Part shown: positions 1-38,785 of the stretch, in pieces
Layout of the letters: the number at the start of each line of letters is the position of its first letter
How positions within the stretch are numbered: the first letter of the stretch is position 1
Notes under the pieces: generated by a model
Seen by the model: the letters and a program-made list of their open reading frames with translations, nothing else
What the model was told of the DNA's origin: nothing
The model's database searches: none
IMG/VR virus record: IMGVR_UViG_3300028024_000194
Location: 1 to 38,785 of that record
From: a virus
Strand: one strand, 5' to 3'
DNA: 38,785 bases
Translations under genes and position numbers: made by a program

Positions 1-198
1 ATGATACCATATATTAAAATTAAAGAGATAAGGCTAGAAAAGGGATTGACTCAAACCCAGCTTGCAAGATTAGCTAATGTATCTCAAAGTTATCTTTCAG
101 AGTTGGAACATAATAAAAAAAGCCCAACAGTAAGAGAACTTTGTAAAATAGCAGAAGCTCTAAAAGTAGAACTAAGTGAATTGGTTTATTTTTTATAA
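1..198 (+). CDS. Small XRE-family HTH regulator
   Basis: A 65-residue protein that is almost entirely one Cro/CI-type helix-turn-helix domain (about residues 4-60). The recognition region reads LTQTQLARLANVSQSYLSEL and is followed by the usual SPTVRELCKIAEAL helix. Proteins of this size bind operators as dimers and act as Cro-like or accessory repressors. It is transcribed rightward, away from the late genes, and is followed by an RHH gene, so it probably belongs to a lysogeny or conversion module at the late-gene end of the prophage. The ATG is the first base of the window, so its ribosome site and promoter cannot be seen and a longer N-terminus cannot be excluded. Confidence 0.85.
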   Translation: MIPYIKIKEIRLEKGLTQTQLARLANVSQSYLSELEHNKKSPTVRELCKIAEALKVELSELVYFL

Positions 199-200
199 TT

Positions 201-277
201 AAAAGTGCATCACTATACATCACTTTTATGACATAGTGCTTCACCCTATATATACTTTAAGCATGGGGTGATGCATT
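201..277. promoter_or_regulatory. Repeated operator-like decamers before the RHH gene
   Basis: The gap between the XRE and RHH genes holds AGTGCATCAC (204-213), AGTGCTTCAC (235-244, one mismatch, 31 bp on, about three helical turns) and an inverted copy GTGATGCATT (268-277) abutting the RHH start codon. A partial copy, ACATCAC, lies at 217-223. AAAAGTG (201-207) and CACTTTT (221-227) also form an inverted repeat. Iterated short sites in front of an RHH gene are typical of autoregulation. Binding is inferred. Confidence 0.5.
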
Positions 278-430
278 ATGATTAAAGATGAAAATACAAG
301 GATAACGGTTACTATACCCAAGAAAATACATGAAAAGTTAGAAAGAGAAGCTGACTATGAAGATAGATCTGTAAGTAATTTAGTTTTAAAAATTATAAAA
401 GAGTATTATAAAATTAAAGATGAAGATTAA
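278..430 (+). CDS. Small ribbon-helix-helix (Arc/CopG-like) DNA-binding protein
   Basis: A 50-residue protein. Residues 8-14 (RITVTIP) form the expected beta strand. They are followed by helix A (KKIHEKLEREADYED) and by RSVSNLVLKIIKEYY, the usual second RHH helix. RHH proteins bind DNA as dimers through the paired beta strands and often repress their own gene. The ATG at 278 follows a weak GGGGTG ribosome site that overlaps an operator-like repeat, so a bound dimer could also hinder expression. It is in the same orientation as the XRE gene at 1-198 and convergent with the late operon. Confidence 0.85.
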   Translation: MIKDENTRITVTIPKKIHEKLEREADYEDRSVSNLVLKIIKEYYKIKDED

Positions 431-433
431 AAG

Positions 434-462
434 TAAAAAAGCCCTGAGGACATTCCTCAGGG
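434..462 (-). terminator. Intrinsic terminator at the end of the late operon
   Basis: CCCTGAGGA (442-450) pairs perfectly with TCCTCAGGG (454-462) around a 3-nt loop. Read on the minus strand the stem is followed by CTTTTTTACTTTT. It lies downstream of the holin gene and would end leftward late transcription. The plus-strand side has no good U-tract, so it would be a weaker stop for the convergent RHH transcript. Confidence 0.85.
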
Positions 463-531
463 TTAATTATCTTATTGCATTTGCTTTCCTAAATATAGGA
501 TATCAATATTTACATAAATTATACACTATTT

Positions 532-996
532 CTACTGAGCATTTATATTATTTTGTACTGGCTGTAGCTCTGTTCCATCAGGAGCCACATATTTTACTAT
601 AGGGGTAACTTTTACTTCTTCTATAGGTTGCTCTATAGCTTGCACTATAGCTGGCTTATCCTTATTAAATTCTCCTGCAATAGCTTGTCTTACAGTTTCT
701 ATTTCCACATCTGTTATCCCGGGTATCTTTTGTTTTATAAGACTCTGGAACATAGTTACTTTAGCTTGTACAGTATCGGTAATGACTTCATTTATTCTAA
801 AATGTTCTTCTACAATGTTCCATATATCCCATGCAATAGCCTTTGTCTTTTGATAGTTTGTTAAGCCTATTTTAGCCACTATAAACTCAATTACCTTTGG
901 TACGACCTTTACTATCTCTTTGCTAATTAAGGCTAATATAGCCGTTAAAACGATGTTTATTATAGGTGTTAAAAGTTGTATATTTTCATTTGACAT
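532..996 (-). CDS. Phage holin, LLH family
   Basis: A 154-residue protein. The N-terminal hydrophobic stretch at about residues 10-40 (LTPIINIVLTAILALISKEI and onward) can form one membrane segment. It is followed by a helical charged domain and a Pro/Glu-rich tail. The order of a membrane segment, then a helical region resembling KIGLTNYQKTKAIAWDIWN, then an acidic tail matches the LLH-type phage holins of clostridia and lactobacilli. Holins permeabilise the membrane so that the endolysin reaches the wall. It is the last gene of the late operon, directly downstream of the endolysin, with a GAAGGAATG ribosome site before the ATG. Confidence 0.75.
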   Translation of the reverse strand: MSNENIQLLTPIINIVLTAILALISKEIVKVVPKVIEFIVAKIGLTNYQKTKAIAWDIWNIVEEHFRINEVITDTVQAKVTMFQSLIKQKIPGITDVEIETVRQAIAGEFNKDKPAIVQAIEQPIEEVKVTPIVKYVAPDGTELQPVQNNINAQ

Positions 997-1066
997 TTTA
1001 CATTCCTTCTTTCATTTATTTTATTATTTTTTTAAATATAAAAAGAGCACCTATTTAAGCACCCTA

Positions 1067-1264
1067 TTAAACTAAATCAGCAGCATCTTTAAATGTTGTA
1101 TATCTTGTACTGTTAGGCTTTCCGCCTATTTCAATAACCTGGTCTGCTTGCAAGCCACTAGCTACATAATCAGCTTTTGACATTAGTGGGCATTGATTTT
1201 TCTGCGATACAATTAATGCTGCAAATACATCAGCATCACCTAGATAAACAACTATTTTTTTCAT
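1067..1264 (-). CDS. Putative internally initiated endolysin wall-binding subunit
   Basis: Codon 174 of the endolysin is ATG. On the minus strand it is preceded by TTGGAGGTAGTGATATG: a six-base GGAGGT Shine-Dalgarno (plus-strand positions 1271-1276) with an ideal 6-nt spacer. Initiation here would give a 65-residue protein equal to the wall-binding domain only. Clostridial endolysins CD27L and CTP1L are known to make such a product from a secondary start and to assemble it with the full-length enzyme. The match of a strong site to the domain border is seen directly; use of the site is inferred. Confidence 0.6.
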   Translation of the reverse strand: MKKIVVYLGDADVFAALIVSQKNQCPLMSKADYVASGLQADQVIEIGGKPNSTRYTTFKDAADLV

Positions 1265-1783
1265 ATCACTACCTCCAATTTGTATATTTATTTGTGCTTG
1301 TACTGCTACTCTAAAATCATCAACAGTTTTACCAAATTGCTTAAAATAACTAACTGGGTCCGTATGGTCTGTTTCATGCCATTTTGCACTAACTTCTGCA
1401 TGGGACATTAAATTATCTTTAGTTACAGTTGTTAGCTTTAAAATATTTACATGCACCCAAGCAAATAACCATACAGCCCTATTCCATACCTGAGGAAATT
1501 TCAAACAGTCATCATAATGACAAAGCTCTATTCCAATATAATTTCTGTTTGCAGTAGGCCCTGCGTGCCAAGCTTGCTCAAGCCATGGAATACATTGGGT
1601 GATGCTATCATAATCCACAAATGCATGAGCTGAAGCTTGTCTATTTCCTGAATTATAAAAGCTTTGCTCATTTTCATCTGTTGCCCCTGGAGTTGCAGTT
1701 TCATGAAGCACAATGCCAATAGGTTTTAAAATTCTTCCTGAACGATTTTGTGTTATAAAATTTTGTGTTATTTCATAAGCCAT
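1067..1783 (-). CDS. Endolysin: N-acetylmuramoyl-L-alanine amidase with C-terminal wall-binding domain
   Basis: A 238-residue lytic enzyme. Residues about 15-150 are an Amidase_2 (zinc amidase) domain that cuts the bond between MurNAc and L-alanine in peptidoglycan. The likely zinc ligands are H27 (IGIVLHETA), H128 (LMSHAEV) and D142 (HTDP), with E86 in IGIELC and K134 nearby. Residues 174-238 form a small separate domain (KKIVVYLGDADVFAALIVSQ) resembling the cell-wall-binding modules of clostridial phage endolysins. A perfect ribosome site and in-frame ATG at the domain boundary suggest the binding domain is also made alone (see 1067-1264). No signal peptide is visible, so export depends on the holin. 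The ribosome site GGAGGAATAACCT precedes the ATG. Confidence 0.92.
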   Translation of the reverse strand: MAYEITQNFITQNRSGRILKPIGIVLHETATPGATDENEQSFYNSGNRQASAHAFVDYDSITQCIPWLEQAWHAGPTANRNYIGIELCHYDDCLKFPQVWNRAVWLFAWVHVNILKLTTVTKDNLMSHAEVSAKWHETDHTDPVSYFKQFGKTVDDFRVAVQAQINIQIGGSDMKKIVVYLGDADVFAALIVSQKNQCPLMSKADYVASGLQADQVIEIGGKPNSTRYTTFKDAADLV

Positions 1784-1786
1784 AGG

Positions 1787-2101
1787 TTATTCCTCCTTTA
1801 TTTCTGTTGGCAAATCTTTTATTTTTTCCATGAGTTCTGTTACCATGCCATTGCCACCAAGTGCATGATATTGAACATATAGAGCATTCATATTTTCTAG
1901 CCCATAGATAGGGCAAAAACCCATCTCCATATAATGGTTATAACTTTGTATAATCCTATCTCTTAAAAGAGCCTGTATGCCTAATTTAATTGCATCTTGC
2001 TCATGCATCTTTTTAGATAATCTTCTATAACCAACTACGACACCTGATGTAATAAGACTAAATAAGCCCTCTAGCCAGTATTTTATAAACCAATCTTTCA
2101 T
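1787..2101 (-). CDS. Lysis-cassette protein with one N-terminal membrane segment
   Basis: A 104-residue protein with one hydrophobic segment at about residues 10-25 (EGLFSLITSGVVVGY). A basic stretch (RRLSKK) follows, then a soluble domain containing ALLRDRIIQSYNHYMEMG and a LENMNALYVQYHALGGNG motif. Proteins with this pattern are common just upstream of endolysins in clostridial and other Firmicute phages and are usually unannotated or called holin-like. Three bases separate its stop from the endolysin ATG, so the two are probably translationally coupled. It could be a second holin, a holin regulator or a tail-associated membrane protein; the sequence does not decide. Confidence 0.7.
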   Translation of the reverse strand: MKDWFIKYWLEGLFSLITSGVVVGYRRLSKKMHEQDAIKLGIQALLRDRIIQSYNHYMEMGFCPIYGLENMNALYVQYHALGGNGMVTELMEKIKDLPTEIKEE

Positions 2102-2120
2102 CTTGCACCTACTTTCATTA

Positions 2121-2155
2121 AAAATAAAAGAAGCCTTAGAAATAAGACTTCTTTT
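2121..2155 (-). terminator. Intrinsic terminator between the ejection and lysis genes
   Basis: AAAAGAAGCCTTA (2126-2138) pairs with TAAGACTTCTTTT (2143-2155), with one mismatch, across a GAAA loop. On the minus strand the stem is followed by TATTTTTAATG. It lies between the small membrane ORF at 2161-2253 and the lysis genes. The plus-strand side also has a T-run within the arm, so it may act in both directions. Confidence 0.65.
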
Positions 2156-2160
2156 TGATG

Positions 2161-2253
2161 TTAATATAAATTTTTATTTTTAAAAAACTTATTTATAGGC
2201 TCTTGAAATAACACTAATAAGACTAACGCTATAAATAAAATTAACTTTATCAC
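2161..2253 (-). CDS. Putative 30-residue single-span membrane protein
   Basis: A short frame beginning with GTG, whose bases overlap the TGA stop of the 1365-residue virion gene (GTGA). The same gene end supplies a Shine-Dalgarno, AAAGGAG, seven bases upstream. The product starts MIKLILFIALVLLVLFQEP, a clear transmembrane helix, and ends in a short basic Lys/Asn-rich tail. Its place just before the lysis genes suggests a membrane role such as a small holin or antiholin. The overlap, ribosome site and hydrophobic composition support it; the short length and GTG start limit confidence. Confidence 0.55.
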   Translation of the reverse strand: MIKLILFIALVLLVLFQEPINKFFKNKNLY

Positions 2254-5200
2254 TTAGAAACTCCTTTCTCTTTTACAATTTCTAAAGTAGCTTGTTTTTT
2301 AGCTTTTTCTAGTGCAGCAGCCAAAAGTTTTGCTTTGTCGGCATCATCTTTATTTTGGTAGCTCCCACTATTTATAATTGTATTATAAGCCTTTAATGTG
2401 TTTTCGCCTATTAATTTTTGGTAATTTGATAAATCTTTCCCATTAAGGTTTATTTGAGGATTTAGTTTTGTCTTCGGTATAACTTTAGGAGCAGCACCAG
2501 GTATTTGACTCGTTTCGCCACTATCATTATAAAGTCTTATTATTTCCTTTTGTGTGTCAGTAGGCTTATAAGTTGTTGAGAACCCTGGATTAAACATAAC
2601 ATTAAATATATTATTTTTACCTTGGAAAGCTTTAATATCATTTCCTAAAGTATCTTGCTTGATTGGTAAAGATTTTGAAGCAAAAGGTATTCTAGCAATA
2701 GTTTTATTTAATGTTTGTTTTAAAGGATTAGGATCATAAGTTTCTCTTACATAAGGGTCAACTAATTGGCTAAATTGTTTTCCTATAGTTGGAGTAGCTT
2801 GTGTAGTAGTTCCTAGTAAGGCATTTCCTATACTAACAGCTGGATTATATCCTCCTGCCAATTTACTAGGTCCTTGTAATAAAGTAGAATTAAACATTAA
2901 ATTAACTGCACTTCCTGTACCATCTTTTAATGCTGTGCCCACATCACTACTACCTTTGATTGAGTTGTAAATATCAGCGCCCATCATTAATGGAGCTGCA
3001 GCAGGTAAAGCCCAATCTACAGTTTGATAAGTGTCGCCAATTTTAAAAGCATAATTTTGTTTGCCTAATGCATTTTCTAATCCTTCAACTTTATTATTAC
3101 TATTCTTAGCACCAGTTATTAATCCTTTTTGAGCCATTAAATATCCTAAAGTCGCAAGCCCTGTGCCTGTTAAACCTCTAGCCATATCATCAACAAATTT
3201 TTTCTGATTAAAAGTTCCTTTACCTTTAGTAGCTAATGCATGTCCTGTAGATTTTAATATTCCACCTGGAGAGTACATAATGAATTTATCAAGTACATTA
3301 GCCGGAGTCTTCGCAAAAGGCAATATTAAGTTAGCAAAAGTTTGATAAATTGTTTTTGCCCCTGGATGATTATTTAAGAAATTAGCTTGCTTTAATCCAG
3401 TAAATAAAGAAGATAAGGCACTATCATTTTGTAAAGTTCTTTCAAGTCCATAAGTTGCAGCATCATTTTTCATTTCATCAGTAACTATATCAGTTTTCTT
3501 TATTGCTTTTAATTCTGCAATTCTTTCTGAATAAGCTGCATTATAAAAAGGTGTATCGCCTAACTTTAAAGCTTTTCCTACCACAAAATGGATCTTATTA
3601 GCTGCCTTATTTATAGTTCGTTGTACTGGATTGCTAACATTTTCATTAAATATTTTAGTTTTATTGGGCAGTTCAACACCTCCACCCACAGGTGAAGTAT
3701 CGACACCATTAATTATGTCTTTTCTCCATTCGCTAATACCGGTTGTAAATCCTTCTGCAGCAGCCTTACCTTTTACCATTGGATTTAATAAAGTAGTTCT
3801 TTCTGAATCTCTAACACTAGAAACCATTTTATCTATTCCGGCACCAGGTATATTCTTTATAGATTCCATACCATTCAATAAAACATTACCTAAAGGATTT
3901 CTAACAACTGTTGACTTGGGATTCAAGAGCATACCAATTCTTTGAACAGCTTGAAACTTTTCCATATTAGTGCTAGGTTGTTTTTCTGCTATTAATTGCC
4001 CTACTTTAGCCATTTCCATTCTATTCTCATAACTACCTTCTGGAAATTGCGAAGCTTTATCCATATGTTCAGTTATAAATTTTATATCGCCACCATCTAA
4101 TATTGGTAAACCTTTCTTTTGTTTAATTAAATCCCTTAATGAAGAATCATCATAAGCACCTAGATTTATTAGTTCATTTACTTTACCTAATATGCTCTTT
4201 TGTTGCTTTGGTGGAACATCTTTAAACATTTGTTTTAGTATTGATTGGGATTTTTCAGTTACTAAGCTATCATAATTTTCTTTTATTTTACCAGCTAACA
4301 ATGAAGCGTCTTGCCCAGTAGCACCAGTAACTTTAGAAATATGATTCGTTAATTCAGTTAAAAACTGTTCTTTATTTCCTTTTGTTGACTTTGCGATATT
4401 ATCTAGTGTACTACCTAAATCTTTAATTGAAGTTTTTACACTATTACCAACAGTGGTATTTGAATACTGTGGGATTATGCCTTTATTAAAGTAATCATCT
4501 AATATTTGCAAAGCCTGTGGATCGTCTGTATATTTAGCTTTAACTATATCCTTTGCTTTTCCCCAAACATCAGTATATTGCCCTTTATTTTGAATAGCTG
4601 CACTTAAAAATTCTAATGGACTACGCTTCGCACTTGCAACCTTTTCTGGTAATGGACTTTCTTTTGCCACTCTGAATAACTCATTAACCATATCATTTAT
4701 TAAGTTAGGCTCTTTAATCTTAGATTCATTAAAAGTAGAAGAAACTTTACTAGCAAGCATATCTTCCGGAAGTAACTTTTGCACTTCTGTTCCTGCTTCA
4801 CTTTTAGCTTTATCTAATCCGTTTTTTAAATTATTAGTTTCTTGGTTAATATCATTAATTAGTTTAGGATTAGTTTTCTTTAAACCTTCTTCTACATTAT
4901 CAACCGTTCTTTGTGCTTCTACTAAAGCCCCTTCTTTTGTTCTTGAATACTTAGCAAAGGCTTGAACAATTCTTCCACCTTCTGTTCCTGCTTTTCTTAC
5001 ATTTTTAAGCCAATTAGAAACTTGAGTATAATCACCTGTTGATTGTGCTTCTTTTAGATATTTATTGCCTAATATACCCATCATTGTATCTACATCAGAG
5101 CCACTATATAAATCTTTATTATTAAGTTTATTAATTTCTCCTTGCATATTACTAGCAATTCTATTTTTAGCTTCTTCTAAACTAGCTTTTTCAGTTTTAA

Positions 5201-6347
5201 CATCATAAGTAAAATCATTAGGCTTTAACAAATCTTTTTCAGCTTGAGTTAATACATCTGTTTTCTGTAAGGTGTTGCTATAAACCTTGCTTAAATTACC
5301 TTTATCTAAAATAGGAATATTTAAACTGTTTCCTTTTTCCATATCAGCAGCTATAGTTTTTAAAGGTGTGTTTATAGGCTTTAATTCACTTCCTATAGGC
5401 TTTAAATTAGCATTAGGTATATTTGTATTGTTTTGAGGATTTAAAAGCTCTACGGAAGGAATAGAAGATTTTAAAATGCCTTTAGGATTATTTAGTTTGC
5501 TTTCCAATGGAGGAAGTTCACCAAACTTTTGAGTAAAGGCATCATTAAGTATATTTTTATTTGTATTCTTTATAGTTTGAGGTAATTTAAGAATATCCCC
5601 TGCACCTTTTAAAGCTGTACCAAATAAAGCACCCTGCCCAATACCCTCTAACCCACTTAAAGCACTCTCACCTAACGACTTATTTTGTGATAAGCTTTGA
5701 ACTGTATTCAATGCACCAAATTCTAAACCACTTTTTAAAGCATTGGCACCATAATCAGCTATTTTACTTGTGCCTTGTGGTAATTTACTTAACAAAGGTT
5801 TTACAGCATCACTTGCAGCACCTTGAAAACTTGTATTTAATCCTGGTACTTTTGTACCGAAACCTAGTCCAGTTCCCACAACGTCTGCTGCCAAATTACC
5901 GACCTTTGAACCTGTGTCCATAGGACGCATAACTGAGCCATCATTGTTTTTATAAGCTTCGGGTCCAGCTACAGCTTCACCCGCAGTAGTAATTAACCTT
6001 TGAGCAAAAGGTATTTCGTAAAGCTTATTAATAGGAGCAGTTATAGCTTTAAATACTGGTGTATTTTCTAAATTTAAATTTCTAACCTTTGACCAAAAGC
6101 CATTATCCTCTACTGTTTTAGGTGTACTTGGGGCTTGTATTCCTATAGATTTACTAAGTGCTTCTTGATACGAATCAGTCTTAGGATCTGCAGGTTTAAC
6201 TTGAGAAGCTTGATATTTGTCTATAGAGTCCTTAACCTCTTTATCAAACTGTATTCTCTTTTGTGCACCTTCTTTAGCTCCATATACATAATTACGCCAA
6301 TCACCATTAGAATTATTATTGCCTGTATAATCTCTCCAGCTACTCAT
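2250..6347 (-). CDS. Very large internal virion (ejection) protein
   Basis: A 1365-residue protein if started at the ATG at 6347, which overlaps the stop of the upstream gene (TAATG); a start nine codons earlier would lie inside that gene. It is mostly predicted helical, rich in Asn, Lys and Gln, with small Gly/Ala-rich hydrophobic patches such as GLATLGYLMAQKGLI in the C-terminal third and a region near LPFAKTPANVLDKFI. No enzyme motif was recognised. Size, position after the fibre genes and pairing with the helical 395-residue protein suggest the role of P22 gp16/gp20 or T7 gp15/gp16, injected with the DNA. It is too short and too far from any major tail protein to argue for a siphovirus tape measure. 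Confidence 0.7.
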   Translation of the reverse strand: MSSWRDYTGNNNSNGDWRNYVYGAKEGAQKRIQFDKEVKDSIDKYQASQVKPADPKTDSYQEALSKSIGIQAPSTPKTVEDNGFWSKVRNLNLENTPVFKAITAPINKLYEIPFAQRLITTAGEAVAGPEAYKNNDGSVMRPMDTGSKVGNLAADVVGTGLGFGTKVPGLNTSFQGAASDAVKPLLSKLPQGTSKIADYGANALKSGLEFGALNTVQSLSQNKSLGESALSGLEGIGQGALFGTALKGAGDILKLPQTIKNTNKNILNDAFTQKFGELPPLESKLNNPKGILKSSIPSVELLNPQNNTNIPNANLKPIGSELKPINTPLKTIAADMEKGNSLNIPILDKGNLSKVYSNTLQKTDVLTQAEKDLLKPNDFTYDVKTEKASLEEAKNRIASNMQGEINKLNNKDLYSGSDVDTMMGILGNKYLKEAQSTGDYTQVSNWLKNVRKAGTEGGRIVQAFAKYSRTKEGALVEAQRTVDNVEEGLKKTNPKLINDINQETNNLKNGLDKAKSEAGTEVQKLLPEDMLASKVSSTFNESKIKEPNLINDMVNELFRVAKESPLPEKVASAKRSPLEFLSAAIQNKGQYTDVWGKAKDIVKAKYTDDPQALQILDDYFNKGIIPQYSNTTVGNSVKTSIKDLGSTLDNIAKSTKGNKEQFLTELTNHISKVTGATGQDASLLAGKIKENYDSLVTEKSQSILKQMFKDVPPKQQKSILGKVNELINLGAYDDSSLRDLIKQKKGLPILDGGDIKFITEHMDKASQFPEGSYENRMEMAKVGQLIAEKQPSTNMEKFQAVQRIGMLLNPKSTVVRNPLGNVLLNGMESIKNIPGAGIDKMVSSVRDSERTTLLNPMVKGKAAAEGFTTGISEWRKDIINGVDTSPVGGGVELPNKTKIFNENVSNPVQRTINKAANKIHFVVGKALKLGDTPFYNAAYSERIAELKAIKKTDIVTDEMKNDAATYGLERTLQNDSALSSLFTGLKQANFLNNHPGAKTIYQTFANLILPFAKTPANVLDKFIMYSPGGILKSTGHALATKGKGTFNQKKFVDDMARGLTGTGLATLGYLMAQKGLITGAKNSNNKVEGLENALGKQNYAFKIGDTYQTVDWALPAAAPLMMGADIYNSIKGSSDVGTALKDGTGSAVNLMFNSTLLQGPSKLAGGYNPAVSIGNALLGTTTQATPTIGKQFSQLVDPYVRETYDPNPLKQTLNKTIARIPFASKSLPIKQDTLGNDIKAFQGKNNIFNVMFNPGFSTTYKPTDTQKEIIRLYNDSGETSQIPGAAPKVIPKTKLNPQINLNGKDLSNYQKLIGENTLKAYNTIINSGSYQNKDDADKAKLLAAALEKAKKQATLEIVKEKGVSK

Positions 6348-7534
6348 TAATAACCACTTCCCATCCAATTCCAATACATGTTAGAAAGTTTATTATAAGT
6401 GTCTATACCAAAAGCATTTATAATAGCCTGTTTATCTTCTTCTATAAGTTTTCTATAGCTTACATTATCGGCATTATCAATATAATTTTGCGCTTCTGCA
6501 AATAAATCGTTTTTAGCTTGCGTTGAAGTCATTCCTCCATTAGAAGCACTTGAACTACTAGAAGCTTTCATTTGTGAAATTGCTAATTGCTTTCGTTGTA
6601 AATCTAAATTAGCCTGGTCCATAGCCTTCTGCCATTCAAAAGAACCTTGTTTATAAGTGTTATTAACTGTATCCTGCTCTTTTTGATAATCAAATTGAGC
6701 TTGATTAAAAGCTGCCTTTTGAGCATCTGAAGCTTTCGAATAATCGAATTGTTGTTGCCAATTATTCTGCTGCAGAGCATCTTGACTTTTTTGATAATTA
6801 AACTGGTCATTATATCTATTATCCAATACAGTATCTCTACCAGTTGTATAATTAAACTGTCTATCTGTATTTGCTTGAGCTAATTTTTGAGTATTATATT
6901 GTTGCTGCGAATTAATTAAATCTTGCATTGTAGTAGCATCTATTCCAGCGACAGTTGAAGCAATATCATTATTAAAAGCAGTATTAATGTCTCCAACTTG
7001 CTTAGCATTATCTGCATAAGCTTTAGCCTCAGAAGTAGCTAAATTACCCAGATTACCTTGTAAAGCCACATTATCAGCTATATCTGATTGTGCTGCTGTA
7101 CCTGAGTTAGTCATACCTCTACTAGCCATATATTCAGCAAAATTCTTTTTAGCAATATCTGCATCAGTACTCACACTATTTCTTTGATTATAATAGCCTG
7201 GTTCAATTTGAGATTTTGCATAACTTAAATCGCTTAAAGATTTATCATGAGCTTTACTTAATCCAGCTAGTGCTGCTGCCTTCTTAGCTTCGGCCATAGC
7301 TTTAATATCAGCTGTAGGATCATAAACTTGTATTTGTGGTTGTGTTTGAGGTTGTGCTAATCCTTGCTGAGCTTTATCCAAAATGCTAGAAAATGTACTT
7401 GTTGCATTACCAGCACCAATACCTTGAAGTTCACCTAATCTGTTTCTAGCAGCATTAATACTATTTTGGTCTTTAGCATTCTGAACCATATTCATAATAT
7501 CAGAATAAGTTTGGTCATTGCCTGTTAAAGCCAT
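6347..7534 (-). CDS. Helical Gln/Asn-rich virion protein with 18-residue tandem repeats (ejection-protein candidate)
   Basis: A 395-residue protein, Ala/Gln/Asn-rich and almost wholly helical. Residues 226-315 are five tandem 18-residue repeats beginning QFNY, QFNY, QFDY, QFDY and SFEW, each with Asp at repeat position 9. Eighteen residues is five helical turns, so the aromatic residues fall on one face of a long helix. A Ser-rich linker (residues 325-331) follows, then a compact C-terminal domain ending NMYWNWMGSGY. Its last base overlaps the start of the 1365-residue gene, so the two are translationally coupled. A role like P22 gp7/gp20 or T7 gp14 is inferred from position and composition. 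Ribosome site AAAGGAGGTTCATT. Confidence 0.7.
   Translation of the reverse strand: MALTGNDQTYSDIMNMVQNAKDQNSINAARNRLGELQGIGAGNATSTFSSILDKAQQGLAQPQTQPQIQVYDPTADIKAMAEAKKAAALAGLSKAHDKSLSDLSYAKSQIEPGYYNQRNSVSTDADIAKKNFAEYMASRGMTNSGTAAQSDIADNVALQGNLGNLATSEAKAYADNAKQVGDINTAFNNDIASTVAGIDATTMQDLINSQQQYNTQKLAQANTDRQFNYTTGRDTVLDNRYNDQFNYQKSQDALQQNNWQQQFDYSKASDAQKAAFNQAQFDYQKEQDTVNNTYKQGSFEWQKAMDQANLDLQRKQLAISQMKASSSSSASNGGMTSTQAKNDLFAEAQNYIDNADNVSYRKLIEEDKQAIINAFGIDTYNKLSNMYWNWMGSGY
6590..6859 (-). repeat. Five 54-bp coding repeats (18-residue units)
   Basis: In-frame degenerate tandem repeats inside the 395-residue virion gene, encoding units that begin at residues 226, 244, 262, 280 and 298. The phase is exactly 18 residues with conserved F-x-Y/W and Asp positions, while the DNA copies have diverged. 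This points to an old expansion kept by selection on the protein. Confidence 0.85.
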
Positions 7535-7560
7535 AATGAACCTCCTTTCAAAAATAAATA

Positions 7561-7588
7561 ATAAAAATAGAGCCCTTTTCAGAGCTCT
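7561..7588 (-). terminator. Intrinsic terminator upstream of the ejection-protein genes
   Basis: On the minus strand AGAGCTC, loop TGAAAA, then GGGCTCT form a 7-bp stem (plus positions 7569-7575 and 7582-7588, one G-U pair), followed by ATTTTTATT. It lies between the 73-residue gene and the 395-residue gene. Confidence 0.65.
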
Positions 7589-7630
7589 CTAAATTGTTTC
7601 TTTAAGACGTCATAATCTCCGTTTCTTAAT

Positions 7631-7680
7631 TATATCCACTTGTAACCATTGGTATATCTACGTTTATACAAGTAGATATA
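7631..7680. repeat. Overlapping inverted repeats forming alternative hairpins
   Basis: TATATCCACTTGTA (7631-7644) matches the complement of TACAAGTAGATATA (7667-7680) at 13 of 14 bases. TATATCTAC (7653-7661) pairs perfectly with GTAGATATA (7672-7680). The two hairpins share the right arm and so exclude each other. They sit between the 73-residue gene and the terminator at 7569-7588. Function unknown. Confidence 0.5.
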
Positions 7681-7702
7681 AATTACTACAAGTACGAACT
7701 AA

Positions 7703-7924
7703 TTATTCAGCTGGTGTAAAGTCTACAAAATAATCTTTGCCAACTATAAACTGATCTGCAGCTACTTTATTTAATATAAGCATATCCATACTGCCTGACG
7801 GTGTTGCATCTCCAAAAGGTTCTCCTTGTACTGGTGTTAGTTTTACTCTGAAAGGTATAGCCTTACAGTTATACCAAGTCATTAATTCTGCTTTTTCAAT
7901 ACATTTAAATTTTGCTCTTACCAT
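7703..7924 (-). CDS. Small conserved phage protein, unknown function
   Basis: A 73-residue protein of mixed, mainly beta character (RAKFKCIEKAEL, then FRVKLTPVQGEPFGDATPSG, ending YFVDFTPAE). No membrane segment or catalytic motif. A good ribosome site, GGAGGAATGTAAAA, precedes the ATG. Flanked by intrinsic terminators on both sides, it is a separate unit between the fibre and ejection genes. It resembles small beta-structured proteins found near the tail genes of Firmicute phages, but I do not recognise the family with certainty. Confidence 0.7.
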   Translation of the reverse strand: MVRAKFKCIEKAELMTWYNCKAIPFRVKLTPVQGEPFGDATPSGSMDMLILNKVAADQFIVGKDYFVDFTPAE

Positions 7925-7949
7925 TTTTACATTCCTCCATTTAATTTAA

Positions 7950-7975
7950 AATTAAAAGACACCCTTTCGAGTGCC
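7950..7975 (-). terminator. Intrinsic terminator right after the late-region RHH gene
   Basis: On the minus strand GGCACTC, GAAA tetraloop, GGGTGTC (plus positions 7958-7964 and 7969-7975; two G-U pairs) is followed by TTTTAATTTT. It begins two bases after the RHH stop codon and closes the promoter-gene-terminator cassette. Confidence 0.75.
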
Positions 7976-7976
7976 T

Positions 7977-8147
7977 TTACTTCTTATTTTTTTTCATTTC
8001 TTCAAGCATTTTTTGGTCATCCACAAACTCTTTCATTTTTGCATTTATCCATGTAGAAATTTTAATGCCCATAGGTCCCGCATATCTGCAAAACTCTTCA
8101 AAGATTTCTGGATCTAAAGTTATGTTTTGTCTTTTTACAGCTGACAT
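7977..8147 (-). CDS. Ribbon-helix-helix protein in a moron-like cassette
   Basis: A 56-residue protein. RQNITLDPEIFEEFCRYAGP gives the beta strand and first helix of an RHH/CopG fold. The next part (IKISTWINAKMKEFVDD) gives the second helix, with a Lys-rich tail. It has its own extended -10 promoter, a 12-bp perfect inverted repeat upstream and a terminator directly after the stop. That marks it as an independently transcribed gene inside the late operon. Such genes are often expressed in the lysogen. Its target is unknown; the adjacent inverted repeat is the obvious candidate. Ribosome site AAGGGGTGG. Confidence 0.85.
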   Translation of the reverse strand: MSAVKRQNITLDPEIFEEFCRYAGPMGIKISTWINAKMKEFVDDQKMLEEMKKNKK

Positions 8148-8167
8148 ATAACCACCCCTTATGGGTA

Positions 8168-8176
8168 ATTATACCA
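8168..8176 (-). promoter_or_regulatory. Extended -10 promoter of the late-region RHH gene
   Basis: On the minus strand the sequence is TGGTATAAT, a perfect extended -10 box, about 20 bp upstream of the ribosome site of the RHH gene. No good -35 lies 17 bp upstream, which extended -10 promoters can tolerate. The predicted start is near 8161. Confidence 0.65.
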
Positions 8177-8197
8177 CTCTTCAATACTTTTATATCA

Positions 8198-8229
8198 TAG
8201 TGTGTATTAATACATACTAATACACACTA
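8198..8229. repeat. Perfect 12-bp inverted repeat (operator candidate)
   Basis: TAGTGTGTATTA (8198-8209) and its exact complement TAATACACACTA (8218-8229) surround an 8-bp spacer, ATACATAC. It spans about -37 to -68 of the RHH promoter. On the minus strand it has no following U-tract, so it is not a simple terminator. An operator for the RHH protein is the likeliest role. Confidence 0.6.
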
Positions 8230-8244
8230 ATGTACAATAATTTC

Positions 8245-8385
8245 CTATTGTGTAACTATTGGATTACCATTATCATCTAGCCCCATAGCTAATAAATCCT
8301 CATGTACTGCACTCTGAAACTTTATAGGTACTTGTGCAAAAGTCCTTCTCCCATTGATTATTAAACATACATATAAATCTACCAT
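8245..8385 (-). CDS. CD1375/XkdX-like small tail-region protein (copy 2)
   Basis: A 46-residue protein starting MVDLYVCLIINGRRTFAQVP, with a later AMGLDDNG motif. This is the pattern of the CD1375 family of tiny proteins found next to tail-fibre genes in clostridial phages and related to XkdX. Ribosome site TTAGGAGGTAAAAAC precedes the ATG. It shares MVDLYV and the (F/L)xxVPxKF pattern with the neighbouring 33-residue gene, so the two are tandem paralogues. Function unknown. Confidence 0.8.
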   Translation of the reverse strand: MVDLYVCLIINGRRTFAQVPIKFQSAVHEDLLAMGLDDNGNPIVTQ

Positions 8386-8416
8386 GTTTTTACCTCCTAA
8401 TATTTTAAATATTAAA

Positions 8417-8518
8417 CTAAGCATTTAATTTAGATTGTACTTCTGCTTTAAATTTTAATGGAACATCATCTATCGTTTTAAGCCCTGCTTTAATTAAAGT
8501 TACATATAAATCTACCAT
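8417..8518 (-). CDS. CD1375/XkdX-like small tail-region protein (copy 1, shortened)
   Basis: A 33-residue protein: MVDLYVTLIKAGLKTIDDVP, then LKFKAEVQSKLNA. It is like its neighbour at 8245-8385 but lacks the C-terminal GLDDNG segment that most family members have. Ribosome site AGGAGGGTATATT is strong. It follows the 91-residue tail-region gene closely, so it is the proximal copy of a duplicated pair. Confidence 0.75.
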   Translation of the reverse strand: MVDLYVTLIKAGLKTIDDVPLKFKAEVQSKLNA

Positions 8519-8529
8519 AATATACCCTC

Positions 8530-8805
8530 CTAAACTGCTGGTGGTAAAGCCACATATATGTCTGCTAATGCACTCATAATAGTTAATTGATTAGCTTGTA
8601 GCTCTTCCATTGTTATGATAGGTGCTGGAACTGTGTGTACAGGTTCGCTAAATGTGTCTGTATTTTCATCATAATTCCAACCTTCTTGTGGCTGTGGATT
8701 TAAGTTTGTTATATCTTTAATAATGATATATGGAGCAAATTCTGGTTTAGTATCTGCCTCAAATATCCAATGTACTTTATTATCTACTATTTGACAAAAT
8801 TTCAT
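8530..8805 (-). CDS. Tail-fibre-region protein (XkdW/fibre-assembly-like)
   Basis: A 91-residue protein. The N-terminal part is a small beta domain (KFCQIVDNKVHWIFEADTKP). A Pro/Gln-rich middle with GWNYDENTDTF follows, and the C-terminal helix contains ITMEELQANQLTIMSALADI, a motif frequent in the short proteins that follow fibre genes in Firmicute phages. Position directly after the glycine-rich fibre gene supports a role in fibre assembly or as a fibre tip accessory. No enzymatic motif. Ribosome site GGAGGGATAACTC. Confidence 0.65.
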   Translation of the reverse strand: MKFCQIVDNKVHWIFEADTKPEFAPYIIIKDITNLNPQPQEGWNYDENTDTFSEPVHTVPAPIITMEELQANQLTIMSALADIYVALPPAV

Positions 8806-8820
8806 ATTGAGTTATCCCTC

Positions 8821-9507
8821 CTATTGTTCCCATTCTATTAACAATGCACCTGCTGTTCCAGCTGTGCCTACTGAGCCAACTGGTTTAGTGCTCCCTGTGC
8901 CTCCAGTACCTAATGTCCCAGCTGTTCCTATAGTGACAGGTATTACATTACCAGGAGTAACAATTGCGTCAAATTTTGAAACAAATGCTCCGCTTCCTCC
9001 AGCACCTCCACCAGCTCCACCAGAACCACCAGAACCACCAGTACTACTGCCATTACCACCATTACCACCTTTACCATAAGAACACCAATTAACTGTAGCG
9101 GTACCACCATTACCACCAGCTCCACCAGAACCTCCATCTACTCCATTAGCTCCATTCCCACCAGAGAATCCGGCAATTCCATACATCAAACCTGTTATTG
9201 CACCCCCAACACCACCTACTCCGCCTGAACCTGTGCCTGAGGAAACTCCACCTGCTCCACCGTTTCCACCAGCACCCCCATTCACTGACAATAAAGAGCC
9301 AAAACTTGTTACTCCGCCTGCGCCACCGTTTGTTCCAGCACCACCTACTCCGCCACCATAAGCTTGGCCACCACCAGCACCGCCACCACCAGCACCTACC
9401 GCTGTTACTTTAACATTTAATACTCCTGTTGGTACTGTCCAACTACCAGATGAAGTAAATAATACGCTTTTTGTACCATTACTTTGTTGTAATTTACTAA
9501 TTCCCAT
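8821..9507 (-). CDS. Glycine-rich tail fibre / receptor-binding protein
   Basis: A 228-residue protein. The N-terminal 40 residues contain SSGSWTVPTGVLNVKVTAVG, the beta lead-in typical of glycine-rich fibre domains. Residues about 38-195 are dominated by GGxGGAGG runs, as in polyglycine-II bundles at fibre tips (compare T-even gp38). The protein ends in a beta strand, ALLIEWEQ. Such proteins bind the cell surface. The Gly codons make this stretch far more GC-rich than its neighbours, and its opposite strand shows an artificial Pro-rich frame. It begins immediately at the end of the 101-residue gene. Confidence 0.8.
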   Translation of the reverse strand: MGISKLQQSNGTKSVLFTSSGSWTVPTGVLNVKVTAVGAGGGGAGGGQAYGGGVGGAGTNGGAGGVTSFGSLLSVNGGAGGNGGAGGVSSGTGSGGVGGVGGAITGLMYGIAGFSGGNGANGVDGGSGGAGGNGGTATVNWCSYGKGGNGGNGSSTGGSGGSGGAGGGAGGSGAFVSKFDAIVTPGNVIPVTIGTAGTLGTGGTGSTKPVGSVGTAGTAGALLIEWEQ

Positions 9508-9812
9508 TAAGCCACCTCCACTCCACTCAAGAATAAATTAATAGCACTAGCAGTACCTTGCAATGCTGATATTATATCAGTGGCATTTAATACTAATGTC
9601 ATATCAATAACTACAGTATCATTTGCAGAAACTGAATAAGCAGTAATTAAGTTTTTTCCTCCAGCAGTAACAGTAATAGTAGCAGGTGAAGACGTTGTAT
9701 TGCATAACGCTATTTCTTTTACAATTGTTGTTGTACTGGCTGGAACGGTATAAATTGTGGCACTGCCTGTTCCTGGAGTACCTATATATAATTTTTTAGG
9801 TGTATTTGCCAT
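9507..9812 (-). CDS. Small beta-rich fibre/decoration-like virion protein
   Basis: A 101-residue protein, Thr/Ser/Ala-rich and all-beta in appearance (LYIGTPGTGSATIYTVPAST, then CNTTSSPATITVTAGG). It resembles the head-decoration or fibre-base beta-sandwich proteins found beside Firmicute phage tail genes. It has the same style as the 110-residue protein at 12745-13077, with no clear sequence identity. Its stop abuts the ATG of the glycine-rich fibre gene, so the two are coupled. Ribosome site GGGGGTAATATAG. Confidence 0.6.
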   Translation of the reverse strand: MANTPKKLYIGTPGTGSATIYTVPASTTTIVKEIALCNTTSSPATITVTAGGKNLITAYSVSANDTVVIDMTLVLNATDIISALQGTASAINLFLSGVEVA

Positions 9813-10139
9813 CTATATTACCCCCATCCAATAAAGTATTTCTAAATTGTTTAATTTTGTCGTATTATCTGCCAATTGCGCCTTAACCATTCCTGCAGCA
9901 TTACTTAACATATCATCTGTTACAATACCATTAGGAAATTGACCTAATATTAAATTTTGCAAATCAAGAAGTGTCGCAGCATTTGGTACTAATTGTTGAT
10001 TAATATAATCTTTAATTATATTAGCAGCTTCATCAAATTTAGCTTTTGCTTGAGGTGGTGTTAAGCCTGTGACATCATTAGGTTCATCATCAAGTGATTG
10101 TATTATATTTACATCTGTATCTAATTGTGGTAGTGGCAT
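9813..10139 (-). CDS. Short tail-fibre-type protein
   Basis: A 108-residue protein. The N-terminal region has IQSLDDEPNDVTGLTPPQAK, and the following KAKFDEAANIIKDYINQQLVP is a motif seen at the N-terminus of many Firmicute tail fibre and BppU-like proteins. A helical C-terminal half follows. It probably makes a trimeric coiled-coil stem that attaches to the short tail. Its ATG overlaps the stop of the nozzle-like gene (TAATG). Confidence 0.7.
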   Translation of the reverse strand: MPLPQLDTDVNIIQSLDDEPNDVTGLTPPQAKAKFDEAANIIKDYINQQLVPNAATLLDLQNLILGQFPNGIVTDDMLSNAAGMVKAQLADNTTKLNNLEILYWMGVI

Positions 10140-11929
10140 TATATCTTACCTCCTAACCTTATTAAAATATTTATTGATATTATTGTTGCAACATCAGTAA
10201 GGCTATCACTACTCAATCTAATTTTTAGATAAGCAAACCCTTTTTCTTTCATACGTACTCTAAAAGGCTGAGGGTTATAGGATGTTTTAAAGCTGAAATG
10301 TTTAAAATCTATATGCTTAAATGTTAATAAATTATAAGAAATAGTTTGCTTAATGCTTAAGCCTTCATTATTTGTAATAACATTAATATCCACCTTTGTC
10401 TTTGTTTCAGGCTTAAGTCCTACCCAAAACTTACTCATATATTTTTTTAGATATTCAACACTAAAATCATAAAACCCCATTTCCCATATAGTTTCAATTA
10501 AGGTACCATTATCAGTACGCATTGTTTTATCAAATTTTTGTATACTTCCATTAGTACCAAAATACAATTCACCATTGATAGCTATAAAACAGGTTGCAGG
10601 CACATTTTTTCTTTTATACCAGGTATTATTTAAATAATTATAAATCCATACCATAGATCCTACATTAACCCAATATTCTTTCATTTCCTGCCAATTATAA
10701 GTAATTGCAGTACTCAAATCTACATCATTAAGACTATCTTGCACTCTTTGAGAAATAAGATTATGAGCTAATTGATATCTTACGTTTGTATTCTCCCAGG
10801 CATGAACTCCATTATATAATGTCAATGGTTTATCCTGAATAATTTGAACTTGTCCAAAGGCTTTATTCCCTATTTCATCTGATAATTCAAATACAGGGAA
10901 AGTTGCAGTTACAAGTCCTCCAATTGTTTCTGTGGCATAATATGAATACATGGCCCCATTTTCAAAGTAAATCTTTTGTATGTCGCCCATTTTAACAATA
11001 TCAGTAATGGCATATTGTCCATTACCTAAATCATCATATGAGTTTGCTTCAAAGTATTCTGCAGAAGGTACTCCATTAGCTAAACCACTCCAAAATCTTC
11101 TATTTTTAAAGTCTGTACTGCCCCATAGGAATACTCTTGAATCAGTTTGACCCGAATAATCCATGGCAAAGCAGCATTTTTCTATTAAACTTCTTTGTCC
11201 AGTACCTTTTGTCCATCCTATATCTACACTTCCCGGAGTTCCTCCAGGAGGAGCAGAAACAAAAGTTACTTTACCATTAACTAAATCAACAGTATAATCA
11301 GTAGTTAATGTTTTTAAAACTCCATTAATCTTTACAAAATCAACACTTGTTATTCCTAATTCTGCTAATTGGAATATAGTTGAAGTACCCGCACTTGAAG
11401 TTCCCTCAGGGGAAAATGTTTGATGCTTTGTACCAGTTAATACATTAATTTGCTCAAATAATGTTCCTCCACCAGCAGGAGGCGTATTAGTAGCAATTAG
11501 AGGTCTATAACCAATTACAGTAGTTAAAGTTGTACCATCAAAGCTTTTATATTCATGTCCATTAAGTATATAAACTTTGCTACCGAAGGGAATAAATCGA
11601 GTTGGGGCATCAGTTAATATACCTAAATCAGTTTTAGTACCATTAGTTAAATTACCACTCCATAAATGGCCATTATTTGCAAATAAAAAAAAGAAAGCTC
11701 CATTCAGCTTCCCATACCACATACCTTGAACATTTCCTACTAATCCAGAAAATATTGTTTTATAGCCTTCCATTCTTTTGAGCTGATAACCACTTGTAAC
11801 ACGCCATCCTATTTGCTCTGTAGCTTCACCTAGTTTAAGCCCATATTCAGCATCAATATTTTCATTTAATCCTAAAAATCTATTTATTTCTGTTGGAGGT
11901 ATTTGTTTTGGAACTTTTATACTAGCCAT
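10139..11929 (-). CDS. Tail nozzle / DNA-stabilisation-like protein (P22 gp10 or T7 gp12 type)
   Basis: A 596-residue protein dominated by short beta repeats with aromatic turns (GMWYGKLNGAFFFLFANNGH, GSKVYILNGHEYKSFDG, TCFIAINGELYFGTNG), suggesting a propeller-like fold. The N-terminus (INRFLGLNENIDAEYGLKLG) is typical of large tail-tube proteins of short-tailed phages. Position directly after the head-tail adaptor matches P22 gp10 and T7 gp12, which close the portal and form the tail nozzle. Residues about 165-240 look like an inserted beta domain, as in other nozzle proteins. Exact family not certain. Ribosome site AGGAGGGGTATTT. Confidence 0.7.
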   Translation of the reverse strand: MASIKVPKQIPPTEINRFLGLNENIDAEYGLKLGEATEQIGWRVTSGYQLKRMEGYKTIFSGLVGNVQGMWYGKLNGAFFFLFANNGHLWSGNLTNGTKTDLGILTDAPTRFIPFGSKVYILNGHEYKSFDGTTLTTVIGYRPLIATNTPPAGGGTLFEQINVLTGTKHQTFSPEGTSSAGTSTIFQLAELGITSVDFVKINGVLKTLTTDYTVDLVNGKVTFVSAPPGGTPGSVDIGWTKGTGQRSLIEKCCFAMDYSGQTDSRVFLWGSTDFKNRRFWSGLANGVPSAEYFEANSYDDLGNGQYAITDIVKMGDIQKIYFENGAMYSYYATETIGGLVTATFPVFELSDEIGNKAFGQVQIIQDKPLTLYNGVHAWENTNVRYQLAHNLISQRVQDSLNDVDLSTAITYNWQEMKEYWVNVGSMVWIYNYLNNTWYKRKNVPATCFIAINGELYFGTNGSIQKFDKTMRTDNGTLIETIWEMGFYDFSVEYLKKYMSKFWVGLKPETKTKVDINVITNNEGLSIKQTISYNLLTFKHIDFKHFSFKTSYNPQPFRVRMKEKGFAYLKIRLSSDSLTDVATIISINILIRLGGKI

Positions 11930-11943
11930 AAATACCCCTCCTT

Positions 11944-12372
11944 TTAAAAGTTATAAAAATTATCATCAAGGCCTTTATATCCATTAAATGCATTATCATT
12001 CTCATCTGCATATACATCTATAATAGGTTCAATAGTTGCTGGTCGGTTTTTAATAATTACTTGTTTAGTTTCTATAAACTTTTCATTAAAAAACGAAGCA
12101 ATAGAAGGATCTTCTACTAAAAGTAAATGTGAAGCCAAAAAGTAAGCTGCATTGTTTGGATAATCTATATTCATATTATCAGTTAATGCTGTTAATTTTG
12201 TTGGTGTAGTAACTAATAACTCTATGGCCATTTCATTCTGCCACAAATTTAATATGCCAGGGGTTCTAGCTTTATATACTGCTGTTGTGGTTGCATTTAC
12301 AGCACCACTTGCAAGCCTTTCATCTATTAAATCAACAGTTAAATCAAATATATCTTGAACAGTAGAAGGCAT
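11944..12372 (-). CDS. Head-tail adaptor (P22 gp4 / T7 gp11-like)
   Basis: A 142-residue mainly helical protein starting MPSTVQDIFDLTVDLIDERL, with NLWQNEMAIELL and an extended acidic C-terminal tail (YADENDNAFNGYKGLDDNFY). This layout fits the ring proteins that bind beneath the portal with helical bundles and a flexible tail. Its place between capsid genes and nozzle gene fits. Ribosome site AAAAGGGGTGATTTAG lies at the end of the preceding small gene. Confidence 0.75.
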   Translation of the reverse strand: MPSTVQDIFDLTVDLIDERLASGAVNATTTAVYKARTPGILNLWQNEMAIELLVTTPTKLTALTDNMNIDYPNNAAYFLASHLLLVEDPSIASFFNEKFIETKQVIIKNRPATIEPIIDVYADENDNAFNGYKGLDDNFYNF

Positions 12373-12377
12373 CTAAA

Positions 12378-12551
12378 TCACCCCTTTTTAGCTCTATTTT
12401 TTATATTTTTAATCCATGGCTTATTTTTAGCCATAAATTCTATTATTTTATTGTCAGTTGTTTCATATTCTCCCTTGCTGTCAAACTGAAAAACTTTCAA
12501 ATTATTTTCATAATCAATTATTGTTAAATTTGGTTCATCTATATACTTCAT
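12378..12551 (-). CDS. Small conserved head-region protein
   Basis: A 57-residue protein: MKYIDEPNLTIIDYENNLKV, then VFQFDSKGEYETTDNKIIEF, ending in a basic helix. The pattern of a beta strand with F-x-F-x-x-x-G-E-Y-E-T followed by a helix recurs in small proteins encoded between capsid and connector genes in Firmicute phages. Function unknown. Its ATG overlaps the TGA of the Cys-rich gene upstream (ATGA), which supports the frame. Confidence 0.75.
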   Translation of the reverse strand: MKYIDEPNLTIIDYENNLKVFQFDSKGEYETTDNKIIEFMAKNKPWIKNIKNRAKKG

Positions 12552-12691
12552 GGCTTAACTACATAAAAAGAGCATAAACTATGTCTTTTAACTTCTTTCG
12601 TTATTGCTGATTTTCCATTATTAGCATGAGAGCATTGCCCTTTTCGATTGTTTAAAGGCTTATAGGATGTGCAATTTTCACATGATTTCAT
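12548..12691 (-). CDS. Small Cys-containing protein, putative zinc-binding
   Basis: A 47-residue basic protein with Cys at 4, 7, 20 and 40 and His at 22 and 37 (CENCTSYKP, then GQCSH, then RHSLCSFY). This could form one zinc site. Ribosome site GGAGGTAATTT precedes the ATG, and its stop overlaps the next ATG. It follows a strong terminator, so its expression depends on read-through from the capsid genes. I do not recognise the family. Confidence 0.75.
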   Translation of the reverse strand: MKSCENCTSYKPLNNRKGQCSHANNGKSAITKEVKRHSLCSFYVVKP

Positions 12692-12703
12692 AAATTACCT
12701 CCA

Positions 12704-12736
12704 TGTAAAAAAATAGGGGGATATTACCCCCTATTT
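12704..12736 (-). terminator. Strong intrinsic terminator after the capsid and decoration genes
   Basis: AAATAGGGGG (12711-12720) and CCCCCTATTT (12727-12736) form a perfect 10-bp stem with a 6-nt loop. The minus-strand downstream arm runs into TTTTTTTACATGG. It sits just downstream of the decoration gene, so it may set higher expression of the capsid genes over the connector and tail genes. Confidence 0.85.
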
Positions 12737-12744
12737 AAATTTTA

Positions 12745-13077
12745 TTATAATTGTATTACACCTATAGTTGTAGTTGTAGTAGTAGATGCAGTTACAGTTA
12801 TTTTACCTGTATTCTTATCTACATACTTAGCTGATTCCAAAGGCCCTATAATCACAGAAGACGCTTGTGGAACTACTACAACTAAGTCTGCTACTCCTGC
12901 AATACCATTGCCTGCTTTAACAGTAATAGTATTTGTAGCACCAGCTTGTGCATTATTAACATATATACACATTCTTTCATCTTTAGAGACTACAATAGTT
13001 TGAGAAGCTGCTATTGCTACTGGAGCAAATGCAACACTATTATTTTTAACACCATTAGTTTTTGCTATATCTGCCAT
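12745..13077 (-). CDS. Head decoration-like protein
   Basis: A 110-residue beta-rich, Thr/Val/Ala-rich protein (ASQTIVVSKDERMCIYVNNA, then TITVKAGNGIAG, ending with a Thr repeat). It follows the major capsid gene immediately, the normal place for small capsid decoration or stabilisation proteins. The domain resembles the beta-sandwich family of phage head-fibre proteins. The ribosome site is an AAAGGA about 12 bases before the ATG, longer than ideal. Confidence 0.7.
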   Translation of the reverse strand: MADIAKTNGVKNNSVAFAPVAIAASQTIVVSKDERMCIYVNNAQAGATNTITVKAGNGIAGVADLVVVVPQASSVIIGPLESAKYVDKNTGKITVTASTTTTTTIGVIQL

Positions 13078-13117
13078 TTAATATCATTTCCTTTCATAAT
13101 AAAAATAGGAGCGAGGA

Positions 13118-13954
13118 CTATGCCTCAACTCCGATAGCTGCATCAAATAAAATTAATTCCTTAGGTCTTATAACTTTAGATCCCCAGCATTGAAGTGACT
13201 TAATAGCATCTCCAAATCTTCTCTCAGGCTTATATGCCACATTCTCAGTTATCTGAGAAGCATAAGCTATAGCACCTTCTGTTCTAGCTAAGCATTTATG
13301 ATGAGAAGAACCATCAATTATTAAGTTATTTGAAACGTAAATCTCAAAGCCATAAAGAACAGGTACATTAGCACCATCAATTACCTTAGTATTCATTGTT
13401 TCTTTGCCTATTCTAGCAAGAATTAATTTGTTGTAGATAGCTGGAGTTACTTCAAGGAACTTTCTTTCACCTTCAGGAACATTAGCTTCCTGGAATAATT
13501 GATTAATTTGTGCTAAATAAGTGATTATATTAGCACTAGTTACAGCAGTAGTATAAGCATTTATTGTCTTTCCAGCATCACCGTAAAGACCAAATATCTG
13601 CTTGTCTACATCATCAGCCATCTTAATACCTAATTTTCTCTGTGCTTCAGTCATTAATTTTTGATTAGCTTGTGCAGCGTCCACATCATCTAGAGAAACA
13701 TGGCAATATTTACCTTGGTCTATATCAAGCCATTGAGCTTCATCTGTCAATTGATCAGGTGCATTTATATCCGTATTTTTAACATAGTCATATGAAGCAA
13801 CATCACCAACAGTAAGAATTTTAACTCTATCCCCTGATTTCTTTATTTCTCCTTCATAATCTCTTATGCAATGTTTAGCAGCGATCATTACTTTATCTCT
13901 TTCTTTTAAAATACCTGTAGTCCATATTTCTGGAATAAAATTTTGTACTGACAT
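13118..13954 (-). CDS. Major capsid protein
   Basis: A 278-residue protein starting MSVQNFIPEIWTTGILKERD, then IAAKHCIRDYEGEIKKSGD, and a conserved DIDQGKYCHVSLDDVDAAQA segment. These are characteristic of a Phage_capsid_2/P22-coat-like family with the HK97 fold. FIPE-W at the start and DYEGEI followed by GD-V-I are the clearest family marks. It lies between scaffold and decoration genes. There is no N-terminal delta domain or protease gene, so scaffolding is supplied by the separate upstream gene. Ribosome site AGAAAGGATGATATAA. Confidence 0.9.
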   Translation of the reverse strand: MSVQNFIPEIWTTGILKERDKVMIAAKHCIRDYEGEIKKSGDRVKILTVGDVASYDYVKNTDINAPDQLTDEAQWLDIDQGKYCHVSLDDVDAAQANQKLMTEAQRKLGIKMADDVDKQIFGLYGDAGKTINAYTTAVTSANIITYLAQINQLFQEANVPEGERKFLEVTPAIYNKLILARIGKETMNTKVIDGANVPVLYGFEIYVSNNLIIDGSSHHKCLARTEGAIAYASQITENVAYKPERRFGDAIKSLQCWGSKVIRPKELILFDAAIGVEA

Positions 13955-13975
13955 TTATATCATCCTTTCTTTTTT

Positions 13976-14782
13976 TTACCATTTTGGCATTGAATTTCTT
14001 AATAAATCATAGTTTTTACTTAACCAAGACTGGTCTTTTTTATTGGCTTCAAATACATCTTTAGTAATAAAATCTGTAGGCAAATTACTTTGTCCAGTAA
14101 CACTGCCTATAGCACCTTGAGCATTTTTTAAATTAGATGCATTGGTTTGTGTACCTTTTTTAATTGCTTCTAGTTCAGCTCTTAGTTTAGAGTTTTCATG
14201 AATAGCATAAGCAATTTTTAAAGGAGTACCTTTATTAAATTCCTGCCATACTTCAGGCGGAATTTCTTCGCCCTTAACATTAGGATAAGCTTCTGAAAAT
14301 TCTAAAAACTGCTTTTGCTTAGCCTGCTCTTGCTCTTGCTTGGATTTGTATTCATTGGCCCATTTTACAGCAGGATTACTATTTACTGCTTCTTCTATTA
14401 CCTTTGGGTCAATGCCTTGCTGTCTTAATTGTTCTTGTCTTTGTTGCTCTGCCTGTTCTGCTAAGGCTTGATTATATTCAGCTTCTGTAGTGATTGATTT
14501 ACCATTCCAAGAATAACCCTGAGAAGCTATAAAGCTATCTCTAGCCTTTTGGGTTTCTGTAGTTAATCTGCTTTCATAATCTCGGCGAATCTGAGCATAC
14601 TTGGCATTTTCTTCTTGAGATTGAACTGGCTTATTTTCTACTGTGGAGGTTGTGACTTCTCCATTACCTGCATTTACAGTCGTTTCAGCAGTTTTTACTG
14701 GTTCAGTTGTAGTTGTTTGAGTTTGAGAATCCACGACATTCCCTTGACCTGCGTTTACAGTGCTTTCAATTATTCCATCCAT
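13976..14782 (-). CDS. Scaffolding protein
   Basis: A 268-residue protein, Gln/Glu/Lys-rich and largely helical in the middle (EQAEQQRQEQLRQQG, then KSKQEQEQAKQKQFLEFSE). It has a Thr/Val low-complexity N-terminus and a short basic C-terminus ending LLRNSMPKW. Position directly upstream of the capsid gene plus this composition is the normal signature of a capsid scaffold, which guides assembly and leaves or is degraded. No protease motif. Ribosome site AAAGGAAC precedes the ATG. Confidence 0.85.
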   Translation of the reverse strand: MDGIIESTVNAGQGNVVDSQTQTTTTEPVKTAETTVNAGNGEVTTSTVENKPVQSQEENAKYAQIRRDYESRLTTETQKARDSFIASQGYSWNGKSITTEAEYNQALAEQAEQQRQEQLRQQGIDPKVIEEAVNSNPAVKWANEYKSKQEQEQAKQKQFLEFSEAYPNVKGEEIPPEVWQEFNKGTPLKIAYAIHENSKLRAELEAIKKGTQTNASNLKNAQGAIGSVTGQSNLPTDFITKDVFEANKKDQSWLSKNYDLLRNSMPKW

Positions 14783-14835
14783 GATTTGTTCCTTTCTAAT
14801 TTGGATTTTTACGCTTTACCTGCGAATTTTAATCA

Positions 14836-14864
14836 ATAAAAAAAAGACTTATTGTAAAGTCCTT
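14836..14864 (-). terminator. Intrinsic terminator upstream of the scaffold gene
   Basis: On the minus strand AAGGACTT, loop TACAAT, AAGTCTTT form an 8-bp stem with one G-U pair, followed by TTTTTATTG (plus positions about 14843-14864). It separates the DUF4406/gp49-like pair from the scaffold and capsid genes. Confidence 0.65.
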
Positions 14865-14876
14865 GAAAATTACTTA

Positions 14877-15200
14877 TTATTCTTGATATATTATTTCTAG
14901 TCCATATGCAACTGCAGCATCATGTTCAATTTTACATCCCCTTGCCTTTTCCCAACCTTTGCAAAAATAAGCTGCATGACAAAGGCTCATGTTTTCAAGT
15001 GATTTTGCTAAGAAACATAATGGAATTTGGACAACTCCACGAGATTCCATCTGATTTTTGCTGTACCATTCATCTGTAAACAAAGTATTTACCAATTGAT
15101 AACCTTTTTCCTCTATAACTTTAATTGCCTTTTCTCTTGTTGCTATTATTTCTTCTTCTGTTTTATTAGCCATTGGTTGTGATAACATTGCTTTTTTCAT
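14877..15200 (-). CDS. DUF4406-family protein (nucleoside deoxyribosyltransferase-like fold)
   Basis: A 107-residue protein: MKKAMLSQPMANKTEEEIIA, VNTLFTDEWY, PLCFLAKSLENMSLCHAAYF, and a C-terminal GCKIEHDAAVAYGL. These match the DUF4406 proteins of Firmicute phages, which share a Rossmann-like fold with nucleoside 2-deoxyribosyltransferases. The natural start is the ATG at 15200, preceded by GTAGGAGGAATAAAGTA and overlapping the previous stop (TAATG). The reading frame runs further upstream but would overlap the gp49-like gene by 79 bases. Activity is unproved. It is unusual to find this between portal and scaffold genes. Confidence 0.85.
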   Translation of the reverse strand: MKKAMLSQPMANKTEEEIIATREKAIKVIEEKGYQLVNTLFTDEWYSKNQMESRGVVQIPLCFLAKSLENMSLCHAAYFCKGWEKARGCKIEHDAAVAYGLEIIYQE

Positions 15201-15658
15201 TACTTTATTCCTCCTACACCACATTGCAATAAAAAACCTAAGTGATTCCAAACTTTGTCCTTTATCTTTTCTATGCAAATTTCTTTACCCATTTCTTCTG
15301 AATAATTTGCAGGGTCTACACATGCAGAAGACTCAACTATAGTAAATCCATTTCTCAAAGTAGCAACAACTATAGTGATTTTATCTTTCTTAGTGAAAAC
15401 ATCATAATCAACTATGGAATTATCAACCATTTTTTGAGATATTGAAACATCTGATTTAAGATTAGGATTCGGAGAAACCTCCATATAAGCCTTTTCGAAT
15501 ACTTCCTTTGGAGACCAGCTAACGTATCCATCAGGATAAACTACTTTATAACCAGGTGTCTTAGGTATAACCCCATTTTCACTATCTCCAATCTTGTACA
15601 TTTCTTCTTTTGATATTGGTTCAGCTTCAATTAATTTAACTCCTAAATACTTTTTCAT
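15200..15658 (-). CDS. Phage gp49/gp66-family protein (N4 gp49 / Sf6 gene 66-like)
   Basis: A 152-residue protein. The C-terminal half (about residues 75-145) holds VVATLRNGFTIVESSACVDP, then YSEEMGKEICIEKIKDKVWN and HLGFLLQ, the hallmark of the Phage_gp49_66 family of unknown function. The N-terminal half (about 35-55) has GYKVVYPDGYVSWSPKEVFE, a short domain that precedes it in several phages. It is coupled with the DUF4406 gene and lies between portal and scaffold, whereas such genes usually sit in early regions. Ribosome site GGAGGAATGTAATAAA. Confidence 0.85.
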   Translation of the reverse strand: MKKYLGVKLIEAEPISKEEMYKIGDSENGVIPKTPGYKVVYPDGYVSWSPKEVFEKAYMEVSPNPNLKSDVSISQKMVDNSIVDYDVFTKKDKITIVVATLRNGFTIVESSACVDPANYSEEMGKEICIEKIKDKVWNHLGFLLQCGVGGIK

Positions 15659-15662
15659 TTTA

Positions 15663-17552
15663 TTACATTCCTCCTGGATTAATATTATTATTTTGTAGTT
15701 GTGGATTTAATTTACCTTGCTTTTGTGCATCCATAAGTTGCATGACTGCCTGTTCATACTGATTATCAGGTAACTTTTCTAATTGGGCTCTTACATTCGG
15801 TGCTAAAGTATCAACAAACTTAGCCATCTGCTCATATTGTAAATTTTTATGAGCTTGCTGTAATTGTTGAGTCTGTTGTGCCATTTGCTGACTTTGAACA
15901 CTCATTTGCTGAGCTTGTTGCTGTTGAGCAGCCTGTTGTTGAGCCAAAGCTTGATTTTGAGTATTAATTTCATCTATAAGCTCTTGTTTCTTAGGCAAAA
16001 TACCGTTTGGTATTCGTTCCAAGTACTGAATAAATGATATTTTCTGCTGTGCTAGTAGGTTGTCTAAAGTCTGCAAACTAGTAATTTCTGACCAATAAGA
16101 AGAAGGACCTACATCTATTTTTAATTTGAAAGGCACATCTTTATATTGTGAACCATTAAAAGTACCAACCTGAGTAACATCACCCTGCTTATAACTGATT
16201 TTACGTTCTATATCATACTTATTAATCATAAAATCAAGCCATATAAGCCCTAAGTCCTCAATTAATTGATACATTCTGTCTTTTACAGCTTCTAAAGGAA
16301 TACTTGATTGCTTTTGAACTGCTATAATAGCACTAGTATTTTTAGGATCTACATTCCCAAGCGCTGCATCATTGGCGCCAGCTAAGTCCTTAGTAAGTGT
16401 TACTGCTTTATCAAAGGCATTCATAATCATTGGATTCATTTGACCTGGTTGCAATTGATGCACTGCATTTAATGTATCACCTTCAACACCAATAGCAGCA
16501 CCTATTGCATTATTCCAACTATTAATCCTAGTTTTGTCATAAACAACTTTACCAAAGGCCATCATCCTCATGAAGTAGGCTATATTTGCAAACATCTGAT
16601 TTATTAATATCTGATTAGGTATTAAACCGGTTATTTCAGCTTGCCCATGATAAGAATTTTTAAGTAAATCCCAATTAGCCCATGCTATTGGATAAAGAGT
16701 TAAGCCAGTATCAGTATCCTTTTGAATAGTTGCAGACTTAGTAACAATTTTCATCATTACTTTATTAGGTTGTACTAATGGAGCCACACTTCTTTCTTTC
16801 CATAGCTTAATAAGATATAAACACTTTCCTGTATCTTCCCCGGCATTATCTAGCTCTATTTTCCCTCTATCTCCAGCTTGCTCTTGGTAGTCATTATCAG
16901 CAACAATATTATTTATCTCATCCGCTGGAATCTTATTAGCTTTTGCCTTTTCTCTTAGTTCTGATACAAGTTTACGGCCTGCAATTAAAATATAAGGTTG
17001 AGACTGTACTTTATTACTGTTAGGATTTCCAAACATTACATTTGAGCCATCTACTACCTCAGTAATAAAATCACCCATAACTTTTACAGGTTGACCTTGT
17101 GCATCCATACCGTTTGTACTTCCTGAATCAATAGTAGAATCCCAGTAAGTATAAAAACACATATCTCCGGATACAGCACCATCTAATAAAACTTCTCTAA
17201 GCAAGCTATTCATTTTAAGCTTTTCCCACTTAGTTTCGGAGTAGCCGCTGATAATATCACATACTTGCTGTAATTCTTTGTCTTGTGGCTCTTGAGAATC
17301 ATCTGCCATATTTTCAACACCAAATTGCATTTTTGTCTTATTTGAAGTCATAGAAGATATTTTGTAATCTACAATTTGCTTAAGAATATTAAATACTGGT
17401 GTAGGTAAACCATTAGACTTTACACCATGCCATTGGTCATTAGAATAAAATCTGTAGTTTTTATCTACAGTTGGATAATATGGAGGATGCAATTTATTGT
17501 TATAATCTCTACCCTTGACATATAAATCAAATTCAGGAGTGTTATTCTGCAA
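15663..17552 (-). CDS. Portal protein, P22-type
   Basis: A 629-residue protein. The N-terminal segment (NYRFYSNDQWHGVKSNGLPT) and the following PVFNILKQIVDYKISSMTSN are characteristic of P22-like portals. A central wing and stem region follows. From about residue 530 to 590 lies a Gln-rich helix (QQQAAQQQQAQQMSVQSQQM), which could be the counterpart of the helical barrel of the P22 portal. The start is TTG, with GAAGGTGATTAATT before it. It lies between the large terminase and scaffold genes. The portal dodecamer is the DNA gate of the head. Confidence 0.9.
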   Translation of the reverse strand: MQNNTPEFDLYVKGRDYNNKLHPPYYPTVDKNYRFYSNDQWHGVKSNGLPTPVFNILKQIVDYKISSMTSNKTKMQFGVENMADDSQEPQDKELQQVCDIISGYSETKWEKLKMNSLLREVLLDGAVSGDMCFYTYWDSTIDSGSTNGMDAQGQPVKVMGDFITEVVDGSNVMFGNPNSNKVQSQPYILIAGRKLVSELREKAKANKIPADEINNIVADNDYQEQAGDRGKIELDNAGEDTGKCLYLIKLWKERSVAPLVQPNKVMMKIVTKSATIQKDTDTGLTLYPIAWANWDLLKNSYHGQAEITGLIPNQILINQMFANIAYFMRMMAFGKVVYDKTRINSWNNAIGAAIGVEGDTLNAVHQLQPGQMNPMIMNAFDKAVTLTKDLAGANDAALGNVDPKNTSAIIAVQKQSSIPLEAVKDRMYQLIEDLGLIWLDFMINKYDIERKISYKQGDVTQVGTFNGSQYKDVPFKLKIDVGPSSYWSEITSLQTLDNLLAQQKISFIQYLERIPNGILPKKQELIDEINTQNQALAQQQAAQQQQAQQMSVQSQQMAQQTQQLQQAHKNLQYEQMAKFVDTLAPNVRAQLEKLPDNQYEQAVMQLMDAQKQGKLNPQLQNNNINPGGM

Positions 17553-17554
17553 AA

Positions 17555-17833
17555 TTAATCACCTTCTTTCACTTGAGGATCTCCGGTATAACTAAAGATA
17601 TTATTTAATCCTTCTGTTATTAAGTCATCTTCTTTCTTAGTTTCCTTGTCCTGCACATACTGCTTAAAGCTCTTAACAGGATTTAAATTAACATCAGGCA
17701 CGCTATTACTAATTAGTTGCTTACCATGCTTAATTCCTAACGTGTAGGCTTTAATTGTGCATAAAAAAAGGACTAAGCCAATACCTAATCCAATCAAAAT
17801 TTCTATATTAATCACCTTCCTGCTCATACACAT
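17555..17833 (-). CDS. Small single-span membrane protein with an anomalous start
   Basis: A frame of up to 92 residues with one clear membrane helix (ILIGLGIGLVLFLCTIKAYT) and a charged C-terminal tail ending PQVKEGD. The ATG at 17833 and another at 17827 have no ribosome site and would overlap the previous gene. A strong GGAAGGTGATTAAT lies right before an ATA codon at 17806, where an ATG would be expected, as at the similar site before the portal start. Translation may begin at ATA (83 residues), at an upstream ATG, or be impaired. Function unknown; it could anchor to the membrane or act in head assembly. Confidence 0.65.
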   Translation of the reverse strand: MCMSRKVINIEILIGLGIGLVLFLCTIKAYTLGIKHGKQLISNSVPDVNLNPVKSFKQYVQDKETKKEDDLITEGLNNIFSYTGDPQVKEGD

Positions 17834-17966
17834 TTATATTTTTATGCATATCATGATTTACAGTGATATTACATCTCATATCGAATCCGTTAGATTCTAA
17901 TATTTTAAGAACTCCATTTTCTTTAATTTCTGCAACAACTGTTAAAGGTAATACTATCTTTTTCAT
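17808..17966 (-). CDS. Small conserved phage protein after the large terminase
   Basis: A 52-residue protein starting MKKIVLPLTVVAEIKENGVL, a beta-hairpin-like opening, and ending in VYEQEGD. The ATG overlaps the stop of the large terminase (TAATG). GGAGGGTGGAATTA within the terminase end is a strong ribosome site, so it is coupled to terminase. Function unknown. No cysteine pair or membrane helix. Confidence 0.75.
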   Translation of the reverse strand: MKKIVLPLTVVAEIKENGVLKILESNGFDMRCNITVNHDMHKNINVYEQEGD

Positions 17967-19480
17967 TAATTCCACCCTCCATTTATGTAGCTATCATCAA
18001 CTTCTATTGGATCGAATATATCATGCTTAGGTCTCTCACTTGGGAAATTGTAATGCTCGTCTTTTTTCGATTTACCAGTTACCCTATACTTCACATATTC
18101 AGCTAAACCCGTTACAGCATCTGGAGCATCATCATGCTTATTTTTACCTAGCTTGATATAAGAGGTTAAAGCTCTCATAAACTTGTCATAATCGCTTCCA
18201 GGTAAATAGTCATTTCTAAAATAGAAATATTCTTTGATATATCCAGCATTCATAAGAATTCGTGTTTCTTTATTCTGCGTAGTTGGTTCGTCAATTACCA
18301 TACAATAGCACTTGCCTTTAATTAGGTTTCTTACATTTCTTGCATAGCTTGAACCTCCATTATTGCTCTCTATTTTCATGATTTCGCACTTAGTATCTAT
18401 AAGCTGCTGGGCTACTAAAGGTTCTGTAATCTCGACACCATCTTGAGTGAATACCACATCGGTAACATATGTGTATTCGCCAAACTTCTTTCCAATAGGA
18501 CTACATAAGAAGTCTGAGCCTTTGTCTGCTGTATCTGTAAAACCAATAATACCATCAGCTTGTTTAAATACCTTATTACCATCTTTATTTATTGTTTTCA
18601 GTTCTTCTAGCGAAAACCTTTTTAATTCTTCTATAGGATACAATAAACCTTTGCTTTCCACAGGGTGCTGCATGTATTCAGCTTCCCATATAAACTCATC
18701 TGTAACCTTCTTTATAGCCTCATATTCTTTGGTAGTTTTAATCTCTTCACAGAAGCTTTTGCCCTTATCGTCTAAGGCTGCTATATTAATTACTTTGAAG
18801 TCTGGGTTATATTCTTCTGAGTTTTCATCAGTAAGCCTTCCTATTGGGTCTTTCCTACTCCATCTAGTGGCAATATGAATTTCTGGACAATCATTTTCCA
18901 AACGTGATAAATGAGTTGATGTATACCAGTTCCACACGTTTTCAATAGTTGTTTCTGAAAGAGCTTCTTCAATGTTTTTTAAAGGATCATCCAGTATAGC
19001 AACAAGTTTACATCCAAAGCCTGTTATAGCACCACCTACACCAGCACAAAAATAAGAAGGTTGCGTGTTGCCTTCTAAGCTCCAACCATCCACAGCCTGA
19101 TTATTCTTAGATAGTTTCACTTCTGGAAATAGTTCTTTATATTTAGGATAGATTATAATTCCATCTCTAATATCCTTGGAAAATTTTTCTGCAAGCTTAG
19201 CAGCATATGAGTTACGCATTATACTGCCTTTTGGGTCTTTACCAAGCATCCAAGCACAGAATAAAGAAGTTATATAAGACTTTCCAGCTCTTGGAGGTAA
19301 ACTTATTGCAAGCTTCTTAATATTTCCATCTGCAACACTTTGGAATGCATCTGCTATTAACTTCAAATGTTTTTTCCCATGTGTAAAAAATACCGGGTCC
19401 ATGTAAACACAAAACTCGTAGAATATTCTACGAGCTAATTCTTTTTCAAGTTCTTTACGAACATATTCAGCTTTATCCAT
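17966..19480 (-). CDS. Terminase large subunit (packaging ATPase-nuclease)
   Basis: A 504-residue motor. ATPase domain: P-loop SLPPRAGKS (about 60-68), a Walker B VAILDDP (160-166) and the coupling motif IATRWS (203-208). RNase H-like nuclease: D315 in GFTDTADKGSDF, E371 in IESNNGG, and the terminal HDDAPDAV (D451, D454). The P-loop variant PRAGKS and the TDTADKGSDF motif are typical of the Terminase_6 group. It packages DNA with the small subunit at 19650. The ATG follows AAAAGGTGATTA. Confidence 0.97.
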   Translation of the reverse strand: MDKAEYVRKELEKELARRIFYEFCVYMDPVFFTHGKKHLKLIADAFQSVADGNIKKLAISLPPRAGKSYITSLFCAWMLGKDPKGSIMRNSYAAKLAEKFSKDIRDGIIIYPKYKELFPEVKLSKNNQAVDGWSLEGNTQPSYFCAGVGGAITGFGCKLVAILDDPLKNIEEALSETTIENVWNWYTSTHLSRLENDCPEIHIATRWSRKDPIGRLTDENSEEYNPDFKVINIAALDDKGKSFCEEIKTTKEYEAIKKVTDEFIWEAEYMQHPVESKGLLYPIEELKRFSLEELKTINKDGNKVFKQADGIIGFTDTADKGSDFLCSPIGKKFGEYTYVTDVVFTQDGVEITEPLVAQQLIDTKCEIMKIESNNGGSSYARNVRNLIKGKCYCMVIDEPTTQNKETRILMNAGYIKEYFYFRNDYLPGSDYDKFMRALTSYIKLGKNKHDDAPDAVTGLAEYVKYRVTGKSKKDEHYNFPSERPKHDIFDPIEVDDSYINGGWN

Positions 19481-19502
19481 TTAATCACCTTTTAAATAAA
19501 AC

Positions 19503-19576
19503 TTCGTTGCTCCCACAATTTCGCTAAACAAAAATTTAGTCTAGTTCGTTGCTCCTAGAATAGCCATTCGCAACGA
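19503..19576. promoter_or_regulatory. Repeats between the terminase genes (packaging-site candidate)
   Basis: TTCGTTGCTCC occurs at 19503-19513 and again at 19545-19555, exactly 42 bp apart (four helical turns). TCGCAACGA at 19568-19576 carries the core CGTTGC inverted. A CTAAA/TTTAG hairpin lies between the copies. Phased repeats next to the terminase genes fit a small-terminase binding site (pac or cos). The gap also separates the two terminase genes by 169 bp, unusual in a region where genes otherwise overlap. Confidence 0.45.
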
Positions 19577-19649
19577 TACACGCTAAAACTGTATAAAATA
19601 AGCCATTTATTCAGTATTTTTATGCAAAACTAATGAATATTAATGTATA

Positions 19650-20159
19650 TTATTCATTTTTATTTTTAAGCAGCTCTTTAATTTCTTCGGTAGAAAGGCC
19701 AGTAAGATCTAAATTATTATTTAAATTTATATTAGTATTTTCTACTTCCTGCTTCTCCTTCCAACCAAAGTTATTCTTCAGGTTGAATATTACTCCATTG
19801 ACTTGTTCTTTGCGGTAAAGCTGGTCTATGTTATATCTTTCAATTTTTTCTTTCGCGCGCGTAATCGAGTCAGAAAACATTTCTAATTTAGAGTATTCAG
19901 ACCAAGTTTCTTTAGTTATACCTAAGTGAATGCATAACCCCGTAATACTAGGAATTTCTAAATAATATGTTTCAAATATAGGTTCTCTAGCATTATTAAT
20001 AGCTTCAACTTGCTTAGTTATAGGCTTTTTCTTTTCCTCATCTTCATAGCCTATTATGATCGTGTCAAATACTTGTCTAGTTTTGGTTATGCTATTAAAA
20101 TAATGGTCTATAACAACTTCTAATTCTTCTGAAGTTCCAAATGTTCTAGGTCTACCCAT
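19650..20159 (-). CDS. Terminase small subunit, P22 gp3-like
   Basis: A 169-residue protein starting MGRPRTFGTSEELEVVIDHY. The central EIPSITGLCIHLGITKETWS is a helix-turn-helix DNA-binding region. It is followed by KAKEKIERYNIDQLYRKEQVN-type helices and GVIFNLKNNFGWKEK, conserved in the GP3_package family. It recognises the packaging site and regulates the large subunit. The start at 20159 is chosen because AGGAGG lies 8 bases upstream; the ATG at 20165 is only two to three bases from it. Confidence 0.9.
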   Translation of the reverse strand: MGRPRTFGTSEELEVVIDHYFNSITKTRQVFDTIIIGYEDEEKKKPITKQVEAINNAREPIFETYYLEIPSITGLCIHLGITKETWSEYSKLEMFSDSITRAKEKIERYNIDQLYRKEQVNGVIFNLKNNFGWKEKQEVENTNINLNNNLDLTGLSTEEIKELLKNKNE

Positions 20160-20164
20160 AACCA

Positions 20165-20326
20165 TTACCTCCTCTTTAAAGCTCCATGCTCTCTTTTTAA
20201 TGGTTGTCTATCATTACCCTGCATTAAGCTAATCGTCTCTTTTTCTTTACGATATTCTATATAATCTCTACACTTATTTTTGCACTTACTACAAGATGAT
20301 GTTTTATCACAAATTTCAACTCTCAT
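20165..20326 (-). CDS. Small Cys-rich protein leading the late operon
   Basis: A 53-residue basic protein with Cys at 6, 12, 15 and 19 (EICDKTSSCSKCKNKCRDY), a probable zinc knuckle, followed by a charged helix. It is the first gene after the late promoter and terminator, with ribosome site ATGAGGTGAGAATT. The stop is joined to the small terminase start. Proteins like this precede the terminase genes in several clostridial phages. A role in packaging or late transcription is possible but not shown. Confidence 0.7.
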   Translation of the reverse strand: MRVEICDKTSSCSKCKNKCRDYIEYRKEKETISLMQGNDRQPLKREHGALKRR

Positions 20327-20340
20327 AATTCTCACCTCAT

Positions 20341-20376
20341 TAAAATAAAAAAGGCACCTAGTTAATTCTAGGTGTC
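20341..20376 (-). terminator. Intrinsic terminator about 30 nt after the late promoter start
   Basis: On the minus strand GACACCTAG, loop AATTAA, CTAGGTGCC (plus positions 20353-20361 and 20368-20376) form a 9-bp stem with one G-U pair, followed by TTTTTTATTTTA. It lies between the late promoter and the first late gene, so most transcripts from that promoter would stop here unless read-through is induced. Confidence 0.85.
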
Positions 20377-20409
20377 CCTGGGAGGAATTTTATTATTCGC
20401 TATAGCTCT

Positions 20410-20453
20410 ATTATAGCATATATTCTGTCAAATTCACTGCCAACTTTCTGCCA
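20410..20453 (-). promoter_or_regulatory. Late promoter with three phased TGRCAG repeats
   Basis: The minus strand has TGCTATAAT, an extended -10 (plus 20410-20418). Immediately upstream are TGACAG, TGGCAG and TGGCAG (plus 20425-20430, 20437-20442 and 20448-20453), spaced 12 and 11 bp, about one helical turn. There is no -35 at 17 bp. The site is right after the gene for the ArpU-like late regulator, so these are plausible activator sites. Predicted start near 20403. Confidence 0.6.
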
Positions 20454-20470
20454 TCATTTTATTGTATTAA

Positions 20471-20578
20471 TTAACTTAATTTCTCTATTAATTTAATAAA
20501 TACAGGTGCTAAACTTAAAAATGCTACTGCTTTCCAATCTATTTCAAATTCAATTAAACCAAAGAAATCTAACTTCAC
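20471..20578 (-). CDS. Putative 35-residue hydrophobic protein
   Basis: A short frame with GTG start and the strong ribosome site AAGGAGGGCAAATA. The product is MKLDFFGLIEFEIDWKAVAF, then LSLAPVFIKLIEKLS: an amphipathic helix plus a possible membrane helix. It lies between the ArpU-like gene and the late promoter. Small proteins of this kind occur beside the late regulator in clostridial phages. The short length keeps confidence modest. Confidence 0.5.
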   Translation of the reverse strand: MKLDFFGLIEFEIDWKAVAFLSLAPVFIKLIEKLS

Positions 20579-20602
20579 TATTTGCCCTCCTTCATAAGGC
20601 TT

Positions 20603-21043
20603 TCATTTTATAGCATTAATACCATGTAATTGTACTGCGAATACTCTTAAAGCTGTATTTTTGCTTCTATAAAAGTTTCTTTCACTACAGTTAGTATGTT
20701 TATACAAGGACTCTTCTCTTAAGCCATCAATATAATAAGCTCTAAGTATTTTTGCATAATAAGGATCTAAAGCTGCTAAAGTCTTGTCCATCTTTTCTAA
20801 AGTTTTTTTAGTAATTGCATACTCTTCTCTTTTAACTTTAAGTCTATATATATTATTTATAACATCATCACCAGGAAGTTGTGCATTACTTCCCTTTGGC
20901 ATATCAGAATAATTTATTGCACCTATTTTGCCTACATCTAAATTAGATTTTAGCTCTTTAATATCCATTTCTAGATTAATTAGAGACTGTTTTAGACTAT
21001 CATAATTCTTTAAATATTCTATTGTTTCTCTTATATAATCCAT
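20603..21043 (-). CDS. ArpU-like late transcription regulator (sigma-like)
   Basis: A 146-residue protein. The N-terminal half is coiled coil (IEYLKNYDSLKQSLINLEMD), with a middle linker. The C-terminal part has LAALDPYYAKILRAYYIDGL, then EESLYKHTNCSERNFYRSKN, a helix-turn-helix of the sigma-70 region 4 or ArpU type. ArpU-family proteins control late transcription in Firmicute phages. It is the last early gene before the late promoter with three phased repeats, so it is the obvious activator candidate. Ribosome site AGGTGATAAA precedes the ATG. Confidence 0.85.
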   Translation of the reverse strand: MDYIRETIEYLKNYDSLKQSLINLEMDIKELKSNLDVGKIGAINYSDMPKGSNAQLPGDDVINNIYRLKVKREEYAITKKTLEKMDKTLAALDPYYAKILRAYYIDGLREESLYKHTNCSERNFYRSKNTALRVFAVQLHGINAIK

Positions 21044-21093
21044 TTTATCACCTCAACTTTTAGTAAAATTCCATTTATTGTATAATTTTATTG

Positions 21094-21243
21094 TCAAAAA
21101 TCTTTAATTTTTGCTTCCAAATCTGCTATTTTTACTTCAATTTTAGCTGCTAGAGACCAATTTTTACTCTCTAAAGCCTCTTTTTTGTCATTCAGAGCTT
21201 GTCTTAATAATTGCTCATAAACCTTTGAATTATCAGACTTCAT
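21094..21243 (-). CDS. Small coiled-coil protein next to the ArpU-like gene
   Basis: A 49-residue, highly helical protein (KVYEQLLRQALNDKKEALES, then a coiled coil of Ala/Lys/Glu, NWSLAAKIEVKIADLEAKI). The ATG follows AAGGAG by ten bases. It lies between the candidate replication origin and the ArpU-like gene. Family not recognised; small acidic-basic helical proteins here may modulate the regulator or bind DNA. Confidence 0.6.
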   Translation of the reverse strand: MKSDNSKVYEQLLRQALNDKKEALESKNWSLAAKIEVKIADLEAKIKDF

Positions 21244-21262
21244 AGCCTTTTTACTCCTTCAT

Positions 21263-21528
21263 GGTTACATTTTGGGTTACATATAAAAGCAACCTTTTAA
21301 GTATTGATAAATCAAGGCTTCACACATATTTTTTTATGGTTACATTTTCTAAAATACTATGAGCGTATCTTTTATATATATAATAAATATTTAAATATCT
21401 CTCATGTGTAATATATATATTTATTATTATGTAACTTTGTAACTATATATATAAAGCCTTGAAAACACTGGGTTTTTGCGGTTACATTTTGGTTACATTT
21501 TGGTTACATTTTTATTATTTTTGTAACC
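21263..21528. other. Candidate replication origin: GGTTACAT iterons and AT-rich segment
   Basis: This 266-bp stretch has no gene of its own (the primase stop overlaps its last base). GGTTACAT occurs at 21263, 21275, 21338, 21480, 21491 and 21502; the last three are perfect tandem 11-mers, GGTTACATTTT. GTAACC at 21523 is inverted. TCAAGGCTT (21312-21320) and AAGCCTTGA (21454-21462) are 9-bp inverted copies flanking a very AT-rich block with TATATATATA runs, a likely unwinding element. Position beside the primase-helicase gene supports an origin. Not proved. Confidence 0.55.
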
Positions 21529-24089
21529 TAACCAAATGGAATTACATTATCTTCTGTGTCTGTCACGTTTAGCATGTCTGGTGGAGCAATAGAGTGTATT
21601 TTTAATTTCTTAAGCATCTCTTTATTGTAAGTATCAAACCTTACGGTTTTCGTGCCTAATTTTATTACTTTATTTGATGTGCCTTCTAAATATCCCGCCT
21701 TAGTAGCTTGCTTTTTAAAATCCTTTAACCCAAGTGGCATTATGTCAGCTCCAACTCTGCTTACATGTTCATGAATTTGATTTATCATTTCAGAAGTTTT
21801 AATAAATACCCCGTCACCTCTATGTCTGACAACTTCATCAGAGTTTTGCGCCCTTCCGTCCTCTATCATGTCATTATAAAGTATAAGCATTTGCTCAACT
21901 ATTGAATGAGCTTCATTGCCACCCTCTAGCACTTCTGTTTTTATATTCTGCTCTATATGATCAGCATAATCTGTTATTGTTTTTATACCTTTGCTTTTAA
22001 GCAGAATATTTAAAATTTCCATACCCATAGCCATGTTTAGCGCAGTATTCAGAGGTCTATCTTTTAGATCATTGAAATTAGGTTTAATTTTATTTCTTAT
22101 CTGAACATAATCTTCCGCTGATAACCTGAGAACAGTATCAATTAAATCTTTGCCGAGTTTATTTAATAGCTTTTCATTTTCTATTATCCAGTTAATTTCT
22201 GCAGTACTCTCTTTAGTTATTTCATTTTTGGAAGTATACACAATGCAGCTTCTATCAATTAGAGCCTTTTCATTGTTGTAATAACTTTCTTCTCCAGCAA
22301 TTATTATGGGCCTTCCTAAGTAAAAGTTTTTAGATTTTAAAGATTTATCCCCTCTGGCTACTGTGGATCCATCATAAAGGTTTCTTAAAATTTCACTTAT
22401 TTTCGATATTTTATATCTGTCCCACCTGGAAGGCTTATGCTCCTCATATATCATGCTGTAATTTCCATCCGATAGGTCCTTTATTAAACTAAAATTTGTA
22501 GCTAGTCCTAAAGACTTAATTTCTTTAGAAGGATAATTTAAAATTGGAGCTATAACATTTTCAAGTATTGTACTTTTACCACTTCCAGCTTCGCCAACAA
22601 TTAACAAATGATGCAATTTTACCTTTGCGAACTTGCATTGTGCTACTGCTAGATTATTTATAATGGTACCAATTATAGAAATTGTCTTTTCTGGTGTAGC
22701 AAACCTAAAAATATGCTTTTTTATTTCCCTAAGCTCGCTTGTAGTTAGCCCTTCTTTTCCTATAACATCAATACTATTTCTGCCATCACTTTTTATACTG
22801 CTACAAATGTTATTTTTACTTATAGCTCCTTCATTAGTTATTAGTAATGTTTCATTGTCTTTAATTTTGAACTGAATCCCACTGTACACTTCTTCAACTT
22901 CTAAAGCAAAGTATTTATTTATCCATGTTTTTAAGTCTGTTAAATCGTCTATTTTGCCCTTAAAAGCTAGATCTATAGTTCCTAAGAAATTTTTAAAAGT
23001 TCTAATATCATCAAATGCTGTAGCTAGTCCCATCCTTTCAATATGAGCTCCAGTAGAAGATTTTAGTATTAACTTAACACCCTCCTGGTCCTCATCCATA
23101 AAAGTTATTCTTGAAGCTTCTAGTAATCTGAAATTAGTAAAGTATGTTTTGATGTGAATCTCTTTTTTTTCATTGTAAACCATCTTGTATATTCCACCGG
23201 CATCCTGCTGTAGTTCATATTTATTTTTTAGATCCAAGGACCTATTAAAGGCATTAAGCAAATCTTTTTTAGTGTTACCAGCTTCTAGCCAGTCAGTAAC
23301 GTCTTTATTATCACCTAAACTTTTTATCCCTGGAAGATTTATAAACTTAAATACTTCAGAAGCTTTAAAGAGCTCTTTATGGATCTCCCACTTGTATTGT
23401 TCTCCGGCTTTCCCAGTATCACTGCAAACATAAATTTTAGCATCTTCCAGCATTGTAATGTCTTTGCAGCCTTTAATACTTGTTGCAACAAACCCATCCT
23501 TTTTAAGTAAAGAATTAAGTGTATTTGCATCTTTTTCGCCTTCGGTTATAATTATTACTTTGTTATCTTTAATGCCCTGTATAACGTTATATAAGTTATA
23601 TGGAAGCTCGTCCACCCCTCTTTTATTAATTACTTTGTCGTTCTCAATATGGTAGTAAGAAAGTGTCTTTTTGCCTTCTCCGTCCATGAATTTAGCCTTA
23701 AAATAAGCTATCTCACCTTTATCGTTCACGAATTGGAATAATCCAAGGAGCTTGCTGCCTTGTTTAAATTTAGATATTTCCCATTCAATATAACCTTTTA
23801 CCTTTTCAAATTGTTCCTCTTTGACGCTTTTTTCTACCGAAAGCCCTAAATATTCTCTAGCTTTAATGTAGTCTAAATCTCTAAGTTTCATAATAAAATC
23901 TAATGCATCTCCAGCTACGTCACAGCCGAAACATTTGAATTTATATTTATTTGCATCAGGGAAAAATTTAATTGATAAGGAAGGTGTTTTTTCTCCATGG
24001 AAGGGACAGTTAATATATCCTTGTCTATTAAATCTCTCTCCAGTTTCACTTTCAATTAATTCTTTTAAATCAATATCCTGAAGTTCCAC
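21528..24089 (-). CDS. Primase-helicase: CHC2 zinc finger, TOPRIM and P-loop ATPase
   Basis: An 853-residue replication protein. Zinc finger: C28, H31 (GYINCPFHGEKTPSLSI), C53, C56 (KCFGCDVAGDALDF). TOPRIM core at about 178-230: IIITEGEKDANTL (E183) then CSDTGKAG, where the usual DxD is reduced to SDTG. C-terminal ATPase: LLIVGEAGSGKST (Walker A 499-507) and SMIYEEH (545-551). Together they would prime and unwind DNA. The start codon is GTG with AGAGGTGAG upstream. It is followed by the iteron region, so it is probably the origin-recognising or loading protein. Confidence 0.92.
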   Translation of the reverse strand: MELQDIDLKELIESETGERFNRQGYINCPFHGEKTPSLSIKFFPDANKYKFKCFGCDVAGDALDFIMKLRDLDYIKAREYLGLSVEKSVKEEQFEKVKGYIEWEISKFKQGSKLLGLFQFVNDKGEIAYFKAKFMDGEGKKTLSYYHIENDKVINKRGVDELPYNLYNVIQGIKDNKVIIITEGEKDANTLNSLLKKDGFVATSIKGCKDITMLEDAKIYVCSDTGKAGEQYKWEIHKELFKASEVFKFINLPGIKSLGDNKDVTDWLEAGNTKKDLLNAFNRSLDLKNKYELQQDAGGIYKMVYNEKKEIHIKTYFTNFRLLEASRITFMDEDQEGVKLILKSSTGAHIERMGLATAFDDIRTFKNFLGTIDLAFKGKIDDLTDLKTWINKYFALEVEEVYSGIQFKIKDNETLLITNEGAISKNNICSSIKSDGRNSIDVIGKEGLTTSELREIKKHIFRFATPEKTISIIGTIINNLAVAQCKFAKVKLHHLLIVGEAGSGKSTILENVIAPILNYPSKEIKSLGLATNFSLIKDLSDGNYSMIYEEHKPSRWDRYKISKISEILRNLYDGSTVARGDKSLKSKNFYLGRPIIIAGEESYYNNEKALIDRSCIVYTSKNEITKESTAEINWIIENEKLLNKLGKDLIDTVLRLSAEDYVQIRNKIKPNFNDLKDRPLNTALNMAMGMEILNILLKSKGIKTITDYADHIEQNIKTEVLEGGNEAHSIVEQMLILYNDMIEDGRAQNSDEVVRHRGDGVFIKTSEMINQIHEHVSRVGADIMPLGLKDFKKQATKAGYLEGTSNKVIKLGTKTVRFDTYNKEMLKKLKIHSIAPPDMLNVTDTEDNVIPFG

Positions 24090-24122
24090 CTTCTCACCTC
24101 TTTTCTTAGTTAAAATTTGAAT

Positions 24123-24710
24123 TTATTCTTCATTTGCTGGGCTTATATCTGTATTAAGTTCCTTTAAGAAATTTCTAACACTGTAATAGAGCTTTCTGTA
24201 TATTTCAAATCCGGTATTTTCATTTTCGGTAAATATAGTGTCATATAAATATAGATCCTGGATACTTGATAATCTTCCAAGGAAGGCTTTAGGTTTGTAC
24301 AAACTTCTGTAATTACCTCCCTTAATGTGTTTCATACCGTCCTTATCCTCGACAATTAAATAAATCTTAATACCTTTTGTTTTAGCTCTTTGAAGCTCCC
24401 TAACAAGTCTTATATCGTCTCTGCTATCACTTTCTTCCGCAAGATTCCCTGCAAGCTCATCAACGCTATTTTTTCTTTCCACCGCTACAGGGAAATGTAT
24501 ATCCCTATAAATTCCCATATCCTCTCTTTTAGTTACAACCGCAGTATAATCTCCTTCGTCAATTTTCTGCTTCTTGTAAGGTATTTTATTTTTATCAAAA
24601 TAATCTAAAACATGTTGGTTCTTCTGTTCTCTAGTATCATATAAAATCAACAAATTTTCTTTAAGAAGTTTATTAATTTCTGTTTCTGTAAATTTATAAT
24701 AACCTTGCAT
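24123..24710 (-). CDS. ERCC4/XPF-type nuclease
   Basis: A 195-residue protein. The nuclease core is D25 in LILYDTREQ, GDY at 53-55 and VAVERKNSVDEL (ERK 78-80, D84), the ERCC4 signature GDxn-ERKxxxD. These enzymes cut branched or flap DNA near junctions. There is no helix-hairpin-helix domain, as in phage single-domain versions. In the replication module it may resolve recombination intermediates. Ribosome site AGGAGGTAAAA before the ATG. Confidence 0.9.
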   Translation of the reverse strand: MQGYYKFTETEINKLLKENLLILYDTREQKNQHVLDYFDKNKIPYKKQKIDEGDYTAVVTKREDMGIYRDIHFPVAVERKNSVDELAGNLAEESDSRDDIRLVRELQRAKTKGIKIYLIVEDKDGMKHIKGGNYRSLYKPKAFLGRLSSIQDLYLYDTIFTENENTGFEIYRKLYYSVRNFLKELNTDISPANEE

Positions 24711-24724
24711 TTTTACCTCCTGTT

Positions 24725-25732
24725 TTAAGAAATTCTCTTATACTCATGCATTATATTTTCATCTGATAACTCTGCGTAAATTTCTGTTGTAGCTGCACTT
24801 TCATGGCCCATAATGTGCTGTAAAACATGTATTGGCATCCCACCATTAATACTATGAGTTGCGAAGCTATGCCTCATTAGGTGAGGGAATATAGATTTTT
24901 CGAAACCTGCTCTATCAGCAATCTTTTTAACTTCTCTTTCTATTGCTCTGCCGCCTATTCTTCCATGTGGTCGTTTAACACTAACGAATAATGCAGGTGT
25001 TAAATCGTCTCTTGAAGCTAAATATTTTTTAAGTAATACTTTTGCCTTAACGCTGAAATAAACTTTTCTTTCCTTATCCCCTTTGCCAATTACATTGAGG
25101 CTTCGTTCACTCCAATTTATATCTTCCTTATTAATTTCAATAACTTCGCCTAATCTACAGCCGGAAGAAATTAAAAATTCCATTAAAGCTTTTTCTCTAG
25201 GACTTTTGCAAGCCTGTCTTAAATTTTCAACTTCTTCGTCTGTTAGAGCATGGCGCAAACGCTTTGGTACTTTGGCTGCTTTAATTAATAACATTGGATT
25301 TTTATATATGTACTCTTCATTCAATAGCCATGAAAAGAAACTTTTTAAACAATAAATTATCGAGTTAACTGAATTAGCTTGGATAGTATTCCCTACGATT
25401 ACAAGGTATCTTCTTAAATCATTTGTATCTATACTTGATACTGGCTTCTTTAAACATGATGAAAATTTAGCAAGCATATAATTATAATTCTTTATAGTTT
25501 TAGGACTCATTCCTTCAAGTTTTTTAGTTGCCAGAAACAATACTATTTTCTCTTCTATATCAGATGCAACTAGTGATGTTTCTTTTGTCTTAACCTCATA
25601 ACCATATAAAACTTCTTCAATATATTTTCTTAGATTTATTTGCTTTTGCAGATCTTCAAATTCTGAAAACTGTTGAGTTATTTTACCTACGATTTTTATT
25701 GTTACTTCTTCATTACAATTTGTTGAATACAT
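24725..25732 (-). CDS. Second tyrosine recombinase, Xer-like
   Basis: A 335-residue recombinase. SAM-like core-binding domain at about residues 55-150. Catalytic residues all present: R193 (SSGCRLGE), K217 (GKGDKE), H284 and R287 (HLMRHSFATH), H310 (IMGHESAATT) and Y319 (TEIYAEL). The layout and GKGDKERKVYF resemble XerC/XerD more than phage integrases. The ATG at 25732 is chosen for its GGAGGGG site; a TTG frame start lies five codons upstream. It lies in the replication module, far from the phage integrase, and is preceded by divergent -10 boxes and an 11-8-11 inverted repeat. Roles might be multimer resolution or inversion of a local segment. Confidence 0.93.
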   Translation of the reverse strand: MYSTNCNEEVTIKIVGKITQQFSEFEDLQKQINLRKYIEEVLYGYEVKTKETSLVASDIEEKIVLFLATKKLEGMSPKTIKNYNYMLAKFSSCLKKPVSSIDTNDLRRYLVIVGNTIQANSVNSIIYCLKSFFSWLLNEEYIYKNPMLLIKAAKVPKRLRHALTDEEVENLRQACKSPREKALMEFLISSGCRLGEVIEINKEDINWSERSLNVIGKGDKERKVYFSVKAKVLLKKYLASRDDLTPALFVSVKRPHGRIGGRAIEREVKKIADRAGFEKSIFPHLMRHSFATHSINGGMPIHVLQHIMGHESAATTEIYAELSDENIMHEYKRIS

Positions 25733-25755
25733 ATATAACCCCTCCAAATTTTTAT

Positions 25756-25793
25756 ATTATAGAGAGATATCTATGGTATAATATAGGTATCTC
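25756..25793. promoter_or_regulatory. Divergent -10 boxes and an 11-8-11 bp inverted repeat before the recombinase
   Basis: GAGATATCTAT (25764-25774), spacer GGTATAAT, ATAGGTATCTC (25783-25793): the arms match at 10 of 11 positions. On the plus strand the spacer forms TGGTATAAT, an extended -10. On the minus strand TATAAT at 25756-25761 could serve the recombinase, leaving a leader of about 16 bases. The 11-8-11 layout is that of both operators and tyrosine-recombinase core sites. It does not match known dif sequences. Confidence 0.5.
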
Positions 25794-25846
25794 ATTAGAT
25801 TTTAGAGAACTGAAGCTTGTCCAGAGTAGCAGCTCTCTATTTTATT
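25789..25846 (+). ncRNA. Putative short plus-strand RNA
   Basis: The plus-strand extended -10 (TGGTATAAT at 25774-25782) predicts a start near 25789. The transcript would meet TAGAGAACTG (25803-25812) pairing with CAGCTCTCTA (25830-25839), 9 of 10 positions, followed by TTTTATTG. That makes an RNA of about 55-60 nt with an intrinsic terminator. No ORF with a ribosome site lies in it. It is antisense to any read-through of the early operon here. Confidence 0.4.
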
Positions 25847-25892
25847 GTTGCAATTTTAATGTTTTAATGTATCATGTTAGGTTATTTAATTA

Positions 25893-26135
25893 CTAATCTC
25901 CCAACACAAGTTTTAAATCATTAACTTCCTCTTTAAGTTCCTCATTTTCACTTTCAAGCTCTTCTAATTCTTTTTTTAATTTTTCATTTTCATCTTGAAT
26001 AAATTCTATTTCCGATATAAAATCTTCTAACATATCAGACATGCAACTGCAATATCTCTGCATATCTTCTAAGGTTGCCCATGTATTTCTTTGGTTTAAT
26101 CTATCTGATACAGATATATCTTTAATATTGCTCAT
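25893..26135 (-). CDS. Small coiled-coil protein
   Basis: An 80-residue acidic protein. An N-terminal helical part (RLNQRNTWATLEDMQRYCSC) is followed by a strong coiled coil (DENEKLKKELEELESENEEL and on). It probably forms a dimer. It is the first early gene upstream of the divergent recombinase control region. Function unknown. Ribosome site AAAGGAGTGAAATTTTAA. Confidence 0.75.
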   Translation of the reverse strand: MSNIKDISVSDRLNQRNTWATLEDMQRYCSCMSDMLEDFISEIEFIQDENEKLKKELEELESENEELKEEVNDLKLVLGD

Positions 26136-26182
26136 TTAAAATTTCACTCCTTTCCTTCGTCACATTCTTGAATTGCGAAGCA

Positions 26183-26524
26183 TTAATTTAGACTATTTAA
26201 GAACTCTTCTAAGGTTAAATCAACAGTATTTCCTACGCCTTCTATACAATCATCCAAATATAAATTAATCTTAACTTCTTCAAAGTTACTGCTTAATTTA
26301 TCATAAATACTTGATAATAGTTCCTTTTCAGCAGTCCAATCTTTGCCGTTAAAATATATACAAACCATGTCATCTATAGGGTTCTCTACTCCAAAGTCAT
26401 CAAACCCCAATTCAACCATTTTGTTTAAAACATATCTTTCATTTTCCTTCCAAATTTCAGTAGCATTATTCTTTATATAAACTACTGGATTTATTGCTAA
26501 AACTTCTATGCCTTTATATAACAT
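26183..26524 (-). CDS. Acidic phage protein of unknown function
   Basis: A 113-residue acidic protein of mixed alpha/beta character (IEVLAINPVVYIKNNATEIW, then MVCIYFNGKDWTAEKELLSS). No membrane segment, metal ligands or known motif is evident, and I do not recognise a family. It lies in a run of small early genes. Ribosome site GGAGGAATATAAA. Confidence 0.65.
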   Translation of the reverse strand: MLYKGIEVLAINPVVYIKNNATEIWKENERYVLNKMVELGFDDFGVENPIDDMVCIYFNGKDWTAEKELLSSIYDKLSSNFEEVKINLYLDDCIEGVGNTVDLTLEEFLNSLN

Positions 26525-26568
26525 TTTATATTCCTCCTTGTTGTTGCATAATATTCTCAGTTTCCGTC

Positions 26569-26844
26569 TTACTTCCTAAAGAACTCACTTATCATATTTT
26601 TTTCAATTTGCGGGCAGAATGGCTGCACTTCTCTTAATAGCATTTCAGCTTCCTGAGCTCTTTCCCTTAACTTGTCTATCTCGATTATTTCATCTAGTCT
26701 ATTAACTGCCCATATTGCTTCGTTAAGTGCATCAATATCTTTAAGCCACATTTCATTATCTTCGGCATCTTCAGCTTCAACTATAAAACTTTTAGAACTA
26801 TCTATTAAGCTTTCCAGTTGCTCTATTACTTCTTTCTTATTCGT
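26569..26844 (-). CDS. Small helical protein with apparent ACG start
   Basis: A reading frame of 91 codons, encoding NKKEVIEQLESLIDSSKSFI, then helices ending QIEKNMISEFFRK. The first ATG lies 31 codons in (26751) and has no good ribosome site. A strong AAAGGAGG with ideal spacing precedes ACG at 26842-26844, where ATG would be expected. The upstream gene overlaps this codon: its His codon CAC could be CAT with no change of residue, giving ATG here. The frame is clean for all 31 upstream codons. Function unknown; predicted helical and possibly dimeric. Confidence 0.6.
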   Translation of the reverse strand, partial: TNKKEVIEQLESLIDSSKSFIVEAEDAEDNEMWLKDIDALNEAIWAVNRLDEIIEIDKLRERAQEAEMLLREVQPFCPQIEKNMISEFFRK

Positions 26845-27340
26845 GGTAAGCCTCCTTTAGGACTTTCCCAACATACAAATCCTTGTATATCTCAAGTGCT
26901 GCCTGCTGCTCTTTAACTATATCCTCAGTTATCAATTCACTTTCACCATCAATTATTTTTATGCCATCTTGATTGATAGAAAATGTGAACACCGGGCCTT
27001 TAAACATAACTGGAATTAGCCTTATTCCTTTTGGATCCTTTGCTATTGTTTCTTTCTTTGGTTCATTTACAGGAATAATCTTTTCTTCTTTGGGTGTCTC
27101 AATTGTTATCTTTGTACCTGCTTCTTTAACTGCTTTTTCTATATCGACTTTTATGGAGTTCTTAATATCTGCTGCAGTCTTAATGCTAGGTGTCATATAC
27201 TCTTTTCTCCAAGATGCATAATAAGTTGCTGCTGTAGTTTCAGTAACTTCAAATTTTTCCATAACCCTTTTTATAGCTGATTGTCTTTGAAGATGTGTAT
27301 TACTTTTTAAAAACTCATATATTTCTTCTTTCTTACTCAT
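26837..27340 (-). CDS. Putative DNA-binding protein with N-terminal helix-turn-helix
   Basis: A 167-residue protein. Residues about 1-50 hold a helical domain (YEFLKSNTHLQRQSAIKRVM, then EVTETTAATYYASWRKEYM) resembling a small winged or HTH domain found in phage DNA-binding proteins. A Lys/Glu/Pro-rich linker and a C-terminal alpha/beta domain follow. Its last codons overlap the start region of the next gene. Ribosome site AATAGGAGGTTTAATTA. Function unknown. Confidence 0.7.
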   Translation of the reverse strand: MSKKEEIYEFLKSNTHLQRQSAIKRVMEKFEVTETTAATYYASWRKEYMTPSIKTAADIKNSIKVDIEKAVKEAGTKITIETPKEEKIIPVNEPKKETIAKDPKGIRLIPVMFKGPVFTFSINQDGIKIIDGESELITEDIVKEQQAALEIYKDLYVGKVLKEAYHE

Positions 27341-27352
27341 TAATTAAACCTC

Positions 27353-27973
27353 CTATTTAGTTTTAGATTTTATTTCACTAATTTTTGAATAAACATCTGC
27401 TATAATAACTCCCGTCCTGGTTAAATCAGTATCATTTTGTATTAGCTTGTACCTATTCATTATTAACAGCTGTTGCCTAGATACTAAAACTAGATTATTA
27501 ATGTCAAAATTACGATTGTTACCATCCCCAAATATAACAACATATCCTTTGGGTACAGGCCCATTGTGTTCTTCCCAAATCAAAATATGTTTACCTTTCC
27601 ACTTGTGGGGATCTGCAATTTTAATATCGACATAATTATCACCATTAACTCGTTCAGTACCAACAGGCTTATAGTTTTTAGGTGTATTTCCTTTTTTGAA
27701 TTGAGTAGGTTCCCAACCTCCTACACCTTTAAGCCCTTTATTAAATGGGATATTCCCCTTGTTGAATTGTCCTGTAAATCCAGTGTTCAAGTTATACCTT
27801 TTTATTGCGCCTTTTATCTGCCCTAATGATAGATTTAAGCCAAACTTTTTATTAAAACAATCTAGTATTTCAGTGTGATGGTGTCCAGGTGTTACTTGCT
27901 TTAAATATTCCTTTTCTTCAGATGTCCATATGTGCAATGCTTTATTTTTACTTCCTTGCGATCTACCTTTCAT
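27353..27973 (-). CDS. HNH endonuclease, homing type
   Basis: A 206-residue protein. The N-terminal part has a basic DNA-binding region (WTSEEKEYLKQVTPGHHHTE) followed by NKKFGLNLSLGQIKGAIKRY, a helix-turn-helix-like segment, and a KGN-P-repeat linker. The HNH core is HILIWEEHNGPVPKGYVVIF then GDGNNRNFDINNL (H129, H136, D150, N160). Such free-standing nucleases are common phage homing endonucleases. No intron or insertion is apparent nearby. Ribosome site AGAAGGTTAAGCT. Confidence 0.88.
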   Translation of the reverse strand: MKGRSQGSKNKALHIWTSEEKEYLKQVTPGHHHTEILDCFNKKFGLNLSLGQIKGAIKRYNLNTGFTGQFNKGNIPFNKGLKGVGGWEPTQFKKGNTPKNYKPVGTERVNGDNYVDIKIADPHKWKGKHILIWEEHNGPVPKGYVVIFGDGNNRNFDINNLVLVSRQQLLIMNRYKLIQNDTDLTRTGVIIADVYSKISEIKSKTK

Positions 27974-27976
27974 AGC

Positions 27977-28210
27977 TTAACCTTCTAACATCTTAGGAGC
28001 ATTAGCACTACTCCTTCCTAATGTTTCTGCTTTAAATCTTTCAGCTTGTAATACTAAATTTCCGTTAGAAATTATTTGACTTGCAATAGATGTTACTGAT
28101 TTAGCTCTCTCTATCTCTTCTTGAAGCTTTTCTCCTTGTAGATCTTCGTCTCCCAATCTTTCTAATTGTGCGAACAAATGATTATTTAAATCTCCTAGTG
28201 TATTCTGCAT
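27977..28210 (-). CDS. Small conserved clostridial phage protein
   Basis: A 77-residue helical protein starting MQNTLGDLNNHLFAQLERLG, then EIERAKSVTSIASQIISNGN. It resembles conserved proteins near the HNH and replication genes of clostridial phages. The Leu/Asn-rich N-terminus and the ERAKSVTSIA helix are distinctive. Function unknown. The start overlaps the end of the previous gene by 29 bases; ribosome site AAGGGGGCTGTTTACA supports it. Confidence 0.75.
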   Translation of the reverse strand: MQNTLGDLNNHLFAQLERLGDEDLQGEKLQEEIERAKSVTSIASQIISNGNLVLQAERFKAETLGRSSANAPKMLEG

Positions 28211-28487
28211 TGTAAACAGCCCCCTTTTTAAAATTGCTTAAAATGTACTTAGCTTTAAAATCTTCAATTTCTTTTTCAAACAGTGTAATTAGCGATTCTT
28301 CTTGAATAAGATCTTTATCTAACCTATCTATTTCTTCCTGTAGTTCATAGTCATAATTCCAGGCCATTTCTTCTGTACATATATGCTCTAGTCTTCTATT
28401 TTTCTGCCTAACAACATTTTGAAGTGCGTGCTTTATAGCGTGCATATCTCTATAGCTTAAATTTAATTCAATTAATTGATCTCCCAT
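28182..28487 (-). CDS. Helical protein of unknown function
   Basis: A 101-residue protein, all helical and highly charged (YRDMHAIKHALQNVVRQKNR, then YELQEEIDRLDKDLIQEESL). No catalytic motif. It may be a coiled-coil partner of a neighbouring gene. Ribosome site AAGGGGTAAGGGAA. It ends inside the next gene downstream. Confidence 0.7.
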   Translation of the reverse strand: MGDQLIELNLSYRDMHAIKHALQNVVRQKNRRLEHICTEEMAWNYDYELQEEIDRLDKDLIQEESLITLFEKEIEDFKAKYILSNFKKGAVYNAEYTRRFK

Positions 28488-28492
28488 TTCCC

Positions 28493-28747
28493 TTACCCCT
28501 TTTCAAAATATTCAACATTATGAACTGTACATTTATTGCACTTGCCACCACAACAGATGTCACATTCCTTTTTACTGCTGCAGTACCCACAAGCTCTTTC
28601 ATAACAATGTGGATTTTCGTTATATTTGCAAGTATGGACCTTAATTTTATTAGCATTTTTTAAACTTTCATTCTCCTTATGAATAACCATAGTCGCAATC
28701 AATGAAACTGTTGCTGTCATGAATAGAATAATCTCAACCTTATTCAT
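28493..28747 (-). CDS. Small membrane protein with a Cys-rich domain
   Basis: An 84-residue protein. An N-terminal membrane helix (VEIILFMTATVSLIATMVI) is followed by a Lys/Asn-rich linker and a domain with nine Cys at positions 40, 48, 53, 56, 62, 65, 66, 70 and 73. That spacing would allow zinc or iron-sulfur binding or disulphides. The soluble domain could be on either side of the membrane. It is unusual among phage early genes. Ribosome site AAAGGGGTTAATT. Confidence 0.75.
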   Translation of the reverse strand: MNKVEIILFMTATVSLIATMVIHKENESLKNANKIKVHTCKYNENPHCYERACGYCSSKKECDICCGGKCNKCTVHNVEYFEKG

Positions 28748-28768
28748 AATTAACCCCTTTTATTTTTA

Positions 28769-28787
28769 GGAGCCATTAAGTGGCCCC
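28769..28787 (-). other. Stem-loop downstream of the SSB gene
   Basis: On the minus strand GGGGCCA, loop CTTAA, TGGCTCC form a 7-bp stem with one G-U pair. An A-rich rather than U-rich stretch follows, so it is not a simple terminator. It lies between ssb and the Cys-rich gene and may stabilise or process the ssb mRNA. Low confidence. Confidence 0.35.
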
Positions 28788-28791
28788 GTCT

Positions 28792-29244
28792 TCAAAATGG
28801 TATATCTCCATCATCTATGGGTGTCATTTCATCTTCATAAATAGAACCTTCAAAATTCATTGCGGAATAACTAGAATTTGCTGTAGGAACTTGAGAACCA
28901 TTACTTTGACCAGTGTTGTTATTCCCCTTCGGTTGTAGAAATTCAAAATCTTCTACATATACATCTGTGCTCCAACGATTAACTCCATCTTTATCAACAT
29001 ATTTACTTATTTGAAGCCTTCCACTGCAGCCAAATAAATGACCTTTCTTAACAAAATTAGCTATTGTTTCTGCTCTTTTACTGAAACAAACACAGTTTAT
29101 AAAATCTGCCTCCTGAGGTTTTGATTTATCAGGTCTTGGTCTATTAACTGCCATGGTGTATTTAGATATTGCAGTGCCACTGCCTGGTAAGAAACTTAGT
29201 TCAGGATCCTTTGTTAATCTTCCTATAAGATGTATTTTATTCAT
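28792..29244 (-). CDS. ssb: Single-stranded DNA-binding protein
   Basis: A 150-residue SSB. The OB fold begins MNKIHLIGRLTKDPELSFLP and continues ISKYTMAVNRPRPDK and FINCVCFSKRAETIANFVKK, with VYVEDFEFLQPKG closing it. A flexible Asn/Ser/Gln-rich linker leads to an acidic C-terminal tip, DDGDIPF, the partner-binding motif that recruits replication and repair enzymes. Length is normal for phage SSBs. It is in the recombination operon after RecT and the HD gene. Confidence 0.96.
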   Translation of the reverse strand: MNKIHLIGRLTKDPELSFLPGSGTAISKYTMAVNRPRPDKSKPQEADFINCVCFSKRAETIANFVKKGHLFGCSGRLQISKYVDKDGVNRWSTDVYVEDFEFLQPKGNNNTGQSNGSQVPTANSSYSAMNFEGSIYEDEMTPIDDGDIPF

Positions 29245-29867
29245 TACCTCACTCCCCTTAACCTTGTTTGTTCTTGGTTCTCTCCTGGTTCAAAATGTTC
29301 CTCCAGAAGATAGCTTGCTTCCATATCTGCAGTATGCAATGCTAAGGCTCCTTTACACATACCGAAAGCGTTGCTCATTGAACTCGTATTTTGCCAATTT
29401 TCTCCGTTGGCTCCCATGTGCCACCTAATCATTAAAATTTCATCTTTAGTAAGCTTTATAAATTGCTGGAGCTTAATTATTGATTTTTCACCATGTCCTA
29501 TAGGAAAGCTATCTTCATACCCATAACCCTCGTAACTTTCCCATTTCTGCGTTTTGTCGTTTTTTCTATTTTTAGTACACTTATGATATAAGTTAATTTT
29601 GCAGACGTCATGAAGAATAGCAGTTATTATCATTGTGTCTTCCGATAAGCCTAAATCGTATTGACTATTCTTAGCCTTTAAAAGCTCATATACATTTAAG
29701 CTATGTTCTGCTAGTCCTCCTTCGTAATTTCCATGATAATTTGTAGAAGCTGGAGCAATAAAGAAGTCTGTTTCTTCTAAATACTTAACTACTTTATCTA
29801 TTCCAGCTTTGCCGGTGCTGCTTAAAAGATCTATAATTTTATTTTTAACTTCTTGTATATCTTTCAT
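29244..29867 (-). CDS. HD-domain phosphohydrolase
   Basis: A 207-residue protein. Likely metal ligands: H55 (GLAEHSLNVY), H86 and D87 (AILHDVCK), H125 (FPIGHGEKS), H150 (IRWHMGAN) and D181 (LHTADMEAS). This is the typical HD order H...HD...H...H...D. HD proteins hydrolyse phosphate esters such as nucleotides. Phage copies may act on nucleotides or signal molecules. It is between the MBL-fold gene and ssb. Ribosome site AAAGGAGGAACTCA. Confidence 0.92.
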   Translation of the reverse strand: MKDIQEVKNKIIDLLSSTGKAGIDKVVKYLEETDFFIAPASTNYHGNYEGGLAEHSLNVYELLKAKNSQYDLGLSEDTMIITAILHDVCKINLYHKCTKNRKNDKTQKWESYEGYGYEDSFPIGHGEKSIIKLQQFIKLTKDEILMIRWHMGANGENWQNTSSMSNAFGMCKGALALHTADMEASYLLEEHFEPGENQEQTRLRGVR

Positions 29868-29879
29868 TGAGTTCCTCCT

Positions 29880-30593
29880 TTAATCAATTTCTAATTCTGG
29901 TACTGCAACGTAAGTTGGTATACCAGTTAATTTTTCTACTTCACATTTAAACCTTAAAGGTTCTCCATTGTTTTTAGATAGATGAATTAATGTAATTGTT
30001 TTAGTCTTAGATAAATCCCAAGTCTCAAGTGTGCATTTTAATGTTTCTAAGCTCATATGGGACTTAAATACTCTTTGTTCATGCGGCTCTAGTGCCTCTA
30101 TGCTTTTCTCTGAATAATTGCATTCTATAAGTATATGGTCCACGTCTTTAAATCTGTATTTCAGATAATATGTGTCAGTTGCGAATAGTATTTTTCCAAT
30201 TGATTTGTGCTGTATTAAATATCCTAAGTTTTCGCAGTATGAAGTGTCAGAATTGGTATGTTGGCAGTTAAACGGCATTATAGTGAATCCACCTAGCTTA
30301 AATGTTATTTTATTGTTAGCTACTATACTTTTGTGCAAGTCTTTACATTGATGTTTCTCTAAGACTTCTATAGGGGCAACTATCTTTGGAAGATTTTCAA
30401 ATGCCCACCTAAAGCTTTTACAGTGGTCTGAGTGTTTATGGGTTATTAGACATCCAACTACGCCTTTAATGCTATAACCAAGTCCTTTTAGTATATTTCT
30501 ATGGTCTATGCCACACTCAAGCAGGAGTTTTTCTTCTCCTGCCTGTATAATGTAGCAATTACCACTAGATCCACTGGATAATACTTTAATCAT
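29880..30593 (-). CDS. MBL-fold metallohydrolase next to RecT
   Basis: A 237-residue protein. The metal motif is THKHSDHCKS (H52, H54, D56, H57), with H112 (FNCQHTNSD) and D140 (ILFATDTYYL) downstream. The first strand has LLLECGID, with Glu where Asp is common. The sequence resembles a phage MBL-fold group that is frequent beside recT in Firmicutes. Its nuclease or hydrolase substrate is not certain. The start overlaps the stop of the RecT gene (TAATG), so the pair is translationally coupled. Confidence 0.88.
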   Translation of the reverse strand: MIKVLSSGSSGNCYIIQAGEEKLLLECGIDHRNILKGLGYSIKGVVGCLITHKHSDHCKSFRWAFENLPKIVAPIEVLEKHQCKDLHKSIVANNKITFKLGGFTIMPFNCQHTNSDTSYCENLGYLIQHKSIGKILFATDTYYLKYRFKDVDHILIECNYSEKSIEALEPHEQRVFKSHMSLETLKCTLETWDLSKTKTITLIHLSKNNGEPLRFKCEVEKLTGIPTYVAVPELEID

Positions 30594-31336
30594 TAATAAG
30601 GTGTATCCTCGTCCTGTGGCTCAATTATTTCAGCTTCAACTATTGGCGTAGTGTCTTTAATAGATTCTTCATCTTCTTTAATGTCAATTACTTCTTGATT
30701 AGCTTCCTGTTTAATTTCTTCTTTTACCTCGTGTTGCACATCAATTATTTTAGATTCGTCAATTCCTACTTCTTCTTTTGAATATAAAGCGCCAAGTTCT
30801 GTAGGAAATGCTTCTCTCAGGGCTTGTACTAATGCAACCTTACGAATCATTGTTGAAGGCATAGCTTTCCATGTACTTTGACCTTTGTTGTACTCAGATA
30901 GGGCAACTTTTGCAACTACTGGATAGGTTTTTCCTTCTACAAATACCTCCGCCCAGCCTCCAACTAGAACATCACTTTGAAGCTTAAAACAACCTTCAAG
31001 TTCTAGTATTTCTTTACCTCTTGCAACTATTATTCCAGCTCTATGACCCTTGTATCTTGGACTTTCTTCTGCTTTTCTCATAAGAGCTTCTTTTCCAGCT
31101 ACTATCTGAGCTTCATCACCAAACTTAACAAGATAAGCTTCATTTAGGAATGGATTTAATTTTCTGTACTTACAAAGATTCATAAATACTACAACTTCTC
31201 TATCTGTTACCGATTTATTACCTTTAGCTATAAAACTTTTAACAATGTTTGCTGTAAGTCTTACTTCTTCTTCACCTACTGTATAAACCATTTCTTTTTC
31301 TAATAGTGCCACAGCACTGTTTTTATTCTCTATCAT
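30593..31336 (-). CDS. RecT/Bet-family single-strand annealing protein
   Basis: A 247-residue protein. The RecT/Bet core spans residues about 15-195, with NLCKYRKLNPFLNEAYLVKF, then AQIVAGKEALMRKAEESPRY, WAEVFVEGKTYPVVAKVALS and YNKGQSTWKAMPSTMIRKVA, all typical of Bet. The C-terminal 50 residues are acidic and flexible. It anneals single strands during recombination. Partners in the operon are the MBL-fold protein, SSB and the SbcC-like ATPase. No YqaJ-type exonuclease was found. Ribosome site AGGAGGAAATATAA. Confidence 0.95.
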   Translation of the reverse strand: MIENKNSAVALLEKEMVYTVGEEEVRLTANIVKSFIAKGNKSVTDREVVVFMNLCKYRKLNPFLNEAYLVKFGDEAQIVAGKEALMRKAEESPRYKGHRAGIIVARGKEILELEGCFKLQSDVLVGGWAEVFVEGKTYPVVAKVALSEYNKGQSTWKAMPSTMIRKVALVQALREAFPTELGALYSKEEVGIDESKIIDVQHEVKEEIKQEANQEVIDIKEDEESIKDTTPIVEAEIIEPQDEDTPY

Positions 31337-31356
31337 TTATATTTCCTCCTAAAAAT

Positions 31357-31647
31357 TTATTCTGTAAAAGCGACGCCCAAATCTTCAAGCAAATCTAATA
31401 CTTTAGATTCAAATGTCTTTTGATTGTTTTGTGAAATTGCATCATTCTTTTTATCATCATCTGATTTTTCTGTAACAATTCCCTTAGCCTTTAAACAATC
31501 TTTGCAAATGTCTTTAGTAGAACTAGCAAGTGTTCGAGAATAGGTATTACTTTGTTTTGGAATTGTTAAGCTTGTACTAACTTGGAATAATTCAGATTCA
31601 CCCACACTTTTTTTACACATATCACAAATAAATGTCTTAGTTATCAT
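31357..31647 (-). CDS. Small zinc-ribbon protein
   Basis: A 96-residue protein. Two CxxC pairs near the N-terminus (FICDMCKKSVG at about 8-11 and ICKDCLKAKG at about 48-51) can bind one zinc. A Ser/Asp/Lys-rich linker and a C-terminal helix (FESKVLDLLEDLGVAF) follow. It lies directly after the SbcC-like ATPase, whose stop is joined to this ATG. Role unknown. Confidence 0.75.
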   Translation of the reverse strand: MITKTFICDMCKKSVGESELFQVSTSLTIPKQSNTYSRTLASSTKDICKDCLKAKGIVTEKSDDDKKNDAISQNNQKTFESKVLDLLEDLGVAFTE

Positions 31648-33588
31648 TTACATTACCTCCGTTTTTAAAGTTTTATCCTTACTTACTATTAAGTTAATTA
31701 TTTGGCTGCTTGTTTCAATAATTCTGTTAGTAGATTCTCTGTTGTCTATAAAGATTGGAGCATTTACACCATAGTGGTTACATAGAGTGTTAATTATATC
31801 TAAGCCTGCATTTATTCTGGCTGCTGTATTAAGGTTACTGGTGAAAGGAACTCCTTTAATACAAGGCTCACAGCACTCTTCCAGTCCACCATTGATTTGA
31901 TTTCTAAACATCTTAAATTTTACATACTTAAACTTTGAATTTACTCTTTCTTCTAGCAGCTCAACTTTTGTCCTAATGAACTCTTCTGAAAGAATCTCAA
32001 GGCCTTCAAGCTCTGCTATCTTTTCGCTTAGCCTTGTTTCTTCTTCCTCTAGCTCTCTAATTCTGCTCTCAGCTTTTTCATTAATTTCTTTATAGGCTAA
32101 CTGCTTGTCTATGTTTTGAAGTTCTGTTTGTAAGTATTGCTTTCTTTCCTTTAACTCAGAAACATCTTCAGTTTTAAAACTGCTTATCTCGGCTTTTAAC
32201 TTTTCAATTTCATTTTCTACATTAATAATTTCTTGAGGCTTTCCTACTGGAACTCCAGTTAGCTTATTTAATTTTTCTTTTAGATCTACAAGTGACTTTC
32301 CTGCTGCATCCAACATATCTATTTCTTTCTCAATTTTTGTAACTAATTCATCAACTTGCTTCACTAACTTATCTTTTTCATTTTTCACAGCTTTGCCTTC
32401 ATCAACATTTTTTTCAAGTCTTCTAGCCTTTTCTAAATTGAACCTTTCTTCTAACTCCACCTTTTTCTTCTCAATATCCTCAGCTTCAAATTTACGATTG
32501 CACATTGGGCACTTGCATTCTTCTTCATCAAATTCAAATTTCAAGCTCTGAGTATCCTTATAGGTTTTTAAAAGTTTATTTCTCTCCGGCTCCATAGAAG
32601 TAACAATGAAATTTTGTTTCTTCTCTTTTTCTTTCACTAATTCATCAATATTCATGGCTAAATGTTTGATATTTATTTCAGTGCTTCTTATATTGTCCTG
32701 AAGCGCTTCCCTTGGTTTATTTACATCTGTTCTGAATTTATACTCAAGTTCTGTTAGCTTTTGCTGCTTATCTAGCAATAAGGTCTTTAGCTTATAAAGT
32801 CCTTCATTTGCTTTACTTTTATCCTGGAGCCGCTCATCAATACTTTTTATATTCGCAGCTATATCTTTTCTCTGTGAAGAGAAGGCTTCAAAATCAAGTT
32901 CTTGTATGGAGTTATTGATTTCATCCATTCTTGCTGGTATCTGCAGTCTATCTTTCTTAAGCTGAGCAATTTTAGACTTATTAGCTTTTATAAAATCATC
33001 AACTGTATTATTGTTTAAATAAGCTCGTAAGGGCTCTAAATCCTTTTTAAAATCTATGACAGCTTTATGGTCTAAGTCTCCTACAATTTCTGTTATAATT
33101 ACTCTCCTGTCCTTCCAAGGAAGGTTTGCAAAGTATTGTGGGTTAGTTATTAACTTAAAAAGGTTCTCTTCTAATAGCTCTCCTATATAGGCTTTATATT
33201 CATTAACCTTCTTTGGAACCTCATTTACGTAATAAGTTGATTCATACCCTTTAAATTCCTGCTTAGAAGTACCTCTAATTGTGCTGTACTTTTCCTTGTA
33301 AACTCTCTTTAAAATTACTTCTTTTCCATCAATCAGAAGCGCTGCTTCAATAATTGTTTCTAGGTTATGGATTGGGTTATTATCTTTGTCCAAAGGCTGC
33401 ACATCAAACTTGGTGCTATCTTTGGAATCTTTATCAAATAACAAGAATGAAAAGCTATCCTGAATAGTAGTTTTGCCTGTCCCATTATCACCAAAAACGT
33501 TAGTAACTTTTCCGAAGTCTATACTTAGATCCTTTACACCCTTAAAATTCTTTATCTTAAGGCTTTTCAAAACAATTTCTTTAACCAT
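31648..33588 (-). CDS. SbcC/RecF-like ATPase with a CxxC hook
   Basis: A 646-residue ATPase. Walker A is NVFGDNGTGKTT (G33-T41). A long coiled coil (about 200-570) is broken by a CKCPMC zinc hook (C358, C360, C363), and the C-terminal lobe has APIFIDNRESTNRII, the Walker B and D-loop region. It resembles the ATPase half of SbcCD/Rad50, but no SbcD-like nuclease gene is nearby. In clostridial phages such genes lie beside recT and may process DNA ends. Ribosome site GGAGGGAAAACAA. Confidence 0.93.
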   Translation of the reverse strand: MVKEIVLKSLKIKNFKGVKDLSIDFGKVTNVFGDNGTGKTTIQDSFSFLLFDKDSKDSTKFDVQPLDKDNNPIHNLETIIEAALLIDGKEVILKRVYKEKYSTIRGTSKQEFKGYESTYYVNEVPKKVNEYKAYIGELLEENLFKLITNPQYFANLPWKDRRVIITEIVGDLDHKAVIDFKKDLEPLRAYLNNNTVDDFIKANKSKIAQLKKDRLQIPARMDEINNSIQELDFEAFSSQRKDIAANIKSIDERLQDKSKANEGLYKLKTLLLDKQQKLTELEYKFRTDVNKPREALQDNIRSTEINIKHLAMNIDELVKEKEKKQNFIVTSMEPERNKLLKTYKDTQSLKFEFDEEECKCPMCNRKFEAEDIEKKKVELEERFNLEKARRLEKNVDEGKAVKNEKDKLVKQVDELVTKIEKEIDMLDAAGKSLVDLKEKLNKLTGVPVGKPQEIINVENEIEKLKAEISSFKTEDVSELKERKQYLQTELQNIDKQLAYKEINEKAESRIRELEEEETRLSEKIAELEGLEILSEEFIRTKVELLEERVNSKFKYVKFKMFRNQINGGLEECCEPCIKGVPFTSNLNTAARINAGLDIINTLCNHYGVNAPIFIDNRESTNRIIETSSQIINLIVSKDKTLKTEVM

Positions 33589-33898
33589 TTGTTTTCCCTC
33601 CCAGCATTGTCATCAGTTTATTTGTAAAAGTAAGTTCTGCAATCTTTTTATGTAAGTTCTTTTCAACTACTGTCATTGTTCTAAGACTTTCTTCGTAATC
33701 TTTGATTTTAATTTTTAACTGCAAAGCTTCAGTATTTTCTTCAGGAATATCTTCAACAAAATCCAATAATGCATTTAGTTCATTTACAAAACTTCTGTGA
33801 AGATTTACAGCAATTATATTAGCGCCACAATGATTTTCAACTGCATCCGAATGTATATTTGCTAAGGCTGTTAAATAGCCGACTATTGATTCTTTCAC
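33581..33898 (-). CDS. Small early protein, probable GTG start
   Basis: A protein of about 105 residues (KESIVGYLTALANIHSDAVE, then GANIIAVNLHRSFVNELNAL), helical with a Glu-rich C-terminal half. The frame extends to 33937, but upstream starts overlap the previous gene, and the GTG at 33898 sits right after its stop. An ATG at 33910 is an alternative. The end overlaps the ATPase gene by 8 bases. Family not recognised with certainty; similar small genes precede SbcC-like ATPases in clostridial phages. Confidence 0.65.
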   Translation of the reverse strand: MKESIVGYLTALANIHSDAVENHCGANIIAVNLHRSFVNELNALLDFVEDIPEENTEALQLKIKIKDYEESLRTMTVVEKNLHKKIAELTFTNKLMTMLGGKTNG

Positions 33899-33899
33899 T

Positions 33900-34532
33900 T
33901 TACATCCCATCGCTTTCAATAAAATTACCATCTGCAAGAGAATAATAAGTATCTGTCTTAATTATTTCCCCATCAATCTTAGCAGTTTTAACCTCTTTAA
34001 TATGCCAGTTATATTCTTCATCACGATACCATTCTGCAAGAACTATCCAACAACCTAAAGAGCCTTTAGCCTTACTTTGGGTACCCATAGCCATAGCCAC
34101 GGACTCTTTACCTTCTACGCTGGCTACACTTCGGTCTCCTGTGTTTGTGGCTGCACTTTGGTATCCTGTGTTTGTGGCTGCAGAGTAATCTTCGTCATTG
34201 CTTTCTTTTTTATTATTCCAATCCACTCTATCAAGGACGAACTTAACTCCTGCTTCAATTATTCCTTTGATTCCAATTTCAAGGCCTATCCTAATTTTTC
34301 TAGAAGCTACTTTGCTATCTTGGGAATCTGTAGAAATATCTCCATCAGCTTCAACCTCGCAATATCTGCTGTCAGCAGGACCGTAATAACCAAAAACATC
34401 TAATGGATTTTCACAACTATGGAAACCACCTTCGCAAGCTTTTACTTCTCCTTCATGTTCGTATTCCTTACCTAATTCATACTGGAAACCCCTGCATTGT
34501 AAATTTTTATTAAAACCTTTATAAGCTTTCAT
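33900..34532 (-). CDS. DUF7666-like protein with 9-residue repeats
   Basis: A 210-residue protein. The N-terminal domain (AYKGFNKNLQCRGFQYELGK, then CEGGFHSCENPLDVFGYY) matches the DUF7666-type pattern of phage and bacterial proteins. Residues about 117-161 form five 9-residue units (SAATNTGYQ, SAATNTGDR, SVASVEGKE, SVAMAMGTQ, SKAKGSLGC), like a short beta-roll or helix. A C-terminal beta domain follows. Its function is unknown; the repeats look like a small binding platform. Ribosome site GGAGGAAAAATCAAT. Confidence 0.75.
   Translation of the reverse strand: MKAYKGFNKNLQCRGFQYELGKEYEHEGEVKACEGGFHSCENPLDVFGYYGPADSRYCEVEADGDISTDSQDSKVASRKIRIGLEIGIKGIIEAGVKFVLDRVDWNNKKESNDEDYSAATNTGYQSAATNTGDRSVASVEGKESVAMAMGTQSKAKGSLGCWIVLAEWYRDEEYNWHIKEVKTAKIDGEIIKTDTYYSLADGNFIESDGM
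34138..34182 (-). repeat. Near-identical tandem 27-bp repeat
   Basis: CCTGTGTTTGTGGCTGCA recurs at 34138-34155 and 34165-34182, a 27-bp step equal to nine codons. It encodes two SAATNTG units of the protein at 33900-34532. The DNA identity suggests recent duplication or gene conversion. Confidence 0.8.
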
Positions 34533-34584
34533 ATTGATTTTTCCTCCAATTCATATTAAAATTTAAATGAGAATTTTTATTTTT

Positions 34585-34610
34585 GAGCTCTTCCGAGAGC
34601 TTCTTTTTTT
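34585..34610 (+). terminator. Hairpin with a plus-strand T-tract
   Basis: AGCTCT (34586-34591), TCCG tetraloop, AGAGCT (34596-34601), then TCTTTTTTT. The U-tract is on the plus strand, opposite to the flanking minus-strand genes; on the minus side the stem is followed by A-rich sequence. It would stop rightward (antisense) transcription, or serve as a processing hairpin after the 34609 gene. Confidence 0.5.
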
Positions 34611-34890
34611 ATGTTTCTTCCTTTAGCATCTTTGTAAATTCGTCTATTTTGCTTTCTAATTGGCTTAATTTTTTCATGATAACCAATAAGTCATCATTAT
34701 CTAAAAGAATGGATTTTCTAAGGAATTTCAAAGCAGAATTAAGGTTTGTACAATAGGCATCATCTTCAAAATATTCCTTACCGACATTCTCCTCTTTAGT
34801 AAATCTTCCAGGCTGAACAGTTTTCTTCTTTTGTACTATGAATTGCCTTTCGTCAGTGACAATTTGGTGGTCTCCGAAATCTAATTTCAT
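34609..34890 (-). CDS. Small phage protein with a C-terminal helix
   Basis: A 93-residue protein: MKLDFGDHQIVTDERQFIVQ, then NVGKEYFEDDAYCTNLNSAL, and a helical tail (MKKLSQLESKIDEFTKMLKE). It resembles small proteins encoded near phage single-strand annealing genes. The ATG at 34890 is chosen for its seven-base spacing to GGAGG; an ATG at 34896 is too close. No known domain. Confidence 0.7.
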   Translation of the reverse strand: MKLDFGDHQIVTDERQFIVQKKKTVQPGRFTKEENVGKEYFEDDAYCTNLNSALKFLRKSILLDNDDLLVIMKKLSQLESKIDEFTKMLKEET

Positions 34891-34933
34891 TATCATTCCT
34901 CCAATAGCTAAGTAATTTCTTTATTTTCTAGCT

Positions 34934-35113
34934 CTAACACCTCCCCAAGACTGCTGCAGACTTTACAGCAATATCTAATACATATTCAATGCTTGTCCTC
35001 TTTTTAAAACCTATGCGATTGAACTTTATGTCGTCTGTGGTTATTTGCATTACTACTGCAAACTCTGAATTACTTAGCTGTATTCCTTTTGCTTCTAAGG
35101 CTTGTCTTATCAT
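34934..35113 (-). CDS. Small putative DNA-binding protein
   Basis: A 59-residue protein starting [40 protein letters not shown] and ending in a helix. It looks like a small HTH or RHH-like fold, but no family can be named. The ribosome site AAGGAGG at 35117-35123 lies inside the reading frame of the opposite-strand KTSC gene. Confidence 0.6.
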
Positions 35114-35332
35114 TTTGCTACCTCCTTAAAATATGTTACTTCAAGTGATTTACATTCTGTTGGCTACGACGCTTTAGTAGGAACGTTAGAAATAGAATTT
35201 AATTCTGGCGGAATTTATCAGTATTTCAATGTTCCTTCTTCTATTTACAGTAACTTAATGAACGCTTCATCACATGGTTCATTTTTTCATGCTTTTATTA
35301 AGAACCAATACACTTGGCGTAAAGTAGCTTAA
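35102..35332 (+). CDS. KTSC-domain protein on the opposite strand, start unclear
   Basis: A plus-strand frame of 76 codons encoding [20 protein letters not shown], then [20 protein letters not shown] and [19 protein letters not shown], the full KTSC domain. No ATG is in frame; TTG at 35102 is the only candidate, with a badly spaced AAGG. It overlaps the start and ribosome site of the minus gene at 34934-35113, and its stop overlaps the next minus stop. KTSC proteins are common in phages. This may be expressed from an unseen promoter or be a start-less remnant of an inverted gene. Confidence 0.6.
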
Positions 35333-35472
35333 TCAATTACTACCAATACTATTGCTGGGCCATTGACTTTAACTTCTTTATCTTCATAAGGCTCAGCTAT
35401 AGTTATTTCTACACCTTCTCTTTTTTCTAATTCGCTAACTAATTCTTTAGTTGAAATTTTACTTAAGTCCAT
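35329..35472 (-). CDS. BC1881-family protein
   Basis: A 47-residue protein: [20 protein letters not shown], then [20 protein letters not shown] and IVLVVID, which match the BC1881 family of small phage proteins. The ATG at 35472 is chosen because AAAGGAGGTGAG lies upstream; the frame itself extends further without support. Convergent with the KTSC frame, the stops overlap by two bases. Confidence 0.8.
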
Positions 35473-35491
35473 CAGCTTTCTCACCTCCTTT

Positions 35492-35704
35492 CTAATACCA
35501 AGTGCCGTCAGACATATAATGCAGCCATTCTCCATTTTTAAAGGTAACCCTGAAAAATTTGCCCTCGTACTTTACAGATTTAGGATCATAATCTTTTTTA
35601 GCTTCAGCTCCTAAACTAGCTTGATGCTTAGCAAAAATCATCTGAAATAATAGTTTTTGGTTAGGCAACAGCTTGCTATAGCCTTTTATCTTTTCAAAAT
35701 TCAT
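35492..35704 (-). CDS. Small conserved phage protein
   Basis: A 70-residue protein starting MNFEKIKGYSKLLPNQKLLF, with KYEGKFFRVTFKNGEWLHYM near the end. It resembles small proteins in the early operons of clostridial phages, with an N-terminal helix and a C-terminal beta hairpin. Function unknown. Ribosome site GGAAGGGTAAAG. Confidence 0.75.
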   Translation of the reverse strand: MNFEKIKGYSKLLPNQKLLFQMIFAKHQASLGAEAKKDYDPKSVKYEGKFFRVTFKNGEWLHYMSDGTWY

Positions 35705-35719
35705 CTTTACCCTTCCTTC

Positions 35720-36499
35720 CTATGCAACCTTATATTTAATAGCCATTTCTTTTACGATAGCTACATAACCTTCAATAAGCTTTTTATCATCTGCAATTAC
35801 ATCTAATGCAGTGAGCTTGTCTCTCTTTGATTTGCAAGCACCTTCGTCTGCCATACGTCTACGTTTATTGGTAATCCTTGTATGAATATCTACGCCGAAT
35901 CTTTCATTAAGCAATTTATAACTTTCTTCTCTTACAGCCTTTATATGATCATATCCCCCAGCATTAAGAGCTATTTTATTTATTAATGCCGTTGTGTCTT
36001 TTCTCCAGCTATTTGGATTAAGAACTATAACATCTCTTATAGCTTGAATTTCTTCTTTAACCTCTGTTGCTTGCTGCTTAGCTTCTTGGACCTGTAATTT
36101 CATGTCCTTCATTTCTTGTAAACTTTGGATTAAAACATCTTCTATGCAGGAAGGTTTATTTTGTCTTGGATTAAAGTAGTTTTCTTCCAATAGCTCGTAT
36201 ATTTCCCAAGCTTCATCTGTTTGAAGAATTTTCGCATGTCTTGCAGCTCCCCTATCTGTCCAAAGATTTAGCACACTTGCAAACTTTATTGAAGGGTCGT
36301 TACAATCAGTTACTACCCTTTTGAACTCTTGTAATTCATCACCTATCAGTTGGTAATAATGCTTGCCTTTTATAAATCTTTCTAAATTTCGGTTGAAGTT
36401 CGTTTTGATGTTTTCTTCTTTTGTTCCATAGGCTTCAGCCAATTGCTTTGTTGTCATTATCCTTTGTTTATTAAACTCTACTGGTATTAAATTATTCAA
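35720..36499 (-). CDS. ORF6N/ORF6C antirepressor
   Basis: A 259-residue protein. ORF6N domain at about 1-100 (LIPVEFNKQRIMTTKQLAEA, then IKTNFNRNLERFIKGKHYYQ), a short coiled coil (about 130-155), and an ORF6C domain at about 165-255 (NKIALNAGGYDHIKAVREES, then RFGVDIHTRITNKRRRMADE). Such proteins are phage antirepressors that counter the CI-like repressor. Start codon TTG after AAGGAGGAAAATAA. It is the third gene of the leftward early operon. Confidence 0.93.
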   Translation of the reverse strand: MNNLIPVEFNKQRIMTTKQLAEAYGTKEENIKTNFNRNLERFIKGKHYYQLIGDELQEFKRVVTDCNDPSIKFASVLNLWTDRGAARHAKILQTDEAWEIYELLEENYFNPRQNKPSCIEDVLIQSLQEMKDMKLQVQEAKQQATEVKEEIQAIRDVIVLNPNSWRKDTTALINKIALNAGGYDHIKAVREESYKLLNERFGVDIHTRITNKRRRMADEGACKSKRDKLTALDVIADDKKLIEGYVAIVKEMAIKYKVA

Positions 36500-36518
36500 T
36501 TATTTTCCTCCTTAAAAT

Positions 36519-36824
36519 TTACTTGCTTAGTTGAATATAATTTGACAGTTTAGCACTTTCGGCTAGAATATTTGAAACAATAGTTTTTAATTTTTGATTT
36601 TCAAGTTTAAGTTCCTCATTTTCTTTTTCTAGCCTTCTTCTTTCTAATGGGGAAAATTTTTCCACTTGAGTACCTTCCAATTTTTCTATGTAGTGAAGAT
36701 TGAATCTTATTGCAGGTACTCCTTCGACTTGCTTTAATACACCTTCTTTTCTCCAGTTTTCTATTGCTTTAGTTGTCACTTGCCATCTTTCAGCTAAATC
36801 TTTTTGAGTTAATAGCTTTTCCAT
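36519..36824 (-). CDS. HTH protein with a C-terminal coiled coil
   Basis: A 101-residue protein. Residues 1-50 form a helix-turn-helix (KLLTQKDLAERWQVTTKAIE, then NWRKEGVLKQVEGVPAIRFN) of the MerR/excisionase-like type. A basic and Leu-rich coiled coil follows (LEKENEELKLENQKLKTIVS). It may be an excisionase or an early regulator. It is the second gene of the early operon, between Cro-like and antirepressor genes. Ribosome site AAGGGGGATAAAA. Confidence 0.75.
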   Translation of the reverse strand: MEKLLTQKDLAERWQVTTKAIENWRKEGVLKQVEGVPAIRFNLHYIEKLEGTQVEKFSPLERRRLEKENEELKLENQKLKTIVSNILAESAKLSNYIQLSK

Positions 36825-36835
36825 TTTTATCCCCC

Positions 36836-37033
36836 TTAACTTTGGTAAAATACTTCTGGAACTGATGCATTTAAAGCGAATGATATTCTTTCCATAACAT
36901 CTTTTGTGGGATTGGTATCACCTGTAGAATCATTTTCTAATGTACTGATATATCCTACTGCAACGCTAGATTTTTCGGAAAGCTCTCTAACTGTCATTTC
37001 CAATTTAGTTCTGAGCTCTTTTATTTTATTCAC
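36836..37033 (-). CDS. Cro-like XRE regulator
   Basis: A 65-residue XRE domain: KIKELRTKLEMTVRELSEKS, then SVAVGYISTLENDSTGDTNP and a final helix. It is the first leftward gene, facing the CI-like repressor gene across the operator region. That is the usual place for Cro. Start codon GTG after AAAGGAGATATAAAAA. It probably binds the 15-bp operators. Confidence 0.9.
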   Translation of the reverse strand: MNKIKELRTKLEMTVRELSEKSSVAVGYISTLENDSTGDTNPTKDVMERISFALNASVPEVFYQS

Positions 37034-37082
37034 TTTTTATATCTCCTTTCTTTTATTCGCCGTCAACGAACTTTATATGTGT

Positions 37083-37111
37083 ATAATATCATATTCGATA
37101 CTATCGAACAA
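37083..37111 (-). promoter_or_regulatory. Leftward early promoter
   Basis: On the minus strand TTGTTC (plus 37106-37111) is followed after 17 bp by TATTAT (plus 37083-37088), with TGA before it giving an extended -10. It drives the Cro-like gene and the early operon. Operator 2 lies in the spacer. Confidence 0.75.
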
Positions 37112-37193
37112 AGGCTATTTATGTTCTTTAAAGACGAATAATGCAAACTAGCGTTTGTTTCCTTTAAATTACTTAAAATATTATAAAATTTCG

Positions 37194-37222
37194 TTGACAA
37201 TGAACTTTTTTAATTGTATTAT
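37194..37222 (+). promoter_or_regulatory. Rightward repressor promoter
   Basis: TTGACA (37194-37199), 17-bp spacer, TATTAT (37217-37222), then AGGAG before the repressor ATG at 37255. Operator 4 overlaps the -35 and operator 5 begins three bases after the -10, so repression would be tight. Confidence 0.85.
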
Positions 37223-37254
37223 TGTTCTATGATAATGAACAGGAGTGAAATTTA

Positions 37255-37641
37255 ATGTTGGGTACAAATATTAGAAAAGTAAGAAAAGAGAAGAAAATAA
37301 GCATTAATAAATTATCAGAAATAACAGGTATATCTTTGGGCTATTTAAGTGATTTAGAAAATAATAAAGCTACAAATCCTGCTTTAGAAAAGCTTGAATC
37401 AATTGCTAATGCTTTAGAAATACCATTAAACAAATTATTGTCCACCGAAGAAAAACTAGATATGGCTTTAGGAACTATAGATAAGATTACAACACTAGCA
37501 GAAGAAGCATTGAATGGTTTCGATTCTAAAAATAGTATTTATGGTATAGCTTCACATTTTGATAATGAAACTTTTTCAAAAAATGAGCAGGACGAAATAA
37601 TTAATTTTATAAAGTATGTAATATCTAAAAGAAATGGCTAA
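37255..37641 (+). CDS. CI-like XRE phage repressor
   Basis: A 128-residue protein. An N-terminal XRE domain at about 5-64 (IRKVRKEKKISINKLSEITG, then ISLGYLSDLENNKATNPALE) is followed by a helical C-terminal region (EEKLDMALGTIDKITTLAEE). There is no LexA/S24-type self-cleaving peptidase domain; induction may instead depend on the ORF6N antirepressor. It lies opposite the early operon and upstream of the integrase, the usual place of the lysogeny repressor. Ribosome site AGGAGTGAAATTTA. Confidence 0.88.
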   Translation: MLGTNIRKVRKEKKISINKLSEITGISLGYLSDLENNKATNPALEKLESIANALEIPLNKLLSTEEKLDMALGTIDKITTLAEEALNGFDSKNSIYGIASHFDNETFSKNEQDEIINFIKYVISKRNG

Positions 37642-37690
37642 ATATTTTTACACATAAGTGATTAAATAATTTGTAAAGGAGTAATAGAGT

Positions 37691-38785
37691 ATGCAATACT
37701 CAACCTTAATAAGAAAGAAAGATAAAGGTTATCAATTTATAATTACTTATAAAGTTAATGACAAATGGAAAACTAAAAGTAAACAAGGGTTTAAAAAGAA
37801 AGAAGATGCCAAAACCTCAATGGATAAAGCTCTGGATGAGCTAAAGAAAGAAGTTAAAATTCAACCTGTAGATCCAACTATGGAAGGATTAACCTTCAAA
37901 CAATTTTCTGATATTTATATTGAACATATAAGCTTGTATAGTGAAGTTAATACAATTTTGGCATACAAAACAGTATTAAATAATTTTTCATCTTTAGACA
38001 ATATTGAAATATGTAAAATATCGAATTTAGATATTCAACAATCTATAGATAAATTTATGAAAAAAGGTTTAAATGTGAATACTATTAAAGACTATTTACG
38101 CAAATTAAATACTATCTTTAGAGCTGCAATAGATGAATATAATTTGCTTTACAAAATGCCAACTAAAGGTATTAAAATAGCAAAGGAAAAAGCTGAGATA
38201 ACTAAGAAAGCGTTAAATAAAATGGAGCTTGATAATTTATTTAAAGATTTCATAAAAAGTAAGTATTACCTTCTTTTATTAATTGCAGGAACTTGCGGTT
38301 TAAGATTGGGGGAAATTTTAGGACTAACTTGGAAAGATATAGACTTTAAAAACAACACAATTAAAGTTAACAAACAATGGAAACAAATTAGAATTAATAA
38401 TAAAGAAAGCGAAAAAGCTAATATATTTGACTTTGGAACCTTGAAAAGTAAAAATTCAAATAGAGAAGTTCCTATTCCGCCAAAAACATTAAATGAGTTG
38501 AAAAAATGCTCTAATGTTGTTAATATAGATAATAGAATTTTTAAATTTAACAATACCGATTCAATAAGTATATGTATTAATAGATTGCTTAAAAGAAAGG
38601 GGTACGATATTACAATTCATGAGCTTAGACATACTTATGCCACTATGTTAATAAGTAGCGGAGTAGATTTTAAAACTGCTGCTAAATTGCTCGGGCATAC
38701 TGTCCAGCAAACTATGAAAATTTATAGCCATGTAAATGATGATATGATGAAGCGTGCAACAGGTATAATTGAAAACATTTTTTGA
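37691..38785 (+). CDS. int: Phage integrase, tyrosine recombinase
   Basis: A 364-residue integrase. The N-terminal 60 residues are a basic DNA-binding (arm-type, AP2-like) domain (KDKGYQFIITYKVNDKWKTK). A SAM-like core-binding domain follows (about 70-165). The catalytic domain has R205 (TCGLRLGEIL), K252, H310 and R313 (HELRHTYATM), H336 (LLGHTVQQ) and Y345 (MKIYSHV). It inserts the phage into the host attachment site. It is transcribed with the repressor, and its stop is the last base of the window, so attP cannot be seen. Ribosome site AAAGGAGTAATAGAGT. Confidence 0.96.
   Translation: MQYSTLIRKKDKGYQFIITYKVNDKWKTKSKQGFKKKEDAKTSMDKALDELKKEVKIQPVDPTMEGLTFKQFSDIYIEHISLYSEVNTILAYKTVLNNFSSLDNIEICKISNLDIQQSIDKFMKKGLNVNTIKDYLRKLNTIFRAAIDEYNLLYKMPTKGIKIAKEKAEITKKALNKMELDNLFKDFIKSKYYLLLLIAGTCGLRLGEILGLTWKDIDFKNNTIKVNKQWKQIRINNKESEKANIFDFGTLKSKNSNREVPIPPKTLNELKKCSNVVNIDNRIFKFNNTDSISICINRLLKRKGYDITIHELRHTYATMLISSGVDFKTAAKLLGHTVQQTMKIYSHVNDDMMKRATGIIENIF

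Follow-up and report, generated by a model that had tools for sequence, protein, structure and literature searches.

A probable Ltr-type late promoter followed by a terminator-like hairpin in a phage of Gram-positive bacteria

How are the late genes of this phage switched on, when a predicted intrinsic terminator stands between their apparent promoter and the first of them? The locus lies in viral record IMGVR_UViG_3300028024_000194, whose 38,785 nucleotides were analysed as a whole and are called the window here. A sequence-only reading had described an extended -10, three phased TGRCAG hexamers upstream and an immediate terminator, set between an ArpU-like gene and a late operon. The promoter, repeats and hairpin of that description are confirmed. 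The locus is likely to be a late promoter in a temperate-type Gram-positive phage, under the control of an activator of the Ltr family (ArpU/LtrB/Alt-like). Ltr-controlled late promoters are a known kind; the conserved order of promoter, then terminator, is the less expected part.

The control region in the window

The features are listed in the direction of transcription.

20603..21043, minus strand: ArpU/LtrB-like late transcriptional regulator, 146 aa, pI 8.99 (PHROG 36, E 3e-15)
20453-20448, minus strand: putative activator repeat 1, TGGCAG, at -50 to -45; it co-varies with the recognition helix and corresponds to the family-wide lag-11 repeat
20442-20437, minus strand: putative activator repeat 2, TGGCAG, at -39 to -34, occupying the -35 region
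20430-20425, minus strand: third hexamer, TGACAG, within the conserved TTTGACAG (20432-20425, -29 to -22)
20418-20410, minus strand: extended -10, TGCTATAAT, its TATAAT invariant across the eight-member subfamily
20404-20388, minus strand: predicted start at about 20403 with the initially transcribed segment TATAGCGAATAATAAAA, conserved in the subfamily
20379-20347, minus strand: predicted intrinsic-terminator hairpin and U-run, about +25 to +57, with equivalents in L152, L154, L157 and L172
20165..20326, minus strand: small Cys-rich ORF of 53 aa, read from sequence, directly after the terminator and overlapping the terS start
19650..20165, minus strand: terminase small subunit (terS, GP3_package; Pfam E 6e-19, PHROG 606 E 1.5e-23), the first recognised late gene
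17966..19480, minus strand: terminase large subunit (terL), by domain and family profile matches

On the minus strand, positions 20455 to 20347 read GATGGCAGAAAGTTGGCAGTGAATTTGACAGAATATATGCTATAATAGAGCTATAGCGAATAATAAAATTCCTCCCAGGGACACCTAGAATTAACTAGGTGCCTTTTTT. The hexamers are 11 bp (first to second) and 12 bp (second to third) apart, and the start at about 20403 was placed by the family alignment. The phased TGRCAG triple occurs once in the window and never in 300 dinucleotide shuffles of its full length. When any hexamer is allowed, the window has 41 phased triples and the shuffles have 14-25, which is not significant evidence, so that the weight of the case is carried by conservation. An exact pattern of three repeats plus extended -10 found no match in viral contigs because the repeats vary from phage to phage. 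A scan also returned a sigma-70-type pair (TTGGCA, 17 bp, TATGCT); it was rejected, the conserved extended -10 lying 5 bp further downstream.

The hairpin alone spans about +25 to +54 and is followed by a T-run, with TTTTTT at 20352-20347. The folding energy of the leader hairpin is -14.5 kcal/mol (z -5.3 versus shuffles). Its stem differs from the plain 9-bp stem first proposed: a perfect 7-bp core, CACCTAG/CTAGGTG (20374-20355), extends outward beyond one A.C mismatch by 4 further pairs. A scan of the minus strand from the hairpin to the terS start found neither a sigma-70-like promoter nor a second terminator, and between the regulator gene and terS no terminator-like site other than 20379-20347 was found on that strand. 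The 53-aa ORF carries CxxC-type cysteines, and a Cys-rich ORF occupies the corresponding position in the relative L152.

In an AlphaFold2 model (mean pLDDT 80) the regulator has an N-terminal two-helix coiled coil, folded as a helical hairpin, and a C-terminal helix-turn-helix (HTH) like that of sigma region 4; residues 67-143 resemble the sigma-4 chain 3hug_A with a Z of 8.8 in a fold comparison. Profile matches weaker than that to PHROG 36 include sigma factors and sigma-70 region 4. The match to the ArpU model TIGR01637 has an E of 5e-6 but scores 26.7 bits, under the curated cut-off of 43.1, and that to DUF1492, the LtrB family of late regulators (PMC5601072), scores 21.2 bits, under a cut-off of 21.5. 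Matches to the Q-like PHROG 79 are marginal (E 0.0019 for the window regulator, 0.00094 for that of the relative L001). Neither a Q protein nor the 21Q structure appears among the fold matches listed for the regulator, which shows nothing either way. Annotated phage records gave no match by DNA similarity or by regulator protein.

Close relatives and the wider family

Relatives were collected by a three-regulator profile search of viral contigs, with one more added through a search on the initiation region, giving a subfamily of eight: the window, L154, L157, L172, L155, L152, L159 and L001. Two other initiation-region matches, L169 and L174, were discarded; no regulator-like gene or repeats occur in the surroundings read (for L169, partial). 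Downstream of the relatives' regulator genes the promoter, the repeats and the position of the hairpin are seen again. The promoter is common to all eight; its TATAAT never varies, nor do parts of the initially transcribed segment, and the regulators of most relatives are only about 43-64% identical to that of the window.

The repeats change with the protein. Repeats 1 and 2 read TGGCAG or TGCAG where the recognition helix starts with CSER, and TGTCC where it has Y(S/T)DRH, which argues that the regulator reads these two. At the third position TTTGAC(A) is constant in both helix groups (the window, L154, L157, L152, L159 and L001), and TTTGACA is missing in L155 and L172. Because the third hexamer stays unchanged while repeats 1 and 2 switch with the helix, it is probably not a regulator site. 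All three hexamers first reported are thus present at their 11- and 12-bp spacing, but they are not three equal activator sites. The TTTGACA itself (20426-20432, minus strand) lies 10 bp upstream of TATAAT in six of the eight, too near to be its -35. We also rejected it as a lambda-type -35-like element by a pause site, as that of lambda directly adjoins AACGAT, whereas here 10 bp separate the element from the -10 downstream.

The terminator hairpin starts about 23-26 nt past the start in five of the eight (the window, L152, L154, L157 and L172), with differing stem sequences, and at about +69 in L155. A long stem replaces the simple terminator in L159 and L001, and L159 has an additional terminator at about +104. 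These two leaders (L001:3555-3645 and L159:1952-2035) form a long closed stem, differing in stem sequence around a similar inner motif (AAAGGATG..GA..ATCCC). They are possibly an undescribed structured RNA; that of L001 has no Rfam match.

For a wider view, the DNA downstream of about 100 PHROG 36 genes from Peptostreptococcaceae and other Clostridia was examined. Many of these genes are followed by TGnTATWAT no more than about 130 nt past their end. In 50 divergent phage and prophage promoters, the upstream 57 nt resemble themselves when shifted by 11 bp (lag 11, z 14.7) or 22 bp (lag 22, z 7.0), with no other lag comparable. In the family alignment the lag-11 repeats run from about -66 to a sharp end at -34; the abrupt stop coincides with repeat 2 of the window. 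The repeat sequence varies among phages (TGTCC, TGCAG, TGGACA, GGTACG and others), and among 21 divergent promoters its similarity tracks the identity of the helix with the rest of the protein controlled (partial r 0.33, permutation p 0.001).

Sites in this wider set were found with an iterated matrix; for the key statistics, a second count took sites by their extended -10 alone. A lag-11 block is present in 57% of these sites and in 8.8% of their counterparts elsewhere, and a -10-like TAnnnT 8 bp past the -10 in 64% (against 5%). About 40% of promoters in the set are without a strong 11-bp block. The TAnnnT element is degenerate in the window subfamily, where AGYTAT stands at the family position and there is no clear -10-like pause element. 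With the same matrix, no such promoter could be recognised for most TIGR01637 members from other Bacillota. Most ArpU-type late promoters carry a second -10-like hexamer, TATTRT, which occupies family-alignment index 11-16, counted after the T of TGnTATWAT, and covers the start site 8 bp past the promoter -10.

The order of promoter and terminator is likewise conserved. Of 60 promoters, 34 have a terminator-like hairpin within 150 nt downstream, where shuffles give 3.1 and a control stretch 10 of 60; 16 of the 34 start within 32 nt, and about 43% of the promoters have no hairpin inside 150 nt. The interval from regulator gene to promoter, a smaller target for the scan (2231 versus 9000 nt), holds only 2 hairpins.

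Named phages and characterised systems

The promoter matrix, trained on Peptostreptococcaceae prophages, was applied to named phage genomes as an outside test. Its top genome-wide match falls right after the activator gene in Sfi11, Tuc2009, BK5-T and O1205, and its second match does so in r1t. The late promoter region of TP901-1 likewise scores high, at 17.9 bits. The start predicted there is genome position 13073, reportedly the start site given in the work of Brondsted and colleagues (2001) on Alt. A hairpin directly follows the promoter in Sfi11, O1205, r1t, P7572 and P7151; in TP901-1 and BK5-T several hundred nt of leader, with tRNA-like stretches, come first. Genes for tRNA, or tRNA-like T-arm sequences, lie between promoter and first late gene in TP901-1 (L180:1135-1376), L141 (1047-1121), L106, L197 and L199. 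ARAGORN calls tRNA-Lys and tRNA-Ala in the TP901-1 late leader and tRNA-Glu in that of L141, and calls no tRNA in the late leaders of L106, L197 and L199.

TP901-1, Tuc2009 and BK5-T share with the window a regulator gene directly upstream, 11-bp direct repeats and an extended -10, and in TP901-1 and BK5-T a terminator hairpin precedes the first late gene. They differ in that Alt is merely a distant relative of the window regulator, and the leaders of TP901-1 and BK5-T are long and carry tRNA-like elements, whereas that of the window is short. Alt of TP901-1 binds four direct repeats from -76 to -32 (reported in PMC13123087); the window has two repeats of the family type. The Streptococcus thermophilus phages Sfi11, O1205, P7572 and P7151, whose late regulators are of the ArpU and LtrB (DUF1492) kinds, resemble the window in having the regulator before terS, an extended -10 and an immediate terminator; in the ArpU-type phages 11-bp-spaced direct repeats are readable upstream as well. 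Their repeat sequences are different, and they have TATTAT directly at the start site where the window has GAGCTAT.

The late promoter of Staphylococcus phage phi13 depends on Ltr and on upstream repeats (PMC13123087). The likeness to phi13 Ltr (family IV) and its P23 lies in a late promoter dependent on the adjacent regulator, with direct repeats upstream, a resemblance that for the window is read from its sequence; the phi13 repeats are 18 bp long at -107 to -42, and its Ltr belongs to a different family. The word terminator is absent from the text of that paper.

The earlier parallel with the lambda late promoter holds for the order of promoter and terminator. Lambdoid Q/PR'/tR' systems, 21Q above all, also resemble the window in a regulator with a sigma-4-like HTH and in direct 6-bp repeats: 21Q has a sigma-R4-like fold and binds such repeats (PMC6606751). 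The parallel fails at the position of the elements. Q elements lie between -35 and -10, with 21Q subsites mutated at -21 and -13, whereas the window repeats, at -50 to -34, fall outside that interval and only the third hexamer, which does not co-vary, lies within it (-27 to -22). The window also has no clear -10-like pause element, and the similarity of its regulator to Q proteins is marginal. With Ltr-type promoters the window shares two regulator-matched direct repeats upstream of the -10, 11 bp apart and at the family positions; with Q-type promoters it shares a terminator before the first late gene.

Activation, insulation and read-through

Activation from two sites one helical turn apart, which would stand in for the missing -35, is the likeliest mechanism. 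The regulator encoded just upstream would bind the direct repeats at -50/-45 and -39/-34 through its sigma-region-4-like HTH; both lie on one face of the DNA and cover the place of a -35 element. In this way the regulator would bring the sigma-A RNA polymerase of the host to a promoter with an extended -10 and no usable -35. The late transcript would then meet the intrinsic terminator 25-57 nt downstream, and the same terminator would also end read-through from the early operon. Binding, activation and the efficiency of termination at the window promoter are what we infer from its sequence and that of its relatives. If the terminator stops read-through from the early operon, the late genes must rely on polymerase that gets beyond it. 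Activation by itself gives no reason for a strong terminator to separate an activated promoter from the single operon that it serves.

One version of this explanation, which we give somewhat less than an even chance, is that the hairpin is a leaky terminator of the early operon, outrun by a strongly activated late promoter. The early genes are oriented so as to read into the hairpin, which is the only terminator-like site found on that strand between regulator and terS, and the hairpins of relatives range in strength between -9 and -20 kcal/mol. Against this version, an insulating terminator would cost nothing if it stood ahead of the promoter, an arrangement that is rare (2 versus 34).

The same counts favour an alternative of Q-like antitermination, in which the promoter-adjacent ArpU-type regulator would be loaded on early-elongating polymerase and carry it past the terminator, instead of or besides activating initiation. 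Hairpins precede the first late gene in Sfi11, O1205, r1t, P7572, P7151, TP901-1 and BK5-T, and TAnnnT in the wider family lies where a sigma-dependent pause would need it. AlpA was formerly classed as an activator but turned out to act as an antiterminator; the terminators lie 26 and 54 nt past the start (PMC7969949). This precedent and the likeness of the regulator to 21Q make regulated read-through a serious alternative, although a rather unlikely one. Q, AlpA and GafZ use the interval between -35 and -10, whereas the repeats lie upstream of it and stop at -34, and the window subfamily has AGYTAT where the pause element would be. A TP901-1 fragment of about 99 bp, which should be without its terminator, reportedly sufficed for Alt-dependent activity, a result that points to activation of initiation. 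The leaky insulator is about as likely as antitermination by the regulator, or more so. We regard as doubtful the more general proposal that ArpU/LtrB/Alt late activators may also be sigma-4-like, promoter-loaded antiterminators analogous to 21Q, loaded upstream of -34 and opening a terminator gate.

A function for the leader RNA itself, suggested at first reading, is improbable and found no support. The RNA would be a small one of about 57 nt, or its 5' hairpin would stabilise the late mRNA. The hairpin is stable, L001 and L159 have a different long-stem leader at the same place, and the TP901-1 late leader contains tRNA-like genes. Against this, loop and stem sequences vary among close relatives, with just the position and the terminator form kept, and an Rfam search of the leader in the window and at seven other loci matched no known family. 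Chance assembly of hexamers and hairpin can be dismissed, since generic phased repeats are indeed common in the A+T-rich window but no shuffle gave a TGRCAG triple and the arrangement is conserved in seven relatives.

The feature is the predicted switch for the packaging and structural genes of a Gram-positive phage, and the window is a well-defined addition to Ltr-controlled late promoters. The comparison yields a model of 11-bp repeats that stop at -34, TGnTATWAT, a -10-like TAnnnT 8 bp on and a hairpin terminator, and this model locates late promoters in distant Gram-positive phages. We found no description in the searchable literature of the frequent promoter-then-terminator order. This order raises the question of whether the regulator is an activator or an antiterminator, and of how RNA polymerase passes the stop signal.

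Two minor observations concern other loci. Two regulator-like genes stand in tandem in L172 (500-1549), where they immediately precede the late promoter, and also in L119 and L116. The late leaders of five Peptostreptococcaceae prophages (L085, L088, L074, L128 and L147) share a recurring hairpin such as ACCAGGTGGACATCCCC..CCACCTGG, which belongs to no Rfam family and is followed in most of them by GCAAGT..GGTGCAACTCC.

Follow-up and report, generated by a model that had tools for sequence, protein, structure and literature searches.

A conserved operator array of familiar design at the predicted lysogeny switch of a temperate phage

The DNA analysed here, referred to as the window, covers all 38785 bases of a single virus record from IMG/VR. 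In it, the genes for a small HTH repressor and a Cro-like HTH protein diverge from an intergenic stretch (37034-37254), with genes for an excisionase-like and an ORF6N antirepressor-like protein on the Cro-like side, and a tyrosine integrase gene on the repressor side after a gap of only 49 bp (37642-37690) (Table 1). As the first-pass annotation had stated, the repressor is without a self-cleavage domain (HTH domain only, no match to S24, PF00717), and an ORF6N antirepressor-like gene is indeed encoded, within the predicted early operon; a search of the window record for ImmA (PF06114) likewise gave no match. The nearest solved chain is SinR for both the repressor and the Cro-like protein. 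A third small HTH protein, of the XRE type (65 aa; phrog_3, 7e-17), is encoded at the opposite end (1-198, plus strand).

The intergenic stretch contains five exact matches to the 15-mer motif TTCKNNNNNNNYGAA (TTCK-N7-YGAA), which are the five sites proposed in the first-pass annotation between 37056 and 37239, and their coordinates were found to be exact. They make up five of the 11 distinct places where the motif occurs in the record (13 matches when both strands are counted), and shuffled versions of the whole record contained 4.3 +/- 2.1 matches, with 10 as the largest number. Since the motif was derived from the sites themselves, a look-elsewhere test was run on 37034-37254, covering all 64 three-base half-sites combined with 10 spacers (3 to 12). 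The top combination was TTC-N9-GAA with five sites (Poisson p 5.8e-8), and none of 3000 dinucleotide shuffles contained any half-site/spacer combination as good, which rejects a chance origin of the array. Short palindromes are frequent in AT-rich intergenic DNA, and the repeats might in principle be such chance occurrences or belong to a regulator of the host, for instance LexA, but next to the shuffles and the conservation of the slots in relatives described below we consider this very improbable. Gram-positive LexA boxes read GAAC-N4-GTTC, an orientation opposite to that of TTC-N9-GAA.

The spacings between the five window sites are 38, 30, 66 and 35, and as 66 equals 30+36, the five-site array amounts to an array of six slots, one of them decayed; the decayed slot retains four of the six key bases and is the one addition to the list of the first-pass annotation (S4, Table 1). 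A dyad at 37145-37158 (CAAACTAGCGTTTG) might have represented another type of operator but was set aside, as it consists of a conserved CAAACT beside the decayed S4 half-site. Both promoters, with their inferred start sites, overlap the array; the early promoter was missed by a general promoter scan because its -35 hexamer matches at only 3/6 positions.

Table 1. Genes, promoters and operator slots around the array in the window (slot positions are counted from the site containing the -35 hexamer of the repressor promoter)
Feature	Position	Strand	Description
ORF6N antirepressor-like protein	35720..36499	-	259 aa; Pfam ORF6N PF10543 6.1e-21; phrog_373 anti-repressor 7e-53
Excisionase-like protein	36519..36824	-	101 aa; phrog_7735 1.7e-27
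Cro-like HTH protein	36836..37033	-	65 aa; divergent from repressor gene
Site S1	37056..37070		TTCGCCGTCAACGAA; ~+6 to +20 from inferred early start, just downstream
Early promoter	37083..37111	-	TTGTTC-17-TATTAT, extended -10 (TGA)
Site S2	37094..37108		TTCGATACTATCGAA; perfect 7-1-7 palindrome; occupies -35/-10 spacer of early promoter; slot -96; predicted strongest site
Site S3	37124..37138		TTCTTTAAAGACGAA; between the two promoters; slot -66
Decayed slot S4	37154..37168		TTTGTTTCCTTTAAA; 4/6 key bases; slot -36; not in the first-pass annotation
Site S5	37190..37204		TTCGTTGACAATGAA; includes -35 hexamer of repressor promoter; slot 0
Repressor promoter	37194..37222	+	TTGACA-17-TATTAT; 11/12 matches
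Site S6	37225..37239		TTCTATGATAATGAA; covers inferred repressor transcript start; slot ~+35
Repressor	37255..37641	+	128 aa; HTH domain only; nearest solved chain SinR 4.8e-10
Tyrosine integrase	37691..38785	+	starts 49 bp past repressor stop

Relatives of the locus were not found with single window proteins: the repressor as query gave no relative in viral_contigs and four weak relatives in genome_contigs, none of them with the array, integrase and excisionase queries only gave loci without the array, and no match was obtained when 398 genomes from a single phylum were scanned with a pattern. Scanning viral_contigs with the array pattern gave 56 stretches, most of which resemble coding repeats or belong to other HTH families, and from these the three with the array between divergent HTH genes like those of the window (L060, L072 and L035) were kept; a fourth locus (L091) was added through the promoter pattern. 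An alignment of these four repressors then gave 44 loci by protein, of which the 15 nearest represent 13 distinct records, some of them fragments, as L104 and L105 have upstream regions identical to that of L103 and were excluded from the counts. Counts over 14 loci below refer to the window and these 13 relatives. Arrays resembling TTCG-N7-CGAA were also seen beside other kinds of HTH genes, in phage contigs L028, L039, L034, L049, L054, L069, L073 and L032/L044/L051/L055/L074, which points to a recurrence of such operators in switches that look unrelated.

At least four (four to six) copies of TTC-N9-GAA are present in the 225 bp upstream of the repressor in 12 of the 13 closest distinct records (five copies in L103), the exception being L098 with one exact copy and four 5/6 matches, and none of the 29 more distant records has more than one. 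Nine of the 13 relatives had been reached without any operator pattern, and eight of these nine have at least four sites. In the 12 records and the window, TTC-N9-GAA ranked first among all half-site/spacer combinations. The sites fall into six slots at approximately -121, -96, -66, -36, 0 and +35, and when shifts of up to 14 bases were permitted in all slots except S5, all six key bases were matched in 10 (S1), 13 (S2), 8 (S3), 10 (S4), 12 (S5) and 12 (S6) of the 14 loci, with either S3 or S4 at 5/6 or better in every locus. All six slots are perfect in L060/L095 and L072/L100, and L060 and L072 have identical spacings (25, 30, 30, 36 and 35), which are not whole helical turns, so that cooperativity between neighbouring sites side by side is not evident. 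The window departs from this layout in its fourth slot, which is also missing in its closest relative L091, and in S1, which is displaced outwards by 13 bp compared with the majority of relatives (-134 vs -121).

The promoters show similar constancy. A repressor promoter of the form TTGACA-17-TANNNT, with its -35 hexamer inside S5, is present in all 14 loci, and the early promoter occupies one fixed place relative to S2, where it is the best candidate in 11 of the 14 loci; it ranks second in L100, differs by one base in L106 and falls outside the top two in L098. The placement of the array on the early and repressor promoters, as proposed in the first-pass annotation, is thus supported by the relatives, and judged by sequence conservation the array is real and the window has an ordinary, well-conserved predicted lysogeny switch.

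We estimate a probability of about 85% for the switch model as a whole, in which the array would serve as the immunity operator of a temperate phage, based on the near-palindromic TTC-N9-GAA sites and their fixed slots, the divergent promoters and the HTH regulators on both sides. Repressor dimers on S2, in the spacer of the early promoter, and on S1 just downstream would switch off the early operon, i.e. the genes for the Cro-like protein, the excisionase and the ORF6N protein, and with rising concentration the repressor would also occupy S5 and S6, at its own -35 hexamer and start site, and so cap its own synthesis. The middle slot or slots (S3/S4) may help to connect both halves, through cooperative binding or by forming a short loop. 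The Cro-like protein is predicted to recognise the same half-sites, and would shut the repressor promoter through S5/S6 in lytic growth. Which protein binds which site, and how strongly, is what we infer from these positions and from the half-sites and protein sequences.

The half-sites differ between phages, being TTCG in most, TTCA in L097, TTCTCT in L098, L099 and L106, and mixed in L093. Within a phage they resemble each other more than expected (identity 0.527 vs 0.431 +/- 0.015, with none of 5000 slot-preserving permutations as high, a comparison uncorrected for phage relatedness), and such changes in concert are expected if one protein, or a pair of CI-like and Cro-like proteins, reads all sites. 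Residue 28 of the repressor is Leu in nine of the ten loci with half-sites other than TTCT and in none of the four TTCT loci (Fisher 0.005, uncorrected), an association that fails correction over 63 columns and is equalled by residue 7, so that a code linking repressor residues to bases is only suggestive. In L099, the helix-3 residues KSYLS of SinR are found together with GTTCTCT half-sites, which we take to match the SinR box. With regard to the Cro-like proteins, the association with operator type is weak (the best column reached only 0.014), as might be found if only the repressor bound the array and the Cro-like protein acted by binding the repressor without competing for sites, in the manner of Mor of phage TP901-1, which has an HTH motif yet does not bind DNA alone (PMC11149083). 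As the helix-3 pattern GYxSxLEN is common to repressors and Cro-like proteins, both regulators of the window included, and the Cro-like protein also has SinR as nearest solved chain, we regard such a Mor-like role as unlikely, and favour the sharing of sites by both proteins.

The relatives differ most in the genes which would release repression. An ImmA-like gene directly follows the repressor gene in eight of the 13 relatives in phmmer searches (L092, L095, L097, L099, L101, L102, L103 and L106), and the repressor of L100 carries an S24 domain; in L072 (6477-7148) the HTH of the family is fused to S24 (PF00717, 3.8e-29) next to a complete six-site array. No S24 domain, ImmA-like gene or ORF6N was detected in three relatives (L093, L094 and L098), absences which are soft as some of the relatives' records are fragments, and in L093 and L098 the integrase gene lies within 12 bases of the repressor gene. 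L096 belongs to the 13 relatives and was left outside the module assignment, as its sequence ends at the repressor. Absence judged by PF06114 alone is no proof, since this profile misses the gene in L106 and scores those of L035 and L102 below its cut-off. By these comparisons, one and the same array appears to be combined with a varying derepression module, namely S24, ImmA or none.

For the window, which is without S24 domain or ImmA gene, inactivation might thus come from the ORF6N protein, from a protease acting in trans or by a route like that of TP901-1. The closest relative L091 has the same gene order (identities of 48% for the repressor, 54% for ORF6N and 61% for the integrase), plus an ImmA-like gene of 153 codons at the position of the 49-bp gap in the window. 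Together with the presence of the ORF6N gene in the early operon, this could mean that the ORF6N protein has replaced a lost protease as the normal inducer, a link which the first-pass annotation had implied. This implied link did not hold up: ORF6N is found in three of the 13 relatives (L092, L099 and L102), all three of which have an ImmA-like gene after the repressor, and the three relatives above have neither, so that in this family ORF6N is no stand-in for a missing protease. Moreover, the ORF6N gene is located downstream of the early promoter, the presumed target of repression, and could hardly initiate induction alone, which makes the ORF6N protein a doubtful normal inducer. The window repressor retains the C-terminal tail of the ImmA-linked L091 repressor (48% identical residues in 134 aligned columns that include the tail), in favour of its cleavage by an ImmA-type protease from the host or another prophage, but three other relatives are likewise without a detected ImmA gene, and we think cleavage in trans improbable as well. 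In L091, an open reading frame resembling hypoxanthine phosphoribosyltransferase (8864-9409, named by eye) adjoins the integrase gene, and may belong to the host DNA flanking the integration site.

Taking slots, half-sites and modules together, we tentatively propose, at somewhat below even odds, that the six-slot platform and its HTH and Cro-like readers form a common socket, in which the derepression module (S24 domain, ImmA gene or none) has been repeatedly exchanged, while the half-sites in all slots were retuned together (TTCG, TTCA, TTCTCT) to give new immunity types; the window would then have lost ImmA and would respond to some other inducing signal. Three changes of half-site type and five of module were counted on a 14-row tree, in which none of the 11 inner branches was starred, and with this lack of resolution both counts are weak. 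Since a single switch exists in this family in many natural versions whose sites hardly differ in position, direct comparisons could be made of what each site does, how immunity specificity evolves and how induction modules are exchanged.

Comparison with known systems gave several partial likenesses. SinR of Bacillus subtilis, the nearest solved chain to both window regulators, is a host biofilm regulator, unlike a phage switch. The repressor of Bacillus phage phi105 is 29% identical to that of L060 over 98% of its length and is followed by a Zn-peptidase and a recombinase, but the phi105 intergenic region has no TTC-N9-GAA, and phi105-like operators were therefore rejected. A literature search confined to an open-licence collection gave no description of this operator family. 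With phage lambda the window shares divergent repressor and Cro-like genes and palindromic operators on both promoters, with site sharing by CI-like and Cro-like proteins predicted here, and it differs in that its repressor is without a LexA-like self-cleavage domain and its sites are confined to a single intergenic stretch of ~185 bp. The first-pass annotation had considered five sites unusually elaborate compared with lambda, a view we do not share, as lambda has OL besides OR (PMC11149083) and the ICEBs1 repressor ImmR has six binding regions, with three close to either of its two divergent promoters (PMC4207663). PMC11149083 also describes highly similar operators and CI N-terminal domains for phages TP901-1 and phi13, with the protease domain absent in TP901-1 and present in phi13, and induction of TP901-1 CI through RecA without self-cleavage. 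As in the present family, similar operators would thus serve repressors with and without a self-cleaving domain, although TP901-1-type switches have three operators (OR, OL and OD; three are also given for phi13, PMC8516035), compared with five sites and a decayed slot here. ICEBs1 of B. subtilis resembles the family in its divergent promoters, HTH repressor and six binding regions (vs six slots here), and also in its protease, as ImmR is cleaved by ImmA (PMC6540685) and an ImmA-like protease gene adjoins the repressor gene in eight of the 13 relatives; this likeness is one of published description, and the window differs in having five good sites, one decayed slot and no ImmA gene. Given ImmR and TP901-1/phi13 as precedents, neither the number of sites nor a repressor without protease domain is new, and the array is best described, on its conservation, as a genuine predicted lysogeny-switch operator array of familiar design. 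Of most interest is the pattern across the family, with slots and readers staying constant and half-sites and derepression modules changing.
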